This document shows positions 1-64,000 of a stretch of DNA of 64,000 nucleotides, piece by piece. Each line of letters opens with the position of its first letter. Position 1 is the stretch's first letter. Made by a program: the position numbers and the translations under genes. The DNA comes from Planctomycetota bacterium (GTDB lineage: Bacteria; Planctomycetota; B15-G4). Location of the stretch: the NCBI GenBank assembly GCA_029245865.1, contig JAQWOM010000056.1, positions 62,001 through 126,000 on the forward strand, in the 5' to 3' direction. Under the pieces are notes generated by a model. The model did no database searches and was not told the origin of the DNA. It worked only from the letters and a program-made list of their open reading frames with translations.

Positions 1-2252
1 AAAGCCTGTCCGTCAAAGAGAGTCTTCAGCATCGCGAAGCCGTGGTAACGATAGGCCGAGCGGTCGAATGTCACCGAAGACAGCGGGCCCAACCAGCTGT
101 CGCGAGCCTCAGAAACCGTGTCGAGCCACGGCAACGTGCTGCAATCTTCAGCAACCCAGGCATTTCGAAAGCCTTCCAGGAGCCGCGCGTGCCCCAGGTG
201 CTTGAACATGAGCACAGGAGTGTCAATCAGCACATCGAGGTGCCCTGAGGAATGCTCCGCGAGCCTCTTCAGCACTTCAGGAACAGCGCCCTTTGACACG
301 GCGATGTACGCGAGATCTGCCGCCAAAACATCCTCGTCCGTCAGTGAACGGAAGTCGCGGGTGTGCGTCACTCCATCTGCAAGCGGACGGCGACTGCGCG
401 CGAAGATATCGAGAACCTCATAGCGATCTGGCAAAGACCTCAATGCCGGCAAGACATCTGTGTTGACGCGCTCGCCCGCCCCGATCACCAGCACTCGTCG
501 TCGAGTACCTTGCCCAGCAGTCAAAGAATCACCGGCGTCCGTCTCGAGGTCGTGAGCCGGACGACGGCCGTCTTCCAGCAGAAGTTCTTTCAGCTTGTCC
601 GCCTGACGAATCGCCAACGCCACGATCGTGAGGGTCGGATTTGCGCACCCGCTCGTCGGGAATAAAGATCCACCGGCGAGGTAGACGTTACTCACGGTGT
701 GCAGCCGCCCACAGGCATCGGTCACAGAAGACCGCGGGTCGGTTCCCATACGCGTCGTGCCCAGGTGATGCGACGCGTCCAGGTCAATGGGCCAAGGCTC
801 CGCAGTTTCCAGGTCACTTTCCAGGCTGCCGAACCCGTTATGCGCCAACTCGTCAGCAAGCACCTGGTGCACGGCTCGCAGCGAATCCTTGTCGTGCTTC
901 GTTGGCCCGTGACTCACCACAGTCTTCCGCTGACCCAGCACATCAAGCTTGTCACCCAATGTCACACGGTTGTCTGGATGCGGCTCCATCTCGAGAAAGT
1001 TCCGCACCCGCACTCGCCGCACCAGGGGCGCCTTGCTCGAGAATCGCGAAATCACATAACGCGTAACGCTCGGAGCATGAACGACGATGGTCCCGAGAAG
1101 CCGCAGCCAATCGAGAAGACCTTTGCGTGCATTCTGAAGATCGCTGTCGTCTCCGGTCTCCGAATAATCGCGCAGCGTCACCAGCTTGTCGTGACTACGT
1201 TTCTTCCAGGCACCGAACAATCGCGTGCTGCGCTTCACCAGCAGCACCAAAGCCTCAACCCCTTGCTTGTCAGACCATGGAAAAAGCGGCTCGAAGCGTA
1301 CGTAGGCGTTCAAAAGGCCCCGCCGTTGTTGCTCAGCATCGCTCAACCGCAGCCCCGCATACCCGGCATAGCCCTTGTGTAAGCACCCGAAAAGATACGG
1401 CAGCTCTCGAACCGGACGGGTGAGGCGAATGATCCCGCAATAGTTCTTTGGGTGATTCATCAGACAGCGACCGACCTGGTCATGCTCGTTACCCAGGCCG
1501 GCCGCACAGAGGTCCTGTGACGCCAGAAGAATACGTGCGTTCTCCAGGCCTCCTGTGGCCAGAACGAACACCCTTGCATTCAGTTTTCGCTCACTGCCGT
1601 CGGCAGAGCGCACAAACCCCGTCGAGACCTGGTGCAGGGCATCCGAGTCGGCCGATTCTTCGTCAGCCCCTTCTAACCGCACCAACGTGGCATCCAGGTA
1701 CAAGTCTGTACCTGGTCTCTCGAAAATGTGTTTGTGCTCTTTGCCAAAGTGCTGCGGCTCAGAGGCCGCGAGAAAAACTTTCTCCTGCAGCAGCTTCCAG
1801 GAAAGTTTCTGTTCGCCTGCCTCGCGCAGCGCCTCGAACCCACCGGGTTCGTACAACTTCATGGGAGCAAAGCGGTAGTCAGAAGCCGCCCGCTTCCAGT
1901 AGGTCTCCAGTTCGTCACGCTTCAGCGGCCAACCCGGGATTCCCATCTCCGGTCTCGGATTCAAGACCAGCGAATCCAAGGGGGCCGAGAGTCCGGCCCA
2001 CGTCGACGACGCTCCTCCCAGGATCCGCTCTCGCGAGTAGTCCTTGATCGTGACAGGCCCCTGGCTCACCACCTTGCGCAGATCGTCGCCGAACCGGGAC
2101 GTCTTCAATCGCCCACTTTCCAGAACGCAGATCGACAACCCTGTTCCAGACAACTCCCGGGCCAACGTCATCCCTGCTGGACCAGAACCCACGATGGCCA
2201 CGTCTACCTTCGGCAGATCGCCCGCATGTGCCTCGTGAAGATCGACGATCAT
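1..2252 (-). CDS. GMC-family FAD oxidoreductase fused to a Gfo/Idh/MocA-like NAD-binding domain (partial)
   Basis: The gene is cut by the window edge: 750 codons are readable from an ATG at 2252 with no stop. Residues about 17-27 form an FAD Rossmann motif (VAIVGSGPAG). Residues about 494-535 carry the GMC C-terminal signature, H-H-L-G-T-x-R-M followed by FPTSGCANPTLTIVALA. GMC enzymes usually end soon after this point. Here a linker follows, then a second nucleotide-binding motif (RRRVLVIGAGER, residue about 585) opening a Gfo/Idh/MocA-like domain that is still running at base 1. GMC enzymes oxidise alcohols or sugars using FAD, and Gfo/Idh enzymes are NAD(P)-dependent sugar dehydrogenases. 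A two-step sugar oxidase is an inference. There is no signal peptide, so it is probably cytoplasmic. It diverges from msrA across 166 bp. Confidence 0.88.
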   Translation of the reverse strand, partial: MIVDLHEAHAGDLPKVDVAIVGSGPAGMTLARELSGTGLSICVLESGRLKTSRFGDDLRKVVSQGPVTIKDYSRERILGGASSTWAGLSAPLDSLVLNPRPEMGIPGWPLKRDELETYWKRAASDYRFAPMKLYEPGGFEALREAGEQKLSWKLLQEKVFLAASEPQHFGKEHKHIFERPGTDLYLDATLVRLEGADEESADSDALHQVSTGFVRSADGSERKLNARVFVLATGGLENARILLASQDLCAAGLGNEHDQVGRCLMNHPKNYCGIIRLTRPVRELPYLFGCLHKGYAGYAGLRLSDAEQQRRGLLNAYVRFEPLFPWSDKQGVEALVLLVKRSTRLFGAWKKRSHDKLVTLRDYSETGDDSDLQNARKGLLDWLRLLGTIVVHAPSVTRYVISRFSSKAPLVRRVRVRNFLEMEPHPDNRVTLGDKLDVLGQRKTVVSHGPTKHDKDSLRAVHQVLADELAHNGFGSLESDLETAEPWPIDLDASHHLGTTRMGTDPRSSVTDACGRLHTVSNVYLAGGSLFPTSGCANPTLTIVALAIRQADKLKELLLEDGRRPAHDLETDAGDSLTAGQGTRRRVLVIGAGERVNTDVLPALRSLPDRYEVLDIFARSRRPLADGVTHTRDFRSLTDEDVLAADLAYIAVSKGAVPEVLKRLAEHSSGHLDVLIDTPVLMFKHLGHARLLEGFRNAWVAEDCSTLPWLDTVSEARDSWLGPLSSVTFDRSAYRYHGFAMLKTLFDGQA

Positions 2253-2418
2253 TTGCTGATCCGGTCTGTTAATGACAGACCGTGCCTGACACGGTCCGAA
2301 TGCGCGTGATCGTAGATTCCTAGACGCACGAAATCCCGCCCTCGCTCTGAGAGGACACGAGTGCCTCACAGCCTCAAGCCCCGTGATATCTTGCCTATCC
2401 AGCCGTGGAGTGCCCCGT

Positions 2419-2976
2419 ATGCCTGACATCAAGACCGAGATCGCCACTCTGGGTGCCGGATGCTACTGGTGTGTCGAGGCAGTTCTCGAGCAACTCGAGG
2501 GCGTGCTCGACGTCTCCTCGGGCTTCATGGGGGGCCACGTCCAAGACCCGAGCTACGAAAGTGTCTGCTCCGGAACGACAGGCCATGCTGAAGTCGTCCG
2601 AGTGGTCTTTGACCCCGATCGCATCAGCTACGAACACATCCTCGCCTACTTCTGGAAGCTCCACGACCCCACAACGCTCAACAGGCAGGGAAACGATGTC
2701 GGAACCCAGTACCGCTCCGCCATCTTCGTACACACCCCCGAACAGCGAACGGCTGCCGAGCTTTCGAAGAGGCAGGCAGATGAATCGGGCGCCTTTGCTG
2801 ATCCCATCGTGACCGAGATCGAAGACGCATCCACCTGGTATGACGCGCCGCAATCTCACCAGGATTACTACCGACAGAACAAGGAACAGCCCTACTGCCA
2901 CTTCGTGATCTCTCCGAAGCTCGACAAGCTCGGCCTGAACACCTCCCCACCGACGGACACACCAACCCGCCAGTGA
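2419..2976 (+). CDS. msrA: peptide-methionine (S)-S-oxide reductase MsrA
   Basis: This is a full-length MsrA of 185 residues, which reduces methionine-S-sulfoxide in proteins. The catalytic motif G-C-Y-W-C follows ATLGAG near the N-terminus (the family usually has GCFWC). The GGH and the GHAEVVRVVFDP segments and the HDPTTLNRQGNDVGTQYRS block are typical. The ATG at 2419 is preferred over an upstream ATG at 2383 because a GGAG lies about 8 nt upstream and the family N-terminus begins there. There is no signal peptide, so it is cytoplasmic. It ends 4 bp before the permease gene, so the two are probably co-transcribed. A second, exported MsrA domain lies at 47104-48252. Confidence 0.95.
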   Translation: MPDIKTEIATLGAGCYWCVEAVLEQLEGVLDVSSGFMGGHVQDPSYESVCSGTTGHAEVVRVVFDPDRISYEHILAYFWKLHDPTTLNRQGNDVGTQYRSAIFVHTPEQRTAAELSKRQADESGAFADPIVTEIEDASTWYDAPQSHQDYYRQNKEQPYCHFVISPKLDKLGLNTSPPTDTPTRQ

Positions 2977-2980
2977 CACC

Positions 2981-4369
2981 ATGACTCACGAACATCCCAC
3001 GGTGGAAGTCGACAGCTCGCGCAAACTCAGCTCACTCGATGCCACGCTGCTCGTCATGGGAGGCATCGTCGGCATTGGGATCTTCTTTGCGCCCCAGTCC
3101 ATTGCTCAACTCATCCGTGAGCCCGGGGCCTACATGGCGATGTGGCTCTTCGGCGGACTCATCGCCTTGTGTGCAGCTTGGAGCTTCGCCGAGTTAGGAG
3201 GAACGTTCCCTCGCTCAGGCGGATGGTTTGTCTACCTTCGAGAAGCCTTCGGTGATTTCCCTGCCTACCTCTTCGCGTGGGTCGTGTTGTTTGTCATTTC
3301 GACCGGAGCTATGGCTGCGATCATCGGATTCACTGCTTCGATGCTGCACTCCGCTCTGCCTGGCCTCGTGGGCGGACCAGACTCGCTCAGCCACCACGTC
3401 GCAGCGATCTCGATCATTGTTGCACTCACGGGCCTCACACTCTGCGGAATCAAGCACGCCGCACGACTTCAGAACATCTGCATGGTCGTGAAAGCCCTTG
3501 TCCTGCTCGGGCTCGCCATCACCGGCCTGGTCTTCACCACAGGCGACGCACCAATCGCCGCGGATCCGGCGACATTGGTCCCACTCGCACCTATCGAAAA
3601 CAGCCTTCCTGAACGCATGCTCGCTGCCTTGCTTCCCATCTTCTTCACCTTTGGCGGCTGGCAACTCATCTGCTACATCGCTCCAGAGTTGAGGGAACCG
3701 CGACGCTCACTGCCGCGCGCGATTGTCCTGGGCGTGCTGGGCGTCATGGCGCTCTACCTGACTGCCAACGCAGCTTTCCTGCAAGGACTAGGCCCCGAAC
3801 AGTTGGCTCGCGACCCCACCTTTGCCAGCACCCTCGCCCGCACAGCCCTGGGAACAACAGGCGAGAGATTGTTCAGTGCGGGCATCGCCATCTCAGCCAT
3901 TGGTGTCTGCGCCGTGAACGTGATTGCCGGCCCCTGGCTCTACGTCGCCATGGCGCGCGAAAAACTATTCTTCGCCACCATCGGTCGCGTGCATCCAAGG
4001 AGAGGTGTCCCCGTGAATGCACTCCTTCTCCAGGCTGCTCTCGTCCTGGTGTATTACTTCAACAGCACGCTTCAAGACCTGGTGATCTCGGTGGTCTTCA
4101 TCGAATGGATCTTCCATGGGCTCGCCGCACTCGCACTCATGCGACTGAGGTTCCGCCGCCCAGAACTCCCTCGGCCATTTCGAAGCCCGTTCTATCCGTT
4201 GGCTCCCCTCGTCTATGCCGCCACCGCTGTCCTCATCGTGATAGGGACCCTCTGGCAGGAAGACAGATCTATCACCTGGACCGGGCTCAGCCTGCTTGCC
4301 GTCGGCGCGCTGGTCTACCGCCCGTGGCGAATGCTCGTCGAACGCGCGGGACCGTCGCAACAGGGCTAG
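2981..4369 (+). CDS. APC-superfamily amino-acid permease
   Basis: A 462-residue polytopic membrane protein of the amino acid-polyamine-organocation family. The N-terminal helix carries the family signature (LVMGGIVGIGIFFAPQSIA) and roughly twelve hydrophobic segments follow. The region FTFGGWQLICYIAPELREP matches the conserved TM6 to loop region. Substrate cannot be read from sequence; the closest general type is the LAT/basic amino-acid exchanger group. It sits 4 bp behind msrA, and the following two-gene sodium symporter unit is on the same strand 60 bp downstream. Confidence 0.9.
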   Translation: MTHEHPTVEVDSSRKLSSLDATLLVMGGIVGIGIFFAPQSIAQLIREPGAYMAMWLFGGLIALCAAWSFAELGGTFPRSGGWFVYLREAFGDFPAYLFAWVVLFVISTGAMAAIIGFTASMLHSALPGLVGGPDSLSHHVAAISIIVALTGLTLCGIKHAARLQNICMVVKALVLLGLAITGLVFTTGDAPIAADPATLVPLAPIENSLPERMLAALLPIFFTFGGWQLICYIAPELREPRRSLPRAIVLGVLGVMALYLTANAAFLQGLGPEQLARDPTFASTLARTALGTTGERLFSAGIAISAIGVCAVNVIAGPWLYVAMAREKLFFATIGRVHPRRGVPVNALLLQAALVLVYYFNSTLQDLVISVVFIEWIFHGLAALALMRLRFRRPELPRPFRSPFYPLAPLVYAATAVLIVIGTLWQEDRSITWTGLSLLAVGALVYRPWRMLVERAGPSQQG

Positions 4370-4428
4370 GAGGCATTCACAAGAGGGCAAGGCTGCATCC
4401 GCCCTCCAGAAATGATCTGCTGAAGGAC

Positions 4429-4695
4429 ATGGATGGCCAACCGGACAAGACTCCCGATCCCCGCGGCTACTGGCGCGCGAATCTTCGACTGGTGTCCCTA
4501 TTGCTCGTCATCTGGGCGATCGCCTCCTTCGGGCTCTCCATCATCTTCGTCGAGCCCCTGAATGAAACGCGCCTCGCCGGCTTCCCGCTCGGCTTCTGGT
4601 TCGCACACCAGGGAAGCATCTACGTCTTCATCCTGCTGCTGGTCGCATACGCACTGCTCGCCGATCGCATCGCTCGCAAATACGGCGTGGACTGA
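4429..4695 (+). CDS. DUF4212 small subunit of a sodium:solute symporter
   Basis: An 88-residue protein with two transmembrane helices (LVSLLLVIWAIASFGLSIIF and IYVFILLLVAYALLADRIA) and the DUF4212 features Y-W-R-A-N-L-R-L before helix 1 and GFPLGFWFAHQGS between the helices. DUF4212 proteins are encoded directly upstream of VC_2705-type sodium:solute symporters, as here with a 12-bp gap. The ATG at 4429 fits the family length, although the GAAGGA just ahead of it is very close. The role as an accessory subunit is inferred from this conserved pairing. Confidence 0.88.
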   Translation: MDGQPDKTPDPRGYWRANLRLVSLLLVIWAIASFGLSIIFVEPLNETRLAGFPLGFWFAHQGSIYVFILLLVAYALLADRIARKYGVD

Positions 4696-4707
4696 GAGGT
4701 GCGTTAA

Positions 4708-6423
4708 GTGGACATCCCCGGCTGGACATACCTCACCGTCGGATTGTCTTTCTCGCTGTACATCGGCATCGCCATCTGGACCCGCGCAAAGAGCACCAAG
4801 GGGTTCTACGTCGCGGGGCAGGGCGTGCCCGCACTCGCGAACGGCATGGCAACGGGTGCCGACTGGATGTCTGCAGCATCCTTCATCTCCATGGCGGGAC
4901 TCATCTCGTTCATGGGCTACACGGGCACCGTCTACCTCATGGGCTGGACAGGCGGCTACGTGCTGCTGGCTCTCTTGCTCGCGCCTTATCTACGCAAGTT
5001 TGGTCGTTTCACCGTGCCCGACTTTGTGGGCGCTCGCTACGAATCGGATGCCGCGCGCATCGTCGCAGTCGTGTGCGCCATCTTCGTGTCTTTCACCTAC
5101 GTCTCGGGGCAAATGCGCGGCGTGGGCGTCGTCTTCTCACGCTTCCTCGAAGTTCCCGTAAACACGGGAGTCATCATCGGCATGGCACTCGTGTTCGTGT
5201 ACGCAACCCTGGGCGGTATGCGCGGCATCACCTACACGCAGGTCGCGCAATACGTGGTGCTGATCATCGCGTATCTCATTCCGGCCGTGGCCATCAGTTG
5301 GACCATGACCGGCAATCCGGTGCCTCAGCTAGGCTTCGGCGACACCATCAAGGACGGACAGCACGCGGGACTCTATCTACTCGAAGCCCTGGATGGCATT
5401 CATCGAGACCTTGGCTTGCCCGAGTACACCGCCGCCTTCGTTGCCGGCAAGAAAAGCATGATCGACGTGGGCGCCATCACATTGGCCCTCATGGTAGGTA
5501 CCGCGGGCCTGCCCCACGTACTCATCCGTTTCTACACGGTAAAGAGCGCGCGGGCCGCACGCTGGAGTGTCATGTGGGCGCTGATCTTCATCGGCCTGCT
5601 CTACACGGCGGCGCCGGCGGTGGCGGCCTTTGCCCGGGTGAACATGGTGGACAGCCTGCACGGCACGGCCTACTCGGAAGCTCCTCCCTGGTTCAAAACC
5701 TGGGAGACCACCGAACTGATTGCCTTCGAGGACAAGAACGCCGACGGCGTCATCACTTACAGCGGCGACCAGGCGGTCAACGAGTTGCACGTCGACCGCG
5801 ACATCATGGTGCTCGCGAATCCGGAGATTGCTCGCCTGCCAGCCTGGGTCGTGGCATTGGTGGTGGCGGGCGCATTGGCGGCAGCGCTGTCAACGGCTGC
5901 CGGCTTGCTGCTGGTCATCTCATCTGCCGTTTCCCACGACCTCATCAAATCGATCTGGGCGCGTGACCTCAGCGACCAAAAAGAGCTGCGAATCGCTCGC
6001 TGGGCTGCGGGCGGGGCCGTGGTCGTGGCGGGCGTTGTCGGCATCTACCCGCCGGGCTTTGTCGCGCAAGTGGTGGCCTTTGCGTTCGGTTTGGCTGCTT
6101 CCAGCTTCTTCCCCGTGCTGGTGCTGGGCATCTTCAACCGCCGGGTGAACAAACAGGGTGCCATCGCCGGCATGGTCAGCGGACTGCTGTTCACGGCGCT
6201 GTACATCGTGTGGTTCCGTTTCGTGGATCCGAGCGCCGGCGCGGAGCAGTGGTGGTTCGGCATCAGCCCCGAGGGCATCGGTTCCCTGGGCATGATGCTG
6301 AACTTTGCCGTGATGCTCACCGTGAGCCACCTGACGCCGCCCCCTTCCGAAGAGGTGCGCACGATGGTCGAAGAACTGCGCCTCCCCCGCCAAACCACAC
6401 CGCAGGGCTCCAAGATCATTTGA
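4708..6423 (+). CDS. sodium:solute symporter, VC_2705 / ActP-like large subunit
   Basis: A 571-residue SSF-family transporter beginning with GTG. It has the SSF N-terminal pattern (GFYVAGQGVPALANGMATGADWMSAASF), the G-G-M-R-G-I-T-Y-T-Q-V-A-Q-Y-V segment and about 13 hydrophobic helices. Relatives move acetate or other carboxylates with sodium; the substrate here is unknown. A hydrophilic insert around bases 5700-5815 contains D-K-N-A-D-G-V-I-T, which resembles the start of an EF-hand calcium loop but lacks an acidic residue at position 12. It forms a unit with the DUF4212 gene upstream. A promoter for the next operon overlaps its stop codon. Confidence 0.93.
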   Translation: MDIPGWTYLTVGLSFSLYIGIAIWTRAKSTKGFYVAGQGVPALANGMATGADWMSAASFISMAGLISFMGYTGTVYLMGWTGGYVLLALLLAPYLRKFGRFTVPDFVGARYESDAARIVAVVCAIFVSFTYVSGQMRGVGVVFSRFLEVPVNTGVIIGMALVFVYATLGGMRGITYTQVAQYVVLIIAYLIPAVAISWTMTGNPVPQLGFGDTIKDGQHAGLYLLEALDGIHRDLGLPEYTAAFVAGKKSMIDVGAITLALMVGTAGLPHVLIRFYTVKSARAARWSVMWALIFIGLLYTAAPAVAAFARVNMVDSLHGTAYSEAPPWFKTWETTELIAFEDKNADGVITYSGDQAVNELHVDRDIMVLANPEIARLPAWVVALVVAGALAAALSTAAGLLLVISSAVSHDLIKSIWARDLSDQKELRIARWAAGGAVVVAGVVGIYPPGFVAQVVAFAFGLAASSFFPVLVLGIFNRRVNKQGAIAGMVSGLLFTALYIVWFRFVDPSAGAEQWWFGISPEGIGSLGMMLNFAVMLTVSHLTPPPSEEVRTMVEELRLPRQTTPQGSKII

Positions 6424-6448
6424 CGTAAGCAAAAGTCCCGGCTATATA
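6420..6448 (+). promoter_or_regulatory. sigma-70-like promoter of the metal-uptake operon
   Basis: TTGACG (6420-6425) and TATATA (6443-6448) are separated by 17 bp and match the housekeeping consensus well. The -35 box overlaps the symporter stop codon. The start codon at 6457 lies only 8 nt past the -10 box, so the transcript would be leaderless or nearly so. No clear Zur or Fur palindrome was seen. Confidence 0.5.
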
Positions 6449-6456
6449 CTCACCGT

Positions 6457-6786
6457 ATGCAGGCCCGCCTCCTCACCCTCGCGCTGTTGACGCTTATTAG
6501 CTGTGAGCCCTTCCATCAGTGGGTTCACGGCAATAACGGGGCCATCTCGTCGGGTCAGTACGAAATCCACGACGGCGACTGCGAACACCAGCCCGAGCAT
6601 CGCGAGAGTGATCAATGCCCGCTCTGCATCAAGGGTCATGGCGACGCCCTGGCGATGCAAAGCCCCTCTCCCGCCGGCAGAGAGCTGGCTCCGAGCAGGG
6701 TCACATCAGGGGCACCAAGCTCCGACATACTGCGTGAAACGCTTGTAGGCGCTCAAGGAGCAAGGGCTCCCCCGGTCATCAGCTGA
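6457..6786 (+). CDS. small secreted Cys/His-containing protein heading the metal-uptake operon
   Basis: A 109-residue protein with a short hydrophobic N-terminus ending in LISC, which may be a signal peptide or weak lipobox. A His/Cys-rich middle follows: H-Q-W-V-H, then C-E-H-Q-P-E-H and C-P-L-C-I-K-G-H-G-D. The Cys/His spacing recalls small periplasmic DUF2946-like proteins, but no family assignment is safe. Its place first in an operon with a porin, binding protein, ATPase and permease suggests a metal-binding role. It starts directly after a good promoter. The C-terminal third is low in recognisable features. Confidence 0.6.
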   Translation: MQARLLTLALLTLISCEPFHQWVHGNNGAISSGQYEIHDGDCEHQPEHRESDQCPLCIKGHGDALAMQSPSPAGRELAPSRVTSGAPSSDILRETLVGAQGARAPPVIS

Positions 6787-6792
6787 GTGATT

Positions 6793-6818
6793 GCCTGCCT
6801 TCGGGCGGGCCTCTTATT
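6793..6818 (+). terminator. hairpin with UUCG loop after the first operon gene
   Basis: A 7-bp stem (GCCTGCC 6793-6799 with GGCGGGC 6804-6810, one G-U pair) is closed by a C(UUCG)G tetraloop and followed by the pyrimidine-rich CTCTTATTC. It lies between the small Cys/His gene and the porin gene. It could act as a partial terminator or as an mRNA-stabilising hairpin that sets the ratio of the first gene to the rest. Confidence 0.45.
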
Positions 6819-6945
6819 CACCCTGCTGCCTTCTCCCGACCGGGAATACGCTTTCATGTTAGTCCGTCAATTGAACCGGGCGCATCCACGCCCGTCCTCC
6901 GATTCTTTTCCATTCCAACAACCAGCCAGCGGCTTGATTCGTGTC

Positions 6946-8331
6946 ATGCGAGCGAGGCTTCTGCCCTTGCTCCTCCTCACCCTGGGGCTGATGCCCGCCG
7001 CTCTCGCGCAATCTACCGGCACACCCGACGCACCCGACGCACCCGACGCAACGGACGCAAATAAAGATCTGCGCGAAGCGCTTCGCCAGGCCCTTGCGAC
7101 CATCGCCAACCTGGAAAAACGCGTCTCGCAACTCGAAACAGTTAAAGGCAGCGAAGACCCCATGGAGGCGCAACTGCGGCGCCTCATGACACCGGTCGAA
7201 GCCGCGCCCGCGCAGCGCACAGTGTTCCCTAGCTCGAACAATCCGCGCATCGGGGTCTATATGAATGCCGTGATCGAATCCGGCAACGTCGAGGAAAAGC
7301 TGGGAGAAAACGGGGATCGATTCTCGCTCAGTGAAACCGAAATCGATTTCCGGATGCCCATTGCTCCCTTCGCTGAGGGCGTCCTCGTCACCGCGATCGA
7401 GGACGAAGGCAACAACGAATTCCACACCACGATCGAGGAAGGCTACGCCAACGTTTCCCTGGGGGGACTCTTCGACTTCGAAAGTGCCACGCTGGCAAAG
7501 ATTGGTCGGTTCCGCATTCCGTTCGGCCGAGACAACCAGTTGCACACGCACGACCTGATGCAGGTGGACCGGCCGTTTGTCATCACGCAGTTACTTGGCG
7601 GTGAGGGGCTCATCGGAGACGGTATCGAGTTCACCACTCCTCTCGCACACAGTGAGTCCAAGGACGGCTATGGCAGAACAACAACACTGAAGGCCGCTCT
7701 GGTCAATGGCGAGGTGTTTACTGGAGAGGAGTCCTTGCTCGGCGAGTTGGCAGACGACGCCGGCCTCTCCTTGGATTCGGACGCGCCCGTTCTGGTGGCA
7801 CGCGCCACCCATTACATGGAGCTCAGTGAACTTTCCAACATCGAAGTGGGCGTTTCAGTCCTCGACAACGTCGGAAGCAACGCAGTGAAAGTCGAGTCCG
7901 GAAGTAAGATCGACACCCGCATGTATGGTGTCGACGTTCTCTGGCGCAACCATGACGACGAGACCGGCGTCGGCAGTTGGCTTCTCCAGGGCGAAGCCGT
8001 GCAGTCAGACTTCGACTACGGAAAGCCTTCCGGAGGAGGCTTCCCCACGGGCTCGCAAACTCGTCGAGGCGTCTCAGTCACAGCGCAACGTCAGTTGAAC
8101 CCGGATATGTATGCCGGTCTCCGCGTAGGAAAAACAGATCAACTGGGTACGGATCTGAAGGTGCGCAACATCACGCCTTACATTTCCTGGTACCCCGATG
8201 AATTCTTCCGCATCCGCCTACAGGGCGAGCACCTGGATGTCGACCCGGGGAGCAATGCCAGTCGCGTCTTCCTCCAGTTCAGCTGGAACTTTGGCGCACA
8301 CCAACCTCACCCGTACTGGACCAACCGCTGA
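6946..8331 (+). CDS. outer-membrane porin-like protein of the metal-uptake operon
   Basis: A 461-residue secreted protein. The ATG at 6946 is chosen because it opens a clean signal peptide (LLPLLLLTLGLMPAALAQ); a more distant GTG at 6787 would add 53 atypical residues. Next come a Pro-Asp-Ala repeat linker, a short coiled coil (about residues 40-65), and a long region of alternating polar and hydrophobic strands with IGRFRIPFGRDNQLHTHDLMQ, typical of a trimeric-porin-like barrel. The last strand is FLQFSWNFG followed by AHQPHPYWTNR. The C-terminal His-rich tail and position directly before the binding-protein gene suggest outer-membrane passage of the same metal. Barrel assignment is by pattern only. 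Confidence 0.72.
   Translation: MRARLLPLLLLTLGLMPAALAQSTGTPDAPDAPDATDANKDLREALRQALATIANLEKRVSQLETVKGSEDPMEAQLRRLMTPVEAAPAQRTVFPSSNNPRIGVYMNAVIESGNVEEKLGENGDRFSLSETEIDFRMPIAPFAEGVLVTAIEDEGNNEFHTTIEEGYANVSLGGLFDFESATLAKIGRFRIPFGRDNQLHTHDLMQVDRPFVITQLLGGEGLIGDGIEFTTPLAHSESKDGYGRTTTLKAALVNGEVFTGEESLLGELADDAGLSLDSDAPVLVARATHYMELSELSNIEVGVSVLDNVGSNAVKVESGSKIDTRMYGVDVLWRNHDDETGVGSWLLQGEAVQSDFDYGKPSGGGFPTGSQTRRGVSVTAQRQLNPDMYAGLRVGKTDQLGTDLKVRNITPYISWYPDEFFRIRLQGEHLDVDPGSNASRVFLQFSWNFGAHQPHPYWTNR
7021..7059 (+). repeat. short tandem repeat of a 9-bp unit inside the porin gene
   Basis: About four copies of a unit like GCACCCGAC, the last degenerate, encode the linker T-P-D-A-P-D-A-P-D-A-T-D-A just after the signal peptide. 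The unit is a multiple of three, so copy changes alter linker length without shifting frame. Confidence 0.85.
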
Positions 8332-9290
8332 TGAATATCCCCACACTCTTGCTCGCCGCGACGCTGGCGCTTGTCGGAAACGATGTCAGCGAAATCGCCT
8401 CGAGTTCACAACCTGGCGCACAGGTCCAGAAGGACACGGTGCCGATCAAGGTCATTGCGACTGTGCCCACTTATGCTCGACTCGCCGAAGTGATCGGTGG
8501 AGATCAGGTGGATGTGGTGCTTCTGACCCGCCCGACTCAGGATGTGCATTCGGTTCGCGCCACTCCGTCACTCATGGCACGCGTACGAAACTCAAACCTG
8601 TGCTTGCATACAGGTCTCGACGCCGAACTGTGGCTGGACGGCCTCTTGCGCGGATCGGCAAATCTGGACCTGCTGCCGGGGAACCCCAACTCCATTGCCA
8701 TGTCTGACGGCATCGCATTGAAAGAGGTCCCGGGCATCGTCGACCGCTCGCAGGGAGACCTGCACGCCTTCGGCAACATTCATATCTGGGCGGATCCGTA
8801 CAACGTTCGCATCATGGCCGGGCACGTGCGTGACGCGCTCATCAGGCAACGCCCCTCAGAAGCCGAGGCCATCACGGAGCGTCACGCGGCTTTCCACAAG
8901 CAACTAACCCAAGCTCTCATCAAATGGCTCACCGAGTACCAATCGCTCAAGAGCCAGCCTGTGGTGGTCTACCACCGCTCGTGGATTTACTTTCTCGATC
9001 GCTTTGGCTTGATACAGGACGGTACCCTGGAACCCAAACCACGAGTGGCACCGACGGCTTCACATCTCGCTAAACTTGAAAAGAAGATGAATGAGCAAGG
9101 CGTTCACGTGATTCTCCGCGAACCTTTTCAACATCCCGAAGCGGCCGATCACGTCGCGGATGCGACAGGTGCCAGCGTGCTCTTGCTCTCCACTCACCCG
9201 GGCTATCCCGAGGGCGTCAACGGCATCATCGAGCACTTCGACTACAACCTGCGCAAGATTGCCAACACCTTGACTGCGGACGATGGCTGA
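8331..9290 (+). CDS. metal ABC transporter substrate-binding protein (ZnuA/TroA-like)
   Basis: A 319-residue cluster A-I binding protein with an N-terminal signal peptide. Candidate metal ligands sit where the family has them: the His of T-Q-D-V-H-S, the His of F-G-N-I-H-I-W-A-D-P, and the acidic/His C-lobe (ILREPFQHPE). HTGLDAELWLDGLL is the usual segment before the linker helix. It would deliver Zn2+ or Mn2+ to the membrane complex; the ligand set leans to zinc but does not prove it. The acidic His-rich loop typical of ZnuA is absent. Its ATG overlaps the porin stop codon, and its end overlaps the ATPase gene by 8 bp, so translation is probably coupled. Confidence 0.9.
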   Translation: MNIPTLLLAATLALVGNDVSEIASSSQPGAQVQKDTVPIKVIATVPTYARLAEVIGGDQVDVVLLTRPTQDVHSVRATPSLMARVRNSNLCLHTGLDAELWLDGLLRGSANLDLLPGNPNSIAMSDGIALKEVPGIVDRSQGDLHAFGNIHIWADPYNVRIMAGHVRDALIRQRPSEAEAITERHAAFHKQLTQALIKWLTEYQSLKSQPVVVYHRSWIYFLDRFGLIQDGTLEPKPRVAPTASHLAKLEKKMNEQGVHVILREPFQHPEAADHVADATGASVLLLSTHPGYPEGVNGIIEHFDYNLRKIANTLTADDG

Positions 9291-10083
9291 CGGAGGCACA
9301 CGAGCCCCGACCTTGCTCCGGGTGATGGATGTCTCGGCGGGTTACGGAAAACTCCGTACGCTCTCGAACGTTTCCATCGATGTCCAACGCGGGAAGGTCA
9401 CGGCGCTCGTCGGCCCCAATGGCTGTGGGAAAACAACGTTACTGCGCGTCCTCCTGGGGCTGCTGAACCCGCAAGCGGGTTCCGTCGAATGGCCCCAGGG
9501 GCGCGTGCGCGTCGGTTACGTCCCGCAGGCCGACGCCTCCGAACAAATCTTTCCGGTGTCGGCCCTCGAAGTGGTGTGCATGGGTCTCACGCCCGGCATG
9601 GCTCTGCTGCGCTCTCCAGGAAGCAGGGAACGGGCAGACTGTCAGGAGGCCATGGAACGCTTCGATGTGGCACGCCTCGCGGGCCATCCGTTTCGCGAGT
9701 TGTCCGGAGGTCAACGCCAGCGCGTCATGCTTGCCCGGGCCACCGTGGCCAACCCCGAACTCCTGGTCCTGGACGAACCGGTGCGCGGTCTCGATTTCGC
9801 CAGTTCAGCCAAGCTGGTGTCGTCGATGCGGGACCTCGCTCTGAACGGCGGAATGGCCGTCGTCGTGGCAACGCACAGTCTCGACCTGGTGGCCAACTAC
9901 GCCGACACCGTCGCTCTGTTCAAGGAAGGACGCGTGCTAGCGGGGCCTGTCGCCGAAATACTGGATGACGCCCATCTCACCGACTACCTGGGAACGCCCA
10001 TCCACGTCGCCGAGGTCGACGGAATACGCATGGTCGTCCCGGGAGAGATGGTGACACGATCCGTCGATGAGCAGCGGCCATGA
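9283..10083 (+). CDS. metal ABC transporter ATP-binding protein
   Basis: A 266-residue ABC ATPase. Walker A is GPNGCGKTT, the signature is LSGGQRQRVMLARA, Walker B is LLVLDEP, and the H-loop is ATHSLD. It is the ZnuC/MntB-type partner of the adjacent permease. It overlaps the upstream binding-protein gene by 8 bp and the downstream permease gene by 4 bp (ATGA). About 30 residues after the H-loop region form a short C-terminal tail. Confidence 0.94.
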   Translation: MADGGTRAPTLLRVMDVSAGYGKLRTLSNVSIDVQRGKVTALVGPNGCGKTTLLRVLLGLLNPQAGSVEWPQGRVRVGYVPQADASEQIFPVSALEVVCMGLTPGMALLRSPGSRERADCQEAMERFDVARLAGHPFRELSGGQRQRVMLARATVANPELLVLDEPVRGLDFASSAKLVSSMRDLALNGGMAVVVATHSLDLVANYADTVALFKEGRVLAGPVAEILDDAHLTDYLGTPIHVAEVDGIRMVVPGEMVTRSVDEQRP

Positions 10084-11354
10084 CTGGGTGGCTGGATGGG
10101 ACTGCTTTCGCAGCGATTCCCGGAGCGGTGGCAGGCGGACTGATCGCCGGAACCTTGCTCCCGCTTCTGGGCATGTGGGTGGTCTTGCAGCGCGTGGTGT
10201 TCCTGGGTGTCACGCTCGCTCAGGTGGCCGCTGCCGGCGTAGCGCTCGGCCTGATACTGAACCTGCCCTCGCTGCCATTTGGCATGGCGGTCACACTGGG
10301 CCTTGTCACGCTGGTCGGGTCACGTCAGCGCCTCACCCGACTGGGCGACGCAGCATTGGGCGCGGGTTTCTGCGTGGCCTCTGCACTCTCGCTGCTGTTC
10401 ATCTCACGGTCCGCCTCGGATCTAGATGAAGTCAACCACGTCCTCTACGGCAATCTGATCTACGCTGCACCTGAGGCCGTGTGGACGGTTGGTATCACGC
10501 TGGCAGCGTGCGCCACAATCATTGTGATTTTTTTCAAAGAGCTTCTTTTCACGTCCTTTGATGCGGAATCTGCAGCGGCTCTTGGCATGCGTGCACGCGG
10601 CTGGCAACTGCTGCTCTTTCTTGTGCTTGCACTCGCGCTCTCGGTGTCCATGCGCACCACGGGATCGCTGCTCTCCTTTGCCATGTTGGTGCTCCCTCCG
10701 CTCGCAGCACTCCGACTGCGCGTCGGGCTACGCACCACTTTCACTCTCTCTGCCGTGCTCGGCTTCCTGGGCACACTGGCGGGCCTTGCGCTGGCCGTGT
10801 CTGCAGATCTGCACGTTGAATCGTCCATCACCATCGCACTCTTCATGATGATTCCAATCTGCGCGGCGTGGAGGCGACACCCGGCATGGGGCCTTGCCCT
10901 CGCAGGTGCGCTCTTTGCCGCAGGCGCCTCGATCACTCCGACCGACTCCGGAGATGCACACCGACACCATCACGATGCCGCCATCGTTGCAGCTGCAGGC
11001 GATCCTTTTCATGCGGACGTGGCTCTCCTGGCCACCCAACCCCTGGCCGGAGGCCCTCTGCGCATCGAATGGAGCATTGACATCCATCGAGACCCCGAAG
11101 AGACACAGGTTCCACCCGCTGTCTGGTTGCTTCTGTCCAGCGAGGGCCTTTTTGACGAACACCTGCTCGTGCCGGATCTCTACGCACTTCCCGCGGGCGA
11201 CTCTCTTCACACCGGCACCTACTTGGTGGACGTGGACAGACCGATTCACCACATCGACGGCCAATTGTGGAGCGGGCCCTCGGACAGCATGGACTCCGAA
11301 CCGCTCGACCCCGCACATACCTCTGTGGAAAGCTGCGACGTCACCCGGCGTTAG
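10080..11354 (+). CDS. metal ABC transporter permease (ABC-3 family) with a His-rich C-terminal extension
   Basis: A 424-residue protein. Residues 1-282 form the usual ABC-3 permease with about eight helices and the conserved MRTTGSLLSFAMLVLPPLAA segment. Family members normally end here, near 270-290 residues. This one continues with D-A-H-R-H-H-H-D-A (residues 292-300), a hydrophilic domain of about 125 residues with further paired His (FHADVALLATQ, IDIHRDPEETQ, PIHHIDG), and a C-terminal Cys. The tail has no recognised family. It could bind metal at the membrane, on either side depending on topology. It is the last gene of the operon. Confidence 0.88.
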   Translation: MTGWLDGTAFAAIPGAVAGGLIAGTLLPLLGMWVVLQRVVFLGVTLAQVAAAGVALGLILNLPSLPFGMAVTLGLVTLVGSRQRLTRLGDAALGAGFCVASALSLLFISRSASDLDEVNHVLYGNLIYAAPEAVWTVGITLAACATIIVIFFKELLFTSFDAESAAALGMRARGWQLLLFLVLALALSVSMRTTGSLLSFAMLVLPPLAALRLRVGLRTTFTLSAVLGFLGTLAGLALAVSADLHVESSITIALFMMIPICAAWRRHPAWGLALAGALFAAGASITPTDSGDAHRHHHDAAIVAAAGDPFHADVALLATQPLAGGPLRIEWSIDIHRDPEETQVPPAVWLLLSSEGLFDEHLLVPDLYALPAGDSLHTGTYLVDVDRPIHHIDGQLWSGPSDSMDSEPLDPAHTSVESCDVTRR

Positions 11355-11409
11355 CAGAGCGGCATCGACTCCATCACTGGATGGGTCTCTGATGAGCCAA
11401 GTTCGTAGC

Positions 11410-14382
11410 TCATAAGTCTCCAAATTCTCCAGAGGCCTTTTGGAGCTCGGCTGCCAGGGACTGACCTTCTTCCGATAGATCCTGCTTTCCCAGGAATGCG
11501 CCCACTTGCTCTTTGCTCTTGGAGAGCACCTCGTCATGCTGCCACCTGACATTCCCCTGCTCCATCAACATTTCGCCAGCTAGGTTTCTGAGCCTGGCGA
11601 GCTCCGGTGCAGACAACTGGATTTCTGAGTTCACCGACAAGAAGATTCCAAGGTTGTAAAAATCAGTGGCCAACTCGAAATCACAATAACCAGCCTCTAC
11701 ATCTTGCAGATCCTGAAACGCCGCGCCCTCCCTTTGATCTTGAGCATGTTGGTTCTTCACTCGAATCAGTTGCAGCTCAACCCCACTCAAGTAAAGCTCG
11801 ACCAGCTCATCAAAAATCGCTGCGGCTCCCTCCGTATCCCCACGCTCTTTATGTGCCAACCACTCAAAATTCATCGCCTGGTAAAGCGCCCTGAGGCTGA
11901 TCAAGGTGGAGATATTGTATTTCCCGGAAGTCTTCCGCTTCTGTGCGAGCGTCTCCTTGGCAACGTCGAGAGCGCCCTGATGGTCACCCAGGCCATCGAG
12001 TAAGAGTCCATAGCCAGTCTTCGCCTGAAGTGTATTCAGGTTCTCAGGACCGAACGTGCTCTCCATCTGCGCAACGACTTCCGAGTAGAGCTTCAGAGAT
12101 CGCTGCCCGCTGGCTGCTTTTTCCTCGGACCGAGAGACAACGTCCATTCTGTAGAACTGCTCCAAGAGCGCCCAACCGAGACGCCACTTGGGGATCAGGA
12201 CGTTGAGCGGGGTTGTTCCCGGTTCGCCATGAGAAATCTCGCTCCACCAGGCCAGGACATCCTCGACTTGAAGCACGGCCGCCTCGTAATAAGCCATCCT
12301 GCTCAGTGACATGGCCCACTCAAGCTGAAGATCCCGCGTCAGCGGGTGATTGGCCCCCATCAAGCGTTCGTTTCCCAACGCCTGCTTGTAGAAATCACCG
12401 AAGAGCCTTTCCGCCTCTTCGTACTCCTTGAGATGAGAGTGCAAAAGGCCCTTTGCAAGGCCAAGCTTCATGACGCGAGGGTGTGACGGAGGCAAGTAGT
12501 TGCCCAGCGTCTCCATGCGTCTGTTCAAGTACTTCTCTGGGTCCTCAATTTCCCTTCTAAAGCGCAAGAGGTCTTGCTCAAGGTCACCGCGCAAAGCTGC
12601 AATAAGCAGGTTGGTCCGCACGGGAGCGAGACGCTTCTCAAGATCTTCAAGCTCGGCTTGAATCTGAAGTGACTCCACAGATGAAATGGACACATCCTCA
12701 TACTTACCTCGAAGCTTGTTGGCTCTCTGTCTGTAGGTCTCCTGCCACTCCCACAGCCCCTCGACCGCCCTGTGGTACTCACCTTGCTCGAGCTCGATAA
12801 GCGCCTTGTACTTCACGGGGAACTCACCGAGTGCTGCTCCTGCTATCCCAGCGACTTCCGCTTCATCCAGAATCCTCTTTGCCTCCTCATGAAGGCAGTA
12901 CTCAAGATGTGCATCGATGAGCCTGCGGTAAGCACGCGCTCGCATCGCGAGTGACGCATTCGAGCCCTGGCCACACAGCTCATAAAGCGCTTTGCCCTCA
13001 GCATTAAGCTGAAACAACGGAACGCCCTGCGGGACGCTTCGGTCGAGATCAAAGAACACAGGCTCCCGCTCAAACTTCGTAAGCAGCTCCTGAATCGCAA
13101 AATTCGCGAACTCTTCCGTGTTCTGTGAGAGCTCTTCGTCAAGCAGTCGGTTCTCTTCCTTGAGTTGCACCGACATGATGAACACCACACCGACGGTCGC
13201 CATAGCGAGGAAGATTCCGAGGGCCACTCCGACCAAAAGCTGCGGCCTTCGGCGGAGCCAGCGCCACCCCACTTTGAGACGTCCAGGGCGTACTGCGCTG
13301 ATAGGTTCACCGGCCAAGAAGGCGTTCAAATCGCTGGAAACGGCAACCATATCGTCATATCGATGGGCCGGATTCTTCTCCATCATCTTCATCACGATGG
13401 TTGCGAGGTCTTCTGGAATACGAGCCCGAACCGACCGCGGATCTGGCACATCATAGGCCTGGACCTTCTGGCGAACGAGTTCCACAGAGTCGCCAAAAAA
13501 TGGCTTCTGAAAAGTCAGCGCTTCGTAGAGGGTTGTTCCGAGAGCAAACATCTCAGTGCGTGCGTTTGAGATTCCGTCGAACTGCTCTGGAGACATATAC
13601 ATTGGAGTCCCGATGAGCTCCCCTAGCAGAGAGATCTCCACCTGGTCATCCATCTGACCCAACCCAAAGTCGATGAGCCGCGCCCGGCCGTCATCTCCGA
13701 TCAAGATGTTGGCGGGCTTCACATCCCGGTGAAAGATCTCTAAATCGTGCACCGTCTCCATCGCAAGAGAGACATCCAGGAACCAGGCGGCCACCTTCCG
13801 ATCGTATTGCTCCCCGAACGCCTGGTTCGCCGAAAGTTCTTCAGCATGAAGCTTGAGCAGTTCACTGAGTGTTTGCGAACCCTCGACAAGTTCCTGGACG
13901 AGATATGGAATGCTTCCATAGAGGCCGCTCGCGTAGACAGACACAAGTCCTGGATGCCGGACTCCAGCGAGGATGCGCCCCTCTCGATCGAATCGATCAC
14001 GCGCCCGATCAGAAAGCAGCGCCAAACTGAGTTGCAAAAACTTGATCGCGACAAGTCGATTGAGAGAGAGCTGGCGTGCCTCCCACACGACGGCGGAGCT
14101 TCCCGCCCCGAGCTCTCGAATCAGTTCATAGTCCCCATCAACAAGAACGCCGGCCGCAAACACCTGGTCCTTGTCGTGGACGATCCCGGCCAGCCTCAGG
14201 TGTTCTCGAATGCGTTCCTTGAGGAGAGGTCGCACATCCTCGGATTGTGCCGCGAGGAAGCCGTCGACCTGGTCCATCTCGCCGGCGCGGTAGAGTTCAA
14301 ACCACTCTCCATAGGCCGCATCAACCCTGAAACTCAGGGGAACGGTTCCCGCTCCTTGAGTGCTGCTCGTGGGGTCATCCAT
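11410..14382 (-). CDS. membrane-anchored Ser/Thr protein kinase with C-terminal TPR-like region
   Basis: A 990-residue Hanks-type kinase. The catalytic domain spans about residues 86-355: Gly-loop LGAGSSAVVWEA, ATP-binding Lys in VAIKFL, catalytic loop HRDVKPANIL (218-227), DFG at 238-240, and GTPMYMSPEQFDG. A single transmembrane segment (about 382-404, LLVGVALGIFLAMATVGVVF) is followed by a long helical region with TPR-like repeats, probably outside the cytoplasmic membrane. All catalytic residues are present. The gene lies 44 bp downstream of a sigma factor on the same strand, an arrangement common in planctomycetes, so kinase and sigma factor probably belong to one signalling unit. AGGGGG lies 5 nt before the ATG. 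Confidence 0.95.
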   Translation of the reverse strand: MDDPTSSTQGAGTVPLSFRVDAAYGEWFELYRAGEMDQVDGFLAAQSEDVRPLLKERIREHLRLAGIVHDKDQVFAAGVLVDGDYELIRELGAGSSAVVWEARQLSLNRLVAIKFLQLSLALLSDRARDRFDREGRILAGVRHPGLVSVYASGLYGSIPYLVQELVEGSQTLSELLKLHAEELSANQAFGEQYDRKVAAWFLDVSLAMETVHDLEIFHRDVKPANILIGDDGRARLIDFGLGQMDDQVEISLLGELIGTPMYMSPEQFDGISNARTEMFALGTTLYEALTFQKPFFGDSVELVRQKVQAYDVPDPRSVRARIPEDLATIVMKMMEKNPAHRYDDMVAVSSDLNAFLAGEPISAVRPGRLKVGWRWLRRRPQLLVGVALGIFLAMATVGVVFIMSVQLKEENRLLDEELSQNTEEFANFAIQELLTKFEREPVFFDLDRSVPQGVPLFQLNAEGKALYELCGQGSNASLAMRARAYRRLIDAHLEYCLHEEAKRILDEAEVAGIAGAALGEFPVKYKALIELEQGEYHRAVEGLWEWQETYRQRANKLRGKYEDVSISSVESLQIQAELEDLEKRLAPVRTNLLIAALRGDLEQDLLRFRREIEDPEKYLNRRMETLGNYLPPSHPRVMKLGLAKGLLHSHLKEYEEAERLFGDFYKQALGNERLMGANHPLTRDLQLEWAMSLSRMAYYEAAVLQVEDVLAWWSEISHGEPGTTPLNVLIPKWRLGWALLEQFYRMDVVSRSEEKAASGQRSLKLYSEVVAQMESTFGPENLNTLQAKTGYGLLLDGLGDHQGALDVAKETLAQKRKTSGKYNISTLISLRALYQAMNFEWLAHKERGDTEGAAAIFDELVELYLSGVELQLIRVKNQHAQDQREGAAFQDLQDVEAGYCDFELATDFYNLGIFLSVNSEIQLSAPELARLRNLAGEMLMEQGNVRWQHDEVLSKSKEQVGAFLGKQDLSEEGQSLAAELQKASGEFGDL

Positions 14383-14426
14383 TCGACCCCCTCATTGTAG
14401 CAGCCCTCCTCCGAGAGCCAGCCGGA

Positions 14427-15170
14427 TCAGGAGCGCGCCTTTCCGCTTTCTTCATCACGCGCTCTCTTCGCGAAGTCCAGAAGTGATCGTGCGTGGTTCA
14501 GCGCGCGCCTCAGCGCCTTTCGAGCACTCCCGATCTCAAGGCCGTAGGCCTCGGCCAGTTCAGCGACGCTCCGGCCCTCCAGGTGATCCATGATCAGCTT
14601 TCGCTCCCGCTCTATAGGCAAAGCCATGATCGTCTTGATGAAGAGTTCATTGTCTTCGGCACGAACAAGCTCCGTGATCGGGCTGCCTTCGCTGGAAGAG
14701 CCCTCCATTTCATTCACGTCGAGATCGACCCTCGCATCGTCCGAGCGCTTGTACCGTCGCAGGTCACGGCCCCGATTGGAGGCTTTCCAACTGAGGCGCT
14801 GAACCAGCATGGCTAAAAACTGCGGAAAGGTCGTGAACTCGAGCTTGTCGACATCACTCCAGATGTTTCCCAGTACTGAATTTGCAAGGTCCTGAGACTC
14901 GAGGTGGCGCTTGAGATCGGGTGCAACGCGACCATGCGACCGAGCCTCTGCATGAGGAATGAGAAACATGAAGAATTCTTCGCTGAGCTCTTTCTCTCCG
15001 TCTCCGCGCTTGAGCGCGTCAAAAACAGCCCCCAAGACGATGTCGAGGACTTCGCCCCCCATCTCTTGTCGCCGCCGCAAACCCTCTTTGCCCAGTTCGG
15101 TCTGAACCAAGCGATAGGAGGCAGGCCCCAACTCACGTGCCGCGAAAGCCTGATATTCATCCTGGCTCAC
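14427..15170 (-). CDS. ECF-type RNA polymerase sigma factor
   Basis: A sigma-70 family protein with region 2 (NSVLGNIWSDVDKLEFTTFPQFLAML) and a region 4 helix-turn-helix (RSVAELAEAYGLEIGSARKALRRALNHAR). I chose the GTG at 15170 (about 247 residues) because GGAGG lies 10 nt upstream. The reading frame is open to another GTG at 15281, but those codons are AT-rich in third position, unlike the rest of the gene. It precedes the kinase gene by 44 bp. Planctomycete ECF factors of this kind are often controlled by the neighbouring Ser/Thr kinase; that link is inferred here. Confidence 0.88.
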   Translation of the reverse strand: MSQDEYQAFAARELGPASYRLVQTELGKEGLRRRQEMGGEVLDIVLGAVFDALKRGDGEKELSEEFFMFLIPHAEARSHGRVAPDLKRHLESQDLANSVLGNIWSDVDKLEFTTFPQFLAMLVQRLSWKASNRGRDLRRYKRSDDARVDLDVNEMEGSSSEGSPITELVRAEDNELFIKTIMALPIERERKLIMDHLEGRSVAELAEAYGLEIGSARKALRRALNHARSLLDFAKRARDEESGKARS

Positions 15171-15461
15171 GGTGTGTACACCTCCATCTCTTTGTCCGAA
15201 CGTTGTCTTCAAGGCCTTCAAGCTAAGAGATCCTTCCGGTGGCATTCCGGGACATCTGATTAAAGAAATTTCTCGCGGCACGAAACCACCGGATCATACC
15301 CACGAGGGATTCCCTCTTGTGAAAGACGAGATCTCCTCGCCCGCTCGCCAACTTTCTCGGACCTAAGGGGATCCCGCAGTTCCAACTGCCAATCCGACCA
15401 GCCCCCTGATCAGGTGAAATCCTCCGTACGACTTCTTGGGTTTTCCGGCTAGCCTGTGAGC
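15171..15461. other. divergent intergenic region between sigma factor and decarboxylase
   Basis: This AT-richer stretch separates the divergent sigma-kinase unit and decarboxylase. It holds the probable leader of the sigma gene and a perfect 10-bp palindrome, CCTGATCAGG (15405-15414), 48 bp before the decarboxylase start, which could be an operator. No small gene was seen. Confidence 0.4.
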
Positions 15462-16895
15462 ATGCCGACCGGTGACCACATGACGCCCGAAGAGTTTCGT
15501 GAAGCGGGCCACGCCATGATCGACTGGATCGCTGAATACATGCAGCAGGTCGAAGAGTTTCCGGTGGCGTCGCGCGTCGAGCCAGGTGAAGTACGTGCCA
15601 TGCTCCCGGCGCACCCTCCCGAACAAGGCGAGCCATGGTCCGAGATCGCGGCGGACATTGACCGTGTCGTGATGCCAGGCATCACGCATTGGCAATCGCC
15701 CAATTTCTTCGGGTACTTCTCTTCCAATTCGTCCGGGCCCAGCATTCTCGGCGACCTGCTCTCCACGGGTCTCGGAGTGCAAGGCATGCTGTGGGCAACA
15801 AGCCCGGCGTGCACGGAACTCGAAACCCACGTCCTGGACTGGCTGGTGGACATACTTGGCTTGCCCGCCGCGTTCGCGAGCGATAGCAAAGGTGGCGGAG
15901 TCATCCAGGACACGGCCTCCTCGGCAACTCTCGCTGCAATCTTGACGGCACGCGAACGTGCGACCGATTGGCTCAGCAATGCCGAAGGAGCCAAAGGTCC
16001 TCTTGTGGCCTACACCTCAAGCCAGGCTCACTCGTCCATCGAGAAGTCTGCGATGGTGGCGGGCATTGGCAAGAACAACGTCCGGATGATCGACGTTGAC
16101 TCGGCATTCGCGATGCGGCCCCAAGCACTCGCGGAAGCGATCACCGCCGACCGCGCGGCGGGTCGCACACCGTTCTTCGTCTGCGCTTCTCTGGGAACGA
16201 CATCTTCTCACGCGTTCGACCCGCTGGCATCCATCGCGGAGATCACGCAACGCGAAGGCCTGTGGCTGCATACCGACGCTGCGGAGGCCGGGGCGATGCT
16301 GGCCTGCCCCGAGTTCCGTCACCTCGCCGAAGGAATGGAAGCAGCCGACTCGTTCTGCTTCAACCCGCACAAGCACCTCCTGACCAACTTCGATTGCGAT
16401 GCCTACTTCGTGCGCGATCGGGAAGCCTTGATTCGCACGATGAGCGTGCTGCCCGAGTACCTGAAGAACGAGCAGACCATGGCGGGCAAGGTGATCGATT
16501 ACCGTGACTGGCACGTGCCGCTCGGACGACGATTCCGTGCGCTAAAGCTCTGGTTTGTGATCCGCCATTACGGCGTCGAGGGTTTGCGAAGCTACCTACG
16601 CGAGCACGTTCGCATGGCCCAACTGTTCGCAAGCTGGGTCGATCAAGATCCCGACTTCGAGATCTTTGCGCCGCACCCTCTGACGCTGATCTGCTTTCGA
16701 CACCGCAGCGACGACGCCACCAACCGCGAGCTGATGCAACGCCTGAACGACTCTGGCGAGCTCTTTTTGACCCACACGGTGCTCAACGATCAGTTCATCC
16801 TGCGCATGGCAATCGGCGGTGCGAAGACAACCGAGAGTCACGTGCAGCGCGCCTGGGAAAAAATCCGCGCGATGGCAACCGAGCTCAGTACCTGA
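15462..16895 (+). CDS. pyridoxal-5'-phosphate group II amino-acid decarboxylase
   Basis: A 477-residue enzyme of the aromatic-L-amino-acid/glutamate decarboxylase group. The PLP-binding Lys is in FNPHKHLLTNFDC. The N-terminus (MTPEEFREAGHAMIDWIAEY) and THWQSPNFFGYFSSNSSGPS match aromatic amino-acid decarboxylases. WLHTDAAEAGAM contains the Asp that contacts the PLP pyridine nitrogen. It should decarboxylate an aromatic amino acid; the exact substrate is not readable. Starts at 15456 (GTG), 15462 or 15480 are all possible. It is convergent with the FG-GAP gene, 23 bp away. Confidence 0.92.
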   Translation: MPTGDHMTPEEFREAGHAMIDWIAEYMQQVEEFPVASRVEPGEVRAMLPAHPPEQGEPWSEIAADIDRVVMPGITHWQSPNFFGYFSSNSSGPSILGDLLSTGLGVQGMLWATSPACTELETHVLDWLVDILGLPAAFASDSKGGGVIQDTASSATLAAILTARERATDWLSNAEGAKGPLVAYTSSQAHSSIEKSAMVAGIGKNNVRMIDVDSAFAMRPQALAEAITADRAAGRTPFFVCASLGTTSSHAFDPLASIAEITQREGLWLHTDAAEAGAMLACPEFRHLAEGMEAADSFCFNPHKHLLTNFDCDAYFVRDREALIRTMSVLPEYLKNEQTMAGKVIDYRDWHVPLGRRFRALKLWFVIRHYGVEGLRSYLREHVRMAQLFASWVDQDPDFEIFAPHPLTLICFRHRSDDATNRELMQRLNDSGELFLTHTVLNDQFILRMAIGGAKTTESHVQRAWEKIRAMATELST

Positions 16896-16918
16896 CGCGT
16901 CAACGCCAGCGCTTGCCG

Positions 16919-18853
16919 TCACGGCGTCGTGGCGCGCAATCCGTTCGAACCGATCCAGCCCAGCTTGCCGGTGGCATCCTGCTGCCAGGACTGAAACCAG
17001 ATGTTCGTGCCGGCGGGAAGGCCTGGTGACCAGGGCACCGTGACAGACCACCCGCCCTCCGCATCTGTGCCAAAAACGCGAATGATGTCTGGCGAAGGAA
17101 CAAAGACACCCCCCTCGAAGGGCAGTTGCACCGAGGTCGTTGCGAGCACAAAGTAAACCAAGCTGCTTGGCTTCGCGTTCGTCAAGGAGAGTGACGTCAG
17201 TTGGCCGGCCACGAGATCACCCGTGCCGCGAATCTGCGGCACGCCATGCGCGCCCCCGATGCCGAGGCCGACACGTGTCCAGTTGTCATCCTCCGGCGGC
17301 GTCACAACGAGCGTCTGATTCACGGCGACGTTGTTCATCACGGTGACCATCCCGTTCGACCACTCCACGCGCAGTTCGTCGATGCTCGTGGCGGCGCCAA
17401 GTCCGAAATGCGCCGAGAGTTCACTGGAACTCAGATAGTTGTCACCGCCAAAAACATGGCGGTATTGAGTGGACGTCCCCACCGTGGCAGAGATCACGGT
17501 GCCGTAGCCATCCGCGGCGAGGTCATCGTTCGCCGTCGTGTCCAGGAACACGCGCAACCAGGCGATCTCTGAACCGCCGAGGTCGTTGTTCCAGAGAGTG
17601 AAGAGCCCGAAGTTCGTGAAGATACCGATGTCCTGGTCGCCGTCATCGTCGTAGTCGAGGTTGACCATCCCGCGCCCGGCATTGGAATGATCGAGGCCCA
17701 ATGCGAGGGCCGACTCTGTGAAGCTGCCGTTGCCATTGCTCATGAACAGGTAGGACTGCTCGTTCAGAAACAAGTGCGTTGAGTTGTCACCGTTCGTTTC
17801 GGCGATGTCGAGGAAGCCGTCGTGGTCGAAGTCAACGCTCACCGCGCCCCAGCCGTAACCACCATCACCGACCCCGGCGGATGCACTGACTTCCGCGAGC
17901 GGTCCCGTGGACTTGTTCAGGTAGAGCTTGTTGCCTGTCCAGCCAACCGAGGGCCAGTGAATCGAACAGACGTACCAGTCGAATCGTCCGTCGTTGTCAA
18001 AATCTCCGACGGTCTGCCCCATACCGTTCTCATCCTGATTCGCGTTCTTCGCGAGAGTCACGTCGGTGAACGTGCCATCCGCTTCGTTCTGGAAGTAACG
18101 ACTCGTCCCATAGTCACCGACCAGCAGCAGCTCTGGATACTTGTCACCATCCATGTCGACGAAACGGGGTGCGAACCCCTTGACCGTGATGGTCGTGCCA
18201 CTCCAGAAGCCGATCGCATCCGTCACGTCAGTGAAGGTGCCATCCCCATCGTTCTGAAAGAGTCGACTGCCTGCGTTGTTGGTCTTCCAGCCGGCGACGA
18301 ACAGATCGAGGTCGCCATCCAGGTCGTAGTCACCGAAGGCTGAGCCGTAGCCATCCTCCGTAACGGCGGAGAAAGCCACACCGGCTGCGACTGCCACATC
18401 GGTGAACGAGTTGTTCCCGTTGTTTCGAAAGAGCTTGTGCTTGCCCGGGCTCTGGTTTCCAACGGCCCCTGCACTGGTCACATACATGTCGAGCCAGCCG
18501 TCGTCATTGTAGTCGCCGCTGGTGGCCGCCTTGCCAAGATGGACGGTGGTCATGCCCCAGGCGGCGGCGCTGTCCGTGAACGTTCCATCCCCGTTGTTGA
18601 TGAACAGGTGGTCGAGCCCGCTGCCTCCACTCACGCCAAAAATGTCGGTGCTGCCGTTGCGGTCGTAATCGCCCACCGTCCCGCCGCCCGTGTAGTCCGA
18701 CTTGTTGAACACATGGGGGTTCTGATGCATGAAATCGACGCCAGCCGCCCCAGCCTGGTTGGAGAAACTGGGCACTCCATCCTGGGCCCCAAGCGGCGCA
18801 GCGACGAGGCTGCAGAAGAAAGCGAGACCGAGCGGCATCCGAAGCATGGGCAT
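16919..18853 (-). CDS. secreted FG-GAP/VCBS-repeat protein with ASPIC/UnbV domain and shared C-terminal domain
   Basis: A 644-residue CRTAC1-type protein. After a signal peptide (MPLGLAFFCSLVAAPLGAQ) come at least six FG-GAP repeats with calcium-binding-like D-x-D-x-N-G-x-x-D loops (DYDLDGDLDLFVAG, DMDGDKYPELLLVG, DFDNDGRFDWYVC). An ASPIC/UnbV domain follows (about residues 450-520). The last 110 residues match the end of the protein at 50301-52067, finishing PAGTNIWFQSW..QD....SNGLRATTP. The repeats would form an extracellular beta-propeller, perhaps in adhesion; that role is inferred. The shared tail may be a sorting or surface-anchoring module. Confidence 0.9.
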   Translation of the reverse strand: MPMLRMPLGLAFFCSLVAAPLGAQDGVPSFSNQAGAAGVDFMHQNPHVFNKSDYTGGGTVGDYDRNGSTDIFGVSGGSGLDHLFINNGDGTFTDSAAAWGMTTVHLGKAATSGDYNDDGWLDMYVTSAGAVGNQSPGKHKLFRNNGNNSFTDVAVAAGVAFSAVTEDGYGSAFGDYDLDGDLDLFVAGWKTNNAGSRLFQNDGDGTFTDVTDAIGFWSGTTITVKGFAPRFVDMDGDKYPELLLVGDYGTSRYFQNEADGTFTDVTLAKNANQDENGMGQTVGDFDNDGRFDWYVCSIHWPSVGWTGNKLYLNKSTGPLAEVSASAGVGDGGYGWGAVSVDFDHDGFLDIAETNGDNSTHLFLNEQSYLFMSNGNGSFTESALALGLDHSNAGRGMVNLDYDDDGDQDIGIFTNFGLFTLWNNDLGGSEIAWLRVFLDTTANDDLAADGYGTVISATVGTSTQYRHVFGGDNYLSSSELSAHFGLGAATSIDELRVEWSNGMVTVMNNVAVNQTLVVTPPEDDNWTRVGLGIGGAHGVPQIRGTGDLVAGQLTSLSLTNAKPSSLVYFVLATTSVQLPFEGGVFVPSPDIIRVFGTDAEGGWSVTVPWSPGLPAGTNIWFQSWQQDATGKLGWIGSNGLRATTP

Positions 18854-19197
18854 TCTCCGTGGTTTGGCCTGCAGGCCACCCTACGCACTCAGCCGCTCTG
18901 TGCATATGCATTTTTTATGTATATGCGTGACAGGCCCGAGAGCAAAACGCCCCCGGAGCGCCCTTCGCACGCTCGCTGGCGAGCGGGTGTGAATGCGCAG
19001 AGAGCTCGTAGGCATGCCAACTCACAGCGATGAAAGCACTTAGGATTCAACTGAAACAGATGTCCTGGCTCGCTCTTAACGGATCTTTGCTCTTACTATG
19101 CTGAAGTAAGAACTGAGTGGCTGGAGCGCCGCCGGGAGGGCCGAGCCCGGGACCAAGGCTTTCATGACACGCAGTACGACCACGGGCGGAGGCTGAG
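18854..19197. promoter_or_regulatory. divergent promoter region with a 10-bp inverted repeat
   Basis: This 344-bp gap separates two divergent genes. It contains a near-perfect inverted repeat, GCATATGCAT (18902-18911) and ATGTATATGC (18917-18926), spaced by five T, in an otherwise GC-rich sequence. It is a plausible operator or, if transcribed, a stable hairpin. A strong ribosome-binding site (GGAGG, about 7 nt before 19198) serves the downstream sulfotransferase gene. No open reading frame of interest was seen. Confidence 0.5.
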
Positions 19198-20877
19198 ATG
19201 AGCGCTTGTTTGGTCATCGCGGGCTTTCATCGATCGGGAACTTCCCTTGCGGCCGAGATGTTGCAAGGGGCGGGGCTCTACCTTGGCGAGCAGCTCGGGG
19301 CCCCTGACCGTTTCAACCCCAGGGGGCACTTCGAAGACCGTGTTGTCGTCGACCTACATGACGGGCTGTTGAAGCAACACGGATCGAATTGGCAGTTTTG
19401 TGATGAAGTCCAATTGCACAAGACGACCGCGGCGCATCAGGAGATGCGCGAGTTGGTGGAATCCAGAAACGCCGCCGGCTTGAACTGGGGCTTCAAGGAT
19501 CCACGCGTTTGTCTTTTCTTGGACGACTGGCTAAGCACAAATCCTGAGATGCGTGTCTTGATCATTTATAGACACTGGGTGGAGTGCGTTCGCTCAATCC
19601 ACTCGCGTGCAGCTACGTTGCTCTGCACGAATCTTCCCGAAGTTGGTGGAGACCAACTCGCATTGTTCAGCGATCCGGAACTGCCGCTAAAAATGTGGCT
19701 GGCCTACAATCGCCGACTGATCGCGTACGCCAGCAAGTATCCCAAGACATCGCTCGTCGTCCCTCACCACACTCTCATTGAGGGGTATCCATTGATCGAT
19801 CGCGTTCGGACGGAGCTGCAAATTGAGTTGTCGCCCCCGCAAGAGAACGTTACGGATACGAGCCTCCTCCATCACAACGTTGATGACCCTCGGCCCGATT
19901 GGATCTCAGCAGGGCTTGTCGAGCAGCTCGACCAGACCTGGGAATCGCTGAACAAGCAGGCCAACGTTTGTTCCGTTGCGCCGCCCAGGCGCACGAGTGC
20001 ACTCGCGCCGAGTACGAAACTGCAGAGAGAGATTGAGCTCAAACTGGGCGATCCTCCTGCCAGTCAGGCAAGCGGCCTCGCTCCGGACATCAAACCTTTG
20101 GATGCGAGTGCTGAGGCTTGTCGTTTAGAGGCGGAGCGGCTGTTTCGGGCCGGGGAGGCGCGCGCAGCACTCGAGTGGGCGCAACGTGCCTGCAGCATTC
20201 AATCGTCAGCCTCCGCACTCACCATTCTCGGCCGCATTCAGCTTCGCTTGGTCGATTTTGGAGCCGCCCGTATCTCCTTGCTTCGAGCAATCGAGATCGC
20301 TCCCGACCAGCCGTTGCTCCAACTTCATCTCGCCAATGTCGAGGCCGCGTCTGGTGACATGAAGGAAGCATTGAACAGAGCCGAAGCGGCCATTGCGATG
20401 AAACCCAAGAACACCACGCCCTTCTTGGCGAGACGCGGCTGGCTGCGTCGGTGGAACGGAATATTAGATGGTGCAATGGATGATTTTCGCAATGTTCTGC
20501 GATGCGATCCCCAGCACGTCGATGCGTGGCTCGGAAAAATTAGTGTCTATCGCCATCGCGCTGAGTTCGAGCAAGCGCTTAACGCCGCAGATTCACTGCT
20601 CGAGTTTCACCCAGATCTCGTGCGAGCCCAGACAGCGCGTGCCTTGGTCTTGATGGAGCTGGGAAAGTCCAAGGAGGGTGTGGAAGCCCATGATCAAGCG
20701 GTTCGCCTCGCGTTCGATAGGCACCTGCTGCGTGCCCGACTCGAAACGAGTTATCTGCCAGAGATGCCAACCGAGACTGCGCGAGGCAACTTCCTTTCGG
20801 CGGTTGCAAAATACCTGCCGAACCTGATGCCGCAAGATGCAGAATCGAGTTCAGATCAGACTTCTCAAGATTCCTGA
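19198..20877 (+). CDS. sulfotransferase-like protein with C-terminal TPR repeats
   Basis: A 559-residue protein. The N-terminal half opens with VIAGFHRSGTSLAAEMLQGA, the PAPS 5'-phosphosulfate-binding loop of sulfotransferases, and has the second PAPS-contacting region near MRVLIIYRHWVECVRSIHSR. The C-terminal half (about residues 300-545) consists of TPR-type helix pairs (for example ALEWAQRACSIQSSASALTI). Enzymes of this layout transfer sulfate to proteins or glycans. It starts at an ATG with GGAGG upstream. There is no signal peptide, and the target is unknown. Confidence 0.88.
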   Translation: MSACLVIAGFHRSGTSLAAEMLQGAGLYLGEQLGAPDRFNPRGHFEDRVVVDLHDGLLKQHGSNWQFCDEVQLHKTTAAHQEMRELVESRNAAGLNWGFKDPRVCLFLDDWLSTNPEMRVLIIYRHWVECVRSIHSRAATLLCTNLPEVGGDQLALFSDPELPLKMWLAYNRRLIAYASKYPKTSLVVPHHTLIEGYPLIDRVRTELQIELSPPQENVTDTSLLHHNVDDPRPDWISAGLVEQLDQTWESLNKQANVCSVAPPRRTSALAPSTKLQREIELKLGDPPASQASGLAPDIKPLDASAEACRLEAERLFRAGEARAALEWAQRACSIQSSASALTILGRIQLRLVDFGAARISLLRAIEIAPDQPLLQLHLANVEAASGDMKEALNRAEAAIAMKPKNTTPFLARRGWLRRWNGILDGAMDDFRNVLRCDPQHVDAWLGKISVYRHRAEFEQALNAADSLLEFHPDLVRAQTARALVLMELGKSKEGVEAHDQAVRLAFDRHLLRARLETSYLPEMPTETARGNFLSAVAKYLPNLMPQDAESSSDQTSQDS

Positions 20878-20945
20878 TTCGAATCGCAAGAACCTGGACG
20901 CACTGATTCACCTTTTCCCAACACGCCTGACCGCGGTACCCAGGG

Positions 20946-21875
20946 TCAGTCGCTGTCCGCGTTCAGGGCCTGCATGGCGGCAGCGATGGGGACAAACTCC
21001 AGTACCTGAGCGTGATTGGAAGCGGTTAGCTTCAGCGGTCCTATTTCCAAGCCCCATGCCATGCCAGTCACTGAATAAAAAACACCGACCAATTCGAGAC
21101 GCTCGGCATCCGCATTCCACAGAAAGACACCGCTCCCCGAGTGACCTGTGGGTGCCGGCCAGTCGGGCGGGTATTGGATACCGGCCCTGCCGTCTTCGGG
21201 GTCGTGGATGACCTTCCCGCGCAGAGTGTAGGGGCCAGACTGAACGAATCTTAGATGGGCCCGAGACCTCTCCTCGTCGCTGGATGCCTCGTCCTCTTCT
21301 TCTTCATTGAAAATCGGGGAGAAACCCAGAACGAAGAGTTCGGTTCCCTCCGGGACCACCCAGTTGGGGTCCGTCGCCGCTGGGTGGATGAAGGCCACTT
21401 CGTCGAGATCCCAGAACGGCTTGTCGGTCTCGATCAGCGCCCAATCCGAACGTCCTATGCTGGCTTCTGTCGCTTCCCCATCCGGCCCGTACTCCAGACT
21501 CTCCTCTCCCGAAGCCGCGAGTCGAAACTGCCGCCCGGAGATCTTGTGGTGGACAACCGAGATCTTTCCCCCGCCTTCGATGGTGTGGACATGGGCGGGC
21601 CCCTCCTCGTAGCCCCAGATCTCCTGATTCAGGGGCAACTCGCTCGCCCACCAACGAAGTCCGCCCCCCCATATGTGAGCATTGGTCAAAAGATGACGGG
21701 GGCTCACCGCAACCGCAGAGCCCCGAACGCCAGACTGCTCCGCTATCCAGAGAGCAGAGGCAACCTGCTCATCGGGTATGAAGTCGGGTCGCTGATCCAC
21801 CACATGAACCGGCGCCCGACAGGCGCTTAGCAACATGACAAGCGTGCATGCTGCAAAGTTGATTCGCGTGTTCAT
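20946..21875 (-). CDS. trypsin-like serine protease lipoprotein
   Basis: A 309-residue protein with a lipobox (VMLLSAC). The chymotrypsin-fold triad can be placed: His in GSAVAVSPRHLLTNAHIWGG, Asp in IGRSDWALIETD, and Ser in PTGHSGSGVFLWN (G-x-S-G with a Ser nucleophile). An acidic insert (FNEEEEDEASSDEERSR) precedes the Ser region. It is likely an envelope-anchored endopeptidase with no PDZ domain. It is shorter than DegP-type proteases. It could also be a non-degradative esterase-like member, but the triad looks intact. Confidence 0.8.
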   Translation of the reverse strand: MNTRINFAACTLVMLLSACRAPVHVVDQRPDFIPDEQVASALWIAEQSGVRGSAVAVSPRHLLTNAHIWGGGLRWWASELPLNQEIWGYEEGPAHVHTIEGGGKISVVHHKISGRQFRLAASGEESLEYGPDGEATEASIGRSDWALIETDKPFWDLDEVAFIHPAATDPNWVVPEGTELFVLGFSPIFNEEEEDEASSDEERSRAHLRFVQSGPYTLRGKVIHDPEDGRAGIQYPPDWPAPTGHSGSGVFLWNADAERLELVGVFYSVTGMAWGLEIGPLKLTASNHAQVLEFVPIAAAMQALNADSD

Positions 21876-21920
21876 GATCGGCCAGGACTCCTTTGAGGAC
21901 CTCGGTTTCCGCCTTAGGCC

Positions 21921-22691
21921 CTAATCGTCCGACTCGGCCTGAACCTGCTCAAGCGCGTGGTGTGCCACGTGCGCCACGAAGAGGCACACGACGACGGTCA
22001 CCAGGAAGCCGGCAAACAGGCTGATCTCGTGGGCCATGCTGAGCTTGTCGACACCGGCACTTTTCTGAGCGACGTGCCGGGCCACCGTGCCGAAATAAAC
22101 CGTCGAGAAATTGCCGGGGATGACGGCCACCAGCGACAACAGGTACGGCGCCAACCGCACGTCGCTTGCACCACAGATGGCGTTAAAGATCGAGAAGTTG
22201 AACGGCGCCAGGCGCATCAGCGCCATCAGCTTGAAGCCCTTGGAAGAGACAGCCGATTGCACGGCCTTCATCTTGGGGTGGCGCTCGAGCAAGTGATCGA
22301 AACGGTTCCTGAAGATTCGCCGGTAGATAAAAAAGGCGAAAAGTGCCGCGACCACGTTGGCGGCACTGACAACCAGAGTCCCTTCCCACAAACCGAAAGC
22401 CACACCCCCCGCGATGGCCAGAAGGAACTCGGGGAGTTGAAGCAACGTCAAGATCGAGAACGCGACGACAAACACCGCCGGCCCCCACCACCCAAGAGAT
22501 TGGATCCAGAGCTCGAACCGAGGCAACTCTGCACCAAACCACTTGCCGAGAAACACCGTGAAGGCGATGGCCGCGATCATGCTGACGAGAACAAGCGAGA
22601 TCTTCTTCCAGCGCGTAGAACTCGTGGCCACGGCCTGAACCGAGTGTCGGATTGTTGGCCTGACCGGCGCAGAAGAGGTCTCGTTGTTCAT
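21921..22691 (-). CDS. TVP38/TMEM64 (VTT-domain) membrane protein
   Basis: A 256-residue polytopic protein of the SNARE-associated/VTT family. It has the conserved stretch VAFSILTLLQLPEFLLAIAGGVAFG, the F-x-x-Y-R-R-I-F-R-N-R-F cytoplasmic segment, and LMALMRLAPFNFSIFNAICGAS. Members are linked to lipid scrambling or transport; the bacterial role is poorly defined. The ATG at 22691 is used, with GGGGA about 10 nt upstream; a TTG at 22712 would overlap the upstream gene. It lies 17 bp behind the ThuA-DUF1080 gene on the same strand. Confidence 0.9.
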   Translation of the reverse strand: MNNETSSAPVRPTIRHSVQAVATSSTRWKKISLVLVSMIAAIAFTVFLGKWFGAELPRFELWIQSLGWWGPAVFVVAFSILTLLQLPEFLLAIAGGVAFGLWEGTLVVSAANVVAALFAFFIYRRIFRNRFDHLLERHPKMKAVQSAVSSKGFKLMALMRLAPFNFSIFNAICGASDVRLAPYLLSLVAVIPGNFSTVYFGTVARHVAQKSAGVDKLSMAHEISLFAGFLVTVVVCLFVAHVAHHALEQVQAESDD

Positions 22692-22708
22692 CAGGTCACG
22701 ATCCCCGT

Positions 22709-24172
22709 TCAACGATCGGTTGGCAACACCCAGATGTTCCGATAACGCACGGCATCACCGTGCTCCTGAAGCAGCAGCGGGCCAACCGGCATTTCGACCT
22801 CGGACACACCCCCGGCCGTCGCACTGTCGATCTCCACATCGTCGTGCACGAGAAGGCCGTTGTGCCAGGCTGTCATGCGGGCAGCCGCAGTCTTCGCCCC
22901 ATCCGCATCAAAACGCGGGGCCGTGAAAAGGATGTCATAGGATTGCCAGCGCTCGGGCGGTCGCGTGGCGACCTGGTCGGCGAGATGCTTGCCATAAATC
23001 GCTCCACATGTGCCAAGGCCGCCCTCACGTTCATGTGAATCCAGCACCTGCACTTCGTAGCGACCCTGGATGTAAACGCCGCTGTTGCCCCGGGCCTGTC
23101 CCTCATCTTCTGGCTCGAGTGGCGTGCTGAACTCGACGTGGTAAAGCCCATCACCAAAAGAAGCTGCCGACACGAGATCACCAGTCCCTGGCACCACTTC
23201 GATGGCAGCACGCGGCTCCTCTGCGGAAGCATCATCAACCCACCAGGCGATGGGCTTCCCGTCGCGATGGGCCCAAAGGCCCTCGGACACCTCGCCACTC
23301 GGCCCGAGCAACACGGTCGCTCCCTCGGGAACGGGCGCCGGCAGATCAGGGCCGTCAATGGTCCAGGTCAGGGCACCCAGCACGTGCTGTAGAAAGGTCG
23401 CGTCTTCCCAGAGTTCAGTTCGATGACCCAGGGCGGAGTAGAACACGCGCCCTTCTCCATAGTCACGCCACCAAGCCACTGCATAACGACCGTCGTCTCG
23501 CTTGCCAAGGCTGGCATCCACCGATGCGGTGTCCAACTCCAACAGAATGCGCAAGGGCTCGGGACGCCATGCGCGGAATTGGTAGAGCTCATCGGTCAGC
23601 GCCCAACTGTCCTCGAGGTGTTGCGTCGCCGGGTGTTCATTCGAAGTGACCTCCAGGGCTAGCTCCTGGTGCCATGGGTGTCCGTCGAAAGTTCCACCGA
23701 CCATTTCGCGATAGGTTGGAAATTCGTAGAACGTGTCACTGGCAGAATGCAGCCCGAGAAACGCCCCGCCACCTCGAATCCAGGAGAGCAGCGCTTCGCG
23801 ATCATCGAGGTCTACGGGCAACTCGCCCGAGGTGAAGAACACCACCGCATCGAAGTCGGATAAACCCTCTGCGCTGAGAACGTCGCAATCCTGCGTGACG
23901 GTCACATCAAAAGACCCTTTCGCCGCAGTCAGCAAGGACTTCTCAGCATAGCTGAGTTGCTCCGACGTCGCGCGTTTCACCACAGCGTGCTCGTAGCCCG
24001 CGGAGTGCGTCAAAAAAAGAACCCGCGGCAGCACCTCTTCGGCGCTCTCTGTGCCTGACGACTGACCGCTCGCGAGACGCGCCATCAGGCACGCCAGCAA
24101 CACGAGGCCCACGCATGCCTGGCTCCATGCTCTGCCATCTCGATCTCGACACCTGCTGAGCGGTGACTTCAT
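22709..24172 (-). CDS. ThuA-like domain fused to DUF1080 (3-keto-disaccharide hydrolase-like) domain
   Basis: A 487-residue secreted protein. A signal peptide precedes a ThuA-type flavodoxin-like/trehalose-utilisation domain (VLFLTHSAGYEHAVVKRA; AVVFFTSGELPVDLDD; GGAFLGLHSASDTFYEFPTY). The second half is a DUF1080/concanavalin-like domain (YHVEFSTPLEPEDEGQARGN; GVYIQGRYEVQVLDSHE; GPLLLQEHGDAVRYRNIWV). Both are common in planctomycetes and linked to breakdown of 3-keto sugars and other glycans. The ATG at 24172 is chosen for the signal peptide; the frame is open to 24217. Confidence 0.88.
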   Translation of the reverse strand: MKSPLSRCRDRDGRAWSQACVGLVLLACLMARLASGQSSGTESAEEVLPRVLFLTHSAGYEHAVVKRATSEQLSYAEKSLLTAAKGSFDVTVTQDCDVLSAEGLSDFDAVVFFTSGELPVDLDDREALLSWIRGGGAFLGLHSASDTFYEFPTYREMVGGTFDGHPWHQELALEVTSNEHPATQHLEDSWALTDELYQFRAWRPEPLRILLELDTASVDASLGKRDDGRYAVAWWRDYGEGRVFYSALGHRTELWEDATFLQHVLGALTWTIDGPDLPAPVPEGATVLLGPSGEVSEGLWAHRDGKPIAWWVDDASAEEPRAAIEVVPGTGDLVSAASFGDGLYHVEFSTPLEPEDEGQARGNSGVYIQGRYEVQVLDSHEREGGLGTCGAIYGKHLADQVATRPPERWQSYDILFTAPRFDADGAKTAAARMTAWHNGLLVHDDVEIDSATAGGVSEVEMPVGPLLLQEHGDAVRYRNIWVLPTDR

Positions 24173-24488
24173 GGGCCTTGATCCACCGAGAACTCCGACT
24201 GAACCGCGAGCCCCCATCGTAGCTGGACACCCGCTAGCCTCGCGAGGCCGAGGAGAACTTCTGGCGGCAGTCTGGGCAGAGGAAGACGCTTTGCCCGACT
24301 GGCAGCCCCTCCGGCCCCCCTTTTCGGGTTCGACGCGGCAGAGTTCAGGACAACTGAGACGTGTGTCTCAGCTTCCCTCGCGATAACTTAGGAGGGTGGC
24401 TGGCCGAGACGGCCAACCAGAACATGAACTCGGCTCGTGATCTCGAGAAGACCGCGGGCCTCCTCAATCCAACAGTCGGCCCCTGACC
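24173..24488. promoter_or_regulatory. divergent intergenic region with a perfect inverted repeat
   Basis: This 316-bp region separates the ThuA-DUF1080 and aminotransferase genes. CTGAGAC (24354-24360) and GTCTCAG (24365-24371) form a perfect 7-bp inverted repeat with a 4-nt spacer, and a second hairpin (TGGCCG/CGGCCA) lies near 24400. Either could be an operator. A Cys-rich reading on the minus strand lacks a start codon and is not called. Confidence 0.4.
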
Positions 24489-25688
24489 ATGCCTGAGACC
24501 TCCGCCGAGATCATGACCGCCGAGGATCACTGGCAGATCCCGACCTACACGCACATGCCCATTGCGGTTGTACGTGGAAAAGGCTCATACGTAGAAAACG
24601 CCGAAGGAGATCGCTATCTCGATCTCTACGGCGGCCACTGTGTCGCCTTGGTGGGGCACAGTCACCCGACACTGGTCCAGGCCATCCGTGAACAAGCAGA
24701 CAAGCTGCTGTTCTACAGCAACGTGGTCTACAACGATGCGCGGGCACGTGCCGCAGCCGCTGTGACCTCCATAGCGCCAGAAGGCCTGCGCCGTGTGTTC
24801 TTCTGCAACAGTGGCACCGAAGCAAACGAAGCCGCTCTGAAGATTGCGCGAAAGCACACCGGGCGCTCACACGTTGTCTCCATGGTCGATGGATTTCACG
24901 GCCGTACCTTGGGCTCACTGGGCGCGACCGGACCTGACAAGTTTCGCGATCCGAACTGGCCCGTCTCAACCGACCACACGCGCATACCCTATGGCGATCT
25001 ACCCGCCTTGCAGAGCGCCATGGGCAAGCACGTGGCAGCCGTGATGCTTGAACCGATTCCCTCAATGGGCGGCATCCGCGTTGCCGACAAGCAATGGTTT
25101 TCGAAGTTACGTGAACTCTGCGACACCCACGGCACGCTACTTCTCTTCGACGAGGTCCAGACCGGATTTGGCCGCACGGGGACAATCTTCTTTGGCGAAC
25201 AGATGGGGATCACCCCAGACATCATCACGGCAGCCAAGGGCGTGGCGGGTGGAGTGCCCGCGGGCCTTGCCTTGATCCGTGAGGACATTTCCGACGCCGT
25301 CGAACTCGGCGACCAGGGAACAACTTTTGGCGGAGGGCCCTTGGCCAGCGCGGCCATGGAAGCTGTGATTTCTATTCTGCGCGAAGAGAACCTGCCTGCC
25401 AACGCGGCGCACATGGAGCGCTGGTTTCAAGACCGAGTCGGCTCGATCCCTGGGGTCTCCCGCGTTTCTGGCCGAGGACTCCTTCTGGGCATCGACCTCG
25501 ACCGGCCTGCCAAACCGATCGTGGCCGCGCTGCGTGAACATCGCATCCTCTCCGGGGCCAGCACGGGCAATCTTCACCAGATCCGACTTCTTCCACCCCT
25601 GACACTCACCGAGGAAGAAGCCGAACCTTTTGCGCTCGCCCTCGAGCAGGTGCTCGCCGAAACATCCGCTCCAGATTCCATGTCGTAA
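24489..25688 (+). CDS. class III aminotransferase (acetylornithine/ornithine aminotransferase-like)
   Basis: A 399-residue PLP enzyme. It shows FFCNSGTEANEAALKIAR (PLP phosphate-binding), LLLFDEVQTGFGRTG (the Asp contacting the PLP ring), and the Schiff-base Lys in ITAAKGVAGGVPAG. GHSHPTLVQAIREQADKL and the C-terminal RLLPPLTLTEEE are typical of ArgD. It probably makes N-acetylornithine in arginine synthesis or acts on a similar omega-amino acid. No other arginine genes are nearby, so the symbol is withheld. Confidence 0.9.
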   Translation: MPETSAEIMTAEDHWQIPTYTHMPIAVVRGKGSYVENAEGDRYLDLYGGHCVALVGHSHPTLVQAIREQADKLLFYSNVVYNDARARAAAAVTSIAPEGLRRVFFCNSGTEANEAALKIARKHTGRSHVVSMVDGFHGRTLGSLGATGPDKFRDPNWPVSTDHTRIPYGDLPALQSAMGKHVAAVMLEPIPSMGGIRVADKQWFSKLRELCDTHGTLLLFDEVQTGFGRTGTIFFGEQMGITPDIITAAKGVAGGVPAGLALIREDISDAVELGDQGTTFGGGPLASAAMEAVISILREENLPANAAHMERWFQDRVGSIPGVSRVSGRGLLLGIDLDRPAKPIVAALREHRILSGASTGNLHQIRLLPPLTLTEEEAEPFALALEQVLAETSAPDSMS

Positions 25689-25733
25689 GCTGGACGCCTT
25701 CTCGCACCGCCCCCTGAACCCCGAGATGTGGAC

Positions 25734-26228
25734 ATGCCTCATCGTCTCTTGCAAATCATGCTGTCCGCGACCCTGACGTTCGGCGCCCTCGCGCTGTCCT
25801 TGGGCTGCAGTGCCGAACCCCGCCCGAAAGTCAGCGGCTGGGAAGCTTTTGGCGCCCAGATCTCCGAGGGGCAGCCGCTCTCGCTCACAGAGCTTCTGAG
25901 TGATCCCGAACAATACAACGGCAAGACAGTCCTTCTAGAAGCTCCCATTGCGGAGTGCTGCCAGAACAAAGGCTGCTGGATGACCTTTGAACTCGAAGAA
26001 CAATCTGTACGCGTGAAGTTTCTCGACTACGGCTTCTTTGTTCCACTCGACTCGGCTGGTCACACTGCCCGACTCGAAGGCGTGTTTGCCATTCGCGACA
26101 TCCCTGCCGATGAAGCACGCCATTACCTGGAAGATGCAGGGCACCTCGAAGAAGCTGCGGCCATCTCCGAGCCGCAGCGCGGCTTTGAGATCATCGCCAA
26201 CGGGGTGCTGCTTACATCTGAGAGCTAA
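25734..26228 (+). CDS. DUF4920 lipoprotein
   Basis: A 164-residue exported protein with a lipobox near residue 24 (LALSLGC). The DUF4920 core is clear: a conserved ECCQNKGCWMTFE motif with three Cys, a V-R-V-K-F-x-D-Y-x-F-F-V-P segment, and a Y-L-E-D-A region. The fold is OB-like; the function is unknown. The conserved Cys suggest redox or metal binding. The ATG at 25734 has a GAG about 8 nt upstream; an in-frame GTG at 25728 is an alternative. Confidence 0.82.
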   Translation: MPHRLLQIMLSATLTFGALALSLGCSAEPRPKVSGWEAFGAQISEGQPLSLTELLSDPEQYNGKTVLLEAPIAECCQNKGCWMTFELEEQSVRVKFLDYGFFVPLDSAGHTARLEGVFAIRDIPADEARHYLEDAGHLEEAAAISEPQRGFEIIANGVLLTSES

Positions 26229-26239
26229 ACCTGTATGGC

Positions 26240-26809
26240 CTAACGTTTCGCGCCATGTTCGGGCTCGCCCCCTTCGCTGTAATACGCACGGGCAAAGTTG
26301 AGGAACTGCTCGTCGAGAAATTCTTCGACGGGCATCTCTCCGCGACTGCGGCACGACGGAGTCTCGATCCTCTCAACGGGCAGGTCGTGATCGCGCACCA
26401 TGGCGTGACACTCTGTCAGCAAGTGCCCCTCGCCCTCGGGAGCCAGTAAGAAGGCCAGCCGAGAAAGATCCCGGACGGGGCGCCCGAGTGCATCGGAGTG
26501 CGAGGACTGAGCCGTCATCTCGATCATGTACCGGCCGTCAAAGAGACGGCGAGACAGGCGGAAACCTGGGGACTCTTCCATGAATTCCCGCGCGAGGCCC
26601 TCAATTCGGCCCCTCACGACATCCACGAAGTCCAGTGCATTGAGGTGGCCCTGAAGTTCTTCAAGCAACCGAGAATTCTCGCGCTCTTTGACTGCGGCAC
26701 GACGTTCTTCGCCACGCGTGCGAAACCTCCGGATGTGCTGGAGGAAGGGCATGCCCTTGGAAGAAGAGGAGGAGGACAGGAAATCGGAACGCGCTGATGA
26801 GATAGACAT
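26240..26809 (-). CDS. hypothetical cytoplasmic protein
   Basis: A 189-residue protein with no family I recognise. After a Ser-rich N-terminus (SSARSDFLSSSSSSKG) comes a basic helix (RRFRTRGEERRAAVKERENS), a helical segment, and a mixed alpha/beta region with LSRRLFDGRYMIEMTAQSSH. The ATG at 26809 has AAGGAA 6 nt upstream and marks the onset of coding-type codon use. It converges with the DUF4920 gene 11 bp away. No signal peptide is present. Confidence 0.7.
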   Translation of the reverse strand: MSISSARSDFLSSSSSSKGMPFLQHIRRFRTRGEERRAAVKERENSRLLEELQGHLNALDFVDVVRGRIEGLAREFMEESPGFRLSRRLFDGRYMIEMTAQSSHSDALGRPVRDLSRLAFLLAPEGEGHLLTECHAMVRDHDLPVERIETPSCRSRGEMPVEEFLDEQFLNFARAYYSEGGEPEHGAKR

Positions 26810-27354
26810 GATTATTCCTTTCGTCCCGTCGACTGGACAAAAAGAACAGTGCGCCAGTCGATCGGAGGCGGGAGATCGGAAGGGTAAGAAAGACGAGGCA
26901 AGAGAAGGAGTGACGAAACGAAGGCACCTGGCCTCCGCTCCACTTCTGGTTTGACGCACGAAACCGAATGTCGCCGCACACTTTCTTGTTAGTCCTGAAA
27001 GGCGTTGCCGAATCCGAAAAGCGCATCACATGTTTTCCTGATAGCCCATCAGGAGTTACGAATCTCTTGAAGTGATAAGCGTTTATCTACATAGATAGAT
27101 TCTCGGGCAGCGCCGTGATCAGAAAACAGCTCAATTGCCCGAACAATGTTCGATGTTCCGACACCTCCAGCAGATGTTCAAAAGCGACTGGCCGTGACAA
27201 TCCGTCACACTTGCAACACACCTTGCGACGGTTGCGCAGCACTTTCGGAGGCAAACATCTCCCCCGACCAGTCCCTCCGAAGGGGCAAAAAAAATCTTGC
27301 TCGCCGAGGCCTTTGTGTCAGGACGGGCTCGCTGTCTAGAGTCGCCCCGCCAAT
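26810..27354. other. long AT-richer intergenic region with a 7-bp hairpin
   Basis: This 545-bp non-coding stretch is more AT-rich than its surroundings. TCCTGAT (27036-27042) and ATCAGGA (27048-27054) form a perfect inverted repeat with a 5-nt loop. It lacks a T-tract in either direction, so an operator or small-RNA structure is more likely than a terminator. Short frames within it have no recognisable content or ribosome-binding sites. Confidence 0.45.
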
Positions 27355-27822
27355 TCAGGAGGTCATACAGCAGCGCTTGTACTTCTTGCCGCTGCCGCAT
27401 GGACAAGGGTCGTTACGACCGAGCTTGGCTCCGGGGCGCGTGATGGTCTCACCTTTTCCACTCACCGCCCGCTCGTAGGCAGATCTTTGGGCATAGAGGG
27501 AGAGCCCCATGGCACGCCCTTCAGCAAGACGTCCCTCGTCCTCCAGTTGTGACAAGAAATCGCGGCACAATTCGGGAATAGCGGCATGAGCCTCCTCCGA
27601 GAGAGCTGTGCAGGCAATGCTTTGAAGCAGGGCTTCTCGTAAATCTCCCTGGCTCAGATCTTCTGGCTCCACGTCAGCCTGGTCACACGCACGCACGAGC
27701 CAAGACATGAGGAGTGCCGAGCCCTGTTCAACCAGTTCCGAGGGAGCGCCGCGCAAACCGTCCCCTTCGCAGAAGTCGGAGACCCAGCCTTCAAGACGCT
27801 CGCGGGTGTAGGCATGGACCAT
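27355..27822 (-). CDS. SEC-C zinc-binding motif protein
   Basis: A 155-residue protein ending in a SEC-C zinc motif, [17 protein letters not shown], like the tail of SecA. The preceding 130 residues are mostly helical ([20 protein letters not shown]) and match the UPF0149/YecA-like style without certain assignment. It probably binds Zn2+ and perhaps SecB or ribosomes. The ATG at 27822 opens MVHAYTRE. Confidence 0.78.
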
Positions 27823-27922
27823 GATCGGGACTCCGCAACGGGGCCAGCAAGATTCAGGATGCCGCTCGGCTCGTAACGGGCGAGCCTTGCCAAAAGTCAC
27901 GGGCAGAGCAAAAGCACACTCT

Positions 27923-28246
27923 TCAACGCAGGGTCTGCCACAGAAGGATGCAGATCACGAGAAAAACAATCACGGCCACAACACGCTGTCTATGCAGCAC
28001 TGCCTTGGCTGGCCGATTGTCTTCGGCGAGGCCTTCTCGGCGCAAAAAATCTTGGTAGTCATCCTCTTCTTCATCTTCCTCACCGGAGCCCTCTCCGTAC
28101 CCGACAGGCAGATCGCCACTCCAGGCGTCTGCCTCTTCGGACCAGCCGCTCTGTGCATCCGATCCGCAGCCCGGGCAAGACAAGGCGCCTAGCTGGACTG
28201 CATGGCCGCAGTGCGGGCAGGCAAAGGTACGCATGCGTCGTTTCAT
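27923..28246 (-). CDS. small zinc-ribbon protein with C-terminal membrane anchor
   Basis: A 107-residue protein. A double CxxC zinc ribbon ([19 protein letters not shown], residues 10-28) is followed by an acidic middle ([16 protein letters not shown]) and one C-terminal transmembrane helix ([15 protein letters not shown]). It would be a tail-anchored cytoplasmic zinc ribbon. Such proteins are common in planctomycetes with unknown function. It is upstream of the SEC-C gene on the same strand and divergent from recQ. Confidence 0.75.
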
Positions 28247-28434
28247 CGTGTCTCGACCCTAGCGCTCCGGAGTGAGAAGACCAAACCTGCTGAGAAGAGC
28301 TTGCCCGGAAGGTGGGTCCCTGACTCGGGCGACGAGTCACACCATTCAGTCAGGGCCGTCGAACCGGGGGGCCGGAGCACATCACCTGAAGCAGAACGTG
28401 TGGATCGAACGGCCATCAGGGGCACAATGTCCAC

Positions 28435-30405
28435 ATGACCAGAGCAAAATCACCGGAAACAGACTCCGAGGGCATGGAGAAGGATTCCGATCCACTCGAT
28501 GAAGTCCTGCACAGGCTCGGCTACGACGCCTTCCGCCTTGGGCAGCGCGAGGCTGTCGAAACGCTTCTCGAAAAGAACCGACTGCTTCTGGTGGCCCCCA
28601 CGGGAGGTGGCAAAAGCCTGACCTACCAGCTTCCGGCTTGCCTGCTGACCGGGACGACCGTGGTCATTTCACCTCTCATTGCCCTCATGGAAGATCAGGT
28701 CACGGCGCTCGAAGATCGGGGCGTAGCCGCCACATTCCTGGCCTCAACTCTCGACAACGACGAACTCCGGCAACGCATGTCGGACCTCGCCGACGGGCAC
28801 TTTCAGTTGGCCTATGTTGCTCCAGAGCGATTGGCACATCAGGGCTTCCGGTCACTCTTGTGGGACATCGACTGCCCACTCGTGGCGATCGACGAAGCCC
28901 ACTGCATCAGCGAATGGGGCCACGACTTCCGCCCTGAATACATGCTGATTGGCGATGTCATCGATCAGCTCAGCCAGGCTCGGGTTCTGGCTTGCACGGC
29001 AACGGCCACGCCTATCGTGCGCGATGAAATCTTGGAGCGCCTGCATCTGCCTGCCAATACACCGCAGGTTGTTCATGGTTTTGCTCGCCCGAACCTGGCT
29101 CTTCGCGCCACCGAAGTGCGCGGCAAGGCAGACCGAGAGCGAGCCATCGATGCGGCGTTAGCAGAAACTCTCAAGGCACCTGGATCGGATGCGGGGTCCG
29201 CCATTCTGTATGCACCGACACGCCGCAGTTCTGAAGAAGAGGCCGGCCGCCTCGCATCAAACGGATGGCGGGCAGACTGCTACCACGCAGGACTCCAAGG
29301 ACATATTCGCTCTTCCGTGCAGGAAGATTTTATTCAGGGCGACCTAGAGGTCGTGGTGGCCACCAACGCCTTTGGCATGGGCATCGACCGAGCGGATGTG
29401 CGACTCGTAGGCCATCTCGCGCCCCCGGGATCGGTTGAATCCTACTACCAAGAAGTTGGACGCGCAGGCCGTGACGGCTCTCCCGCTGTTGGCCTTCTGC
29501 TCTGCGGGCCCAGCGACATGGCGCTCCGGCGGCGCTTCATCGAGTCCGATGCTGAAGCCACGGGCAATGACGACCTTGCACGACACAAATGGAACATGTT
29601 CCTCGAGCTCATGCGCTGGATCGAAGGCGGCAGTTGTCGCCATGACGCGATCTTGCGCTACTTCGGCGACGAGGCAGAAACACTGGCTGGCTGCGGTCGC
29701 TGTGACGTCTGCGTGGGCCTCGAATCCTCCGACCAGGACGCCGAAGAAATCTCGATCTATGTGCGCAAGGCGCTCAGTGGCGTCGCCCGTGTGCATGGCC
29801 GCTTCGGAACAGGTCTCGCCTCGAAGCTCCTGAAGGGAGTTGCAGACGATCGCCTGGAATGGAGCGGACTCTCTTCCACGAGCACTTTTGGAGTGTTGGC
29901 CGACAAGAGCATCGATTGGATCACACGACTCTTACGCCGCTGTGTCACGGCAGGCTGGGTCGACTTCCGTGGTGGCGACCGCCCTCTACTCGTCCTGACC
30001 TCTGAAGGACATGACGTCATGCTTGGCAAACGCGAGGCACGCCTGCTTCTGCCGCGCGACGGCCCACTTCTGCGAACGAAGGGGCGTGGCGAGCGGCAGA
30101 GAGGGCGAGCGCCTTCACGAAAACTGAGCGCGGGCGAAGAAGCGCTCAGCGACTCCGAGACGGAACTCTTCGAGGCACTTCGAGAGCATCGCCTGGGCAT
30201 TGCTCGGGCAGACTCGATTGCCCCCTATGTGGTGGCCAGCGATCGCACACTGCGCGACCTGGCGCGACGCCGCCCGACCGACCTCGACGAATTGCAGCAG
30301 GTCCACGGAATCGGCCCGAGCAAGGCAGAACGCTTTGGCAAAGGCCTACTCAACGTCGTGCATAAGGCTGGAGAATCAGAGACCGACACAGTCGTCGAAA
30401 GCTAA
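28435..30405 (+). CDS. recQ: ATP-dependent DNA helicase RecQ
   Basis: A 656-residue 3'-5' DNA helicase. Motif I is APTGGGKSLTYQLP, motif II is AIDEAHCISEWGHDFRPEY, and motif VI is QEVGRAGRDGSPA. The RecQ zinc-binding domain has CRHDAILRYFGDEAE followed by CGRCDVC. A winged-helix RQC region and a C-terminal HRDC domain (ELFEALREHRLGIARADSIA to GIGPSKAERFGKGLL) complete the typical layout. It acts in recombination and fork repair. A second in-frame Met lies 13 codons in. Confidence 0.95.
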   Translation: MTRAKSPETDSEGMEKDSDPLDEVLHRLGYDAFRLGQREAVETLLEKNRLLLVAPTGGGKSLTYQLPACLLTGTTVVISPLIALMEDQVTALEDRGVAATFLASTLDNDELRQRMSDLADGHFQLAYVAPERLAHQGFRSLLWDIDCPLVAIDEAHCISEWGHDFRPEYMLIGDVIDQLSQARVLACTATATPIVRDEILERLHLPANTPQVVHGFARPNLALRATEVRGKADRERAIDAALAETLKAPGSDAGSAILYAPTRRSSEEEAGRLASNGWRADCYHAGLQGHIRSSVQEDFIQGDLEVVVATNAFGMGIDRADVRLVGHLAPPGSVESYYQEVGRAGRDGSPAVGLLLCGPSDMALRRRFIESDAEATGNDDLARHKWNMFLELMRWIEGGSCRHDAILRYFGDEAETLAGCGRCDVCVGLESSDQDAEEISIYVRKALSGVARVHGRFGTGLASKLLKGVADDRLEWSGLSSTSTFGVLADKSIDWITRLLRRCVTAGWVDFRGGDRPLLVLTSEGHDVMLGKREARLLLPRDGPLLRTKGRGERQRGRAPSRKLSAGEEALSDSETELFEALREHRLGIARADSIAPYVVASDRTLRDLARRRPTDLDELQQVHGIGPSKAERFGKGLLNVVHKAGESETDTVVES

Positions 30406-30452
30406 AGGCACACACCCTCTTGGTGCAGCTTTGACTTGTTACCATCGCGCGC

Positions 30453-30773
30453 ATGGAGATACCTGAAGTTGACGTTGATGTTGCAGCTGAACGACTCGCC
30501 GAGGGCACGGCCCTCTTCATGGACGTTCGCGATCGAGGCAGCTACGAAGCCTCGCACATTCCTGGCGCCGTGCATGTCAGTGACGCGAACATTGAAGACT
30601 TCCTCGAAGAAACCGACCACAACCAACCCGTGATTGTTTACTGCTATCACGGCAACAACAGCAGAGGCGGCACTGCGTTTCTATTGCAGAAAGGTTTTCA
30701 AACCGTGTGCAGCATGGCTGGCGGATTCGAGGCATGGCGAGGAAAGCACCCGGAGCAAAACGGGCCTGAGTGA
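30453..30773 (+). CDS. glpE: single-domain rhodanese, GlpE-like thiosulfate sulfurtransferase
   Basis: A 106-residue rhodanese. The active-site loop is VIVYCYHGNNSRGG with the catalytic Cys first, and D-V-R-D-R-G-S-Y-E-A-S-H-I-P-G-A-V-H precedes it. Length and loop match GlpE, which transfers sulfane sulfur from thiosulfate to cyanide or thioredoxin. It follows recQ by 47 bp and may share its transcript. The Cys codon is TGC, so it is not a selenoprotein. Confidence 0.9.
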   Translation: MEIPEVDVDVAAERLAEGTALFMDVRDRGSYEASHIPGAVHVSDANIEDFLEETDHNQPVIVYCYHGNNSRGGTAFLLQKGFQTVCSMAGGFEAWRGKHPEQNGPE

Positions 30774-30984
30774 ACTGAGAGCCTCGTCACAGCATGAGAT
30801 CGTGGGACTCCATGGTGTCGGCAGTTCCTGGTTTCCGAGGGCGTGGAACACGTAAGCCGCAACCCAGGCCAGCCAAGACGGCCTCTCTTCACGAACACAA
30901 CCGAGCTTTGCAAGGCGTTGCTTCGTGCCGGCCAGTCGCAACAAGTACCGTGGAGACTGGCTTCTGCACTTTTTGGAGATCCCT

Positions 30985-32127
30985 GTGCGTGCTGCACCAA
31001 ACCACCGCATCCTGCCGCTCTTTCTTGCCGCCTTGACCGTTGCGCTGACGGCCACGGCCCAGGAGCCACAGGATGAGCCCATCGTTTCGGACTCGATTTC
31101 GTTTGAGCTGTACAACCCGCCCTCGACACTGGCTGTGCCGAGCACCGAGGTTCGACGCGCTCGCTATCCGTTCGTAGATGTCCACAACCACCAGTGGCAG
31201 ATGCCAACAGACGACCTCTCTGAGACCGTGGCAGAGATGGACGCTCTCAACATGGCCGTGATGGTGAACCTGAGCGGTCGCTTGCAGGACGACGGTGCGC
31301 ACCTCCGTGCCTGCATCGAGAATGCCCGCCAGAATGCACCGGGTCGATTTCTGATCTTTACCAACCTCAGCTATGAGGACATCGACGAGCCTGGTTGGGG
31401 AGAAGCCATGGCGCAGCGCGTTGCTGATGACGTGGCTGCCGGAGCGACAGGCCTCAAGATCTACAAGAGTCTCGGACTCAGCGTTGTGGACAGTGCGGGA
31501 GCGCGCATCGCTGTAGACAACCCACGTCTCGATCCGATCTGGGCGAAGTGCGGTGAACTGGACGTACCGGTCCTGATTCACAGCGGAGACCCGTCACCCT
31601 TCTGGGAGCCCTGGGACAATCAGAATGAACGCTGGCTCGAGTTGAAACAGAAGCCGAGGCGCCGCCGTGATGCCGACTCGCCCCCCTCCTTCGAGCAGGT
31701 CATGGGCGAACAACTGCACGTTTTCAAAAAGCATCCACACACCACCTTCATCAGTGCCCACTTGGCCTGGAGAGGCCACGACCTGAGCACACTGGGAAAG
31801 ATGCTGGATGACCACCCGAACATGTACACAGAGATCGGCGCAGTGATCGCCGAACTGGGGCGGCAACCTCGCTTCGCAAGGCAGTGGTTTATCGATCATC
31901 AGGACCGAGTCCTGTTCGGCAAAGACGTCTGGACTCCCGAAGAGTACTGGTGCTACTTCCGCGTGCTTGAAACAGCCGACGAATACTTCGATTACTACAG
32001 ACGTCGCCACGCATTCTGGAAGATGTATGGCCTCGATCTACCGGATGAGGTCTTGCGAAAGCTTTATTACGGCAATGCGCTGAACATCTTCCCTCAACTT
32101 GATCGCTCGTTGTTCCCTGACAAATGA
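30985..32127 (+). CDS. secreted amidohydrolase (amidohydrolase_2-type TIM barrel)
   Basis: A 380-residue exported protein. The GTG at 30985 is chosen because GGAG lies 6 nt upstream and it opens a signal peptide (LPLFLAALTVALTATAQ). The metal-dependent hydrolase signature is present: H-x-H in FVDVHNHQW, GATGLKIYKSLG with the Lys on the third strand, VLIHSGDPSPFW, and FISAHLAWRGHD with a late His. An Asp in LFGKDVWTPEEYW ends the barrel. Relatives hydrolyse or decarboxylate aromatic or lactone substrates; the substrate is unknown. It overlaps the next gene by 4 bp. Confidence 0.87.
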   Translation: MRAAPNHRILPLFLAALTVALTATAQEPQDEPIVSDSISFELYNPPSTLAVPSTEVRRARYPFVDVHNHQWQMPTDDLSETVAEMDALNMAVMVNLSGRLQDDGAHLRACIENARQNAPGRFLIFTNLSYEDIDEPGWGEAMAQRVADDVAAGATGLKIYKSLGLSVVDSAGARIAVDNPRLDPIWAKCGELDVPVLIHSGDPSPFWEPWDNQNERWLELKQKPRRRRDADSPPSFEQVMGEQLHVFKKHPHTTFISAHLAWRGHDLSTLGKMLDDHPNMYTEIGAVIAELGRQPRFARQWFIDHQDRVLFGKDVWTPEEYWCYFRVLETADEYFDYYRRRHAFWKMYGLDLPDEVLRKLYYGNALNIFPQLDRSLFPDK

Positions 32128-32891
32128 CACTGACGAGCTTGCTGGAGCGACTCCTCATTCCGCCCGGCGGCTGCCTTCTGCTGGTGGCCGTGGGCTGGTT
32201 CCTGGCACGCAACCGCTCCAAGAAAGCGTCGGCCCTTCAGCGCGCAGGCCGCATCATGATGCTGCTCGGGTTTCTCACCGCATGGGGAGCCTCGTTACCC
32301 TGGGTGGGTGTGATGCTCATGCGCTCGCTGGAAACCGAAGCAGCCTGGGACCCGGCATCGAGTCACGAGGCACAAGCCATCGTGGTTCTGGGCGCTGGCG
32401 TGGAAGGGGAAACACCGGAATACGACGGGCTCACCCTGGGAGCCTTGAGTCTTGAACGTGTTCGCTGGGCCGCCCGGGTGCAGAGTGCGACCGGACTCCC
32501 TCTCGCAGTGACCGGTGGCTCAGTTCGGGAAGAGAGTCCCTCTGTGGCGCAACTCATGCGTGATGCGCTGGAACAAGATTTCGCAGCAAGTGTCCAATGG
32601 TCCGAAGGAGCCTCGGCGACCACCTGGGAAAATGCCGAAATGATCCGCCAGCAACTGCATCCGGACAAGATTCAGCGCGTGCTCCTGGTCACGCATGCAT
32701 GGCACATGCCCCGCGCCGTCATGGCGTTCAAGAAGTTCGGGTTCGATGTCATTCCCGCCCCCACGATGTTTCATGGGGCACCCCCTACGGGGATCAATGC
32801 ATGGATCCCTTCATCGCGCGCACTGCGGCGCACAAGCTGGGCCCTCCACGAATGGCTCGGGCGAGTGGCATACTCGTTGCGACAACCCTGA
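32124..32891 (+). CDS. YdcF/ElyC-like DUF218 membrane protein
   Basis: A 255-residue protein. Two hydrophobic segments (LIPPGGCLLLVAVGWFLA and MLLGFLTAWGASLPWVGVML) are followed by a DUF218 domain: AIVVLGAGVEGETPEY, RWAARVQSATGLPLAVTGGS, ENAEMIRQQL and RVLLVTHAWHMPRAVMAFKK. This matches ElyC-type proteins linked to envelope polysaccharide metabolism. Its ATG overlaps the amidohydrolase stop codon (ATGA), so translation is probably coupled. Confidence 0.88.
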   Translation: MTLTSLLERLLIPPGGCLLLVAVGWFLARNRSKKASALQRAGRIMMLLGFLTAWGASLPWVGVMLMRSLETEAAWDPASSHEAQAIVVLGAGVEGETPEYDGLTLGALSLERVRWAARVQSATGLPLAVTGGSVREESPSVAQLMRDALEQDFAASVQWSEGASATTWENAEMIRQQLHPDKIQRVLLVTHAWHMPRAVMAFKKFGFDVIPAPTMFHGAPPTGINAWIPSSRALRRTSWALHEWLGRVAYSLRQP

Positions 32892-32967
32892 CTCGCTCAG
32901 CCAGAGCCACACCCTTTTCCAAGGACCGAAACTCACACCCCGCCTCACCCTCACCGGACAAGTTGCG

Positions 32968-33315
32968 ATGCTAACTCTCATCTGCAAGCGAACCTGAAGC
33001 ACCTGTCGCAAGGCGGTCGCCTTGCTCAACGAATCCGGGGCTGAGCACGTCTATCGCGAATACACGGAAGACCCGCTCAGCGAACAAGAATTGACAGAGG
33101 TGTTCGCGGCACTCGATATGCGCCCTCGGGATTTACTTCGAATGCGCGACGCAAAACCCTTGGGTCTCACAGGTGACGAGCCAGACAACACCTTGATCCA
33201 GCTCATGGCCCAGAACCCGACCCTCTTGCAGAGGCCCATCGGTGTGACAGGTCGCGGAAAAAACAAACGGGCAGTCGTCGGGCGCCCCCCTGAAAACCTT
33301 CTCGGCTTGCTGTAG
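32968..33315 (+). CDS. ArsC/Spx-like selenoprotein (in-frame UGA read as selenocysteine)
   Basis: Read through one TGA at 32995-32997, this gene gives a complete 115-residue ArsC/Spx-family protein. The start is MLTLICKRT, then U10-S-T-C13-R-K-A-V-A-L-L. Spx and relatives have C10-x-x-C13-R-K-A at these positions, so the TGA replaces the first redox Cys exactly. The rest is standard: YTEDPLSEQELTEVF, RDLLRMRD, LLQRPIGVTG and VGRPPENLLGLL. Stopping at the TGA would leave nine residues, and starting after it would remove the active site. A SECIS-like hairpin begins 10 nt after the TGA. Cys13 could resolve a selenenyl-sulfide. The likely role is thiol redox or arsenate reduction; no ars genes are nearby. 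Confidence 0.88.
33008..33025 (+). promoter_or_regulatory. bacterial SECIS-like hairpin of the ArsC/Spx-like gene
   Basis: GCAAGGC (33008-33014) pairs perfectly with GCCTTGC (33019-33025), closing the loop GGTC. The stem starts 10 nt after the UGA, and the loop guanines are at +18 and +19. In E. coli fdhF the SelB-binding hairpin is similarly placed and also carries GGUC in the loop. Confidence 0.85.
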
Positions 33316-33364
33316 ATTTTCACCCACCGACAAACCCAGCTAATGCCCACTCTTCGAAAACCCC

Positions 33365-34480
33365 ATGCTCCCTAGATCTCCGTTACACCTCGTGCTGACC
33401 GCCTTGCTGATCTCCATGTCAGGGGCCTGCACGTCGCTCTACAAAGGCCCAGAGTTTGTCGAGCGCGTTGATCGGATAGACCAAGATCAACTGGAAGAAA
33501 TAATTGTTGCACTCGAAAATATTGGCCCGCGAGCAACCGCAGATAGTGCCGCCACGAAACGCACCGCGACCTGGATACGTGGTCAACTGGAAGGCTATGG
33601 ATACACGGTCATCGAAGAAGAATTCGATGCCCCAACGGGTGCTCGTACACCAGTTGTGCTTGTGCGAAAGAAAGACTCTGGCCCAGATGGAGAAACCCTC
33701 GAGATCCCGTTGGGCAGTCGTTCATCGAAAGAGCTCGAGAGCGAGGGCTGGAAGACGTCGGGTAGCTACCTCAAGCCAGTCACAGTCAAAGCACTCAACT
33801 TGTTCGCGGAGATTCCAGGCTCGGAATTGGCCGATGAAGTCATCGAAGTGAATGCGCACTACGACACCGTTTCCGGCTCTCCCGGAGCCTCCGACAACTC
33901 AAGCGGAGTCGCCATTGTCTTGGAGATGGCCCGCGTGCTGGCTGGAGGCGCTCCATCACGAACCATTCGCTTCTGCTTCTTTGCCGCCGAAGAATCGGGC
34001 CTTGACGGAAGCCGCGCACACGTTGAGCGCATCTTGCAACCCGACACGCCTGAAGTCGTAGCACTCATCAACCTCGACTCGGTCGGCTTCTACTCCGAAG
34101 AACCTGATTCGCAGAAAGCGCCTGTGCGTATCCCCCTCGTCACTTGGCTGCCATCCACTGGGAATTTCATCGCGGTGATCGGCACATTTTCCACTGGCTG
34201 GCTGGGCAACATCTTCGAAGCGTCGGCTGATGCTTACGTACCGCAACTCAAGTATTACAGCGCCAATCGCATCGGTGGCTTCTTCAAGGACGCACTCCGC
34301 AGTGATCATGCGCCCTACTGGGATGCGGGCATCCCCGCACTCTTCCTGACGGACACGGCAAACTTTCGGTCCAAGACCTACCACAGACCTGAAGACACTT
34401 CTGAGAAGATGAACTTCCTGTTCGTCTCTCGGGTTGCCCAGGCCGCCACCGCGACGGTGCTCGAGCTCTCGACGTTGTAA
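33365..34480 (+). CDS. M28-family zinc aminopeptidase lipoprotein
   Basis: A 371-residue exported peptidase with a lipobox (LLISMSGAC). The M28 zinc-ligand pattern is complete: VNAHYDTVSGSPGASDNSSG (His and bridging Asp), FFAAEESGLDGS (Glu base and Glu ligand), INLDSVGFYSE (Asp), and the final His in KTYHRPEDTSEKMN. It probably removes N-terminal residues from peptides in the envelope. It starts 49 bp after the selenoprotein gene on the same strand. Confidence 0.9.
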   Translation: MLPRSPLHLVLTALLISMSGACTSLYKGPEFVERVDRIDQDQLEEIIVALENIGPRATADSAATKRTATWIRGQLEGYGYTVIEEEFDAPTGARTPVVLVRKKDSGPDGETLEIPLGSRSSKELESEGWKTSGSYLKPVTVKALNLFAEIPGSELADEVIEVNAHYDTVSGSPGASDNSSGVAIVLEMARVLAGGAPSRTIRFCFFAAEESGLDGSRAHVERILQPDTPEVVALINLDSVGFYSEEPDSQKAPVRIPLVTWLPSTGNFIAVIGTFSTGWLGNIFEASADAYVPQLKYYSANRIGGFFKDALRSDHAPYWDAGIPALFLTDTANFRSKTYHRPEDTSEKMNFLFVSRVAQAATATVLELSTL

Positions 34481-34531
34481 TGCTCAGGCGGCGGACGCTA
34501 CGCCGGCACCGATGCCCTTATTCGAGATCGG

Positions 34532-36325
34532 TTAATCGTCATAAAAACGCCAACTCGTCTGAAAGTCTTGCGGCGGTAACTCGCCTTTGAGGGTGGTCCG
34601 CACCAACTCCACAGGCACAGAGCCCTGCCGCAAGACGGCGTCATGAAACTCTCGGTTGGTCATGCGCCCAGAGCCCACCATCTCCTGGTGGAGAGCACGT
34701 AACTGCAGACCGCCCAGCATGTAGGCCGCTTGATAAAGCGGGCCATATCCACCCTGGACGGAACGCCGTACCTCGGCCGTCGCATTGGCCCGTTCATGGC
34801 CGACTCGCTCCATCAGCAAGTCAACGCACTCGTCCGCCGTCAAATCCCCCAGTTGGAAACCCAGTGAGAAGAGGATTCGTGCGCAACGGTGCTTCCTCCA
34901 GAAAAGCATGCCAATGCGATCCTCGGGACCACGCGCAAAGTCTTCGTCCCACAAAAGCATTTCCCAGTACAAGGCCCAGCCTTCCCCCCAGAAAGGTGTA
35001 GAGAACACCCTTCTGTGAGTCTTGTGGCGTTGAGTCATGTAACCCTGCAAGTGATGCCCCGGAATCAACTCGTGGTGCACAGTCGCTCGTGCGAAATGAG
35101 CGTTGTTCCCACGCAAACTCATGAGCTTGTCGTCGTGCTCCATGCCGTCGGTCGGAAACGCCACGCTGATCACTTCGCCACCCGTGAAATACGGGGTGTA
35201 CTTCTGGCGTTCGGGTGACATCATTTCCATGCGCCAGACGTTTTTTGCGAACTCGGGCACCGTGAGCAAGTCGTGCTCTTCAAGGAAATCGACAGACTCT
35301 TCAGCCAGAGCTCGAATGAGTTCCGGCTGATCACCCGGGTCGACGTGCAGGTTCTTCACGTACTCCTGTGCCTCACGCCAGTTGTCACCAAACCCGAGTT
35401 CTTGCGACGCGAGAAGCATCTGCGCCTGGCACCAGGCAAACTCGGCTTCGGCGATCTCGATCAACTCCTCAGGCGTGTACGGGATGAACTCGTGCTGCAA
35501 TTCCGTAAGCAATGCATCCCGCCCGATCGGGTCTCCAAGAATGGCGTCTTTGTCGTCATCCTCCACGCCGGCAACCGTTTCTCGAAGGTGCTTGGCGTAG
35601 GCCTCAAGAGATTCATCGGCGGCTGCATAGGGCTTCGCGCACCACCAGGTGAACGAAGGGTCGTATCCAGAGTGATAACGGTTCCACGAGGCCAGCGTTC
35701 TGCGAAGTGACCGGACATCGCTTGCGACCCGATTGGCCAGAAGAGGTCGAACAAAAATCGGCGTCTCGGCAGTCACGTCATCGCTCGTAGCATCCGCGTG
35801 CTCACCGACCTGCTGCTCAGTTCCTTGCGTGCGCTCCCGAAGGCTTTCGACCTCGACCGACAGCTCATGCAGGCGCCCTGCAATTTCACGTGCATCGACT
35901 GAATGGCCTGCGCGACGTGCTTCGTGCAAACCACTTATGGTGGAAGCAAAAGGCAGCAACTCCAGCGATTCTTCCCAGCGCACCTCTTCGAGATCTAATC
36001 GCTGCAGCTCGTAATCGATCCGGTCGTTGAGCAAGAGCCAGTCGATGCGGTCATCAAGCTCTAAAGCCTCATAGTCCAACGCATCGAGACCTTCATCCCA
36101 GGCGGCAAAGAATCTGCGTTCTTGTTCGCGAGCCGTCACCGAAAGGGGTGCGTCCCACCAACGTCGAAGGGCAGCCAGGTCGGTCTGGTAGAGCTCGACA
36201 ACCTCGGGCATGCCGCGTTGCGACGTGATTGCCAGGTCAGGTGACGCATAGAAGGGATCTGACAACTGAACCACTGGCATGCCGGTCACGACAGCCAGAA
36301 ACAACATCATCGAAAGGGCCATCAT
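34532..36325 (-). CDS. DUF885 family metallopeptidase-like protein
   Basis: A 597-residue exported protein with an N-terminal signal segment (MMALSMMLFLAVVTG). The DUF885 core contains an HExxH-type motif, THHELIPGHHLQGYM read as H-H-E-L-I-P-G-H-H (HExxxxHH), followed by FWGEGWALYWE. The domain is related to M3/M32-like gluzincins, and distant relatives cleave peptides. All putative zinc ligands are visible. It is convergent with the M28 peptidase gene. Confidence 0.87.
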   Translation of the reverse strand: MMALSMMLFLAVVTGMPVVQLSDPFYASPDLAITSQRGMPEVVELYQTDLAALRRWWDAPLSVTAREQERRFFAAWDEGLDALDYEALELDDRIDWLLLNDRIDYELQRLDLEEVRWEESLELLPFASTISGLHEARRAGHSVDAREIAGRLHELSVEVESLRERTQGTEQQVGEHADATSDDVTAETPIFVRPLLANRVASDVRSLRRTLASWNRYHSGYDPSFTWWCAKPYAAADESLEAYAKHLRETVAGVEDDDKDAILGDPIGRDALLTELQHEFIPYTPEELIEIAEAEFAWCQAQMLLASQELGFGDNWREAQEYVKNLHVDPGDQPELIRALAEESVDFLEEHDLLTVPEFAKNVWRMEMMSPERQKYTPYFTGGEVISVAFPTDGMEHDDKLMSLRGNNAHFARATVHHELIPGHHLQGYMTQRHKTHRRVFSTPFWGEGWALYWEMLLWDEDFARGPEDRIGMLFWRKHRCARILFSLGFQLGDLTADECVDLLMERVGHERANATAEVRRSVQGGYGPLYQAAYMLGGLQLRALHQEMVGSGRMTNREFHDAVLRQGSVPVELVRTTLKGELPPQDFQTSWRFYDD

Positions 36326-36513
36326 AGAGATCCAATGGGGTCACGCGGATGGTAGCAGGACGCATCTCCGGAGGCTGTACTGCCACCGTGGTAGATTCCT
36401 CATGCAGATCTCACACCGGTCATGACAGCGTTATCACCGAACAGTTCTTCCACGCTTCTTTGAGCCCTCTCTTGCCCAAGCTGCCACCTTCTCGCCAAGG
36501 CCGCCTTCTCTGG

Positions 36514-38571
36514 ATGGCGCCCCTCTTCACTCTCCTGACAACACTCGCCCCCATGGCGACTGCGCAGCAGAGATCTGACAACGAAACACAGGTGCCCTGG
36601 CAACGCTCGCTCGACACCGCCCTCGTCCTTGCCGAGCAGTCCGGCCGCCCCCTGCTCATCTGCGTCAACGCAGATGGCGAGCCCGCCAGCGAATCGCTCG
36701 CGGCACGTCGCTACAAAAACCCAGACTTCATAAGACTCATGCAGGGCTTCGTGCCTGTCATCGCCTCTGCATTTCAGCACGCACCGCAGAGCCACGATGA
36801 ACGCGGCAGACGCATTCCATGCCCGCGGTTTGGAACCATCACGTGCCAGGAGCATATCGCTCTCGAACCACTGGTTTTTCAGCAATGGTTCGAGGGGCTC
36901 CGCATAGCCCCACGACACGTCGGCATCGACGAGAACGGCGAGGTGCTTTTCGACCTCTACCTTTTGAACAGCCTGAATCTCATCGACTCCACTCTGCGCG
37001 CCGAAGGTCAATCTGGAAAGCGACTCGCTGACCCGGAGAAAATGAGCGAAAAGAAGCTTCTCGCTTCATTCGATGCGCGAGCGAATGAACTCCTCGAAGA
37101 GCGGCTCCTCAATTCTGAAGAAAAGGCCCGGGTCGGCCTGGTCGCTGCCAGCCTGGATTCCAAACGCCCTGCACAACACCCCGAACTCATCAGGCTCGGA
37201 TTGAACGACCCCTCAGCTCTTGTACGTCGCACCGCTGCGGAACATGCATCCACACAGCCGGACTTGCTCTCGAATGACATCTTGGAGCGCGCGGCATCCG
37301 CATTGCATGACTCCGACGCAGCTGTCATGCGCATCACCCAAGAACTCTCAGCCCGCAAAGATGCCGCAGCCAACAAACGCGGACTTCTGCTTGCTGCAGC
37401 CAGAGAGCCTGCGGACATCCTGAACTTTTCAACATGGATTCCGACCCTTGAAGTTGACCCAGAGCATTCTGCGTCAACAAATGACGAGAGCATGCTCAGC
37501 GAGTTGGTCGCGCAACTCGACGAGGAAATTTCAGCGGCTCCGAAAAACGCAACCCTGCGCACTCAACTCGCGAGGGCCTACCTCGACCTAAGCCGAGCGC
37601 GGACCCTCTCCGGCGAAGAAGACGTGTCCTATCTTTGGGACCTGGCGCACAAAGAGTCTCAACGAGAGAGCGATCTCTCTGACACAACGCCAGTGGCACA
37701 TGCTGTGTTCGCTCGTACCGATTGGTTGCTCGGCGGCGCTGCATCTACCGCCGCACCAGCCGCCGCAAGGGCGCTCCCCGGCCTTTTGGGCGAAGCGCGT
37801 TCGCAGCTTGTTGCCGAGACACTCGACGTGCTGGTTCAGGCTCGCGCGGAACAAACATTCGACGCCATGGATGCGGGTGAGTTGCCAGAGCCACTCTGGA
37901 TCTCTGAAATCGCAGCGGGAGCGCGCTTGCTCCTACACCATCCAAACGCGACGGCCTGGCAGCGAGCAGCTGCATTGGATGTCCTGGGCGCATTACAACT
38001 CGACGGGCTACACACGGAGCTTGCATGGCTCGGCGCAACACTTCATCCCACTCTGCCCGAAATGCATGAACACCTGCGCTGGCATCTGGTTCGTGATGGC
38101 GATCCCTCCAACGTCCAGGCGGCCTATGCAGCACTTCTTGAAACGACTCAGGCTCACCAGAAGCCCACAGTGACCTGGTTTGCTGCATTTGCTCAACTTC
38201 AAGCAGCTGATCGACTACGCGACGCACAACGAACCGAAGAATCAGCCTCCACCTACCGCAAGAGCCTGGAGACATTCGAGATCGCCACGTCTCTCGATCG
38301 ATCACTGGCCAACACAGCGACCTATGTCAGCCTTGCTTACTGCGGACTCGCTCGCCTGTTGCTTTCTGATGACGACACGATCGGTGCTGCGGAACAACTT
38401 CTCGACGGCCTCGAGTCAAATCCGGGAGCACTAGACACTCCTGATGCGTCCGGACTGACACCGCGCTTGGCAGTCGAAACGACCTTGACACGACTGGCAG
38501 ACGAAAAACCCAAACCGCGCAAAAAGGCACAGGACTATGCCAAGCGCCTCCAGGGCTTGCTGGACATCTGA
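36514..38571 (+). CDS. large secreted protein, thioredoxin-like N-terminus with HEAT/TPR-like repeats (paralogue 1)
   Basis: A 685-residue protein; the ATG at 36514 opens a signal peptide ending PMATAQQ. Residues about 26-150 look thioredoxin-like: WQRSLDTALVLAEQSGRPLL, then I-C-V-N-A-D-G-E where a CxxC would be, and an APRHVGIDENGEVLFDLY segment where the cis-Pro strand lies. A family-specific motif, GRRIPCPRFGTITCQEHIA (C103, C111, H114), sits between. The rest is helical, with HEAT-like (LIRLGLNDPSALVRRTAAEH) and TPR-like repeats. It is paralogous to the gene at 43918-46191. I do not recognise the family, and no function is assigned. Confidence 0.8.
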   Translation: MAPLFTLLTTLAPMATAQQRSDNETQVPWQRSLDTALVLAEQSGRPLLICVNADGEPASESLAARRYKNPDFIRLMQGFVPVIASAFQHAPQSHDERGRRIPCPRFGTITCQEHIALEPLVFQQWFEGLRIAPRHVGIDENGEVLFDLYLLNSLNLIDSTLRAEGQSGKRLADPEKMSEKKLLASFDARANELLEERLLNSEEKARVGLVAASLDSKRPAQHPELIRLGLNDPSALVRRTAAEHASTQPDLLSNDILERAASALHDSDAAVMRITQELSARKDAAANKRGLLLAAAREPADILNFSTWIPTLEVDPEHSASTNDESMLSELVAQLDEEISAAPKNATLRTQLARAYLDLSRARTLSGEEDVSYLWDLAHKESQRESDLSDTTPVAHAVFARTDWLLGGAASTAAPAAARALPGLLGEARSQLVAETLDVLVQARAEQTFDAMDAGELPEPLWISEIAAGARLLLHHPNATAWQRAAALDVLGALQLDGLHTELAWLGATLHPTLPEMHEHLRWHLVRDGDPSNVQAAYAALLETTQAHQKPTVTWFAAFAQLQAADRLRDAQRTEESASTYRKSLETFEIATSLDRSLANTATYVSLAYCGLARLLLSDDDTIGAAEQLLDGLESNPGALDTPDASGLTPRLAVETTLTRLADEKPKPRKKAQDYAKRLQGLLDI

Positions 38572-38590
38572 CCAGAGAGCAGAGAAGCCT

Positions 38591-39586
38591 TCAGGGTGAG
38601 GCCCCTCCCTGCTCCAAGCAGGCCACCCAGCCACGCTCGAGTTCGCCTCGATCGAGATTCCGACCGATAAGCTGCAAGCGCGAGACAGACGGCATCGGCA
38701 GCCTCTTGTCTTCACCCATTTCAAGCCAGCGGCCAACCACTTGCACGACGACTGGAGACTGCTTCCCCACACACCGCAAAACACCTTTAGCGCGCATGAG
38801 CTCTTGGTCACGCCGCTCCCCGAGAAAACCAACCCAATACTTCAGCTCTTCCATGCGCAAAAGGTCGTGACTCTCCAGAGTGAGTGACAACATGCCCTGC
38901 GTATGTTCGGCATGGGGAATTTCCCCGGAAGGGAAAGTGGCCAATCGCAACTCCTTGCCCTCTTCGCCGAGCCCGAAAAGCGAGTCAATGTCCACGGCAG
39001 CTCGCTCGGTTCTGACGAGAGGTGCAGCTTCGTTGCACGCACGGATCGCGGCCTCAGCACGCGCCAACTCTGATGCATCACATCGATCACAGTGGTTCAG
39101 CACGATAAGGTCTGCGAAAGCCAGCTGCTCGCCCGCCTCCGGATGCTTCATGATCTGATCGGCAACACCTGCCCCATGTGCAAGCGTCACGATGCCATCT
39201 AACCGAAGATCTGCGATCAGATCTGGCATGTGCATCGTCGCAGCCGCTGGGCCAGGCGACGCGAGACCTGAAGCTTCAATGACGATTCGATCTAGACGCT
39301 TCTTGCGACCTCGAACCAGCCACGCAAGAGTGTCCAACAAGTCGCCACGCACCGTGCAGCACACGCATCCATTTGCCAGTTCAACCAGCTCATCTTTCGC
39401 GCCAACAACCAACTGACCGTCAATGGGAACATCTCCGAATTCATTGACGATCACGGCGCACTTCTGACCATGTTTTCCGTCAAGAATCCGATTCAATAGC
39501 GTGGTCTTGCCGCTGCCGAGAAAACCGGCTAGCAACGTGACCGGGACCCGAAGGTCTTTGGTGGCTTTGGCTCGTGGGGCGCTCAT
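38591..39586 (-). CDS. CobW/YjiA-like (COG0523) GTPase metallochaperone
   Basis: A 331-residue P-loop GTPase. Walker A is GFLGSGKTTLLN, and the family metal-binding motif is C-V-C-C-T-V-R-G-D-L. The G4 guanine-specificity motif, usually NKxD, reads LNHCDRCD here, so guanine recognition may differ. A CobW C-terminal domain follows (ELKYWVGFLGERRDQELMRA). Members insert zinc, cobalt or other metals. The ATG at 39586 fits; the frame is open to 39652. It is convergent with paralogue 1. Confidence 0.88.
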   Translation of the reverse strand: MSAPRAKATKDLRVPVTLLAGFLGSGKTTLLNRILDGKHGQKCAVIVNEFGDVPIDGQLVVGAKDELVELANGCVCCTVRGDLLDTLAWLVRGRKKRLDRIVIEASGLASPGPAAATMHMPDLIADLRLDGIVTLAHGAGVADQIMKHPEAGEQLAFADLIVLNHCDRCDASELARAEAAIRACNEAAPLVRTERAAVDIDSLFGLGEEGKELRLATFPSGEIPHAEHTQGMLSLTLESHDLLRMEELKYWVGFLGERRDQELMRAKGVLRCVGKQSPVVVQVVGRWLEMGEDKRLPMPSVSRLQLIGRNLDRGELERGWVACLEQGGASP

Positions 39587-40002
39587 CTGGTGAGAGATCC
39601 TCGCACGTGACAGCGGGCAACTTGCAAGGACTCTCTTTCTACACACTGACATGACCGAGCCTGCCTCTGCACCTCGATCAACAGCGGCGCGCCCTCTTTC
39701 GAAGGCGAGACCCCCGAAAATCGGCGGACCGTTCGGGGGGGCTTTTGAGCCCTCGTCGCACGAGGAAGCAATGCGATCGAGGCTCTTGTTCGAACCGGAG
39801 ACCCACCTGGAGAACCCCGCCCACCCAGGCAGGCGTCAGGCGCCGAGATTTGCCTCTCATGTCAGTCTGGCGCGGTGCTTCCAAGCGTCTCGCTGCTCGC
39901 GTAGGCTGGTGCCCCATCAATCGACCATCAATCGACCATCGTCCGTCGACACAAAGACCGGCCAAAGTAGGACGCTGGACCGTATCTGGGAGCACCTGCA
40001 CC
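39587..40002. other. intergenic region upstream of the glycan-modification cluster
   Basis: No gene is supported in these 416 bp. The region holds a terminator-like hairpin (39711-39745) and a perfect tandem duplication of CATCAATCGAC (39915-39936) shortly before the first kinase-like gene. Frames running through it have atypical amino-acid content. It probably contains the promoter and leader of the downstream cluster. Confidence 0.45.
39711..39745 (+). terminator. terminator-like hairpin in the leader of the kinase-like gene
   Basis: CCCCCGAA (39711-39718) pairs with TTCGGGGG (39732-39739) and is followed by GGCTTTTG. It is not placed after any plus-strand gene, so it may be an attenuator in the leader of the 40003 gene rather than a simple terminator. 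Confidence 0.4.
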
Positions 40003-40971
40003 ATGACCGCGAGCTCGCCCGCCGCAGAGCCCGACACCCCAACTCAGGATTCCGGCCATTCTTCGGCCGGCGCCCCGAATCCGGAGAAGCCGATGGATAC
40101 CCCGGCCGCGTCCCCCGCCGCCCCTCAGTCGAACAAGCCGCAAACCCTACGACTCGCTGACTTCCCTGAGAAAGAGCACCTCGCCGGACACGGCAACTGG
40201 CTCTACAAGATCCCCTTCCGCGATGACTACGCGGTGCTGAAGATCTATTTTGGCAACCGCAACCCGCTGCTGCACTGGAAGAAAAGCTTCGGCAACCTCT
40301 TCATCACCGGGCGCACAGGGCACCTTCCACGCACACGCTGCAAGGTAGAGGTTGATTGCGTCAACCTCTGGGAGAAACACGGCTTCCCCTGCTTCAAGAT
40401 GTATCCGGAAGTGAAGTTCTCGGATGTCCCGGAGGGTGGATACATGCTCTTCGATTACGTCCCCGGCATACACTTTCGCACTTACTTCCGAGACGAAACT
40501 GTCTCGCTCGAAGAGCGCATGGAAACCTGGGAAAAATGGCTGCCCATCTGGCACCGGCGCCACAAGATTGCCGTGGAGCTGACTGAGCCTCGCCTCATTC
40601 ACGAAAATGGCGACATGAAGCACGTCATGCTGTGGAAAGGCGACTTCGTGAATTTCGATTTTGAGATCACATTCCGCAGCAAAGATATACGAGATCTGGT
40701 TGGCCGCGAGATGCTTGCCTACATGCGCTCCATCGGCAAAGCCTTTGGTGACGAGATGTACGACCGCATGATGGACGGCATCATCAAGTGGTACCCGGAC
40801 AAAGCGCTGTTGATGGAGGCTTACATTCACGGCATAGAAAACCGAAACCCTGTCATGCGCTTCTTCCGACTCCTCGACCGCACCTTCCGCAGTGCGAACA
40901 AAAAGCAGTACAGCAAGTACAACGTCGCCTTTGACCTCAAGCGACGGCTGGACGCGGCTGCACTCAACTAG
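40003..40971 (+). CDS. Kdo/lipopolysaccharide kinase-like protein 1
   Basis: A 322-residue protein. The first 45 residues are a Pro/Ala/Ser-rich tail, then a small-kinase-like fold begins (NWLYKIPFRDDYAVLKIYFG with a VLK ATP-Lys). The catalytic and metal loops read PRLIHENGDMKHVMLW followed by FVNFDFE, matching the H-x-x-G-D-x-x-H-x-N/DFE pattern of Kdo/RIO-like kinases. It probably phosphorylates a sugar of a surface glycan or lipid. The ATG at 40003 is chosen, but 40093 is also possible. Its TAG stop overlaps the GTG start of the next, paralogous gene. Confidence 0.78.
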   Translation: MTASSPAAEPDTPTQDSGHSSAGAPNPEKPMDTPAASPAAPQSNKPQTLRLADFPEKEHLAGHGNWLYKIPFRDDYAVLKIYFGNRNPLLHWKKSFGNLFITGRTGHLPRTRCKVEVDCVNLWEKHGFPCFKMYPEVKFSDVPEGGYMLFDYVPGIHFRTYFRDETVSLEERMETWEKWLPIWHRRHKIAVELTEPRLIHENGDMKHVMLWKGDFVNFDFEITFRSKDIRDLVGREMLAYMRSIGKAFGDEMYDRMMDGIIKWYPDKALLMEAYIHGIENRNPVMRFFRLLDRTFRSANKKQYSKYNVAFDLKRRLDAAALN

Positions 40972-41789
40972 TGGCCGAATCGGACCAGGCCGCAGGAAGC
41001 CGGAGCCCGCTAGGCAACCGCATCTGGCGCATCGAGACGCCGACAGGACCTGTCGTACAAAAGATTTACAGGCGCCGAACTCCGTGGCCACGCGAAGAAA
41101 TCCGCGCACTGCTGACGCGACTCGGTGGTCGAAAAACCTCTCCGCGAGCCGCCTGGCGACACTCTACCGAGCGCCGGCTACTTGCTCTGTGGAGTCAAGC
41201 GGGACTAGACGTGCCGCGGAATCTCGCTGCAGAGCATCCCGATCTCACAACCCCGTTGGGACTCGTCATGGAGTTCCTCGACGGCACGCACATGCTCCAT
41301 TTATTGAAATCCAAAGCCAAGACCTCCGCTCCAGAACGTGATCAGCTTCTCCGCCGTTTTGCTGCGGACTGGAAACGGCGACATGACCTCGCACTTTCCC
41401 AATCAGAGCCTGCATTTATCCAGGAACACGGCTCTCTCGCCCATGTCTTTGTGACCGGCGACCGGCTTGTCACTTTTGATCTTGAGCAAGGCTACCGTTC
41501 ATCTGGCCCCGTCTTTCCAGCTCTGGCCAAAGAAGTGGCCGACACACTTCGAACGCTGATGAGTCGAGGCGATCAAACGTCCTTTCACCAGGATCTCTCC
41601 TCACTTGTTGCCGGGTACGGCAACGAGGAGCGTCTGGCAGACGTCACCGACTACTACCTTCACAACAAGAACTCTCTTCGCGCCATGCTCTGGCGTATTG
41701 ATCGCTGGAGAGAACAACGCATTGGGCGACGAGCCAGCAAATACAAAGCGCTGGAAGCGCTGCGAGACGTTCTCCGGGATCTGCACTGA
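40971..41789 (+). CDS. Kdo/lipopolysaccharide kinase-like protein 2
   Basis: A 272-residue paralogue of the preceding gene starting with GTG. The N-lobe has GPVVQKIYRRRTPW (Lys in VVQK) and RAAWRHSTERRLLALWSQAG. The catalytic region reads PAFIQEHGSLAHVFVTGDRLVTFDLEQ: the residue aligned with the catalytic Asp of gene 1 (H-E-N-G-D) is Ser here (E-H-G-S), while the DLE metal-binding acid remains. It may be inactive or may act as a partner of gene 1. The stop-start overlap indicates coupled translation. Confidence 0.75.
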   Translation: MAESDQAAGSRSPLGNRIWRIETPTGPVVQKIYRRRTPWPREEIRALLTRLGGRKTSPRAAWRHSTERRLLALWSQAGLDVPRNLAAEHPDLTTPLGLVMEFLDGTHMLHLLKSKAKTSAPERDQLLRRFAADWKRRHDLALSQSEPAFIQEHGSLAHVFVTGDRLVTFDLEQGYRSSGPVFPALAKEVADTLRTLMSRGDQTSFHQDLSSLVAGYGNEERLADVTDYYLHNKNSLRAMLWRIDRWREQRIGRRASKYKALEALRDVLRDLH

Positions 41790-41882
41790 CCAAGACTCCC
41801 CTCATCGACTCCATCATGGACGTAAGTTTCAAACAGCTCCTGAAGCTTGCGAGTGACTGCGTACCCCGATAGCTTGAACACC

Positions 41883-42872
41883 ATGAGCACCTCGCAACGC
41901 CAGGAAGCCCCTCATCTCGAGAGCAGCGCCAACACGCCCCGCGCGAGGCGGCGTCCCCGTCGGGACGAACGAGCACCACCGCGCAAACGCGACTGGTTCC
42001 TGGGCTGGTCCTGGTGGCTCAAGGATTTACTGTTGCCCGCCTACATTTCAGAGACAGCGCCCATTCTCGTGGGTGGCTGCGGGCGAAGTGGAACAACCCT
42101 CCTACAGGTCATCCTCGACGCGCACCCAGAGCTCTGTTGTGTGAACGAGAGCAGCATCATGCACCTTGGCAAACTGGACACCAGTAAGCTTGCAAACCGC
42201 ATTGACCTTCCCATCGAACGAGTTCGCGAGATTGCCGACAGCAGCCCGCGCCACAGTCAGTTCGTAGAACGCCTGTGCAACGAGTTTGCGGCCAACTTGG
42301 ACAAGACTCGCTGGGCCGACAAAAGCCCGCGCAACGTGCGCCGCCTCCCCTACATCTTCAAGCATTTCCCAAAGGCACGCTTCGTGCACATGCTCCGCGA
42401 CGGGCGAGATGCTGCGTGCTCGCTGCGCACCCACCCAAAGTACAAACGCATCAACGGGGAACTCGTCGAAATGAAGACGTGGAAGCGCATGGAAGACTGT
42501 GCGCAACGCTGGCAAAACGATGTTAGCGAGGGCCTCGCTTGGCGCGGTCACCCTGGATATCACGAATTGCGCTACGAGGACCTGGTCAGCAAGCCAGAAC
42601 AAGTGCTCCCGGAGTTATTCGAATTCATCGGAGCGCCATGGACGCCTGAAGTTCTTGAATACCACCGCGTCGAAGAGCGGTCGCAAAAAGACCCTGGCTT
42701 CCAGAAGCCTCTTTTTGTGAGCTCCGTCTCACGCTGGCGAAAAAATATGTCACCTGCTGACGGAGAAACGTTTCAGCGAATCGCGGGCCCTCTCCTGGAA
42801 TCACTGGGCTACGCAACGAATGACACCTGGACGAGTGAATTAAAAGACGGCAACGGAAAACCACCCCGATGA
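41883..42872 (+). CDS. sulfotransferase family protein
   Basis: A 329-residue sulfotransferase. PAPS binding is shown by LVGGCGRSGTTLLQVILDAH (5'-phosphosulfate loop) and RFVHMLRDGRDAACSLR (3'-phosphate loop with R-D-G-R-D). YEDLVSKPEQVLPELFEFIG is the usual C-terminal block. An N-terminal basic, Pro/Arg-rich segment precedes the domain. It probably sulfates a surface glycan along with its neighbours. The ATG at 41883 is preferred to a TTG at 41847. It overlaps the next gene by 4 bp. Confidence 0.9.
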   Translation: MSTSQRQEAPHLESSANTPRARRRPRRDERAPPRKRDWFLGWSWWLKDLLLPAYISETAPILVGGCGRSGTTLLQVILDAHPELCCVNESSIMHLGKLDTSKLANRIDLPIERVREIADSSPRHSQFVERLCNEFAANLDKTRWADKSPRNVRRLPYIFKHFPKARFVHMLRDGRDAACSLRTHPKYKRINGELVEMKTWKRMEDCAQRWQNDVSEGLAWRGHPGYHELRYEDLVSKPEQVLPELFEFIGAPWTPEVLEYHRVEERSQKDPGFQKPLFVSSVSRWRKNMSPADGETFQRIAGPLLESLGYATNDTWTSELKDGNGKPPR

Positions 42873-43774
42873 AAATCTCTTGGCAAGAAAAGGCACTCCT
42901 CTACGTCAAAAAACCGGGCCAAGCGCTACGCGCTCGACGTATAGATATGCGACGGATCGAAAGTGCGGTCATGGCTCTTGGCCCCAACCGCAACATGACC
43001 ACGCTGACAGCGAGCCTTATTGCTCTCCATCCAAACTGCCAGGTGCTGAACAACGCGGGTTATCGACACATGGATCGAGCCGAAGCTCTCCTGGAAAACC
43101 CTTCTGACGGAGAGTTTGAGCACTTCGTTCGAAGCGCCATCTACAAATCGCAGGGCGGCCGACGAGGTCACTACGGAGGAGCCATCACTCTCAGCCACGC
43201 CTTCGATCGCCCAGCCATTCGCGATGCCTATCGCGCCCGCTATGGCAGTGCCGTTCTGAAAGACGACGTTCGATGCGTCTACTGGAAAAGTGCCGTCCAG
43301 CTCACTGCGATGGTACGTAAGAAGAAGATTGATCTATCCGATGTCGTGACGCGTCACAACAAGGTGCGATTCCTCATGCCCATTCGGAATCCGTTGGACT
43401 GCGCCATGTCTAACCTTCGACTGGGGCACTACCGACACTTCCCCGAGGTTGATGGACAACCTGCAGACAAGGTCGTTGATTTCTTCATACAGCTCATCTC
43501 TGACTTCCTCGACAACCGGAAAAAACATCCCAACAATTTCTTCTGCTATTTCCAGTCGGAGTTCGGTCGGCAAACACTGGTAGACCTTGCAAGTTTTCTA
43601 CGAGTGCCCGCAGACGAGACCTGGATTACAAACTGCCTGCAATCTCGCCTGAAAGGCAAGCCCTACACCTACGAGCCTGGACTGCGCGAGGCCTACGAAG
43701 CCTCTATCGAACAGCGCTTGGCTGCACATCCAGAGGAAGCTGCGGTGCTCAGGGCGATGGCAACAGAGGCTTAA
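42869..43774 (+). CDS. divergent sulfotransferase-like protein
   Basis: A 301-residue protein whose start overlaps the preceding sulfotransferase stop (ATGA). The segment VRFLMPIRNPLDCAMSNLRL resembles the 3'-phosphate loop of sulfotransferases, and MALGPNRNMTTLTASLIALH sits where the 5'-loop would be but lacks the R-S-G-T core. FCYFQSEFGRQTLVDLASFL resembles the domain end. It is therefore a divergent or inactive relative; the position in the cluster supports a role in the same pathway. Assignment is moderate. Confidence 0.68.
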   Translation: MKISWQEKALLYVKKPGQALRARRIDMRRIESAVMALGPNRNMTTLTASLIALHPNCQVLNNAGYRHMDRAEALLENPSDGEFEHFVRSAIYKSQGGRRGHYGGAITLSHAFDRPAIRDAYRARYGSAVLKDDVRCVYWKSAVQLTAMVRKKKIDLSDVVTRHNKVRFLMPIRNPLDCAMSNLRLGHYRHFPEVDGQPADKVVDFFIQLISDFLDNRKKHPNNFFCYFQSEFGRQTLVDLASFLRVPADETWITNCLQSRLKGKPYTYEPGLREAYEASIEQRLAAHPEEAAVLRAMATEA

Positions 43775-43917
43775 TCGGCAACAGACTCGCCAAGCATGGC
43801 GGAAGCACAGCATCAGCCAGATCATCTGTTCCGGGGCTCTGCGGCGAAACTCTGCGGCACAATCTCAGCCTGTTACGCTGCCCGACTCATGAACCCTGCG
43901 CCCCCTGATTGCCCACC

Positions 43918-46191
43918 ATGGTCATCCCGGACTCCAACCGCCTAGACGCCGAGGCTTGGCCTCGCACTGCCCGGCGGACGGCTTGCATCGTCTTGGCCAT
44001 CGCCCAAGGCCTCCTTGGCCTCAACTCCGGCACTCTCGGCGCGCAAATCACCCCCGGGGCGCAGACCTCTGCCCGCGAGGCCATGTGGCCAGCCCCTACA
44101 GCCGAAGACTGGGCCAAACCCTGCCTGATCACGTGGCAGCGAACCTACGAAGATGCGCAAGCCGTCTCCGAAGCAATGGGGAAGCCCATTCTGGTCTGCG
44201 TGAACATGGACGGTGAAATCGCCAGCGAACATTACGCCGGCATCCGCTACCGCCAAGCTGGCATCGCGACGCTCTACGAGCCATACGTCACAGTCATTGC
44301 CTCGGTCTATCGCCACACGGACCGAGACTACGACGAGATTGGGCGACGTATCCTCTGCCCGCGGTTCGGCAGCGTGACCTGCGGCGAACATATTGCCATT
44401 GAGCCAGGACTCTACGAGCAATTCCTGGATGGTCAGCGCGTCGCCCCGCGTCACATCGGAGTCGAGCTTGATGGCGAGGAACTGTACGACGTCTTCTACG
44501 CCTTCGACACAGACTCTGTCTTTCAGGCCATTCAAGATGGCATCACCCAACGCCCCGACACTCTGAAACCGGATCAACGCGGCGACCGCTCTCTCGCCGA
44601 ACTTGTTGCGAGTTCGGATGTGAATGACCGCGAGTTGGTCGAGGGAATGTGGCTGGAGGGTGGCCTCGATCGTCGCAAGACACTCATGCTCGCGGCCTCC
44701 GATGCTGGCACGGCAACACCTGTCGATCTCTTGCGGCTCGCCTGCAATGCGCATGACCCCGAGCTTCGTCGACTCGCGAGAATGGCACTCGCGCAGTCTG
44801 ACTCCCCCAAGGCCGTCGACCTACTGGTAGACGTCCTTTCCGATCCGCTTCTCGAAGAAAGCGAACACAAGGACCTACTCGCAGCTCTTGAGCGGCTCGG
44901 AGAAGGCTCGGTGCGCGCACGCCGGCTGGCCGTAGTACACCGTGGGCTGGCCGGGAGATCGGGCACGGTGAACGTCACGCGCTGGCTCAGCGCCGTGGAC
45001 ACCGATGCTCCGGCCCCCCCCTCGTTCGACAGAGATCTTTTCAGTGGCCCCTTGGAAAAACAGGATGAGATTCTTGCCGGCAATGATCCGGCAGAGCATC
45101 TCAGCCTCGCCGAGGCCCTCTTGGGTTTTGCTTACGAGCAACACGCCGATGACCCACCCTATGCCAACCTGCTTTTCATGGACGCGCGGAGCACCGCAGA
45201 GACGGCGCAGCAGCTAGGTGCCTATGGCTGGCGACTCGAAGCCGTGCTCTCCATCGCATCTTTTTACCTGGGCGACAACTCAGCCGCGCAAGCTCACTCT
45301 GTTGCCGCAGTCGAAAGTGGCATGCCCATGGATGCCCGCGACTGGAACACCATGGCGGTCCTGGCGAATTTTGCGGGTGCGCGACAGGAAGCGATTCGCG
45401 CAGCCCTCCGGGCAGGTGAAACGTGGCCCCCCGAGTGGGTGACAGATGTGCACGCCACCTGCCTCGTCCTTGCGAGACATCCCCACGGCACCGAAGAGCA
45501 AGTGGTCGCACATCATGATTTCCTGGTCTCTCTGGGCGCGCGCGGAGAAGCCTCCCAGATACTTGACGAGGGTCTCGACCGCTTCCCTGACTCCTGGGAA
45601 CTCCACGAACGCTTGAGGCGCCGTGTTTTCGGGGCACAGGGCTTTGACCAGTTAGAGCCAACCTATGAATTGTACTTGGCTCAAACCGACGCCCCCGAGG
45701 GCTTGCACTACTTCGCAGGATACGCCTCGCTGGTCACAGCCGAGTTCTCGCGTCGAACAGGCCGCGATGCAACAGAAGCTCTTAGGGCCTACGAACGCGC
45801 AATCGCGCACTTTGAAGAAGACATTGCCAAACTTCCAGCTATGCGCAACGACAGCGATCACTTCATTGCTGTGGCATTAGGAGGAAAAGCACGTGTTGAA
45901 CTTGAACTAGGCAACGAAGAAGCCGCGCTCGAAACCCTGTTAAGAAGCTTCCGGCGTCGCCAGGCGTCAGCTGCCACACTCGACGGGCTCAATCTATCTG
46001 CCGTGGACACGGCCAAGATGCTGCTTGCGCGACTCAACGAGAAGGGCCAGCAAGAATTGGCTCAGCGCCTCACCGAGGCACTCAACGCCATGCCCGCCAA
46101 GCTGCTGGAACTGCCGGCCTACGAGCGCGGCCCACCCGAGGATGACCCGACACAACCACCATGGCGCCGAAGGTGGCAACGCCAACGCTAA
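43918..46191 (+). CDS. large secreted protein, thioredoxin-like N-terminus with HEAT/TPR-like repeats (paralogue 2)
   Basis: A 757-residue paralogue of the gene at 36514-38571. A signal segment (CIVLAIAQGLLGLNSGTLGAQ) precedes the shared domain: WQRTYEDAQAVSEAMGKPIL, then VCVNMDGE, then FVxVIAS-like YVTVIASVYRH, then GRRILCPRFGSVTCGEHIA (C147, C155, H158), then APRHIGVELDGEELYD. HEAT-like (LRRLARMALAQSDSPKAVDL) and TPR-like repeats fill the rest. The Cys and His of the motif are invariant between the copies. The function is unknown. Its stop lies 3 bp from the convergent DUF3300 gene. Confidence 0.8.
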   Translation: MVIPDSNRLDAEAWPRTARRTACIVLAIAQGLLGLNSGTLGAQITPGAQTSAREAMWPAPTAEDWAKPCLITWQRTYEDAQAVSEAMGKPILVCVNMDGEIASEHYAGIRYRQAGIATLYEPYVTVIASVYRHTDRDYDEIGRRILCPRFGSVTCGEHIAIEPGLYEQFLDGQRVAPRHIGVELDGEELYDVFYAFDTDSVFQAIQDGITQRPDTLKPDQRGDRSLAELVASSDVNDRELVEGMWLEGGLDRRKTLMLAASDAGTATPVDLLRLACNAHDPELRRLARMALAQSDSPKAVDLLVDVLSDPLLEESEHKDLLAALERLGEGSVRARRLAVVHRGLAGRSGTVNVTRWLSAVDTDAPAPPSFDRDLFSGPLEKQDEILAGNDPAEHLSLAEALLGFAYEQHADDPPYANLLFMDARSTAETAQQLGAYGWRLEAVLSIASFYLGDNSAAQAHSVAAVESGMPMDARDWNTMAVLANFAGARQEAIRAALRAGETWPPEWVTDVHATCLVLARHPHGTEEQVVAHHDFLVSLGARGEASQILDEGLDRFPDSWELHERLRRRVFGAQGFDQLEPTYELYLAQTDAPEGLHYFAGYASLVTAEFSRRTGRDATEALRAYERAIAHFEEDIAKLPAMRNDSDHFIAVALGGKARVELELGNEEAALETLLRSFRRRQASAATLDGLNLSAVDTAKMLLARLNEKGQQELAQRLTEALNAMPAKLLELPAYERGPPEDDPTQPPWRRRWQRQR

Positions 46192-46194
46192 GAA

Positions 46195-47004
46195 TTAGTG
46201 AAAGTGAAAAAGTTCGTGGTGGTAGTGATTCAAAGGATCGAGTTGCCATCCACGCCAAGGCAGGCGGCCCCCTCTCCGACGTCTCCCTCGGGTTTGGGTC
46301 TCACGCTCTGATTGACGGTCGTAATAGTGGTGGTGGTATTGCGGCGCCGAGTGAACATATTCAACAGAAGCAAGCCCTTCGGCCACGTTCTTGTAACCAG
46401 GAATGCTGATAGGTGGGCCGTAGCTAAACCAGGCATCACGATCTGCTTGATCTGCTTGATGATTTTCGAACATTTCGCCCGGATCGTACTCTGGAACACA
46501 GAGTACGGCAGGGTCTGCGAGTTCGATCAGCACGACGTCCTCATTGCGTGCGACATGAATTTTTGAATCCGAGACAAGATTGCCTGCACCTATGACTTTG
46601 ACACGCACTCGTTGCACGGCCGCCTGCACATCTTTTGGACTGCGCTTGACAGCATTGCCCAGGCGCGTCATCCAGGGCAGGCTCTGGTCCATCAGTTGCA
46701 ACGCTGATGGAACGTGCAGCAAGGCCTTCACTGCACCCGGCCACTCCGGGGATGCCTGAACCTTCCCACTGGAATTCGTCAGCAGGTCGCCTGCAGCCAC
46801 CACGGCCGAAGGCTCCATGCTCGCCTGGATGACCTGCGCAAGCAGCACGTCGGGATACAGCGCAACGGGAGCGACCAACGCATCAAGCTGGGATTCGGTC
46901 AGCGCAGGACCCAGCGGAACCGTCGACTGCGCCTCCGCCGCCATATTCACACCGAAGCACATGGCGCCAAGGCAGAAGAGAGAGTGAAAAAGTTGACGAG
47001 CCAT
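46195..47004 (-). CDS. DUF3300 family secreted protein
   Basis: A 269-residue exported protein. After a signal peptide (LFHSLFCLGAMCFGVNMAAEA) the DUF3300 domain is clear: LVAPVALYPDVLLAQVIQAS, GAVKALLHVPSALQLM and MTRLGNAVKRSPKDVQAAVQ. The C-terminus is His- and Arg-rich (PQYHHHYYDRQSERE; HYHHELFHFH) and may bind metal. The function of DUF3300 is unknown. The ATG at 47004 is used. Confidence 0.85.
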   Translation of the reverse strand: MARQLFHSLFCLGAMCFGVNMAAEAQSTVPLGPALTESQLDALVAPVALYPDVLLAQVIQASMEPSAVVAAGDLLTNSSGKVQASPEWPGAVKALLHVPSALQLMDQSLPWMTRLGNAVKRSPKDVQAAVQRVRVKVIGAGNLVSDSKIHVARNEDVVLIELADPAVLCVPEYDPGEMFENHQADQADRDAWFSYGPPISIPGYKNVAEGLASVEYVHSAPQYHHHYYDRQSERETQTRGRRRRGGRLPWRGWQLDPLNHYHHELFHFH

Positions 47005-47103
47005 ACGTGCACTCCACGACAAATTTAAGGCGTCTTGTGAAAAGGGCCCGAGTATCCCGCGGTCTGTGAGGGCCTCCCCCAAGAGCATGCATCCCACGCG
47101 AGG

Positions 47104-48252
47104 TTATTGCTCACCCGGTTCCGTGAAAAGTGAAGCAAACTCCGCATAGCCCTCGTGTTCCAACTCGCTTTGTGGAATAAAACGCAGAGCCGCCGAGTTC
47201 ATACAGTAACGCTTGTAAGAAGGTGCCGGGCCATCGTCGAAAACGTGCCCAAGGTGCGAGTTGGCGAGACGGCTTCGAACTTCATCGCGGGAGTAACCCA
47301 ACTTGAAGTCTTGCCCCGTCCTTATATTCGCTGAGACAAGCGGCTTCGTGAAGCTAGGCCAACCGGTTCCAGACTTGAACTTGTCTGTCGAACTGAACAG
47401 TGGCTCACCGCTTACGACATCTACGTAAATACCCTCTTCTTGATGATCCCAGTAAGCATTGTCGAAGGCTCGCTCCGTACCGTCCTCCTGAGTCACACGG
47501 TATTGCAGTGAAGTCAGTTTCTTTCGCAAAGCCGTATCATCGGGTTTTGTCCATGCGGACTCACTCGGCGTCACTTCATAAACCCGATCGCCACCCCAAA
47601 CTCGATCGAGGTAGCGGTCACGTCCAGACCCTTCTCGGTATGAGTGATATCTCTCCGGGCTCTTGATGTAAAAATCTTGGTGGTAGTCCTCAGCCGGGTA
47701 GTACACGGAGGCATCCGTGATGCCGGTTGCAATCGGTGCGTCATATCGCCCGGAAGCCTCCAACGCCGCACGCGATGACTCAGCGAGCGCACGCTGCTCG
47801 GCGCTATGGACGAAAATTTCACTCCGGTACTGGTCGCCACGATCTACAAACTGACCGCCACCATCGGTTGGGTCGATTTGCCTCCAGAAGATCTCGAGCA
47901 AGTCCTCGTAGCTCACCTTCGAAGAGTCGTAAGAGATTTGCACGGCCTCGGCGTGCCCGGTCCCACCCGAAGAAACCTGCCTGTAAGTCGGATCATCGAG
48001 ATGTCCGCCGGTGTAGCCGGAGATGACCGCTGAAACGCCGGGGACGTCCTCAAAAGGCTTTTCGACGCACCAGAAACACCCACCGGCAAACGTCGCCAGC
48101 GAGTTCCCGTCAGACGCTGGCTCGGCGAATCCCGCGGCCGCATTCAGGGATGCCTGCCCCTCCCGGTCACGTTCTGAACTGCAGCCAGCAAAACACAACA
48201 GCAGGCCCACAGAGCCAACAAGAGTTGCCATGACCTGAAGGGCGTGCAGCAT
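47104..48252 (-). CDS. msrAB: bifunctional peptide-methionine sulfoxide reductase MsrA-MsrB lipoprotein
   Basis: A 382-residue exported fusion. A lipobox ([10 protein letters not shown]) precedes an MsrA domain with [13 protein letters not shown] and QYRSEIF, then an MsrB domain ending [13 protein letters not shown] with catalytic Cys. It repairs both epimers of methionine sulfoxide in the envelope. The MsrB zinc motif, usually a CxxC at GIYVCxxC, reads [13 protein letters not shown] here, so this is a zinc-free MsrB. Both catalytic Cys are TGC. The ATG at 48252 gives the signal peptide; a second ATG is at 48231. Confidence 0.93.
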
Positions 48253-48444
48253 GAATCCGAGTCCAAAAGAAAGGGGAGATGAGCCACAATAGAGGGAACG
48301 GCCCCTCTGAGGGCCCCAAGGATACGGCGTGAGCCCCGCCAACGATGGAGGAATCAGGGCACGGTTCCCCAGCCCATCACAGTTGGGCACACTCGCAGAG
48401 CACCTGAACACCTCTCTCTCCCACTGCGGACGATCAACGACCTC

Positions 48445-49500
48445 GTGAAAGGACGCATTCTAGAACTCGACTCGGTCCGCGGATTCGCGGCGCTGGCCAT
48501 CGTGTTGGCCCATGGCCAGGTGTTCGGGAAAGAGATGTCGGACAATCGGTGGGTGCTCTCGGCCGTCGATCTGTTCTTCGTGCTGTCAAGCTTTCTGATC
48601 ACCACCCTGATTCTGCGCTATCGCCAGGAACCTGGCTTTCTCCGCGCGTTCTATCTGCGACGTTTCCTGCGCATCTGGCCGCCTTACTACGTGGCGTTGG
48701 CCGCCTGCATGGTGCTCAACCGCTACTACCTGTGGGACGACAGGGCTGAAGCTTGGCCCTGGTACATGACGTTCACACAAAACCTTCCGTACTACCTGCG
48801 CATCGAACCGGCCCCGATGAGCCAGATGTTTCTGCATACCTGGACACTCGCCATCGAAGAACAATTTTATGTCATCTGGCCACTCCTTCTGCGACATGCC
48901 GGACGCAAGCGACTGATTGCGACTGCGGTCATCTTCGTCTTGCTCCCTCCAGTCCTGCGCCAATACCACTACCTGGAATACTTGCTGCTCACCCGTTCGG
49001 ACGGACTCGGCCTCGGCGCAGTACTCGCCCTCCTTCTCTATAACGAAGAGCGCTTCAAGCGAAACCTCATACGCTTCAGACTGGCCTTCCTTCTCATCGC
49101 CGGCCTTGCCCTGACCTGGACCACCGGGGCAAGTCTCATCAACGGCCTCCCCCAACCCTTCTTCTACACACGCGTCAACCTGATCTACTTTTCTCTTGTC
49201 GGGTTGGTCGTCAGCGCCCAAGGCGCCAGCTACTTGGCCATTCTGCGCGACAAGCGCTTGTGCTATCTGGGCACCATCAGCTACGCGCTCTATCTCTATC
49301 ACCCACTGGTGTACGGGGCATTTCCACAGCCCTACAGAAAACTCGTCATCAATGATCTTGGCTTCGACGTAAAGTGGGTCGAAAAGACCGTCATGATTGG
49401 CATGTGCTTCCTTTGCGCCGAAGTTTCCAGGCGCTTCATAGAAGCTCCGGTCCTTCGTTACAAAGACAAGCTGGCGTACCGCGCACCGAGGGCCGCATGA
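48445..49500 (+). CDS. OafA/YrhL-type membrane acyltransferase
   Basis: A 351-residue polytopic acyltransferase_3 protein starting with GTG. The catalytic His is in [35 protein letters not shown] is the next helix, and [17 protein letters not shown] and [19 protein letters not shown] are the family signatures. About ten helices are visible. It transfers an acyl (often acetyl) group to a surface polysaccharide or lipid. It lies 47 bp upstream of the selenocysteine TlpA-like gene. Confidence 0.92.
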
Positions 49501-49547
49501 ATCCTCAGCGATGAGGCTCGTCTTGCTCTGCCTGTAGGAGAAATCAC

Positions 49548-50159
49548 ATGAGATGCTTTCAGTTCACTTCCCTCTCTATCCTGCTCGTCAGCCTGTCGCT
49601 AGCAGCCTGCGGGCAAAAAGGAGAGACCGCGCCACAAACTCAATCGAACGAGAATCGACGCAAGCCAGCGCCTACCGTTGCCAACACGCCAACGCCAGAC
49701 TACGGGCCATTCTTCGCGGAGATGAATGCCGGCCTCCCTCAGCGCGGAGAGAGTCTGCCACCGATTGCCGGAACGACGCTCGATGGGAGCCCGGTGAACA
49801 ATGCGACCCTCAAAGGGAAAACAGCGCTCATCAACCTCTGGTTCTATCACTGAGGCGCATGCCGGGAGGAGTTTCCTTCCATTCAGAAGCTGCAGGAAGA
49901 GCTAGGTGATCGAGACGATGTAATCATCCTCGCCCTCAACACAGGCGCAGACACGAAAGCCGTCGTTGCAAACTACTGGAAGAAGGAAGGGTTCAGCTTT
50001 GATGCTGTCCTCGACCCAGAAGGCTCCGAGCGGAACAACGCTCGATCCCTGGGCATCGCCGCGTCACCCACCAACATCATCGTGGGAGAGGACGGCAAAG
50101 TGACCTATGCCTCGGTCGGCTTCGACGAGGAGCAAGTGAGGCTGTATATGGGCCTCTAG
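49548..50159 (+). CDS. TlpA-like thioredoxin selenoprotein lipoprotein (in-frame UGA read as selenocysteine)
   Basis: Read through one TGA at 49851-49853, the gene encodes a 203-residue envelope thioredoxin. A lipobox (LSLAAC) is followed by a linker and the TlpA/AhpC-type fold: GTTLDGSPVNNATLKGKTAL, then INLWFYH-U102-G-A-C105-REEFPSIQKLQEEL, then IILALNTGADTK, and a cis-Pro strand GIAASPTNIIVGEDG. Homologues have W-C-x-x-C, so the TGA sits on the nucleophilic Cys. The TGA is followed after 10 nt by a hairpin with G at +18. Codon use and homology continue smoothly past it. It probably reduces disulfides or peroxides. GGAGAAA lies 8 nt before the ATG. Confidence 0.9.
49864..49880 (+). promoter_or_regulatory. 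bacterial SECIS-like hairpin of the TlpA-like gene
   Basis: GGGAGG (49864-49869) pairs with CCTTCC (49875-49880) with one G-U pair, closing the loop AGTTT. It starts 10 nt after the UGA and puts a G at the second loop position, +18 from the UGA, as in the ArsC/Spx-like gene. Confidence 0.75.
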
Positions 50160-50300
50160 CAGCCAATCGCGGAAAAGAAGGCCCGGCGATTCGTGCCGAT
50201 CGGCTGCTTGCCCCGCATCAATCGCGAAATTCGCGTTAGTCTGCAGAGTTCTCCATGACCTCATTCCAGCCCTGACCCACCACAACTCGAAGGCCTCACC

Positions 50301-52067
50301 ATGCTCACCCTTCGCATCTCGCCTGCCCTCCTCTTGGGGCCCCTGTTGATCTTGCTCGGCTCCACCGCCGGCGCTCAGTGGACCTCAGACGCCGTCACTA
50401 ACACATCGCTCGCCGATCGTGGAAGCGACCAGAGCCAGCCCAAGGTCTCCGCCACACCCGACGGTGGTTGCTGGGTGAGTTGGTTCGATGGCATCGGCAC
50501 TGGCTGGAACGTCGTGATTCAAAAACTCGACATCGGTGGCGGCGAGGAGTTCTCGCACAGTGGCATTCTCGTCGCTGACCGCTCTTTCAGTTCGACTCAA
50601 GATTACGGACTCGACACGGACTCAACAGGCAATGCGCTGCTTGCTTACCGCGATGACGGCGGAACAGGTGTTCAGGTCGGAGTGGCCAAAGTCGCCCTAG
50701 ACGGAACCGTGCTGTGGAAGATTCGCCTCACCAACACCACAGCTTTCATTGCATCGCCCAAAGTGTGTGGGCTCGCAAATGGCGGTGTTGCTGTTGCATG
50801 GACACAAGGTTCGAACACAAACGTTGTCTGGCTCGATGCCGACGGCAATATGACAGGAGCAAACGCCTCACTCGCTCCCTCCGGCGGATCCTTCTCGGTC
50901 AACGACATCCATGACACGGGAACAGACGCCATCCTCTCTTTCACGCATCAGACGGGCGGCTTCGGATCGCCACGCCGCATCATGGCGCAAAAGTACTCGT
51001 CCTCTGGCGCCCCTCTTTGGGGACCCAATCCGATTTCAGTGTTCTCTACGGGATCATTGCAGTTCGGAAACTTCCCTGGATTCGTGACGGACGACAGCGG
51101 GGGCGCTGTCTTCTCCTGGTATGACACCGCATCATTTCAACTCCAATGTTATGTGCAGCGCATCCTTTCCAATGGGACTCCTGCCTTCGCACTCAACGGC
51201 GAGGCCGTTTCGACAAACACAACACGCGTCCGTGTCAGCCCTTCAGCTGCCTTTGATGCCGCCACGGGTGACACCTTTGTGTTCTGGACGGAACAAGATG
51301 CCGCACAATCTCAGTCCAGCGTCTACGGGCAGAGACTGAACTCGACGGGTACACGACTCTGGGGAGATCAAGGCGTTCCCGTCATGCCCGTGTCATCCGA
51401 TTCACACACGCAAGTACGCACGCTTGTTAATGAATCAGGAACGGGCAGCGGGGCACTCGTGTGCTGGAATCTCTCACCTTCCTTTGGCACTGATGTCTAT
51501 GAGGGAGCGCTGCTTGATGGCAACGGCATCACCACCGCAGGCCCTTTTGATGTCGCCTCAACACCTTCTTCCAAGTCACGTCTGGCGATGGCGCGAACCA
51601 CCTCGGGCACTGCAGCTCTCGCATGGAAAGACAGTCGCGTCGATAACGGCGACATTTTCACTCAGAATGTCAATCAGGACGGCACGCTTGGAGCTCGGTG
51701 GACAAACCTTGGGGGTGCATCGCCAAATGGAGCCAATGGATCTCCGCAGCTCTCTGCGTTTGGTCCTCTCGAAGCAGGCAGCCCAGTGGGACTCAATTTA
51801 ACCGGAGGACCCTCCGGCCAAATCTGCCTCCTTTGGATCTCTCTGAATCCAACACCCGCAAACTTCTTTGGCGGCGTGCTCAACTCTTTCCCGTACAACT
51901 CCCAACTCGTCCTGGGAACCAACAGCACCGGGGGCATTGCCGGTCAGACGGCCTTTCCAGCAGGCTTCCCTCCTGGTTTCAACCTGTGGTTCCAGTTCTT
52001 GATGCAGGACCTCAGCACGCTGTCTGGCATCACGCTATCCAACACACTCAAGGCCACCACGCCGTAA
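50301..52067 (+). CDS. large secreted protein with beta-propeller-like repeats and shared C-terminal domain
   Basis: A 588-residue exported protein with a signal peptide (LLGPLLILLGSTAGAQ). Residues about 30-460 have repeated motifs of the type P-x-V-x-x-x-x-D-G-G-x-x-V-x-W (VSATPDGGCWVSWFD; FVTDDSGGAVFSWYD), consistent with a beta-propeller. The last 120 residues match the tail of the FG-GAP protein at 16919-18853, ending PPGFNLWFQFLMQDLS..SNTLKATTP. The function is unknown; it is probably at the cell surface. Confidence 0.82.
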   Translation: MLTLRISPALLLGPLLILLGSTAGAQWTSDAVTNTSLADRGSDQSQPKVSATPDGGCWVSWFDGIGTGWNVVIQKLDIGGGEEFSHSGILVADRSFSSTQDYGLDTDSTGNALLAYRDDGGTGVQVGVAKVALDGTVLWKIRLTNTTAFIASPKVCGLANGGVAVAWTQGSNTNVVWLDADGNMTGANASLAPSGGSFSVNDIHDTGTDAILSFTHQTGGFGSPRRIMAQKYSSSGAPLWGPNPISVFSTGSLQFGNFPGFVTDDSGGAVFSWYDTASFQLQCYVQRILSNGTPAFALNGEAVSTNTTRVRVSPSAAFDAATGDTFVFWTEQDAAQSQSSVYGQRLNSTGTRLWGDQGVPVMPVSSDSHTQVRTLVNESGTGSGALVCWNLSPSFGTDVYEGALLDGNGITTAGPFDVASTPSSKSRLAMARTTSGTAALAWKDSRVDNGDIFTQNVNQDGTLGARWTNLGGASPNGANGSPQLSAFGPLEAGSPVGLNLTGGPSGQICLLWISLNPTPANFFGGVLNSFPYNSQLVLGTNSTGGIAGQTAFPAGFPPGFNLWFQFLMQDLSTLSGITLSNTLKATTP

Positions 52068-52332
52068 CGCACTTCGGCTGCAAAAACCGCGCACACACGC
52101 ATGCGAATTCATGCATCTCAGAGCCCCTCCTACAAAGCTCTAATCGCCCCGAAGCACCCCATCTAGGCGCGATTTGAAAGCCCGCGGTGCGCACGAGAAT
52201 TGGCGCTCTCATTCCACGGTGTCGATTTGCTTCGAATTCGCGTGAAGCTTCTCCCTCGACATGGCCGACAGACTCCAAACAGCCGCTCGGACACCGGGTG
52301 CGCTCGGTTCGAGAGTCGTGGAGGAAAAGCCC

Positions 52333-52515
52333 ATGCCGTTCGATTCGCCCCCGCCGCCTGACCCAGACAACCGCCCCTGGTTGGATGTGCTGCACTTGCG
52401 CCCCACCGACCCGGATCACTGCTATCTCAGTGAGTCGCGTTGGCGCAAGCACCTTGAAGAGGCCGAGTCCAAGCGACAGGCCCGCATCAATCCAAACGAC
52501 AACGGCAAGTCTTGA
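52333..52515 (+). CDS. small hypothetical protein
   Basis: A 60-residue protein beginning MPFDSPPPPDPDNRPWLD, with a GGAGGA about 10 nt upstream and GC-rich third positions like neighbouring genes. It is Pro-rich at the start and basic-acidic helical at the end (SRWRKHLEEAESKRQAR). The family is not recognised. It ends 48 bp before the convergent GT39-like gene. The frame is open from 52261, but the SD-supported ATG is preferred. Confidence 0.6.
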   Translation: MPFDSPPPPDPDNRPWLDVLHLRPTDPDHCYLSESRWRKHLEEAESKRQARINPNDNGKS

Positions 52516-52563
52516 AGGATTTGATCATGCTCTGCTCACCCGCAGCAGTGCGCCTGTAAACAG

Positions 52564-54087
52564 TTAGCGACGTAAGTCGTAGACTCGCAACGAGTTTTTC
52601 ACCATTCGGTAACCCGCGCCGTCTGCGACGAGCCAATCGCAAGCGATTAGCTTCGGTTCACCAGCCCGCTGTCGGACTGCCTTTTCATTTCGGTCATTCT
52701 TCGACGTGTTTGGCGTGAAGATCGCCCAATCCACCGAAGGGCAACCCTCTGGCCACGTGCCAGGTAAGTTGCGATAGCTGTACACCGGGTGGTCAGTCAA
52801 TGCAGCCAGGACAGGCGCCTTCAAATAGAGAACAGGTGCACCTTGCTCCGTGTTCGACCTCACCCATTCCGCTGCAACAGAATCGACCTGCTCCCAGTTG
52901 TGACTACTGACCATGTCAAATTTCATGGTGTCTGGAGCGCGCACGCCACCCACCGCCAGCAACAAGACCGCTACGAGACCGACACAATAGATCGGCTTGC
53001 GTGAAGCCTGATCGCCAGATGCCCAGAGCTTTGAAAGCTCTTCCACCGAATAGAGAAGCGATGAGTAAATCATCGGGACAAGACCCAGAAGCAGTCGGTC
53101 AACAAATGTGAAGTAGAGCAGCATCACGATGCAGTAAGTGAGGGCATACCAGTCCAGCAACGACCGCCGCCTCCACCATGTAAAGAGAATGGCAGCCGCC
53201 AACAGAAGGGTGGCCAGTCCAGGAAACGGGCCCTCGGCAGTTCCTACGAGAACAACGCCCACGGTTTCCGTGATGCCATCCACATTTTCGACAAGCCGCG
53301 CCATCCAGCCGTCCAGATCTACGAGCGCCGAATCGGGATCGCGCTTGTCCACATGGAACATCGCCGATTGATAGTCGAATAAGCCGAGTTGCGTCGAGGG
53401 CCGAGGCGCCTCGGCGGCAGCCGACGAGGCCCAGGACACCCACGGGACCCACAGGACAAAAACCACGGCGGCAAGCGCCGCGCCCTGCCAACGGCGCCCC
53501 TCTTTGCGAAAGACGTCCACCAGCACCAGACCCGGCAGGATCAGCAGTCCTATCGAACGCATCCAAAGTGAAGCTGCAAGCAAGACTGCCCCAGCAAACC
53601 CACGCCACAAACCCACCTGGCGTCCATCGCGACCGGGCATCACAAGCCATGCCCCTGCAAAGAGCAACGCAAGGAATGGCAGCCCTGAGAAAATCTTGTT
53701 GAAGGCCCCTGTCGTGAGCGGACTCACCGCAACGAGTAATGCGACGACGAGCCCCATCACAGAGCCATGCAAGCGCCGCATCGCCAGCATCACGGCAACA
53801 ACAGCCGCCACCGCCGACCCTTGGATCACCAGATGCATCGACCGTGGCGCCAGTGCATCCGGCTCTACGAACGACAGCACCCAGGAAAGTCCCGGAGGAC
53901 GCAGAAAAAAGGGCTGCCCCTGGTAGACATATCCTTCACCTGCGGCGAGGCTCTTGGCCGTCAGCACATACAGCGCGCTGTCTACAAAGTGTCGCCAGCG
54001 ATCGTCGACGAAGCTGGTGACGCAAAGGACACACCAGCCCCCTAACAGTCCCAACAAAGTCCACGAGAGCACGCGTGCGATCTTCAC
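52564..54087 (-). CDS. polytopic glycosyltransferase, GT39/ArnT-like
   Basis: A 507-residue membrane protein. The first periplasmic loop has FVDSALYVLTAKSLAAGEGY and the R-P-P-G-L-S-W motif of GT39/ArnT-like enzymes, followed by about ten helices and a C-terminal soluble domain of about 110 residues. These use lipid-linked sugars to modify proteins or lipids outside the membrane. The first loop Asp pattern is D-D-R, roughly as expected. It is divergent from the sulfatase gene. Confidence 0.8.
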   Translation of the reverse strand: MKIARVLSWTLLGLLGGWCVLCVTSFVDDRWRHFVDSALYVLTAKSLAAGEGYVYQGQPFFLRPPGLSWVLSFVEPDALAPRSMHLVIQGSAVAAVVAVMLAMRRLHGSVMGLVVALLVAVSPLTTGAFNKIFSGLPFLALLFAGAWLVMPGRDGRQVGLWRGFAGAVLLAASLWMRSIGLLILPGLVLVDVFRKEGRRWQGAALAAVVFVLWVPWVSWASSAAAEAPRPSTQLGLFDYQSAMFHVDKRDPDSALVDLDGWMARLVENVDGITETVGVVLVGTAEGPFPGLATLLLAAAILFTWWRRRSLLDWYALTYCIVMLLYFTFVDRLLLGLVPMIYSSLLYSVEELSKLWASGDQASRKPIYCVGLVAVLLLAVGGVRAPDTMKFDMVSSHNWEQVDSVAAEWVRSNTEQGAPVLYLKAPVLAALTDHPVYSYRNLPGTWPEGCPSVDWAIFTPNTSKNDRNEKAVRQRAGEPKLIACDWLVADGAGYRMVKNSLRVYDLRR

Positions 54088-54167
54088 AGCTCACCAGTTT
54101 ACGCCTGTCGTCTCCGAGTTGCAGCAAGCAGCTCTCGGTGTTCCAGCCCTTCGATCAACCCACATTC

Positions 54168-55694
54168 ATGACCTGCTTGAAAAGCAAGCTCATCGGCTCT
54201 CTCAGGATCCCTTCTCTTGCCTTCGCGGTGGCATGCCTCCAGGGATGCAGCACAACCACAGCCGCCCCCATCGGGCTGCAAGCCCAGAAGCCGAATGTCG
54301 TCGTTTTCCTGGTCGACGACCTGGGCTGGCAGGATCTCTCTCTCGCGCTGCATTCCTCGGTGACTCCATTCAACAAGCGCTACCGAACGCCTCACGTTGA
54401 ACGACTCGCCGCTCGCGGGATGACATTCACACAGGCCTATGCCTCCGCACCGGTTTGCACCCCGACGCGCACCAGTCTTCTGACAGGTTCTAGCCCCGCC
54501 CGAAACCACATCACGTATTGGATCCTTCGGGAGAATCAGGACACCTCGGCTCCCTGGCCGGGATTGCTTCCACCAGACTGGAACGTCAACGGCCTTCAGC
54601 CCGGCTCAGTGACACTTCCCGAGCTCCTGAAAGAATCTGGTTATCGGACGCTACATGTCGGCAAGGCTCATCTGGGCGCGGTGATGACTGCTGGAGCAGA
54701 CCCGCGCGCACTCGGATTTGATGTGAACATCGCAGGACACGGAGCGGGCGCGCCGGCAAGCTACCTCGGGACAGAGTCGTTCGCACGCGACTCTGTCTGG
54801 GACGTCCCTGGACTCGAGGCATGGCATGACAAGGATGTCTTCCTCACAGAGGCCCTTGCCGCCGAAGCCTGCGAAGCCATACGGCAGTGCGTGGAGGATG
54901 ACGTCCCTTTCTTTCTGCACATGGCACCTTATGCGGTGCACACCCCGATCACGACCAATGAACGATATCTCGGCCACTATGCAGACTTGCCAGCACGTGA
55001 GGCTGCCTATGCCAGCATGATCGAAACCGTGGATGCAGCACTCGGGGCCCTGCTCGAACAACTGGACGAGTTGGGTGTCACAGAGAACACGCTCGTGGTG
55101 TTCACTTCTGACAACGGGGGACTCTCGGCCCACGGGCGCGACGGAGATCCACACACCCACAACGCTCCACTCCGCAGTGGCAAGGGGTCCGCTTATGAGG
55201 GTGGCATCCGTGTCCCTGCTGTCATCGCCTGGCCAGGGCACATCGCCCCGGGGTCACGGTCGGATGTTCCGATCATCACGCATGACATCTTCCCGACAGT
55301 CCTGGCAGCCACCGGCACAAAGGTCCCCGAGAGTCACATCCCGAACATGGATGGACGCGACCTCACCCTGCTGCTCGAAGGCGGCCAAGCTCCCACACCC
55401 ACCGAACTACTCTGGCATCAGCCGCACTATTGGGGCGTCTCCGGGCCAGGCATCGAGCCGTTCAGCGCACTTCGCTCGGGCGACTGGAAGCTCATACATT
55501 GGCACGCAAATGGAAGCATGCAGCTCTACAACCTCGCCATCGATCCAGGCGAAAGCCAAGACCTTGCCCTTGAACATCCGGATGTCGTGAATCGCCTTGC
55601 GAATCGACTGGGAGAGTCATTGCGTGACGCTGGCGCCCAACGCTCGCGCAACGAAACCACACTCGAGCCCATCCCCTGGCCAGGCACGTCGTGA
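54168..55694 (+). CDS. secreted sulfatase (arylsulfatase-type) lipoprotein
   Basis: A 508-residue type I sulfatase with a lipobox (LAFAVACLQGC). The formylglycine site C-x-P-x-R is CTPTR in SAPVCTPTRTSLLTG. Metal ligands include the paired Asp in VVVFLVDDLGWQD and Asp-Asn in VVFTSDNGGLSAHG, with K-G-S-A-Y-E-G-G-I-R downstream. It removes sulfate from a glycan; planctomycetes carry many such enzymes for algal polysaccharides. Activity would need a maturase, not seen here. The ATG at 54168 is chosen for the signal peptide. Confidence 0.94.
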   Translation: MTCLKSKLIGSLRIPSLAFAVACLQGCSTTTAAPIGLQAQKPNVVVFLVDDLGWQDLSLALHSSVTPFNKRYRTPHVERLAARGMTFTQAYASAPVCTPTRTSLLTGSSPARNHITYWILRENQDTSAPWPGLLPPDWNVNGLQPGSVTLPELLKESGYRTLHVGKAHLGAVMTAGADPRALGFDVNIAGHGAGAPASYLGTESFARDSVWDVPGLEAWHDKDVFLTEALAAEACEAIRQCVEDDVPFFLHMAPYAVHTPITTNERYLGHYADLPAREAAYASMIETVDAALGALLEQLDELGVTENTLVVFTSDNGGLSAHGRDGDPHTHNAPLRSGKGSAYEGGIRVPAVIAWPGHIAPGSRSDVPIITHDIFPTVLAATGTKVPESHIPNMDGRDLTLLLEGGQAPTPTELLWHQPHYWGVSGPGIEPFSALRSGDWKLIHWHANGSMQLYNLAIDPGESQDLALEHPDVVNRLANRLGESLRDAGAQRSRNETTLEPIPWPGTS

Positions 55695-55741
55695 GTCGAA
55701 TCCCCTCACGCATGACCGAGGTCGGTCCGTGAAGAAGAGGT

Positions 55742-56044
55742 CTACTTCGATTTGGTGTTGAAAGCCATCCGAACCCATTTGCTCTTCGACTTGTGCGGAT
55801 CCTCCAGCACCCAGATCTCTTCGGATTCAGCCAGATTCCAGCTGTCGTAGATAATGTACTTGTCGACCTCTTTTGCAGAAGCATGGCCGATGGCCAAGAC
55901 ATATCGCTGTTTGCTTGCCTCAACGATCACTTTGCCTTCATCGGGACCAAGAGATCCGGACTGAGCCGTCGCCCAAGACGCGACGATCATGATGAGGGCC
56001 GTGGTGACAATGAGACTTGCTGCTTTCCAATGTGAATCTTTCAT
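55742..56044 (-). CDS. small secreted hypothetical protein
   Basis: A 100-residue exported protein with a signal peptide (AASLIVTTALIMIVASWATAQ) and a compact domain: GKVIVEASKQRYVLAIGHAS, then YIIYDSWNLAESEEIWVLED and a basic C-terminus. AGGA precedes the ATG. No family is recognised. It is convergent with the sulfatase gene, 47 bp away. Confidence 0.68.
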   Translation of the reverse strand: MKDSHWKAASLIVTTALIMIVASWATAQSGSLGPDEGKVIVEASKQRYVLAIGHASAKEVDKYIIYDSWNLAESEEIWVLEDPHKSKSKWVRMAFNTKSK

Positions 56045-56212
56045 CTGTCCTGGTCCAAGTAGGGATGCCGAAGTGGCGCGAAGAATCAAAAGCCCATACC
56101 GACACGACTCTCTGTGAATCGAAAACCTACAGAGCGAGCGCGAACGGCAAGAATAACGATTCCGAGGCGTTGAGATGCGCCGAAAGCGAATCCGCCATAA
56201 CAGGGCGAAAAC

Positions 56213-56815
56213 CTAGCGGTTCTCATCATTCGCGAGAGAAAGCAACTCGCTCAAAGTGTCCACGCACACGTCAGCAAGTGACGCCCATTCGTGCTGGCCA
56301 CTTGCATCAACGGACACGGTCGCGACGCCCGCAGCACGACCAGCTTCCAGGTCATAGCGAAAATCGCCAATCATCACGGCATCCCTGGGAGAGGCTCCCC
56401 ACCGGCGAAGAAGTTGCAGAATGCCGTCGGGGCTCGGCTTGGGCGACGCTTCGGCTCGCCCGAGGACATCAGCGGGATCGAATCGGTGTGAGAGACCACA
56501 GTGCACAAGAGTCGCGCGAGCATTCTCAAGACTATTGCGCGTCAAGACGCCCATCTTGCAGCATTGCTCGGAGAGGCCTCGCAACAGGTCTGCAGCGCCA
56601 GGCGCCGGCCCGGTCGCGGAGACAAGATCTGCCTCCAGCGCATCGAGCCGACGCATGAGAACACCGACCTCTTCTTCGGGCCGATTCTGAAGTGCCTCAA
56701 GAATCGGGAGGCCCGACGGAAGCCCCAACTCACGGCGCAGGGCATCAAAGTCATGCACGGCAAGCGTAAGCGTCCCGTCCAGGTCGAAAACCCAGTGCTT
56801 ACGACCTGCAAGCAA
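56213..56815 (-). CDS. HAD-superfamily phosphatase (phosphoglycolate phosphatase-like)
   Basis: A 200-residue HAD hydrolase. Motif I is FDLDGTLT with the nucleophile Asp, motif II is MGVLTRNS, motif III Lys is in AEASPKPSPDG, and motif IV is MIGDFRYDLEAGRAAG. The small helical cap (about residues 20-75) suggests a C1 cap as in phosphoglycolate phosphatase or beta-phosphoglucomutase. The substrate is not readable. It lies 32 bp downstream of the next gene on the same strand. Confidence 0.88.
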   Translation of the reverse strand: MLAGRKHWVFDLDGTLTLAVHDFDALRRELGLPSGLPILEALQNRPEEEVGVLMRRLDALEADLVSATGPAPGAADLLRGLSEQCCKMGVLTRNSLENARATLVHCGLSHRFDPADVLGRAEASPKPSPDGILQLLRRWGASPRDAVMIGDFRYDLEAGRAAGVATVSVDASGQHEWASLADVCVDTLSELLSLANDENR

Positions 56816-56847
56816 AGAGGCGTTTCTTCTGAGCTGCCTCAGAAGAA

Positions 56848-57486
56848 CTACGTCGGATCAAAGGGGAGTTTGGACGGGTCGATGCTCTTGGCAGAGATCC
56901 TGCCTCCGCCGATGAGATAGGACTCGTCGGCTTGTCCAAAGGGCATGGCAGCTTCGAAACTCTTGAAACTGGCCTTGGTCACATCGCCACCCTTGTTGAC
57001 CTTGAAGCTTGAGCGCGCTGTGAAAACAAAACGCAAGTAGTTCGAGGGCTCTCCCACCTTTTCTTCCCCTTCCTCAGAGTCACCACCATCGAGTGCGAGG
57101 TGGAGAACGATGCCAATATCTCCGGGGAAACCGGGACCGACCATGACGGATTCATCGGCTCCGATCGTCTGAAAAGCAGGCGTGTCGACGATGATCCACT
57201 CAGAATCCACCTCACAGAAGATCGTGCCCCCATAGAGGGTGCCCGGCGGAGGATCACCTGCCTTAGGCAGGCTTGAGAGATCTTCAACGTACATGTACCC
57301 AACCACCGCCCCCTTGGCCTTGGACTCCACCACATCTGTCCCCTTGCCGTCCCATTCCAAGGTTCGCCCTTTGACCTTTGCAGTCAACTTGAACCACAGA
57401 CCATCAAAATGCTGAGAGTGGCCGTTGGGTGATAAGAAAGCGACGGAGGCAATAACGAGTAACGACAAGATTGCGCGATGCACCAT
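56848..57486 (-). CDS. secreted hypothetical protein
   Basis: A 212-residue exported protein with a signal peptide (AILSLLVIASVAFLSPNGHS). It is rich in beta-strands: HFDGLWFKLTAKVKGRTLEW, GTLYGGTIFCEVDSEWIIVD and YLRFVFTARSSFKVNKGG. An acidic loop (GGDSEEGEEKVGE) lies near residue 140. There is one Cys and no recognised family. Codon use is normal, and the gene is followed closely by the HAD gene. Confidence 0.72.
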   Translation of the reverse strand: MVHRAILSLLVIASVAFLSPNGHSQHFDGLWFKLTAKVKGRTLEWDGKGTDVVESKAKGAVVGYMYVEDLSSLPKAGDPPPGTLYGGTIFCEVDSEWIIVDTPAFQTIGADESVMVGPGFPGDIGIVLHLALDGGDSEEGEEKVGEPSNYLRFVFTARSSFKVNKGGDVTKASFKSFEAAMPFGQADESYLIGGGRISAKSIDPSKLPFDPT

Positions 57487-57991
57487 GGTGACTCCTCAAG
57501 AGGACTCGCTTCAGCAAGCGATTCGAACCCGTGTTGTATCACGGGGCTATCCGGCCACGATTTCAGTCACCTGCGCCACGACCCGGTGGCCCGCCGTTGG
57601 CCTCGACAAGAATTCTTGAGGCCTTGCCAGCCGCTGCTCAATGATTCATTCGACTGCCGACAGCACCAGCCATGCAGGAAAACCACGGTCCGGTCGCCGC
57701 TCCCCAGATCGATCTCGTCGAGATGATCAGGCTCGAGCAGAATGTTGCTGAGGGCAACTCCCCGCTGCAGGTCGTCGCGAGAAGAGCCAATCTCCCCACC
57801 GAGAGGGGAATTCTCTCTGCCTGAATGCCCCAGCACAGATTTGAGCCTCGAGCAGGCAGGGCCGGGGCAGAGGGGACTCGGGGCCATCCGAATGCAGCGA
57901 TTCGAGCCTGTGATGCCGAGAAGAGCCCCCGCGCACTGTCGACGCCTCTCCTGATAGACTGTGCGGCCCCTATTCCAGAAGGAGCCTCTCC
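57487..57991. other. divergent intergenic region, possible gene remnant
   Basis: This 505-bp gap has no well-supported gene. On the minus strand around 57640-57730 one frame reads DLGSGDRTVVFLHGW, like the start of an alpha/beta hydrolase, but the frame then loses the pattern and no room remains for the rest of the domain. A 50-codon plus-strand frame at 57673-57825 has GC-rich third positions but no recognised product. It may hold a remnant. Confidence 0.35.
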
Positions 57992-59065
57992 ATGCGTCTT
58001 GCACCCCTCGCCCTCACGCTGGCTGTTTCGGTCGGGCTCGTCTCGCCCGTCAGCGCCCAGGATCAACTCGAAACCGTTTCGGGTCAGACCTACGAAGGCA
58101 AAGTCCTTTCCGACGACGGCAACTCTGTGAAGTTTCAGACCGAAGAGGGCATGACGCTCACGCTCCCCCACAAGAATCTCACACCGCTTAGCCAGTACAT
58201 GCTTCGTCGCGCCAACGTCGGCAGTGACGCCGCATCACAACAGGCTCTCGCCGAGTGGTGCGTCAAGCACGCTCTTTACAAGGAAGCTCAACGCCACTAC
58301 CAGTTGGCTCTGGCTGCCGACCCCGGCAAGTCCAAACAAATCAACGCGAGCATTGCCCAGGCCCGTACAGATGCAGGCAATGAACTGCTCCAACGTGCCA
58401 AGACGCTGCAACAACGCAATCGGCCAGAAGATGCGCGCCAGGTCCTGAGCACGATTGTGCAGGAATTGCCCGGCGAGCCCGCTGCAACAGAAGCCTCGAC
58501 GATGTTGGCTGCAGACACCGCGAAGCGCAAGAGCAGTGCTCTCCAGCGCGCGGCGCCCGCCACGAAGAACGACACGCCAGCAAATGGAGTACCCACCCGG
58601 CAGAATGGCGAAGCATTCAGTGCGGAAGCGCAAAAGACGTTCGCCCCCGTGGTCAAGCTCTACCATTCGATTCTGGACAACACTCAGAAGGGCCTGTCGG
58701 AATCGAATCAGTCCCGCTCTATCAAGGCCTTCCAGCAAGGACTCGCGGACGGCGACAAGGCGCGCCAGATGCTCCAACAGATGCGCTCCTCGGGATCCGA
58801 AAACAGCGAATCCACCGAGGCCACCTCCTTGCTGAATTCCAAGATCGAGTCGGCCACCGTGAACTGCACCATTCAACTGGCCAACGCCTACATGCTGCGC
58901 ACCTCCTACAACCAGGCCGCCGATGTCGTGAAAGCCAGCATGGCTGTGTACCCGCAGAACACCCAGCTCAACCAGACCATGGATCGCGTCACTTCGGCCT
59001 CGTCGAGCGACAACGTCGGCGGTGGATGGGTCATTCGCCGGGGCAATATTCCTCGGGCGCGCTGA
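57992..59065 (+). CDS. secreted TPR-like protein
   Basis: A 357-residue exported protein with a signal peptide (LALTLAVSVGLVSPVSAQ). Residues about 23-60 form a small SH3-like domain (VSGQTYEGKVLSDDGNSVKF, common at the start of planctomycete secreted proteins), followed by TPR-type helix pairs (CVKHALYKEAQRHYQLALAA; NELLQRAKTLQQRNRPEDAR) and a Ser/Asn-rich region. The C-terminus is GGGWVIRRGNIPRAR. The role is unknown; a scaffold is plausible. Confidence 0.78.
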   Translation: MRLAPLALTLAVSVGLVSPVSAQDQLETVSGQTYEGKVLSDDGNSVKFQTEEGMTLTLPHKNLTPLSQYMLRRANVGSDAASQQALAEWCVKHALYKEAQRHYQLALAADPGKSKQINASIAQARTDAGNELLQRAKTLQQRNRPEDARQVLSTIVQELPGEPAATEASTMLAADTAKRKSSALQRAAPATKNDTPANGVPTRQNGEAFSAEAQKTFAPVVKLYHSILDNTQKGLSESNQSRSIKAFQQGLADGDKARQMLQQMRSSGSENSESTEATSLLNSKIESATVNCTIQLANAYMLRTSYNQAADVVKASMAVYPQNTQLNQTMDRVTSASSSDNVGGGWVIRRGNIPRAR

Positions 59066-59230
59066 GGCACCCTCGAGCGTCAGCCACACCGATTCAGCAA
59101 TCTGCCCGGCCATGCTCTAGGGTCGATTTCCAGATCACGATCCTGCAGGCCAACACACGGCTGCGTTAAGCCGTCCCGCTTCGCTATGATCCGCAGTTCA
59201 GAGACCTGCGTCGAGGTCAGAAAGTGGGTG

Positions 59231-59265
59231 AGGTGCCAACGAATTCGCTCGTTGGCAGATCACCT
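59231..59265 (+). other. stable hairpin upstream of tRNA-Gln
   Basis: GCCAACGA (59235-59242) pairs perfectly with TCGTTGGC (59249-59256), extended by AGGT/ACCT across an AGATC bulge. It lies 35 nt before the tRNA, downstream of a TATGAT-like -10 box near 59183. It may be part of the tRNA precursor leader or a terminator of the upstream gene; no T-tract follows. Confidence 0.45.
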
Positions 59266-59300
59266 TCTATCTCATGCCCTGACGTCATGAGTTCTGTGAA

Positions 59301-59375
59301 TCCCCGGTGGTGTAATAGGCAACACATCAGATTTTGGTTCTGACATTCGAGGTTCGAGTCCTCGCCGGGGAACCA
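59301..59375 (+). tRNA. tRNA-Gln (anticodon TTG)
   Basis: A full cloverleaf can be folded: acceptor TCCCCGG (59301-59307) with CCGGGGA (59365-59371), an anticodon stem TCAGA/TCTGA with loop TTTTGGT giving anticodon TTG, and the T arm GAGGTTCGAGTCCTC. The discriminator is A and the CCA end is encoded (59373-59375). It reads CAA and, by wobble, CAG. Confidence 0.95.
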
Positions 59376-59401
59376 CCGACTGCATGGGATACGCTCCAAT
59401 C

Positions 59402-59824
59402 ATGCGACTCGTACGACTCGTCCTGGTGATTGCTTTCGTCTCTGCCTGCGGTGATCCGTCTTCCAAGCATCTGGACACCTGGGCCGCCCAAGCGCCCGGA
59501 ACGATTTTGTCCATGACCGATGTGGTCCCTGGGCCATGGGACTTTCTCTACGTCTTTGGCCCCTACACATCACCGGAAGAAATCGACGCAGCCCTGGGAT
59601 TTCACTGGGAAGACCCCCGGGCGTCAAGACTCGACATGCATGACGATGCCGCCATGCTGCTCTTTGTTCACAACGGCACCGTTGTCGAGGCCCTGGTTCA
59701 GAGCAGGCGAAGCCCTGACATGACGAGCCTCGGTCGTGCCGAGCCATACAGTCGAGAAGAGGCCCGCTTCGTATGCCGTGCCGACGAGAGCGGGTGGCTG
59801 CGGGCCGAACTCATCGAGCAGTGA
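59402..59824 (+). CDS. small lipoprotein of unknown function
   Basis: A 140-residue exported protein with a lipobox (IAFVSAC) right after a short basic start (MRLVRLVL). The mature part has VVPGPWDFLYVFGPYTSPEE and DAAMLLFVHNGTVVEALVQS, suggesting a small alpha/beta domain. It is not assigned to a family. It begins 27 bp after the tRNA. Confidence 0.72.
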   Translation: MRLVRLVLVIAFVSACGDPSSKHLDTWAAQAPGTILSMTDVVPGPWDFLYVFGPYTSPEEIDAALGFHWEDPRASRLDMHDDAAMLLFVHNGTVVEALVQSRRSPDMTSLGRAEPYSREEARFVCRADESGWLRAELIEQ

Positions 59825-60136
59825 GGCGCTGCCGCAACCCGATGGGTTCTCAGAAAATCTGAACTCAGCTGACAGCGGCCGTTTTCAAAAGTGCTTTCAA
59901 AACAAAAACCGGTGCGCGCTGTGACTCCTGCGCCTGCACGGTTTCTACGGGCACACAGATTCAGGATTTGAACATGTTGTGCCAGCTAAGCGACGCCTAG
60001 AAACAGTCTCTGGCAAAGCGAAGACCCTTGCACACGCCTCTCGGCAACAAAGCCGAATGCGTGAGATTGCTCTCGCCCGTGACGCATTTCCATGCGCACG
60101 TCGCGGAGTTTTTATCAATCCAAATGGAGCATGAAC
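59825..60136. other. intergenic region
   Basis: In these 312 bp between the lipoprotein and the Cys-rich gene I see no gene and no strong hairpin. It is AT-richer toward the start of the next gene, which probably has its promoter here. A GGAG (60124-60127) serves the next start codon. Confidence 0.4.
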
Positions 60137-60958
60137 ATGAAACCGAGTAGAAGAAATATGCGGCACCGTCTTATGACGTGTGCCTTGCCAGCGATGCTGG
60201 CACTCGCCATGTCCTGGACTGCGGGAGCGCAAGCGCCCACAGGGCATATCCACGATCTCCACCCTGCCTCTCCGCACGGGAACAACGACTGGTACACGCG
60301 CACCAGCCTGATCGCAAACTGGACTGGACCAGAAACCGTCCAGCAGGACAGCGAGATTCTCGACACGCTTTTCGAACGGCGCTTTAGCAACTGCACTTGC
60401 GAACAAGACGATATCGAAATCAAAGAAAAGGAAGAGCGGACTCACGAAGTCAATGTTCACGGAGAGTACACCTTCGGCAGCTCTGCTGAGGCGGAAGCCA
60501 AAGCTCTTGCCGCATCGGTGAAAGCCTCGGCGCACTCCGAAGTCACCATCGGCGCCGGCTACACGTGGACCAAAAAGAAAACCTACGAGGTGACGCACAA
60601 CACTCACAATCCCAAGTGCAACATCAAGGACTACAAATCGACGATCAAGCGTGTGACAGCAAGTGGCTCAAAAGACTTTGCCGATCACAAGATCGTGTGC
60701 ACGTGCACCTGTGGCGCTCTCGCAGTCAGCTACTGCAACAAGCAAACCATCACGTCCGACGGCATTGGCTTCCACGGCCAAGACGACAAGTGGAGCGCTG
60801 TAGGGCCGTGCAAGCCCTGCCCGTGTGACGACGGAGAGGTCGGAGGGAAAACCCCAACAACCCCAACAACCCCAACTAGCACTGGCGGTGGCGGTGGCTC
60901 CGGTGGCTCCGGTGGCTCCGGTGGCGGACCAGGTGGCGTAAAGGAAATCATCGAATGA
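60137..60958 (+). CDS. secreted Cys-rich protein with Thr/Pro and Gly/Ser repeat tail
   Basis: A 273-residue exported protein; the ATG at 60137 has GGAG 9 nt upstream and opens a signal peptide ending MSWTAGAQA. The mature part contains 10 Cys in pairs or triplets (NCTCEQDD; VCTCTCGALAVSYCNK; GPCKPCPCDDG) and an Ala/Glu-rich strand or helix region. The tail is a repeat: TPTTPTTPTS then GGSGGSGGSGG. No family is recognised; a disulfide-rich surface or extracellular protein is likely. It overlaps the next gene by 4 bp, so the two are co-translated. Confidence 0.75.
   Translation: MKPSRRNMRHRLMTCALPAMLALAMSWTAGAQAPTGHIHDLHPASPHGNNDWYTRTSLIANWTGPETVQQDSEILDTLFERRFSNCTCEQDDIEIKEKEERTHEVNVHGEYTFGSSAEAEAKALAASVKASAHSEVTIGAGYTWTKKKTYEVTHNTHNPKCNIKDYKSTIKRVTASGSKDFADHKIVCTCTCGALAVSYCNKQTITSDGIGFHGQDDKWSAVGPCKPCPCDDGEVGGKTPTTPTTPTSTGGGGGSGGSGGSGGGPGGVKEIIE
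60849..60936 (+). repeat. tandem 9-bp repeats in the tail of the Cys-rich gene
   Basis: About three copies of AACCCCAAC are followed by about three copies of GGTGGCTCC with flanking partial units. All are multiples of three, so copy changes only alter the length of the Pro/Thr and Gly/Ser linker. Confidence 0.85.
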
Positions 60959-62154
60959 ATAACTCATACAAGAGCAACAAAATGTCTGGATCGTTTGCAC
61001 TCGCTCCCTTGCTGGTCTTGGCTGGAGGCATCAGCGCTCTCGCCCAAGAATCTCCACAAGTGCTCGTGCATGGAGCCCCGGTCTCCAACAACCCTTCAGA
61101 GGCTGAAGTCACTGACCCGCTTCATGATCTGAAAGAGGCGTTCTTCGAGGCGCAGTTGCCTGCCGAACAACTCAAAGCCCTGGGCTTGCTGCAGTCTGTG
61201 ATCTACGAGGGGAACCTGTCCTCGGAAATCACAATGGACGGGCTTCACTTCCTCGGGCACAGCTATTACGGCCTGGGCGAATGGGATACGGCACTCGAAA
61301 CCTTTGGGCAGATGGCCGCCAACCCAGATGCGAGAGAAGAAACTCTGGATGCCCTACGCATGGTGGGTCAGATCGAGTTGCTTGGTCATGGCAATCTGCA
61401 AGCTGCCGAACTGGCTTATCGCGAGGTGATTGAGCGTTCCTGGACGCGAGTGAACACAGCAACGTCATCGTTGCAAGTGCTCGCTCTGGAGCAGGAGGCC
61501 GCCACTCAGTTAGCCGGGATGATGCTGAAGAGCGGGCGTTACACGGAGGCCATGGCATTCGCCGATCAGGCCCTCGCCAATGCTCGTGAGAACAGCGACC
61601 TCGATGCGGTCGAAAGCCTCTCACTCATCATGGCTCGTGCCACCTCGGCACTCGGGATGCATGCCGATTCGAGATCCTGGTTCGCAGCAGTTTCCACGTC
61701 CAAGCGCGCCGAGGGTGACGCATCCTGGATTCAACTCGAGCGCGAGTTGGCTCATGCCTTGCCAACGGTTGACGAGACCATCGCGGTGCTCGCCAGCATC
61801 TGGCAATCCGAGGGACTTCTCGATGAGCCTGGCTACTATGTGGCTGCACACGAGTTGTCAGGCCTGTTGCTGGAAACAGGCCAGGAGCTTGCGGCCATCG
61901 AAGTGCTTGACTCCATCGCAAAAGACCTCGGCTCCCGATTTGCCGGGGTTGGAGAGAACATCAGCCGGAGCACGGTGAACATCATTCACGAGGACACCCT
62001 GCTCACCTTGGCGATGGAAAGTGAGGCCCTCGGCGACATCCGTGGGCAACACGCCTACCTGCGAGAGTTCGTGACGCTTTTCCCGACGAGTCCTCGCCTG
62101 GATCATGCCCAGGAGCACATTCCGGCTCTGAGGGAGCTGCTTAACCGCCGCTAA
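60955..62154 (+). CDS. secreted TPR-repeat protein
   Basis: A 399-residue exported protein with a signal peptide (FALAPLLVLAGGISALAQ). The mature part consists of TPR-type helix pairs (FLGHSYYGLGEWDTALETFG; LAGMMLKSGRYTEAMAFADQ; LLETGQELAAIEVLDSIAKD). It starts within the stop codon of the Cys-rich gene, and the pair is closed by a strong terminator. A scaffold or partner role for the Cys-rich protein is inferred from the coupling. Confidence 0.8.
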   Translation: MNNSYKSNKMSGSFALAPLLVLAGGISALAQESPQVLVHGAPVSNNPSEAEVTDPLHDLKEAFFEAQLPAEQLKALGLLQSVIYEGNLSSEITMDGLHFLGHSYYGLGEWDTALETFGQMAANPDAREETLDALRMVGQIELLGHGNLQAAELAYREVIERSWTRVNTATSSLQVLALEQEAATQLAGMMLKSGRYTEAMAFADQALANARENSDLDAVESLSLIMARATSALGMHADSRSWFAAVSTSKRAEGDASWIQLERELAHALPTVDETIAVLASIWQSEGLLDEPGYYVAAHELSGLLLETGQELAAIEVLDSIAKDLGSRFAGVGENISRSTVNIIHEDTLLTLAMESEALGDIRGQHAYLREFVTLFPTSPRLDHAQEHIPALRELLNRR

Positions 62155-62180
62155 TGATCGAGCCGTTTCGGCGAACTCTG

Positions 62181-62230
62181 GACCCCGGAAGATGCTGCGA
62201 CTCGCGGTATCTTCCGGGGTCTTCTTGTTC
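62181..62230. terminator. strong terminator between convergent genes
   Basis: GACCCCGGAAGAT (62181-62193) pairs perfectly with ATCTTCCGGGGTC (62209-62221), 13 bp, with a 15-nt loop and TTCTTGTTC after it. It lies between the TPR gene and the convergent DinB-like gene and may serve both. Confidence 0.8.
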
Positions 62231-62248
62231 ACTCACCGGGCATGCGCA

Positions 62249-62749
62249 TCAGGTCGCCGGAGGTCCATCCTGGCCAATCCACGCGTTGTACGTGTTGAGT
62301 TCGGACTGGCCCGCCTGCTTCAGATACAGAAAGAGCTGCATCCGATAGGCGCCCAGAAACCGGAGTGACGTTTCATACAGCGCATAGCCAAGTGGAGACG
62401 TTGCGCCCCACGGCAAACCGACCTCCCGACCACTCATGTCGGAATCGGAGACACCGTCTATGAGTGCAGAGAACTCCTCCATCTGCTGCCCCATGGCAGC
62501 CTCGAACCCATCTCTTGTCACGCCTGCCGCTCGTTCCTGATAAGGCGCAATGACACTCCAGTCGTTGGCAAGCAATGCGGCAACAGGGGCAACGCCACAA
62601 ATGGTCAGGTAACCCAGCAGTTCATCCAGAGTGCGCATCCCCTCACAAGGCCTGTAATTGCCCTCGACATCTTGGAGCTTTGTGGCCAGATGGCAGGTGA
62701 GGCGAGTCTCCTCTCCCAGCGCATGCTTGAACTCGTTCTTCGTGAACAT
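62249..62749 (-). CDS. DinB-like four-helix protein
   Basis: A 166-residue helical protein with the DinB/YfiT look: RTLDELLGYLTICGVAPVAALL in the middle and a closing SLRFLGAYRMQLFLYLKQAG helix with L-N-T-Y-N-A-W. The typical metal-binding His triad is not complete, so the catalytic role is uncertain. AGGAG lies 7 nt before the ATG at 62749. Confidence 0.75.
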   Translation of the reverse strand: MFTKNEFKHALGEETRLTCHLATKLQDVEGNYRPCEGMRTLDELLGYLTICGVAPVAALLANDWSVIAPYQERAAGVTRDGFEAAMGQQMEEFSALIDGVSDSDMSGREVGLPWGATSPLGYALYETSLRFLGAYRMQLFLYLKQAGQSELNTYNAWIGQDGPPAT

Positions 62750-62897
62750 CGGGGGACTCCTCTTGGCGGGGCTCGTGGCTCTCAAGGCCGCAGAGCGTAC
62801 CACCTAGGACAGAACCTCTCGGCCACAGATGGCGCGTGACCTTTCATGAGACTCTTGTTCGACACGACCCTGGGCAGGCAGATATCCTTAACGCACG

Positions 62898-64000
62898 ATG
62901 CCGTCTTCATCACATCCGAGGGCTGGTGCTCAGCTAGCCTCCTCCATCTTCTTCGGCCTGCTCCTGGGGGTCACACTCCTGGCGGCAGGATGCACTGACG
63001 ACACGGCGCCACCGACTGCGCTCGAGTCCGTGCCCGAAGAGGTCGATCCCCCGGCAGTCAAGCTAACTGCTGACCAGCGGATCCGCCAAGAAATGCAGCA
63101 CGTCGATCCAAGTCTCGATGGCTGGAGCACAGAAGAGCTTGAAGGCGCAGCCAGTTCGCGCCTTCATGAACTGCAAGAGTCTCTGAACGGTAGCGATCCG
63201 CTCAAAGCGTCAGACTTTGCGGACTGGGTGACTGAAGAATTCTGGTGCAGCCCTCTGGTCCCAGAACATACCGAAGGAACACAGCAAGCAAGCGGACTCC
63301 GCACACGCGTCGACAAGCCGGCCGAACAGCGCCGGGAAGGTGCCAAGGGACTGGCCCATTCAGTGACTGAACTTCGACAGGCGTTTGCCGATGCTGGAGC
63401 CGTTCGCCTGCATACAAAGATCATTGCTGTCGAACCCGAATCGAACAACGCTTACGAATCCACCGTACTGGTTCAGGTTTGGGCTGACTCACCAGATGGC
63501 TCTCCCATTCAAGAAAACGGAACCTGGGTTGCGGGCTGGTCCTGGCCTGATCGGGAACAACCACCCCGACTCACACATCTCGAACTGATCGAATCCAGCG
63601 CCGCACAGGCCGAGCAGCAATTCTTCTCCGATTGCACCGAAGCCGTCATTGGACACACAAAGGCCTGGACCGAACAGCTGTTGCGCGGCACCGATGACTG
63701 GTGCGCCCGCATCGATGTCGCGGCACAGATGAACCAGTACGCCCACAACGGCATCACGGTAGGTGACTTTGACGGCGATGGCCTGGAAGACCTGTACGTT
63801 CTGCAAAGTGGAGGGCTTCCGAATCTCCTGTTCCGCCAGCTCCCTGACGGGACCGCCGAAGAAGTCGCTGGCGAACTCGGGCTCGATTGGCTCGATGAAC
63901 ACCGCGCGGCTCTTCTCGTCGATCTCGACAATGACGGGACGCGCGAATTGGTCATCACTGCTCGCCGCTCAGTGCTCATCGCACGTCGGGGAACATCGGG
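62898..64000 (+). CDS. FG-GAP/VCBS-repeat lipoprotein (partial)
   Basis: The gene starts at 62898 and runs off the window (367 codons). A lipobox (GVTLLAAGC) is followed by about 230 residues of unassigned helical and mixed sequence, then FG-GAP repeats begin: VGDFDGDGLEDLYVLQSGG and LLVDLDNDGTRELVIT. It is probably a CRTAC1-type surface protein like that at 16919-18853, here lipid-anchored. The 3' end and any ASPIC/UnbV domain are outside the window. Confidence 0.85.
   Translation, partial: MPSSSHPRAGAQLASSIFFGLLLGVTLLAAGCTDDTAPPTALESVPEEVDPPAVKLTADQRIRQEMQHVDPSLDGWSTEELEGAASSRLHELQESLNGSDPLKASDFADWVTEEFWCSPLVPEHTEGTQQASGLRTRVDKPAEQRREGAKGLAHSVTELRQAFADAGAVRLHTKIIAVEPESNNAYESTVLVQVWADSPDGSPIQENGTWVAGWSWPDREQPPRLTHLELIESSAAQAEQQFFSDCTEAVIGHTKAWTEQLLRGTDDWCARIDVAAQMNQYAHNGITVGDFDGDGLEDLYVLQSGGLPNLLFRQLPDGTAEEVAGELGLDWLDEHRAALLVDLDNDGTRELVITARRSVLIARRGTS

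Follow-up and report, generated by a model that had tools for sequence, protein, structure and literature searches.

Selenoproteins of the ArsC family have already been published in two active-site forms. The UxxS form was represented by 14 Sargasso Sea sequences in 2005 (PMC1088965) and by the 77 sequences of the GOS group "ArsC 1" in 2008 (PMC2398784). The UxxC form appears in the same 2008 study as the GOS group "Arsenate reductase 2", with 42 sequences under cd03032, and in a 2026 inventory (PMC13188914) UxxS is assigned to TIGR00014 and UxxC to NF041106; these statements follow excerpts of the three papers. In ArsC, the arginine triad Arg60, Arg94 and Arg106/107 is described as essential (PMC3169414, excerpt), and in the Spx regulator, Gly52 is described as contacting the RNA polymerase alpha subunit (PMC2801614, excerpt).

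In this study, we analyzed a gene interrupted by an in-frame TGA, within a stretch of 64,000 nucleotides from a Planctomycetota genome (3.33 Mb, 57 contigs, 90.7% complete). This whole stretch is called the window below, and the gene and its ten closest matches in the phylum are called the clade. The elements of the locus are the following.

32968..33315, + strand: ArsC-family gene, predicted selenoprotein of 115 residues (open but for a single TGA; Pfam ArsC score; whole-length homologue alignment)
32995..32997, + strand: in-frame TGA, predicted selenocysteine (Sec) codon, residue 10 (identical site in 11/11 clade members)
33004..33006, + strand: TGT codon for Cys13, predicted resolving thiol of the UxxC pair (Cys13 in 45/45 aligned rows)
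33008..33025, + strand: SECIS-like hairpin, 7-bp stem pairing 33008-33014 with 33019-33025, loop GGTC at 33015-33018 (folding, frozen codons)
33022..33315, + strand: 97-codon ORF expected from standard calling (TTG start inside the 3' arm of the hairpin; ORF listing)

An initial annotation had presented the gene as an unreported-looking selenoprotein of the ArsC/Spx family. As to novelty, this stands for the clade, which is not named in the literature that we found, but not for Sec proteins of the ArsC family, published before as UxxS and UxxC forms. The search covered a limited collection, partly in excerpts: it returned both types of ArsC selenoproteins and no listing naming the clade of the window protein, which is not proof of absence. 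If the GOS group "Arsenate reductase 2" were the same clade, the window protein would be one more member of it.

An interrupted reading frame followed by a hairpin

The frame 32968-33315 begins with ATG, ends with TAG, and has the TGA at codon 10 as its sole internal stop. It translates around this codon as U10-S-T-C13-R-K-A, so that the TGA at 32995-32997 does fall on residue 10 of an otherwise intact frame of 115 residues, at the first Cys position of the motif, as initially annotated. Standard calling was also expected to produce only a 97-residue piece from 33022, with loss of the active site, and the mechanical ORF list agrees, its only entry for the locus being 33022-33315 (97 aa, TTG start). 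Judging from the structure model, the product of this ORF would lack the active site together with strand 1 and the greater part of helix 1. A third Cys is present at residue 6 (32983-32985), giving a C-x3-U-x2-C pattern seen in 8/11 Sec rows and 34/34 Cys rows of the alignment.

Downstream of the TGA, after a spacer of 10 nt (32998-33007), the arms GCAAGGC (33008-33014) and GCCTTGC (33019-33025) form seven Watson-Crick pairs, none broken, around a GGTC loop located 17 nt from the TGA; the perfect 7-bp hairpin reported earlier was thus recovered. The minimum free energy of the 40 nt after the TGA is -12.5 kcal/mol. With a 4-nt GGTC loop, 7 bp, 17 nt and this energy, the hairpin lies within the constraints on bacterial SECIS elements quoted in PMC13188914. 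As a yardstick, we used fdhF of E. coli K-12, in which the TGA is codon 140 and the GGTC loop lies 18 nt downstream, versus 17 here. The earlier description of a textbook SECIS with the same loop as fdhF is correct for the loop, common to both, but "textbook" is a little strong, since the fdhF stem is predicted to be bulged, whereas the stem in the window has no bulges.

The hairpin by itself is weak evidence, as it is not rare by chance. Among the 2061 TGA triplets of the window (both strands), 26 (1.3%) precede a 7-bp Watson-Crick hairpin whose loop begins with GG. Of 200 dinucleotide shuffles, 19 fold as well or better (z -1.49), so that the energy of the hairpin is unremarkable. What raises the case above chance is that the TGA is kept at one residue in 11/11 clade members and that the codons of the hairpin are frozen. 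Rfam gave no match to the locus at the gathering score, and at E up to 10 only three weak matches to unrelated families, each of them on the opposite strand; an ordinary tRNA at 59301-59372 (+) is the sole Rfam match in the window at the gathering score. Among viral contigs, the pattern of TGA plus hairpin had no exact match.

Conservation of the TGA codon and of the hairpin

Across a sample of 392 genomes from the phylum, 72 contained a match to the protein at E 1e-8 or better. The top 11 matches (the source genome and ten others, at 53-71% identity) have one TGA each and no second stop, and in 11/11 clade members this TGA lies inside the motif T-U-[SG]-T-C-R-K-A-V-A-L-L. The other 61 best matches, at 47% identity or less, have no TGA, with the exception of genome G189. 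The G189 gene (L079:7926-8264), from the same phylum, reaches 123.6 bits with TIGR00014, above cut-off, and has a catalytic TGA with a Ser three residues on, i.e. the published UxxS type. Genome G056 has a second match in a TGA-bearing frame of 486 aa (E 5e-5), and G002, of the same family as the source genome, has no match to the protein. One scan of genome contigs returned a single distant relative, L002:874-1251, from an acidobacterial MAG (JACQGE010000064.1). Like L044:1483-1830 (G031), it is Spx-like, with a TGA in the motif U-T-[ST]-C and a hairpin after it; the best NCBIfam models for both proteins are of the Spx type, and NF041106 gives 40.4 bits for L044 and 27 bits for L002 (cut-off 85).

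Codon choice in the 11 clade genes is frozen in the hairpin and variable elsewhere in the gene, which is a mark of selection at the RNA level. The synonymous difference pS is 0.30 in codons 11-20, against 0.58 in codons 2-9 and 0.70 in codons 21-45. Codons 15-18 are AAG, GCG, GTC and GCC in 11/11 of these genes, which come from related genomes, and codon 19 is TTG in 9/11 of them, TTG making up 15% of the Leu codons elsewhere in these genes; given this relatedness, binomial probabilities for the codons serve as a guide only. The perfect 7-bp hairpin is present in 8/11 genes, compared to 1.9-6.8% of synonymous resamplings per gene, and 97.4% of the 77 stem pair cells are paired. Stem variants amount to one two-sided change (C-G to G-C), one G-U pair, and two genes with an A-C mismatch; with variation this sparse, covariation was not significant (41/500 shuffles reach the observed level).

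In the protein database, 330 relatives were matched, of which the best 120 were listed and counted. Among these 120, 36 cover residue 10: 34 have Cys10 and Cys13, and the other two have Trp10 and Cys13, so that U10 is aligned with Cys in 34/36 cases, a comparison that the initial annotation had proposed. The remaining 84 are devoid of residue 10 and the active site, and 81 of them begin at residue 19; the corresponding codon of the window gene is the TTG at 33022, part of the hairpin's 3' arm. This common starting point may be explained by gene callers, which would restart there on TGA-containing genes, and these 81 relatives are putative Sec genes. One relative without the active site, P0067 (95 aa), comes from an 11.1-Mb contig that may be a complete genome, which would offer a candidate culturable host.

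The same records would also be obtained if the TGA were a true stop, the gene being a pseudogene or the 97-residue piece from TTG 33022 alone being made: ORF calling yields precisely this piece, and the 81 relatives among the best 120 of 330 are recorded likewise. We consider this highly improbable. Such a piece would be missing the parts of the fold named above, active site included. Codons before the TGA are constrained like those after it (pN/pS 0.59 before the TGA and 0.58 in codons 21-45, in the 11 clade genes), and equal ratios on both sides are not expected of a true stop. Residues before the TGA are conserved, not decayed; decay on both sides had been named at the outset as an observation that would contradict Sec. 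Finally, the TGA persists in 11 genomes without a second stop, and codon choice in the hairpin is frozen.

A tree of 128 relatives was built from residue 19 onward, omitting the 3 of the 84 relatives lacking the active site that do not start at residue 19. On this tree, which rests on few columns, has many open forks, and uses the label "truncated" as a stand-in for Sec, the Cys label requires 21 changes, at least 7 of which are forced by well-supported branches. Repeated exchange of Sec and Cys in the family is thus likely, as far as sequences can tell. For example, the Cys form P0003 stands beside the truncated P0038, likely a Sec form, with support 100/97.

Selenocysteine machinery and reading of the TGA

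The four components of Sec insertion, for which a search had been advised, are all present in the source genome. SelA was found with 390.8 bits, SelB with 319.2 bits (350.3 with its C-terminal piece; cut-off 242.25), SelD with 339.2 bits (cut-off 125), and a tRNA-Sec with anticodon tca with 75.5 bits (gathering score 47). A second tRNA-Sec match is barely above this gathering score (48.2 bits). SelA, SelD and the tRNA-Sec are all inside 6 kb of contig C23. Among relatives of SelA recorded under an organism name, the closest are labelled Planctomycetota or Planctomycetes, in line with a planctomycete as the likely host. The SelD gene itself (L019, C23:77470-78390, - strand) has one in-frame TGA, early in the gene, in the motif C-A-G-U-A-A-K, and is probably a selenoprotein gene too. 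SelB exceeded its cut-off in 11/11 clade genomes and also in 20 of the 25 genomes searched outside the clade; its presence in the clade is consistent with Sec, but discriminates weakly.

Could a changed code turn the TGA into a Trp or Cys codon, or is the triplet a sequencing error? Trp does stand at residue 10 of the motif in the database relatives P0065 and P0074, which share one branch of the tree (support 100/99). Nevertheless, TGA is the terminator of 5 of the 9 window genes examined and of several sister genes, the source genome has a tRNA-Sec(tca), and ten further genomes have the TGA too. The two Trp proteins may stem from TGA genes whose translation used a code that reads TGA as Trp. 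A changed code or an error appears the least probable of all the explanations considered, with a very small chance indeed. By contrast, we regard decoding of the TGA as Sec, i.e. a selenoprotein gene, as very highly probable from the sequence evidence.

Starting from the observed codon and hairpin, the conservation of both, the sel genes and the conserved residues, and drawing on established knowledge of Sec insertion and of ArsC, a course can be proposed for decoding, SelB binding, redox chemistry and electron donation. SelA would charge the tRNA-Sec using the selenium of SelD's selenophosphate, and SelB, bound to the GGUC hairpin 17 nt past the UGA, would deliver Sec. Sec10, placed directly before the first helix, would then attack the oxidised substrate, either an oxyanion such as arsenate gripped by Arg58, Arg89 and Arg106, or a disulfide or sulfenate. 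Cys13 would resolve the adduct to give a Sec10-Cys13 selenenylsulfide, to be reduced by a thioredoxin-type donor.

Predicted activity and relation to known enzymes

Placement in the ArsC family is borne out by Pfam (PF03960, 41.4 bits, gathering cut-off 24), and the protein is the sole PF03960 match in the source genome. The best NCBIfam profile is TIGR00014, arsenate reductase (glutaredoxin), with 68.2 bits for the window protein, 93.2 for its G003 homologue and 80.9 for that of G001, all below the cut-off of 106.05. Spx/MgsR (TIGR01617) is at 37.2 bits (cut-off 75.05). NF041106 (ArsC_rel_Se_1, cut-off 85 bits) had no match to the window protein (P0001) at E up to 10, and scores 15.4 bits in G003 and 17.3 in G001. 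The predicted structure has a pLDDT of 96.9 across all 115 residues, and the solved structures nearest to the model are ArsC proteins. Arg58, Arg89, Arg106 and Cys13 are invariant (45/45 aligned rows); in the alignment with E. coli ArsC, Arg58 and Arg89 fall on Arg60 and Arg94, and Arg106, in an invariant GRP, would be the equivalent of Arg106/107.

Part of the initial family name, Spx, corresponds to another possible role, a redox-sensing regulator with a Sec10-Cys13 switch that binds the RNA polymerase alpha subunit. At residue 52, where Spx has its contact Gly, the window protein has Arg if aligned without gaps from residue 10, a register that is uncertain at this point; the residue is variable within the clade, with Gly in G003. 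ArsC is the best NCBIfam profile in the window protein and in both clade members scanned, and position 106, matched through the G-R/Y step that precedes the last helix, is an invariant Arg where Spx has Tyr. Profile score and fold suggest a protein somewhat nearer ArsC than Spx, so that the ArsC half of the name is the better one, and we judge a regulatory role very unlikely.

A glutaredoxin-like enzyme with general thiol-disulfide or sulfenate reductase activity, for which arsenate is not a substrate, deserves more weight, although we still find it unlikely. It would fit the UxxC active site, the weak Pfam glutaredoxin match (24.7 bits, cut-off 22.9), and the genomic context. Acr3 has a match in 6/11 clade genomes, one of them below cut-off, and ArsB in 5/11; neither pump was found in 3/11, including the source genome at its 90.7% completeness. 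Among neighbouring ORFs of at least 90 aa at the 11 loci, several of which are on short contigs, none was conserved and no ars operon was seen; two of the neighbourhood groups overlap the gene itself, and two more span two loci each. On the other hand, three arginines invariant in 45/45 rows are not needed by a plain thiol reductase, and this triad is what the excerpt of PMC3169414 describes as essential in ArsC. The glutamate-cysteine ligase PF04262 was found in 0/11 clade genomes, which fits a glutathione-independent route.

Overall, the genomic context for arsenate reduction is equivocal. Among the functions considered, reduction of the ArsC kind, coupled to a thioredoxin, would be the likeliest. 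The full 115-residue selenoprotein of ArsC fold, working as an ArsC-like reductase, is probably the best explanation of the locus. Taken separately, an activity of the ArsC type, on an oxyanion or a disulfide, is favoured to a lesser degree, and arsenate as the physiological substrate is conceivable, with a chance that we place somewhat short of even.

If the Sec reading is true, a large share of the family is truncated in databases at one fixed place, with the active site missing from annotation, and the cause would be a false start codon inside the SECIS hairpin, on the 3' side of its stem. Many more selenoproteins of this kind are then likely to be hidden among relatives cut off just past the Sec site. 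The clade would also provide close pairs of Cys forms and likely Sec forms of one small, confidently modelled enzyme, so that the advantage of selenium over sulfur, a long-standing question, could be tested directly on an active site of the ArsC type.

At its broadest, the proposal is of a separate, unmodelled family of ArsC-type selenoenzymes, in which the arginine triad is joined to a UxxC selenenylsulfide centre. These would be glutathione-independent, thioredoxin-coupled reductases of arsenate or a similar oxyanion, widespread but hidden by the TTG restart in the SECIS stem, and with many Sec/Cys switches. We put this forward tentatively, as a reading more doubtful than probable.

Comparison with described systems delimits the clade as follows. 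Relative to the glutaredoxin-dependent ArsC of E. coli (PDB 1jzw, 1i9d; TIGR00014), the window protein has a predicted Sec in place of Cys, carries Cys13 as an additional thiol (UxxC), and remains below the TIGR00014 cut-off. With the UxxS ArsC selenoproteins, as excerpted, it shares Sec at the catalytic position, but they have Ser where the clade has Cys13. With the UxxC ArsC-like proteins (GOS "Arsenate reductase 2" and NF041106, also known from excerpts), UxxC is common, but the NF041106 model does not match the window protein and stays below cut-off in the two clade members scanned. From the Spx regulator (PDB 1z3e, 7f75), it differs by Arg106 instead of Tyr and by a TIGR01617 score below cut-off. 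As the clade joins UxxC to three invariant ArsC-like arginines and the window protein scores below the cut-offs of both NCBI models, it looks, from its sequence, like an unmodelled variant of these enzymes.
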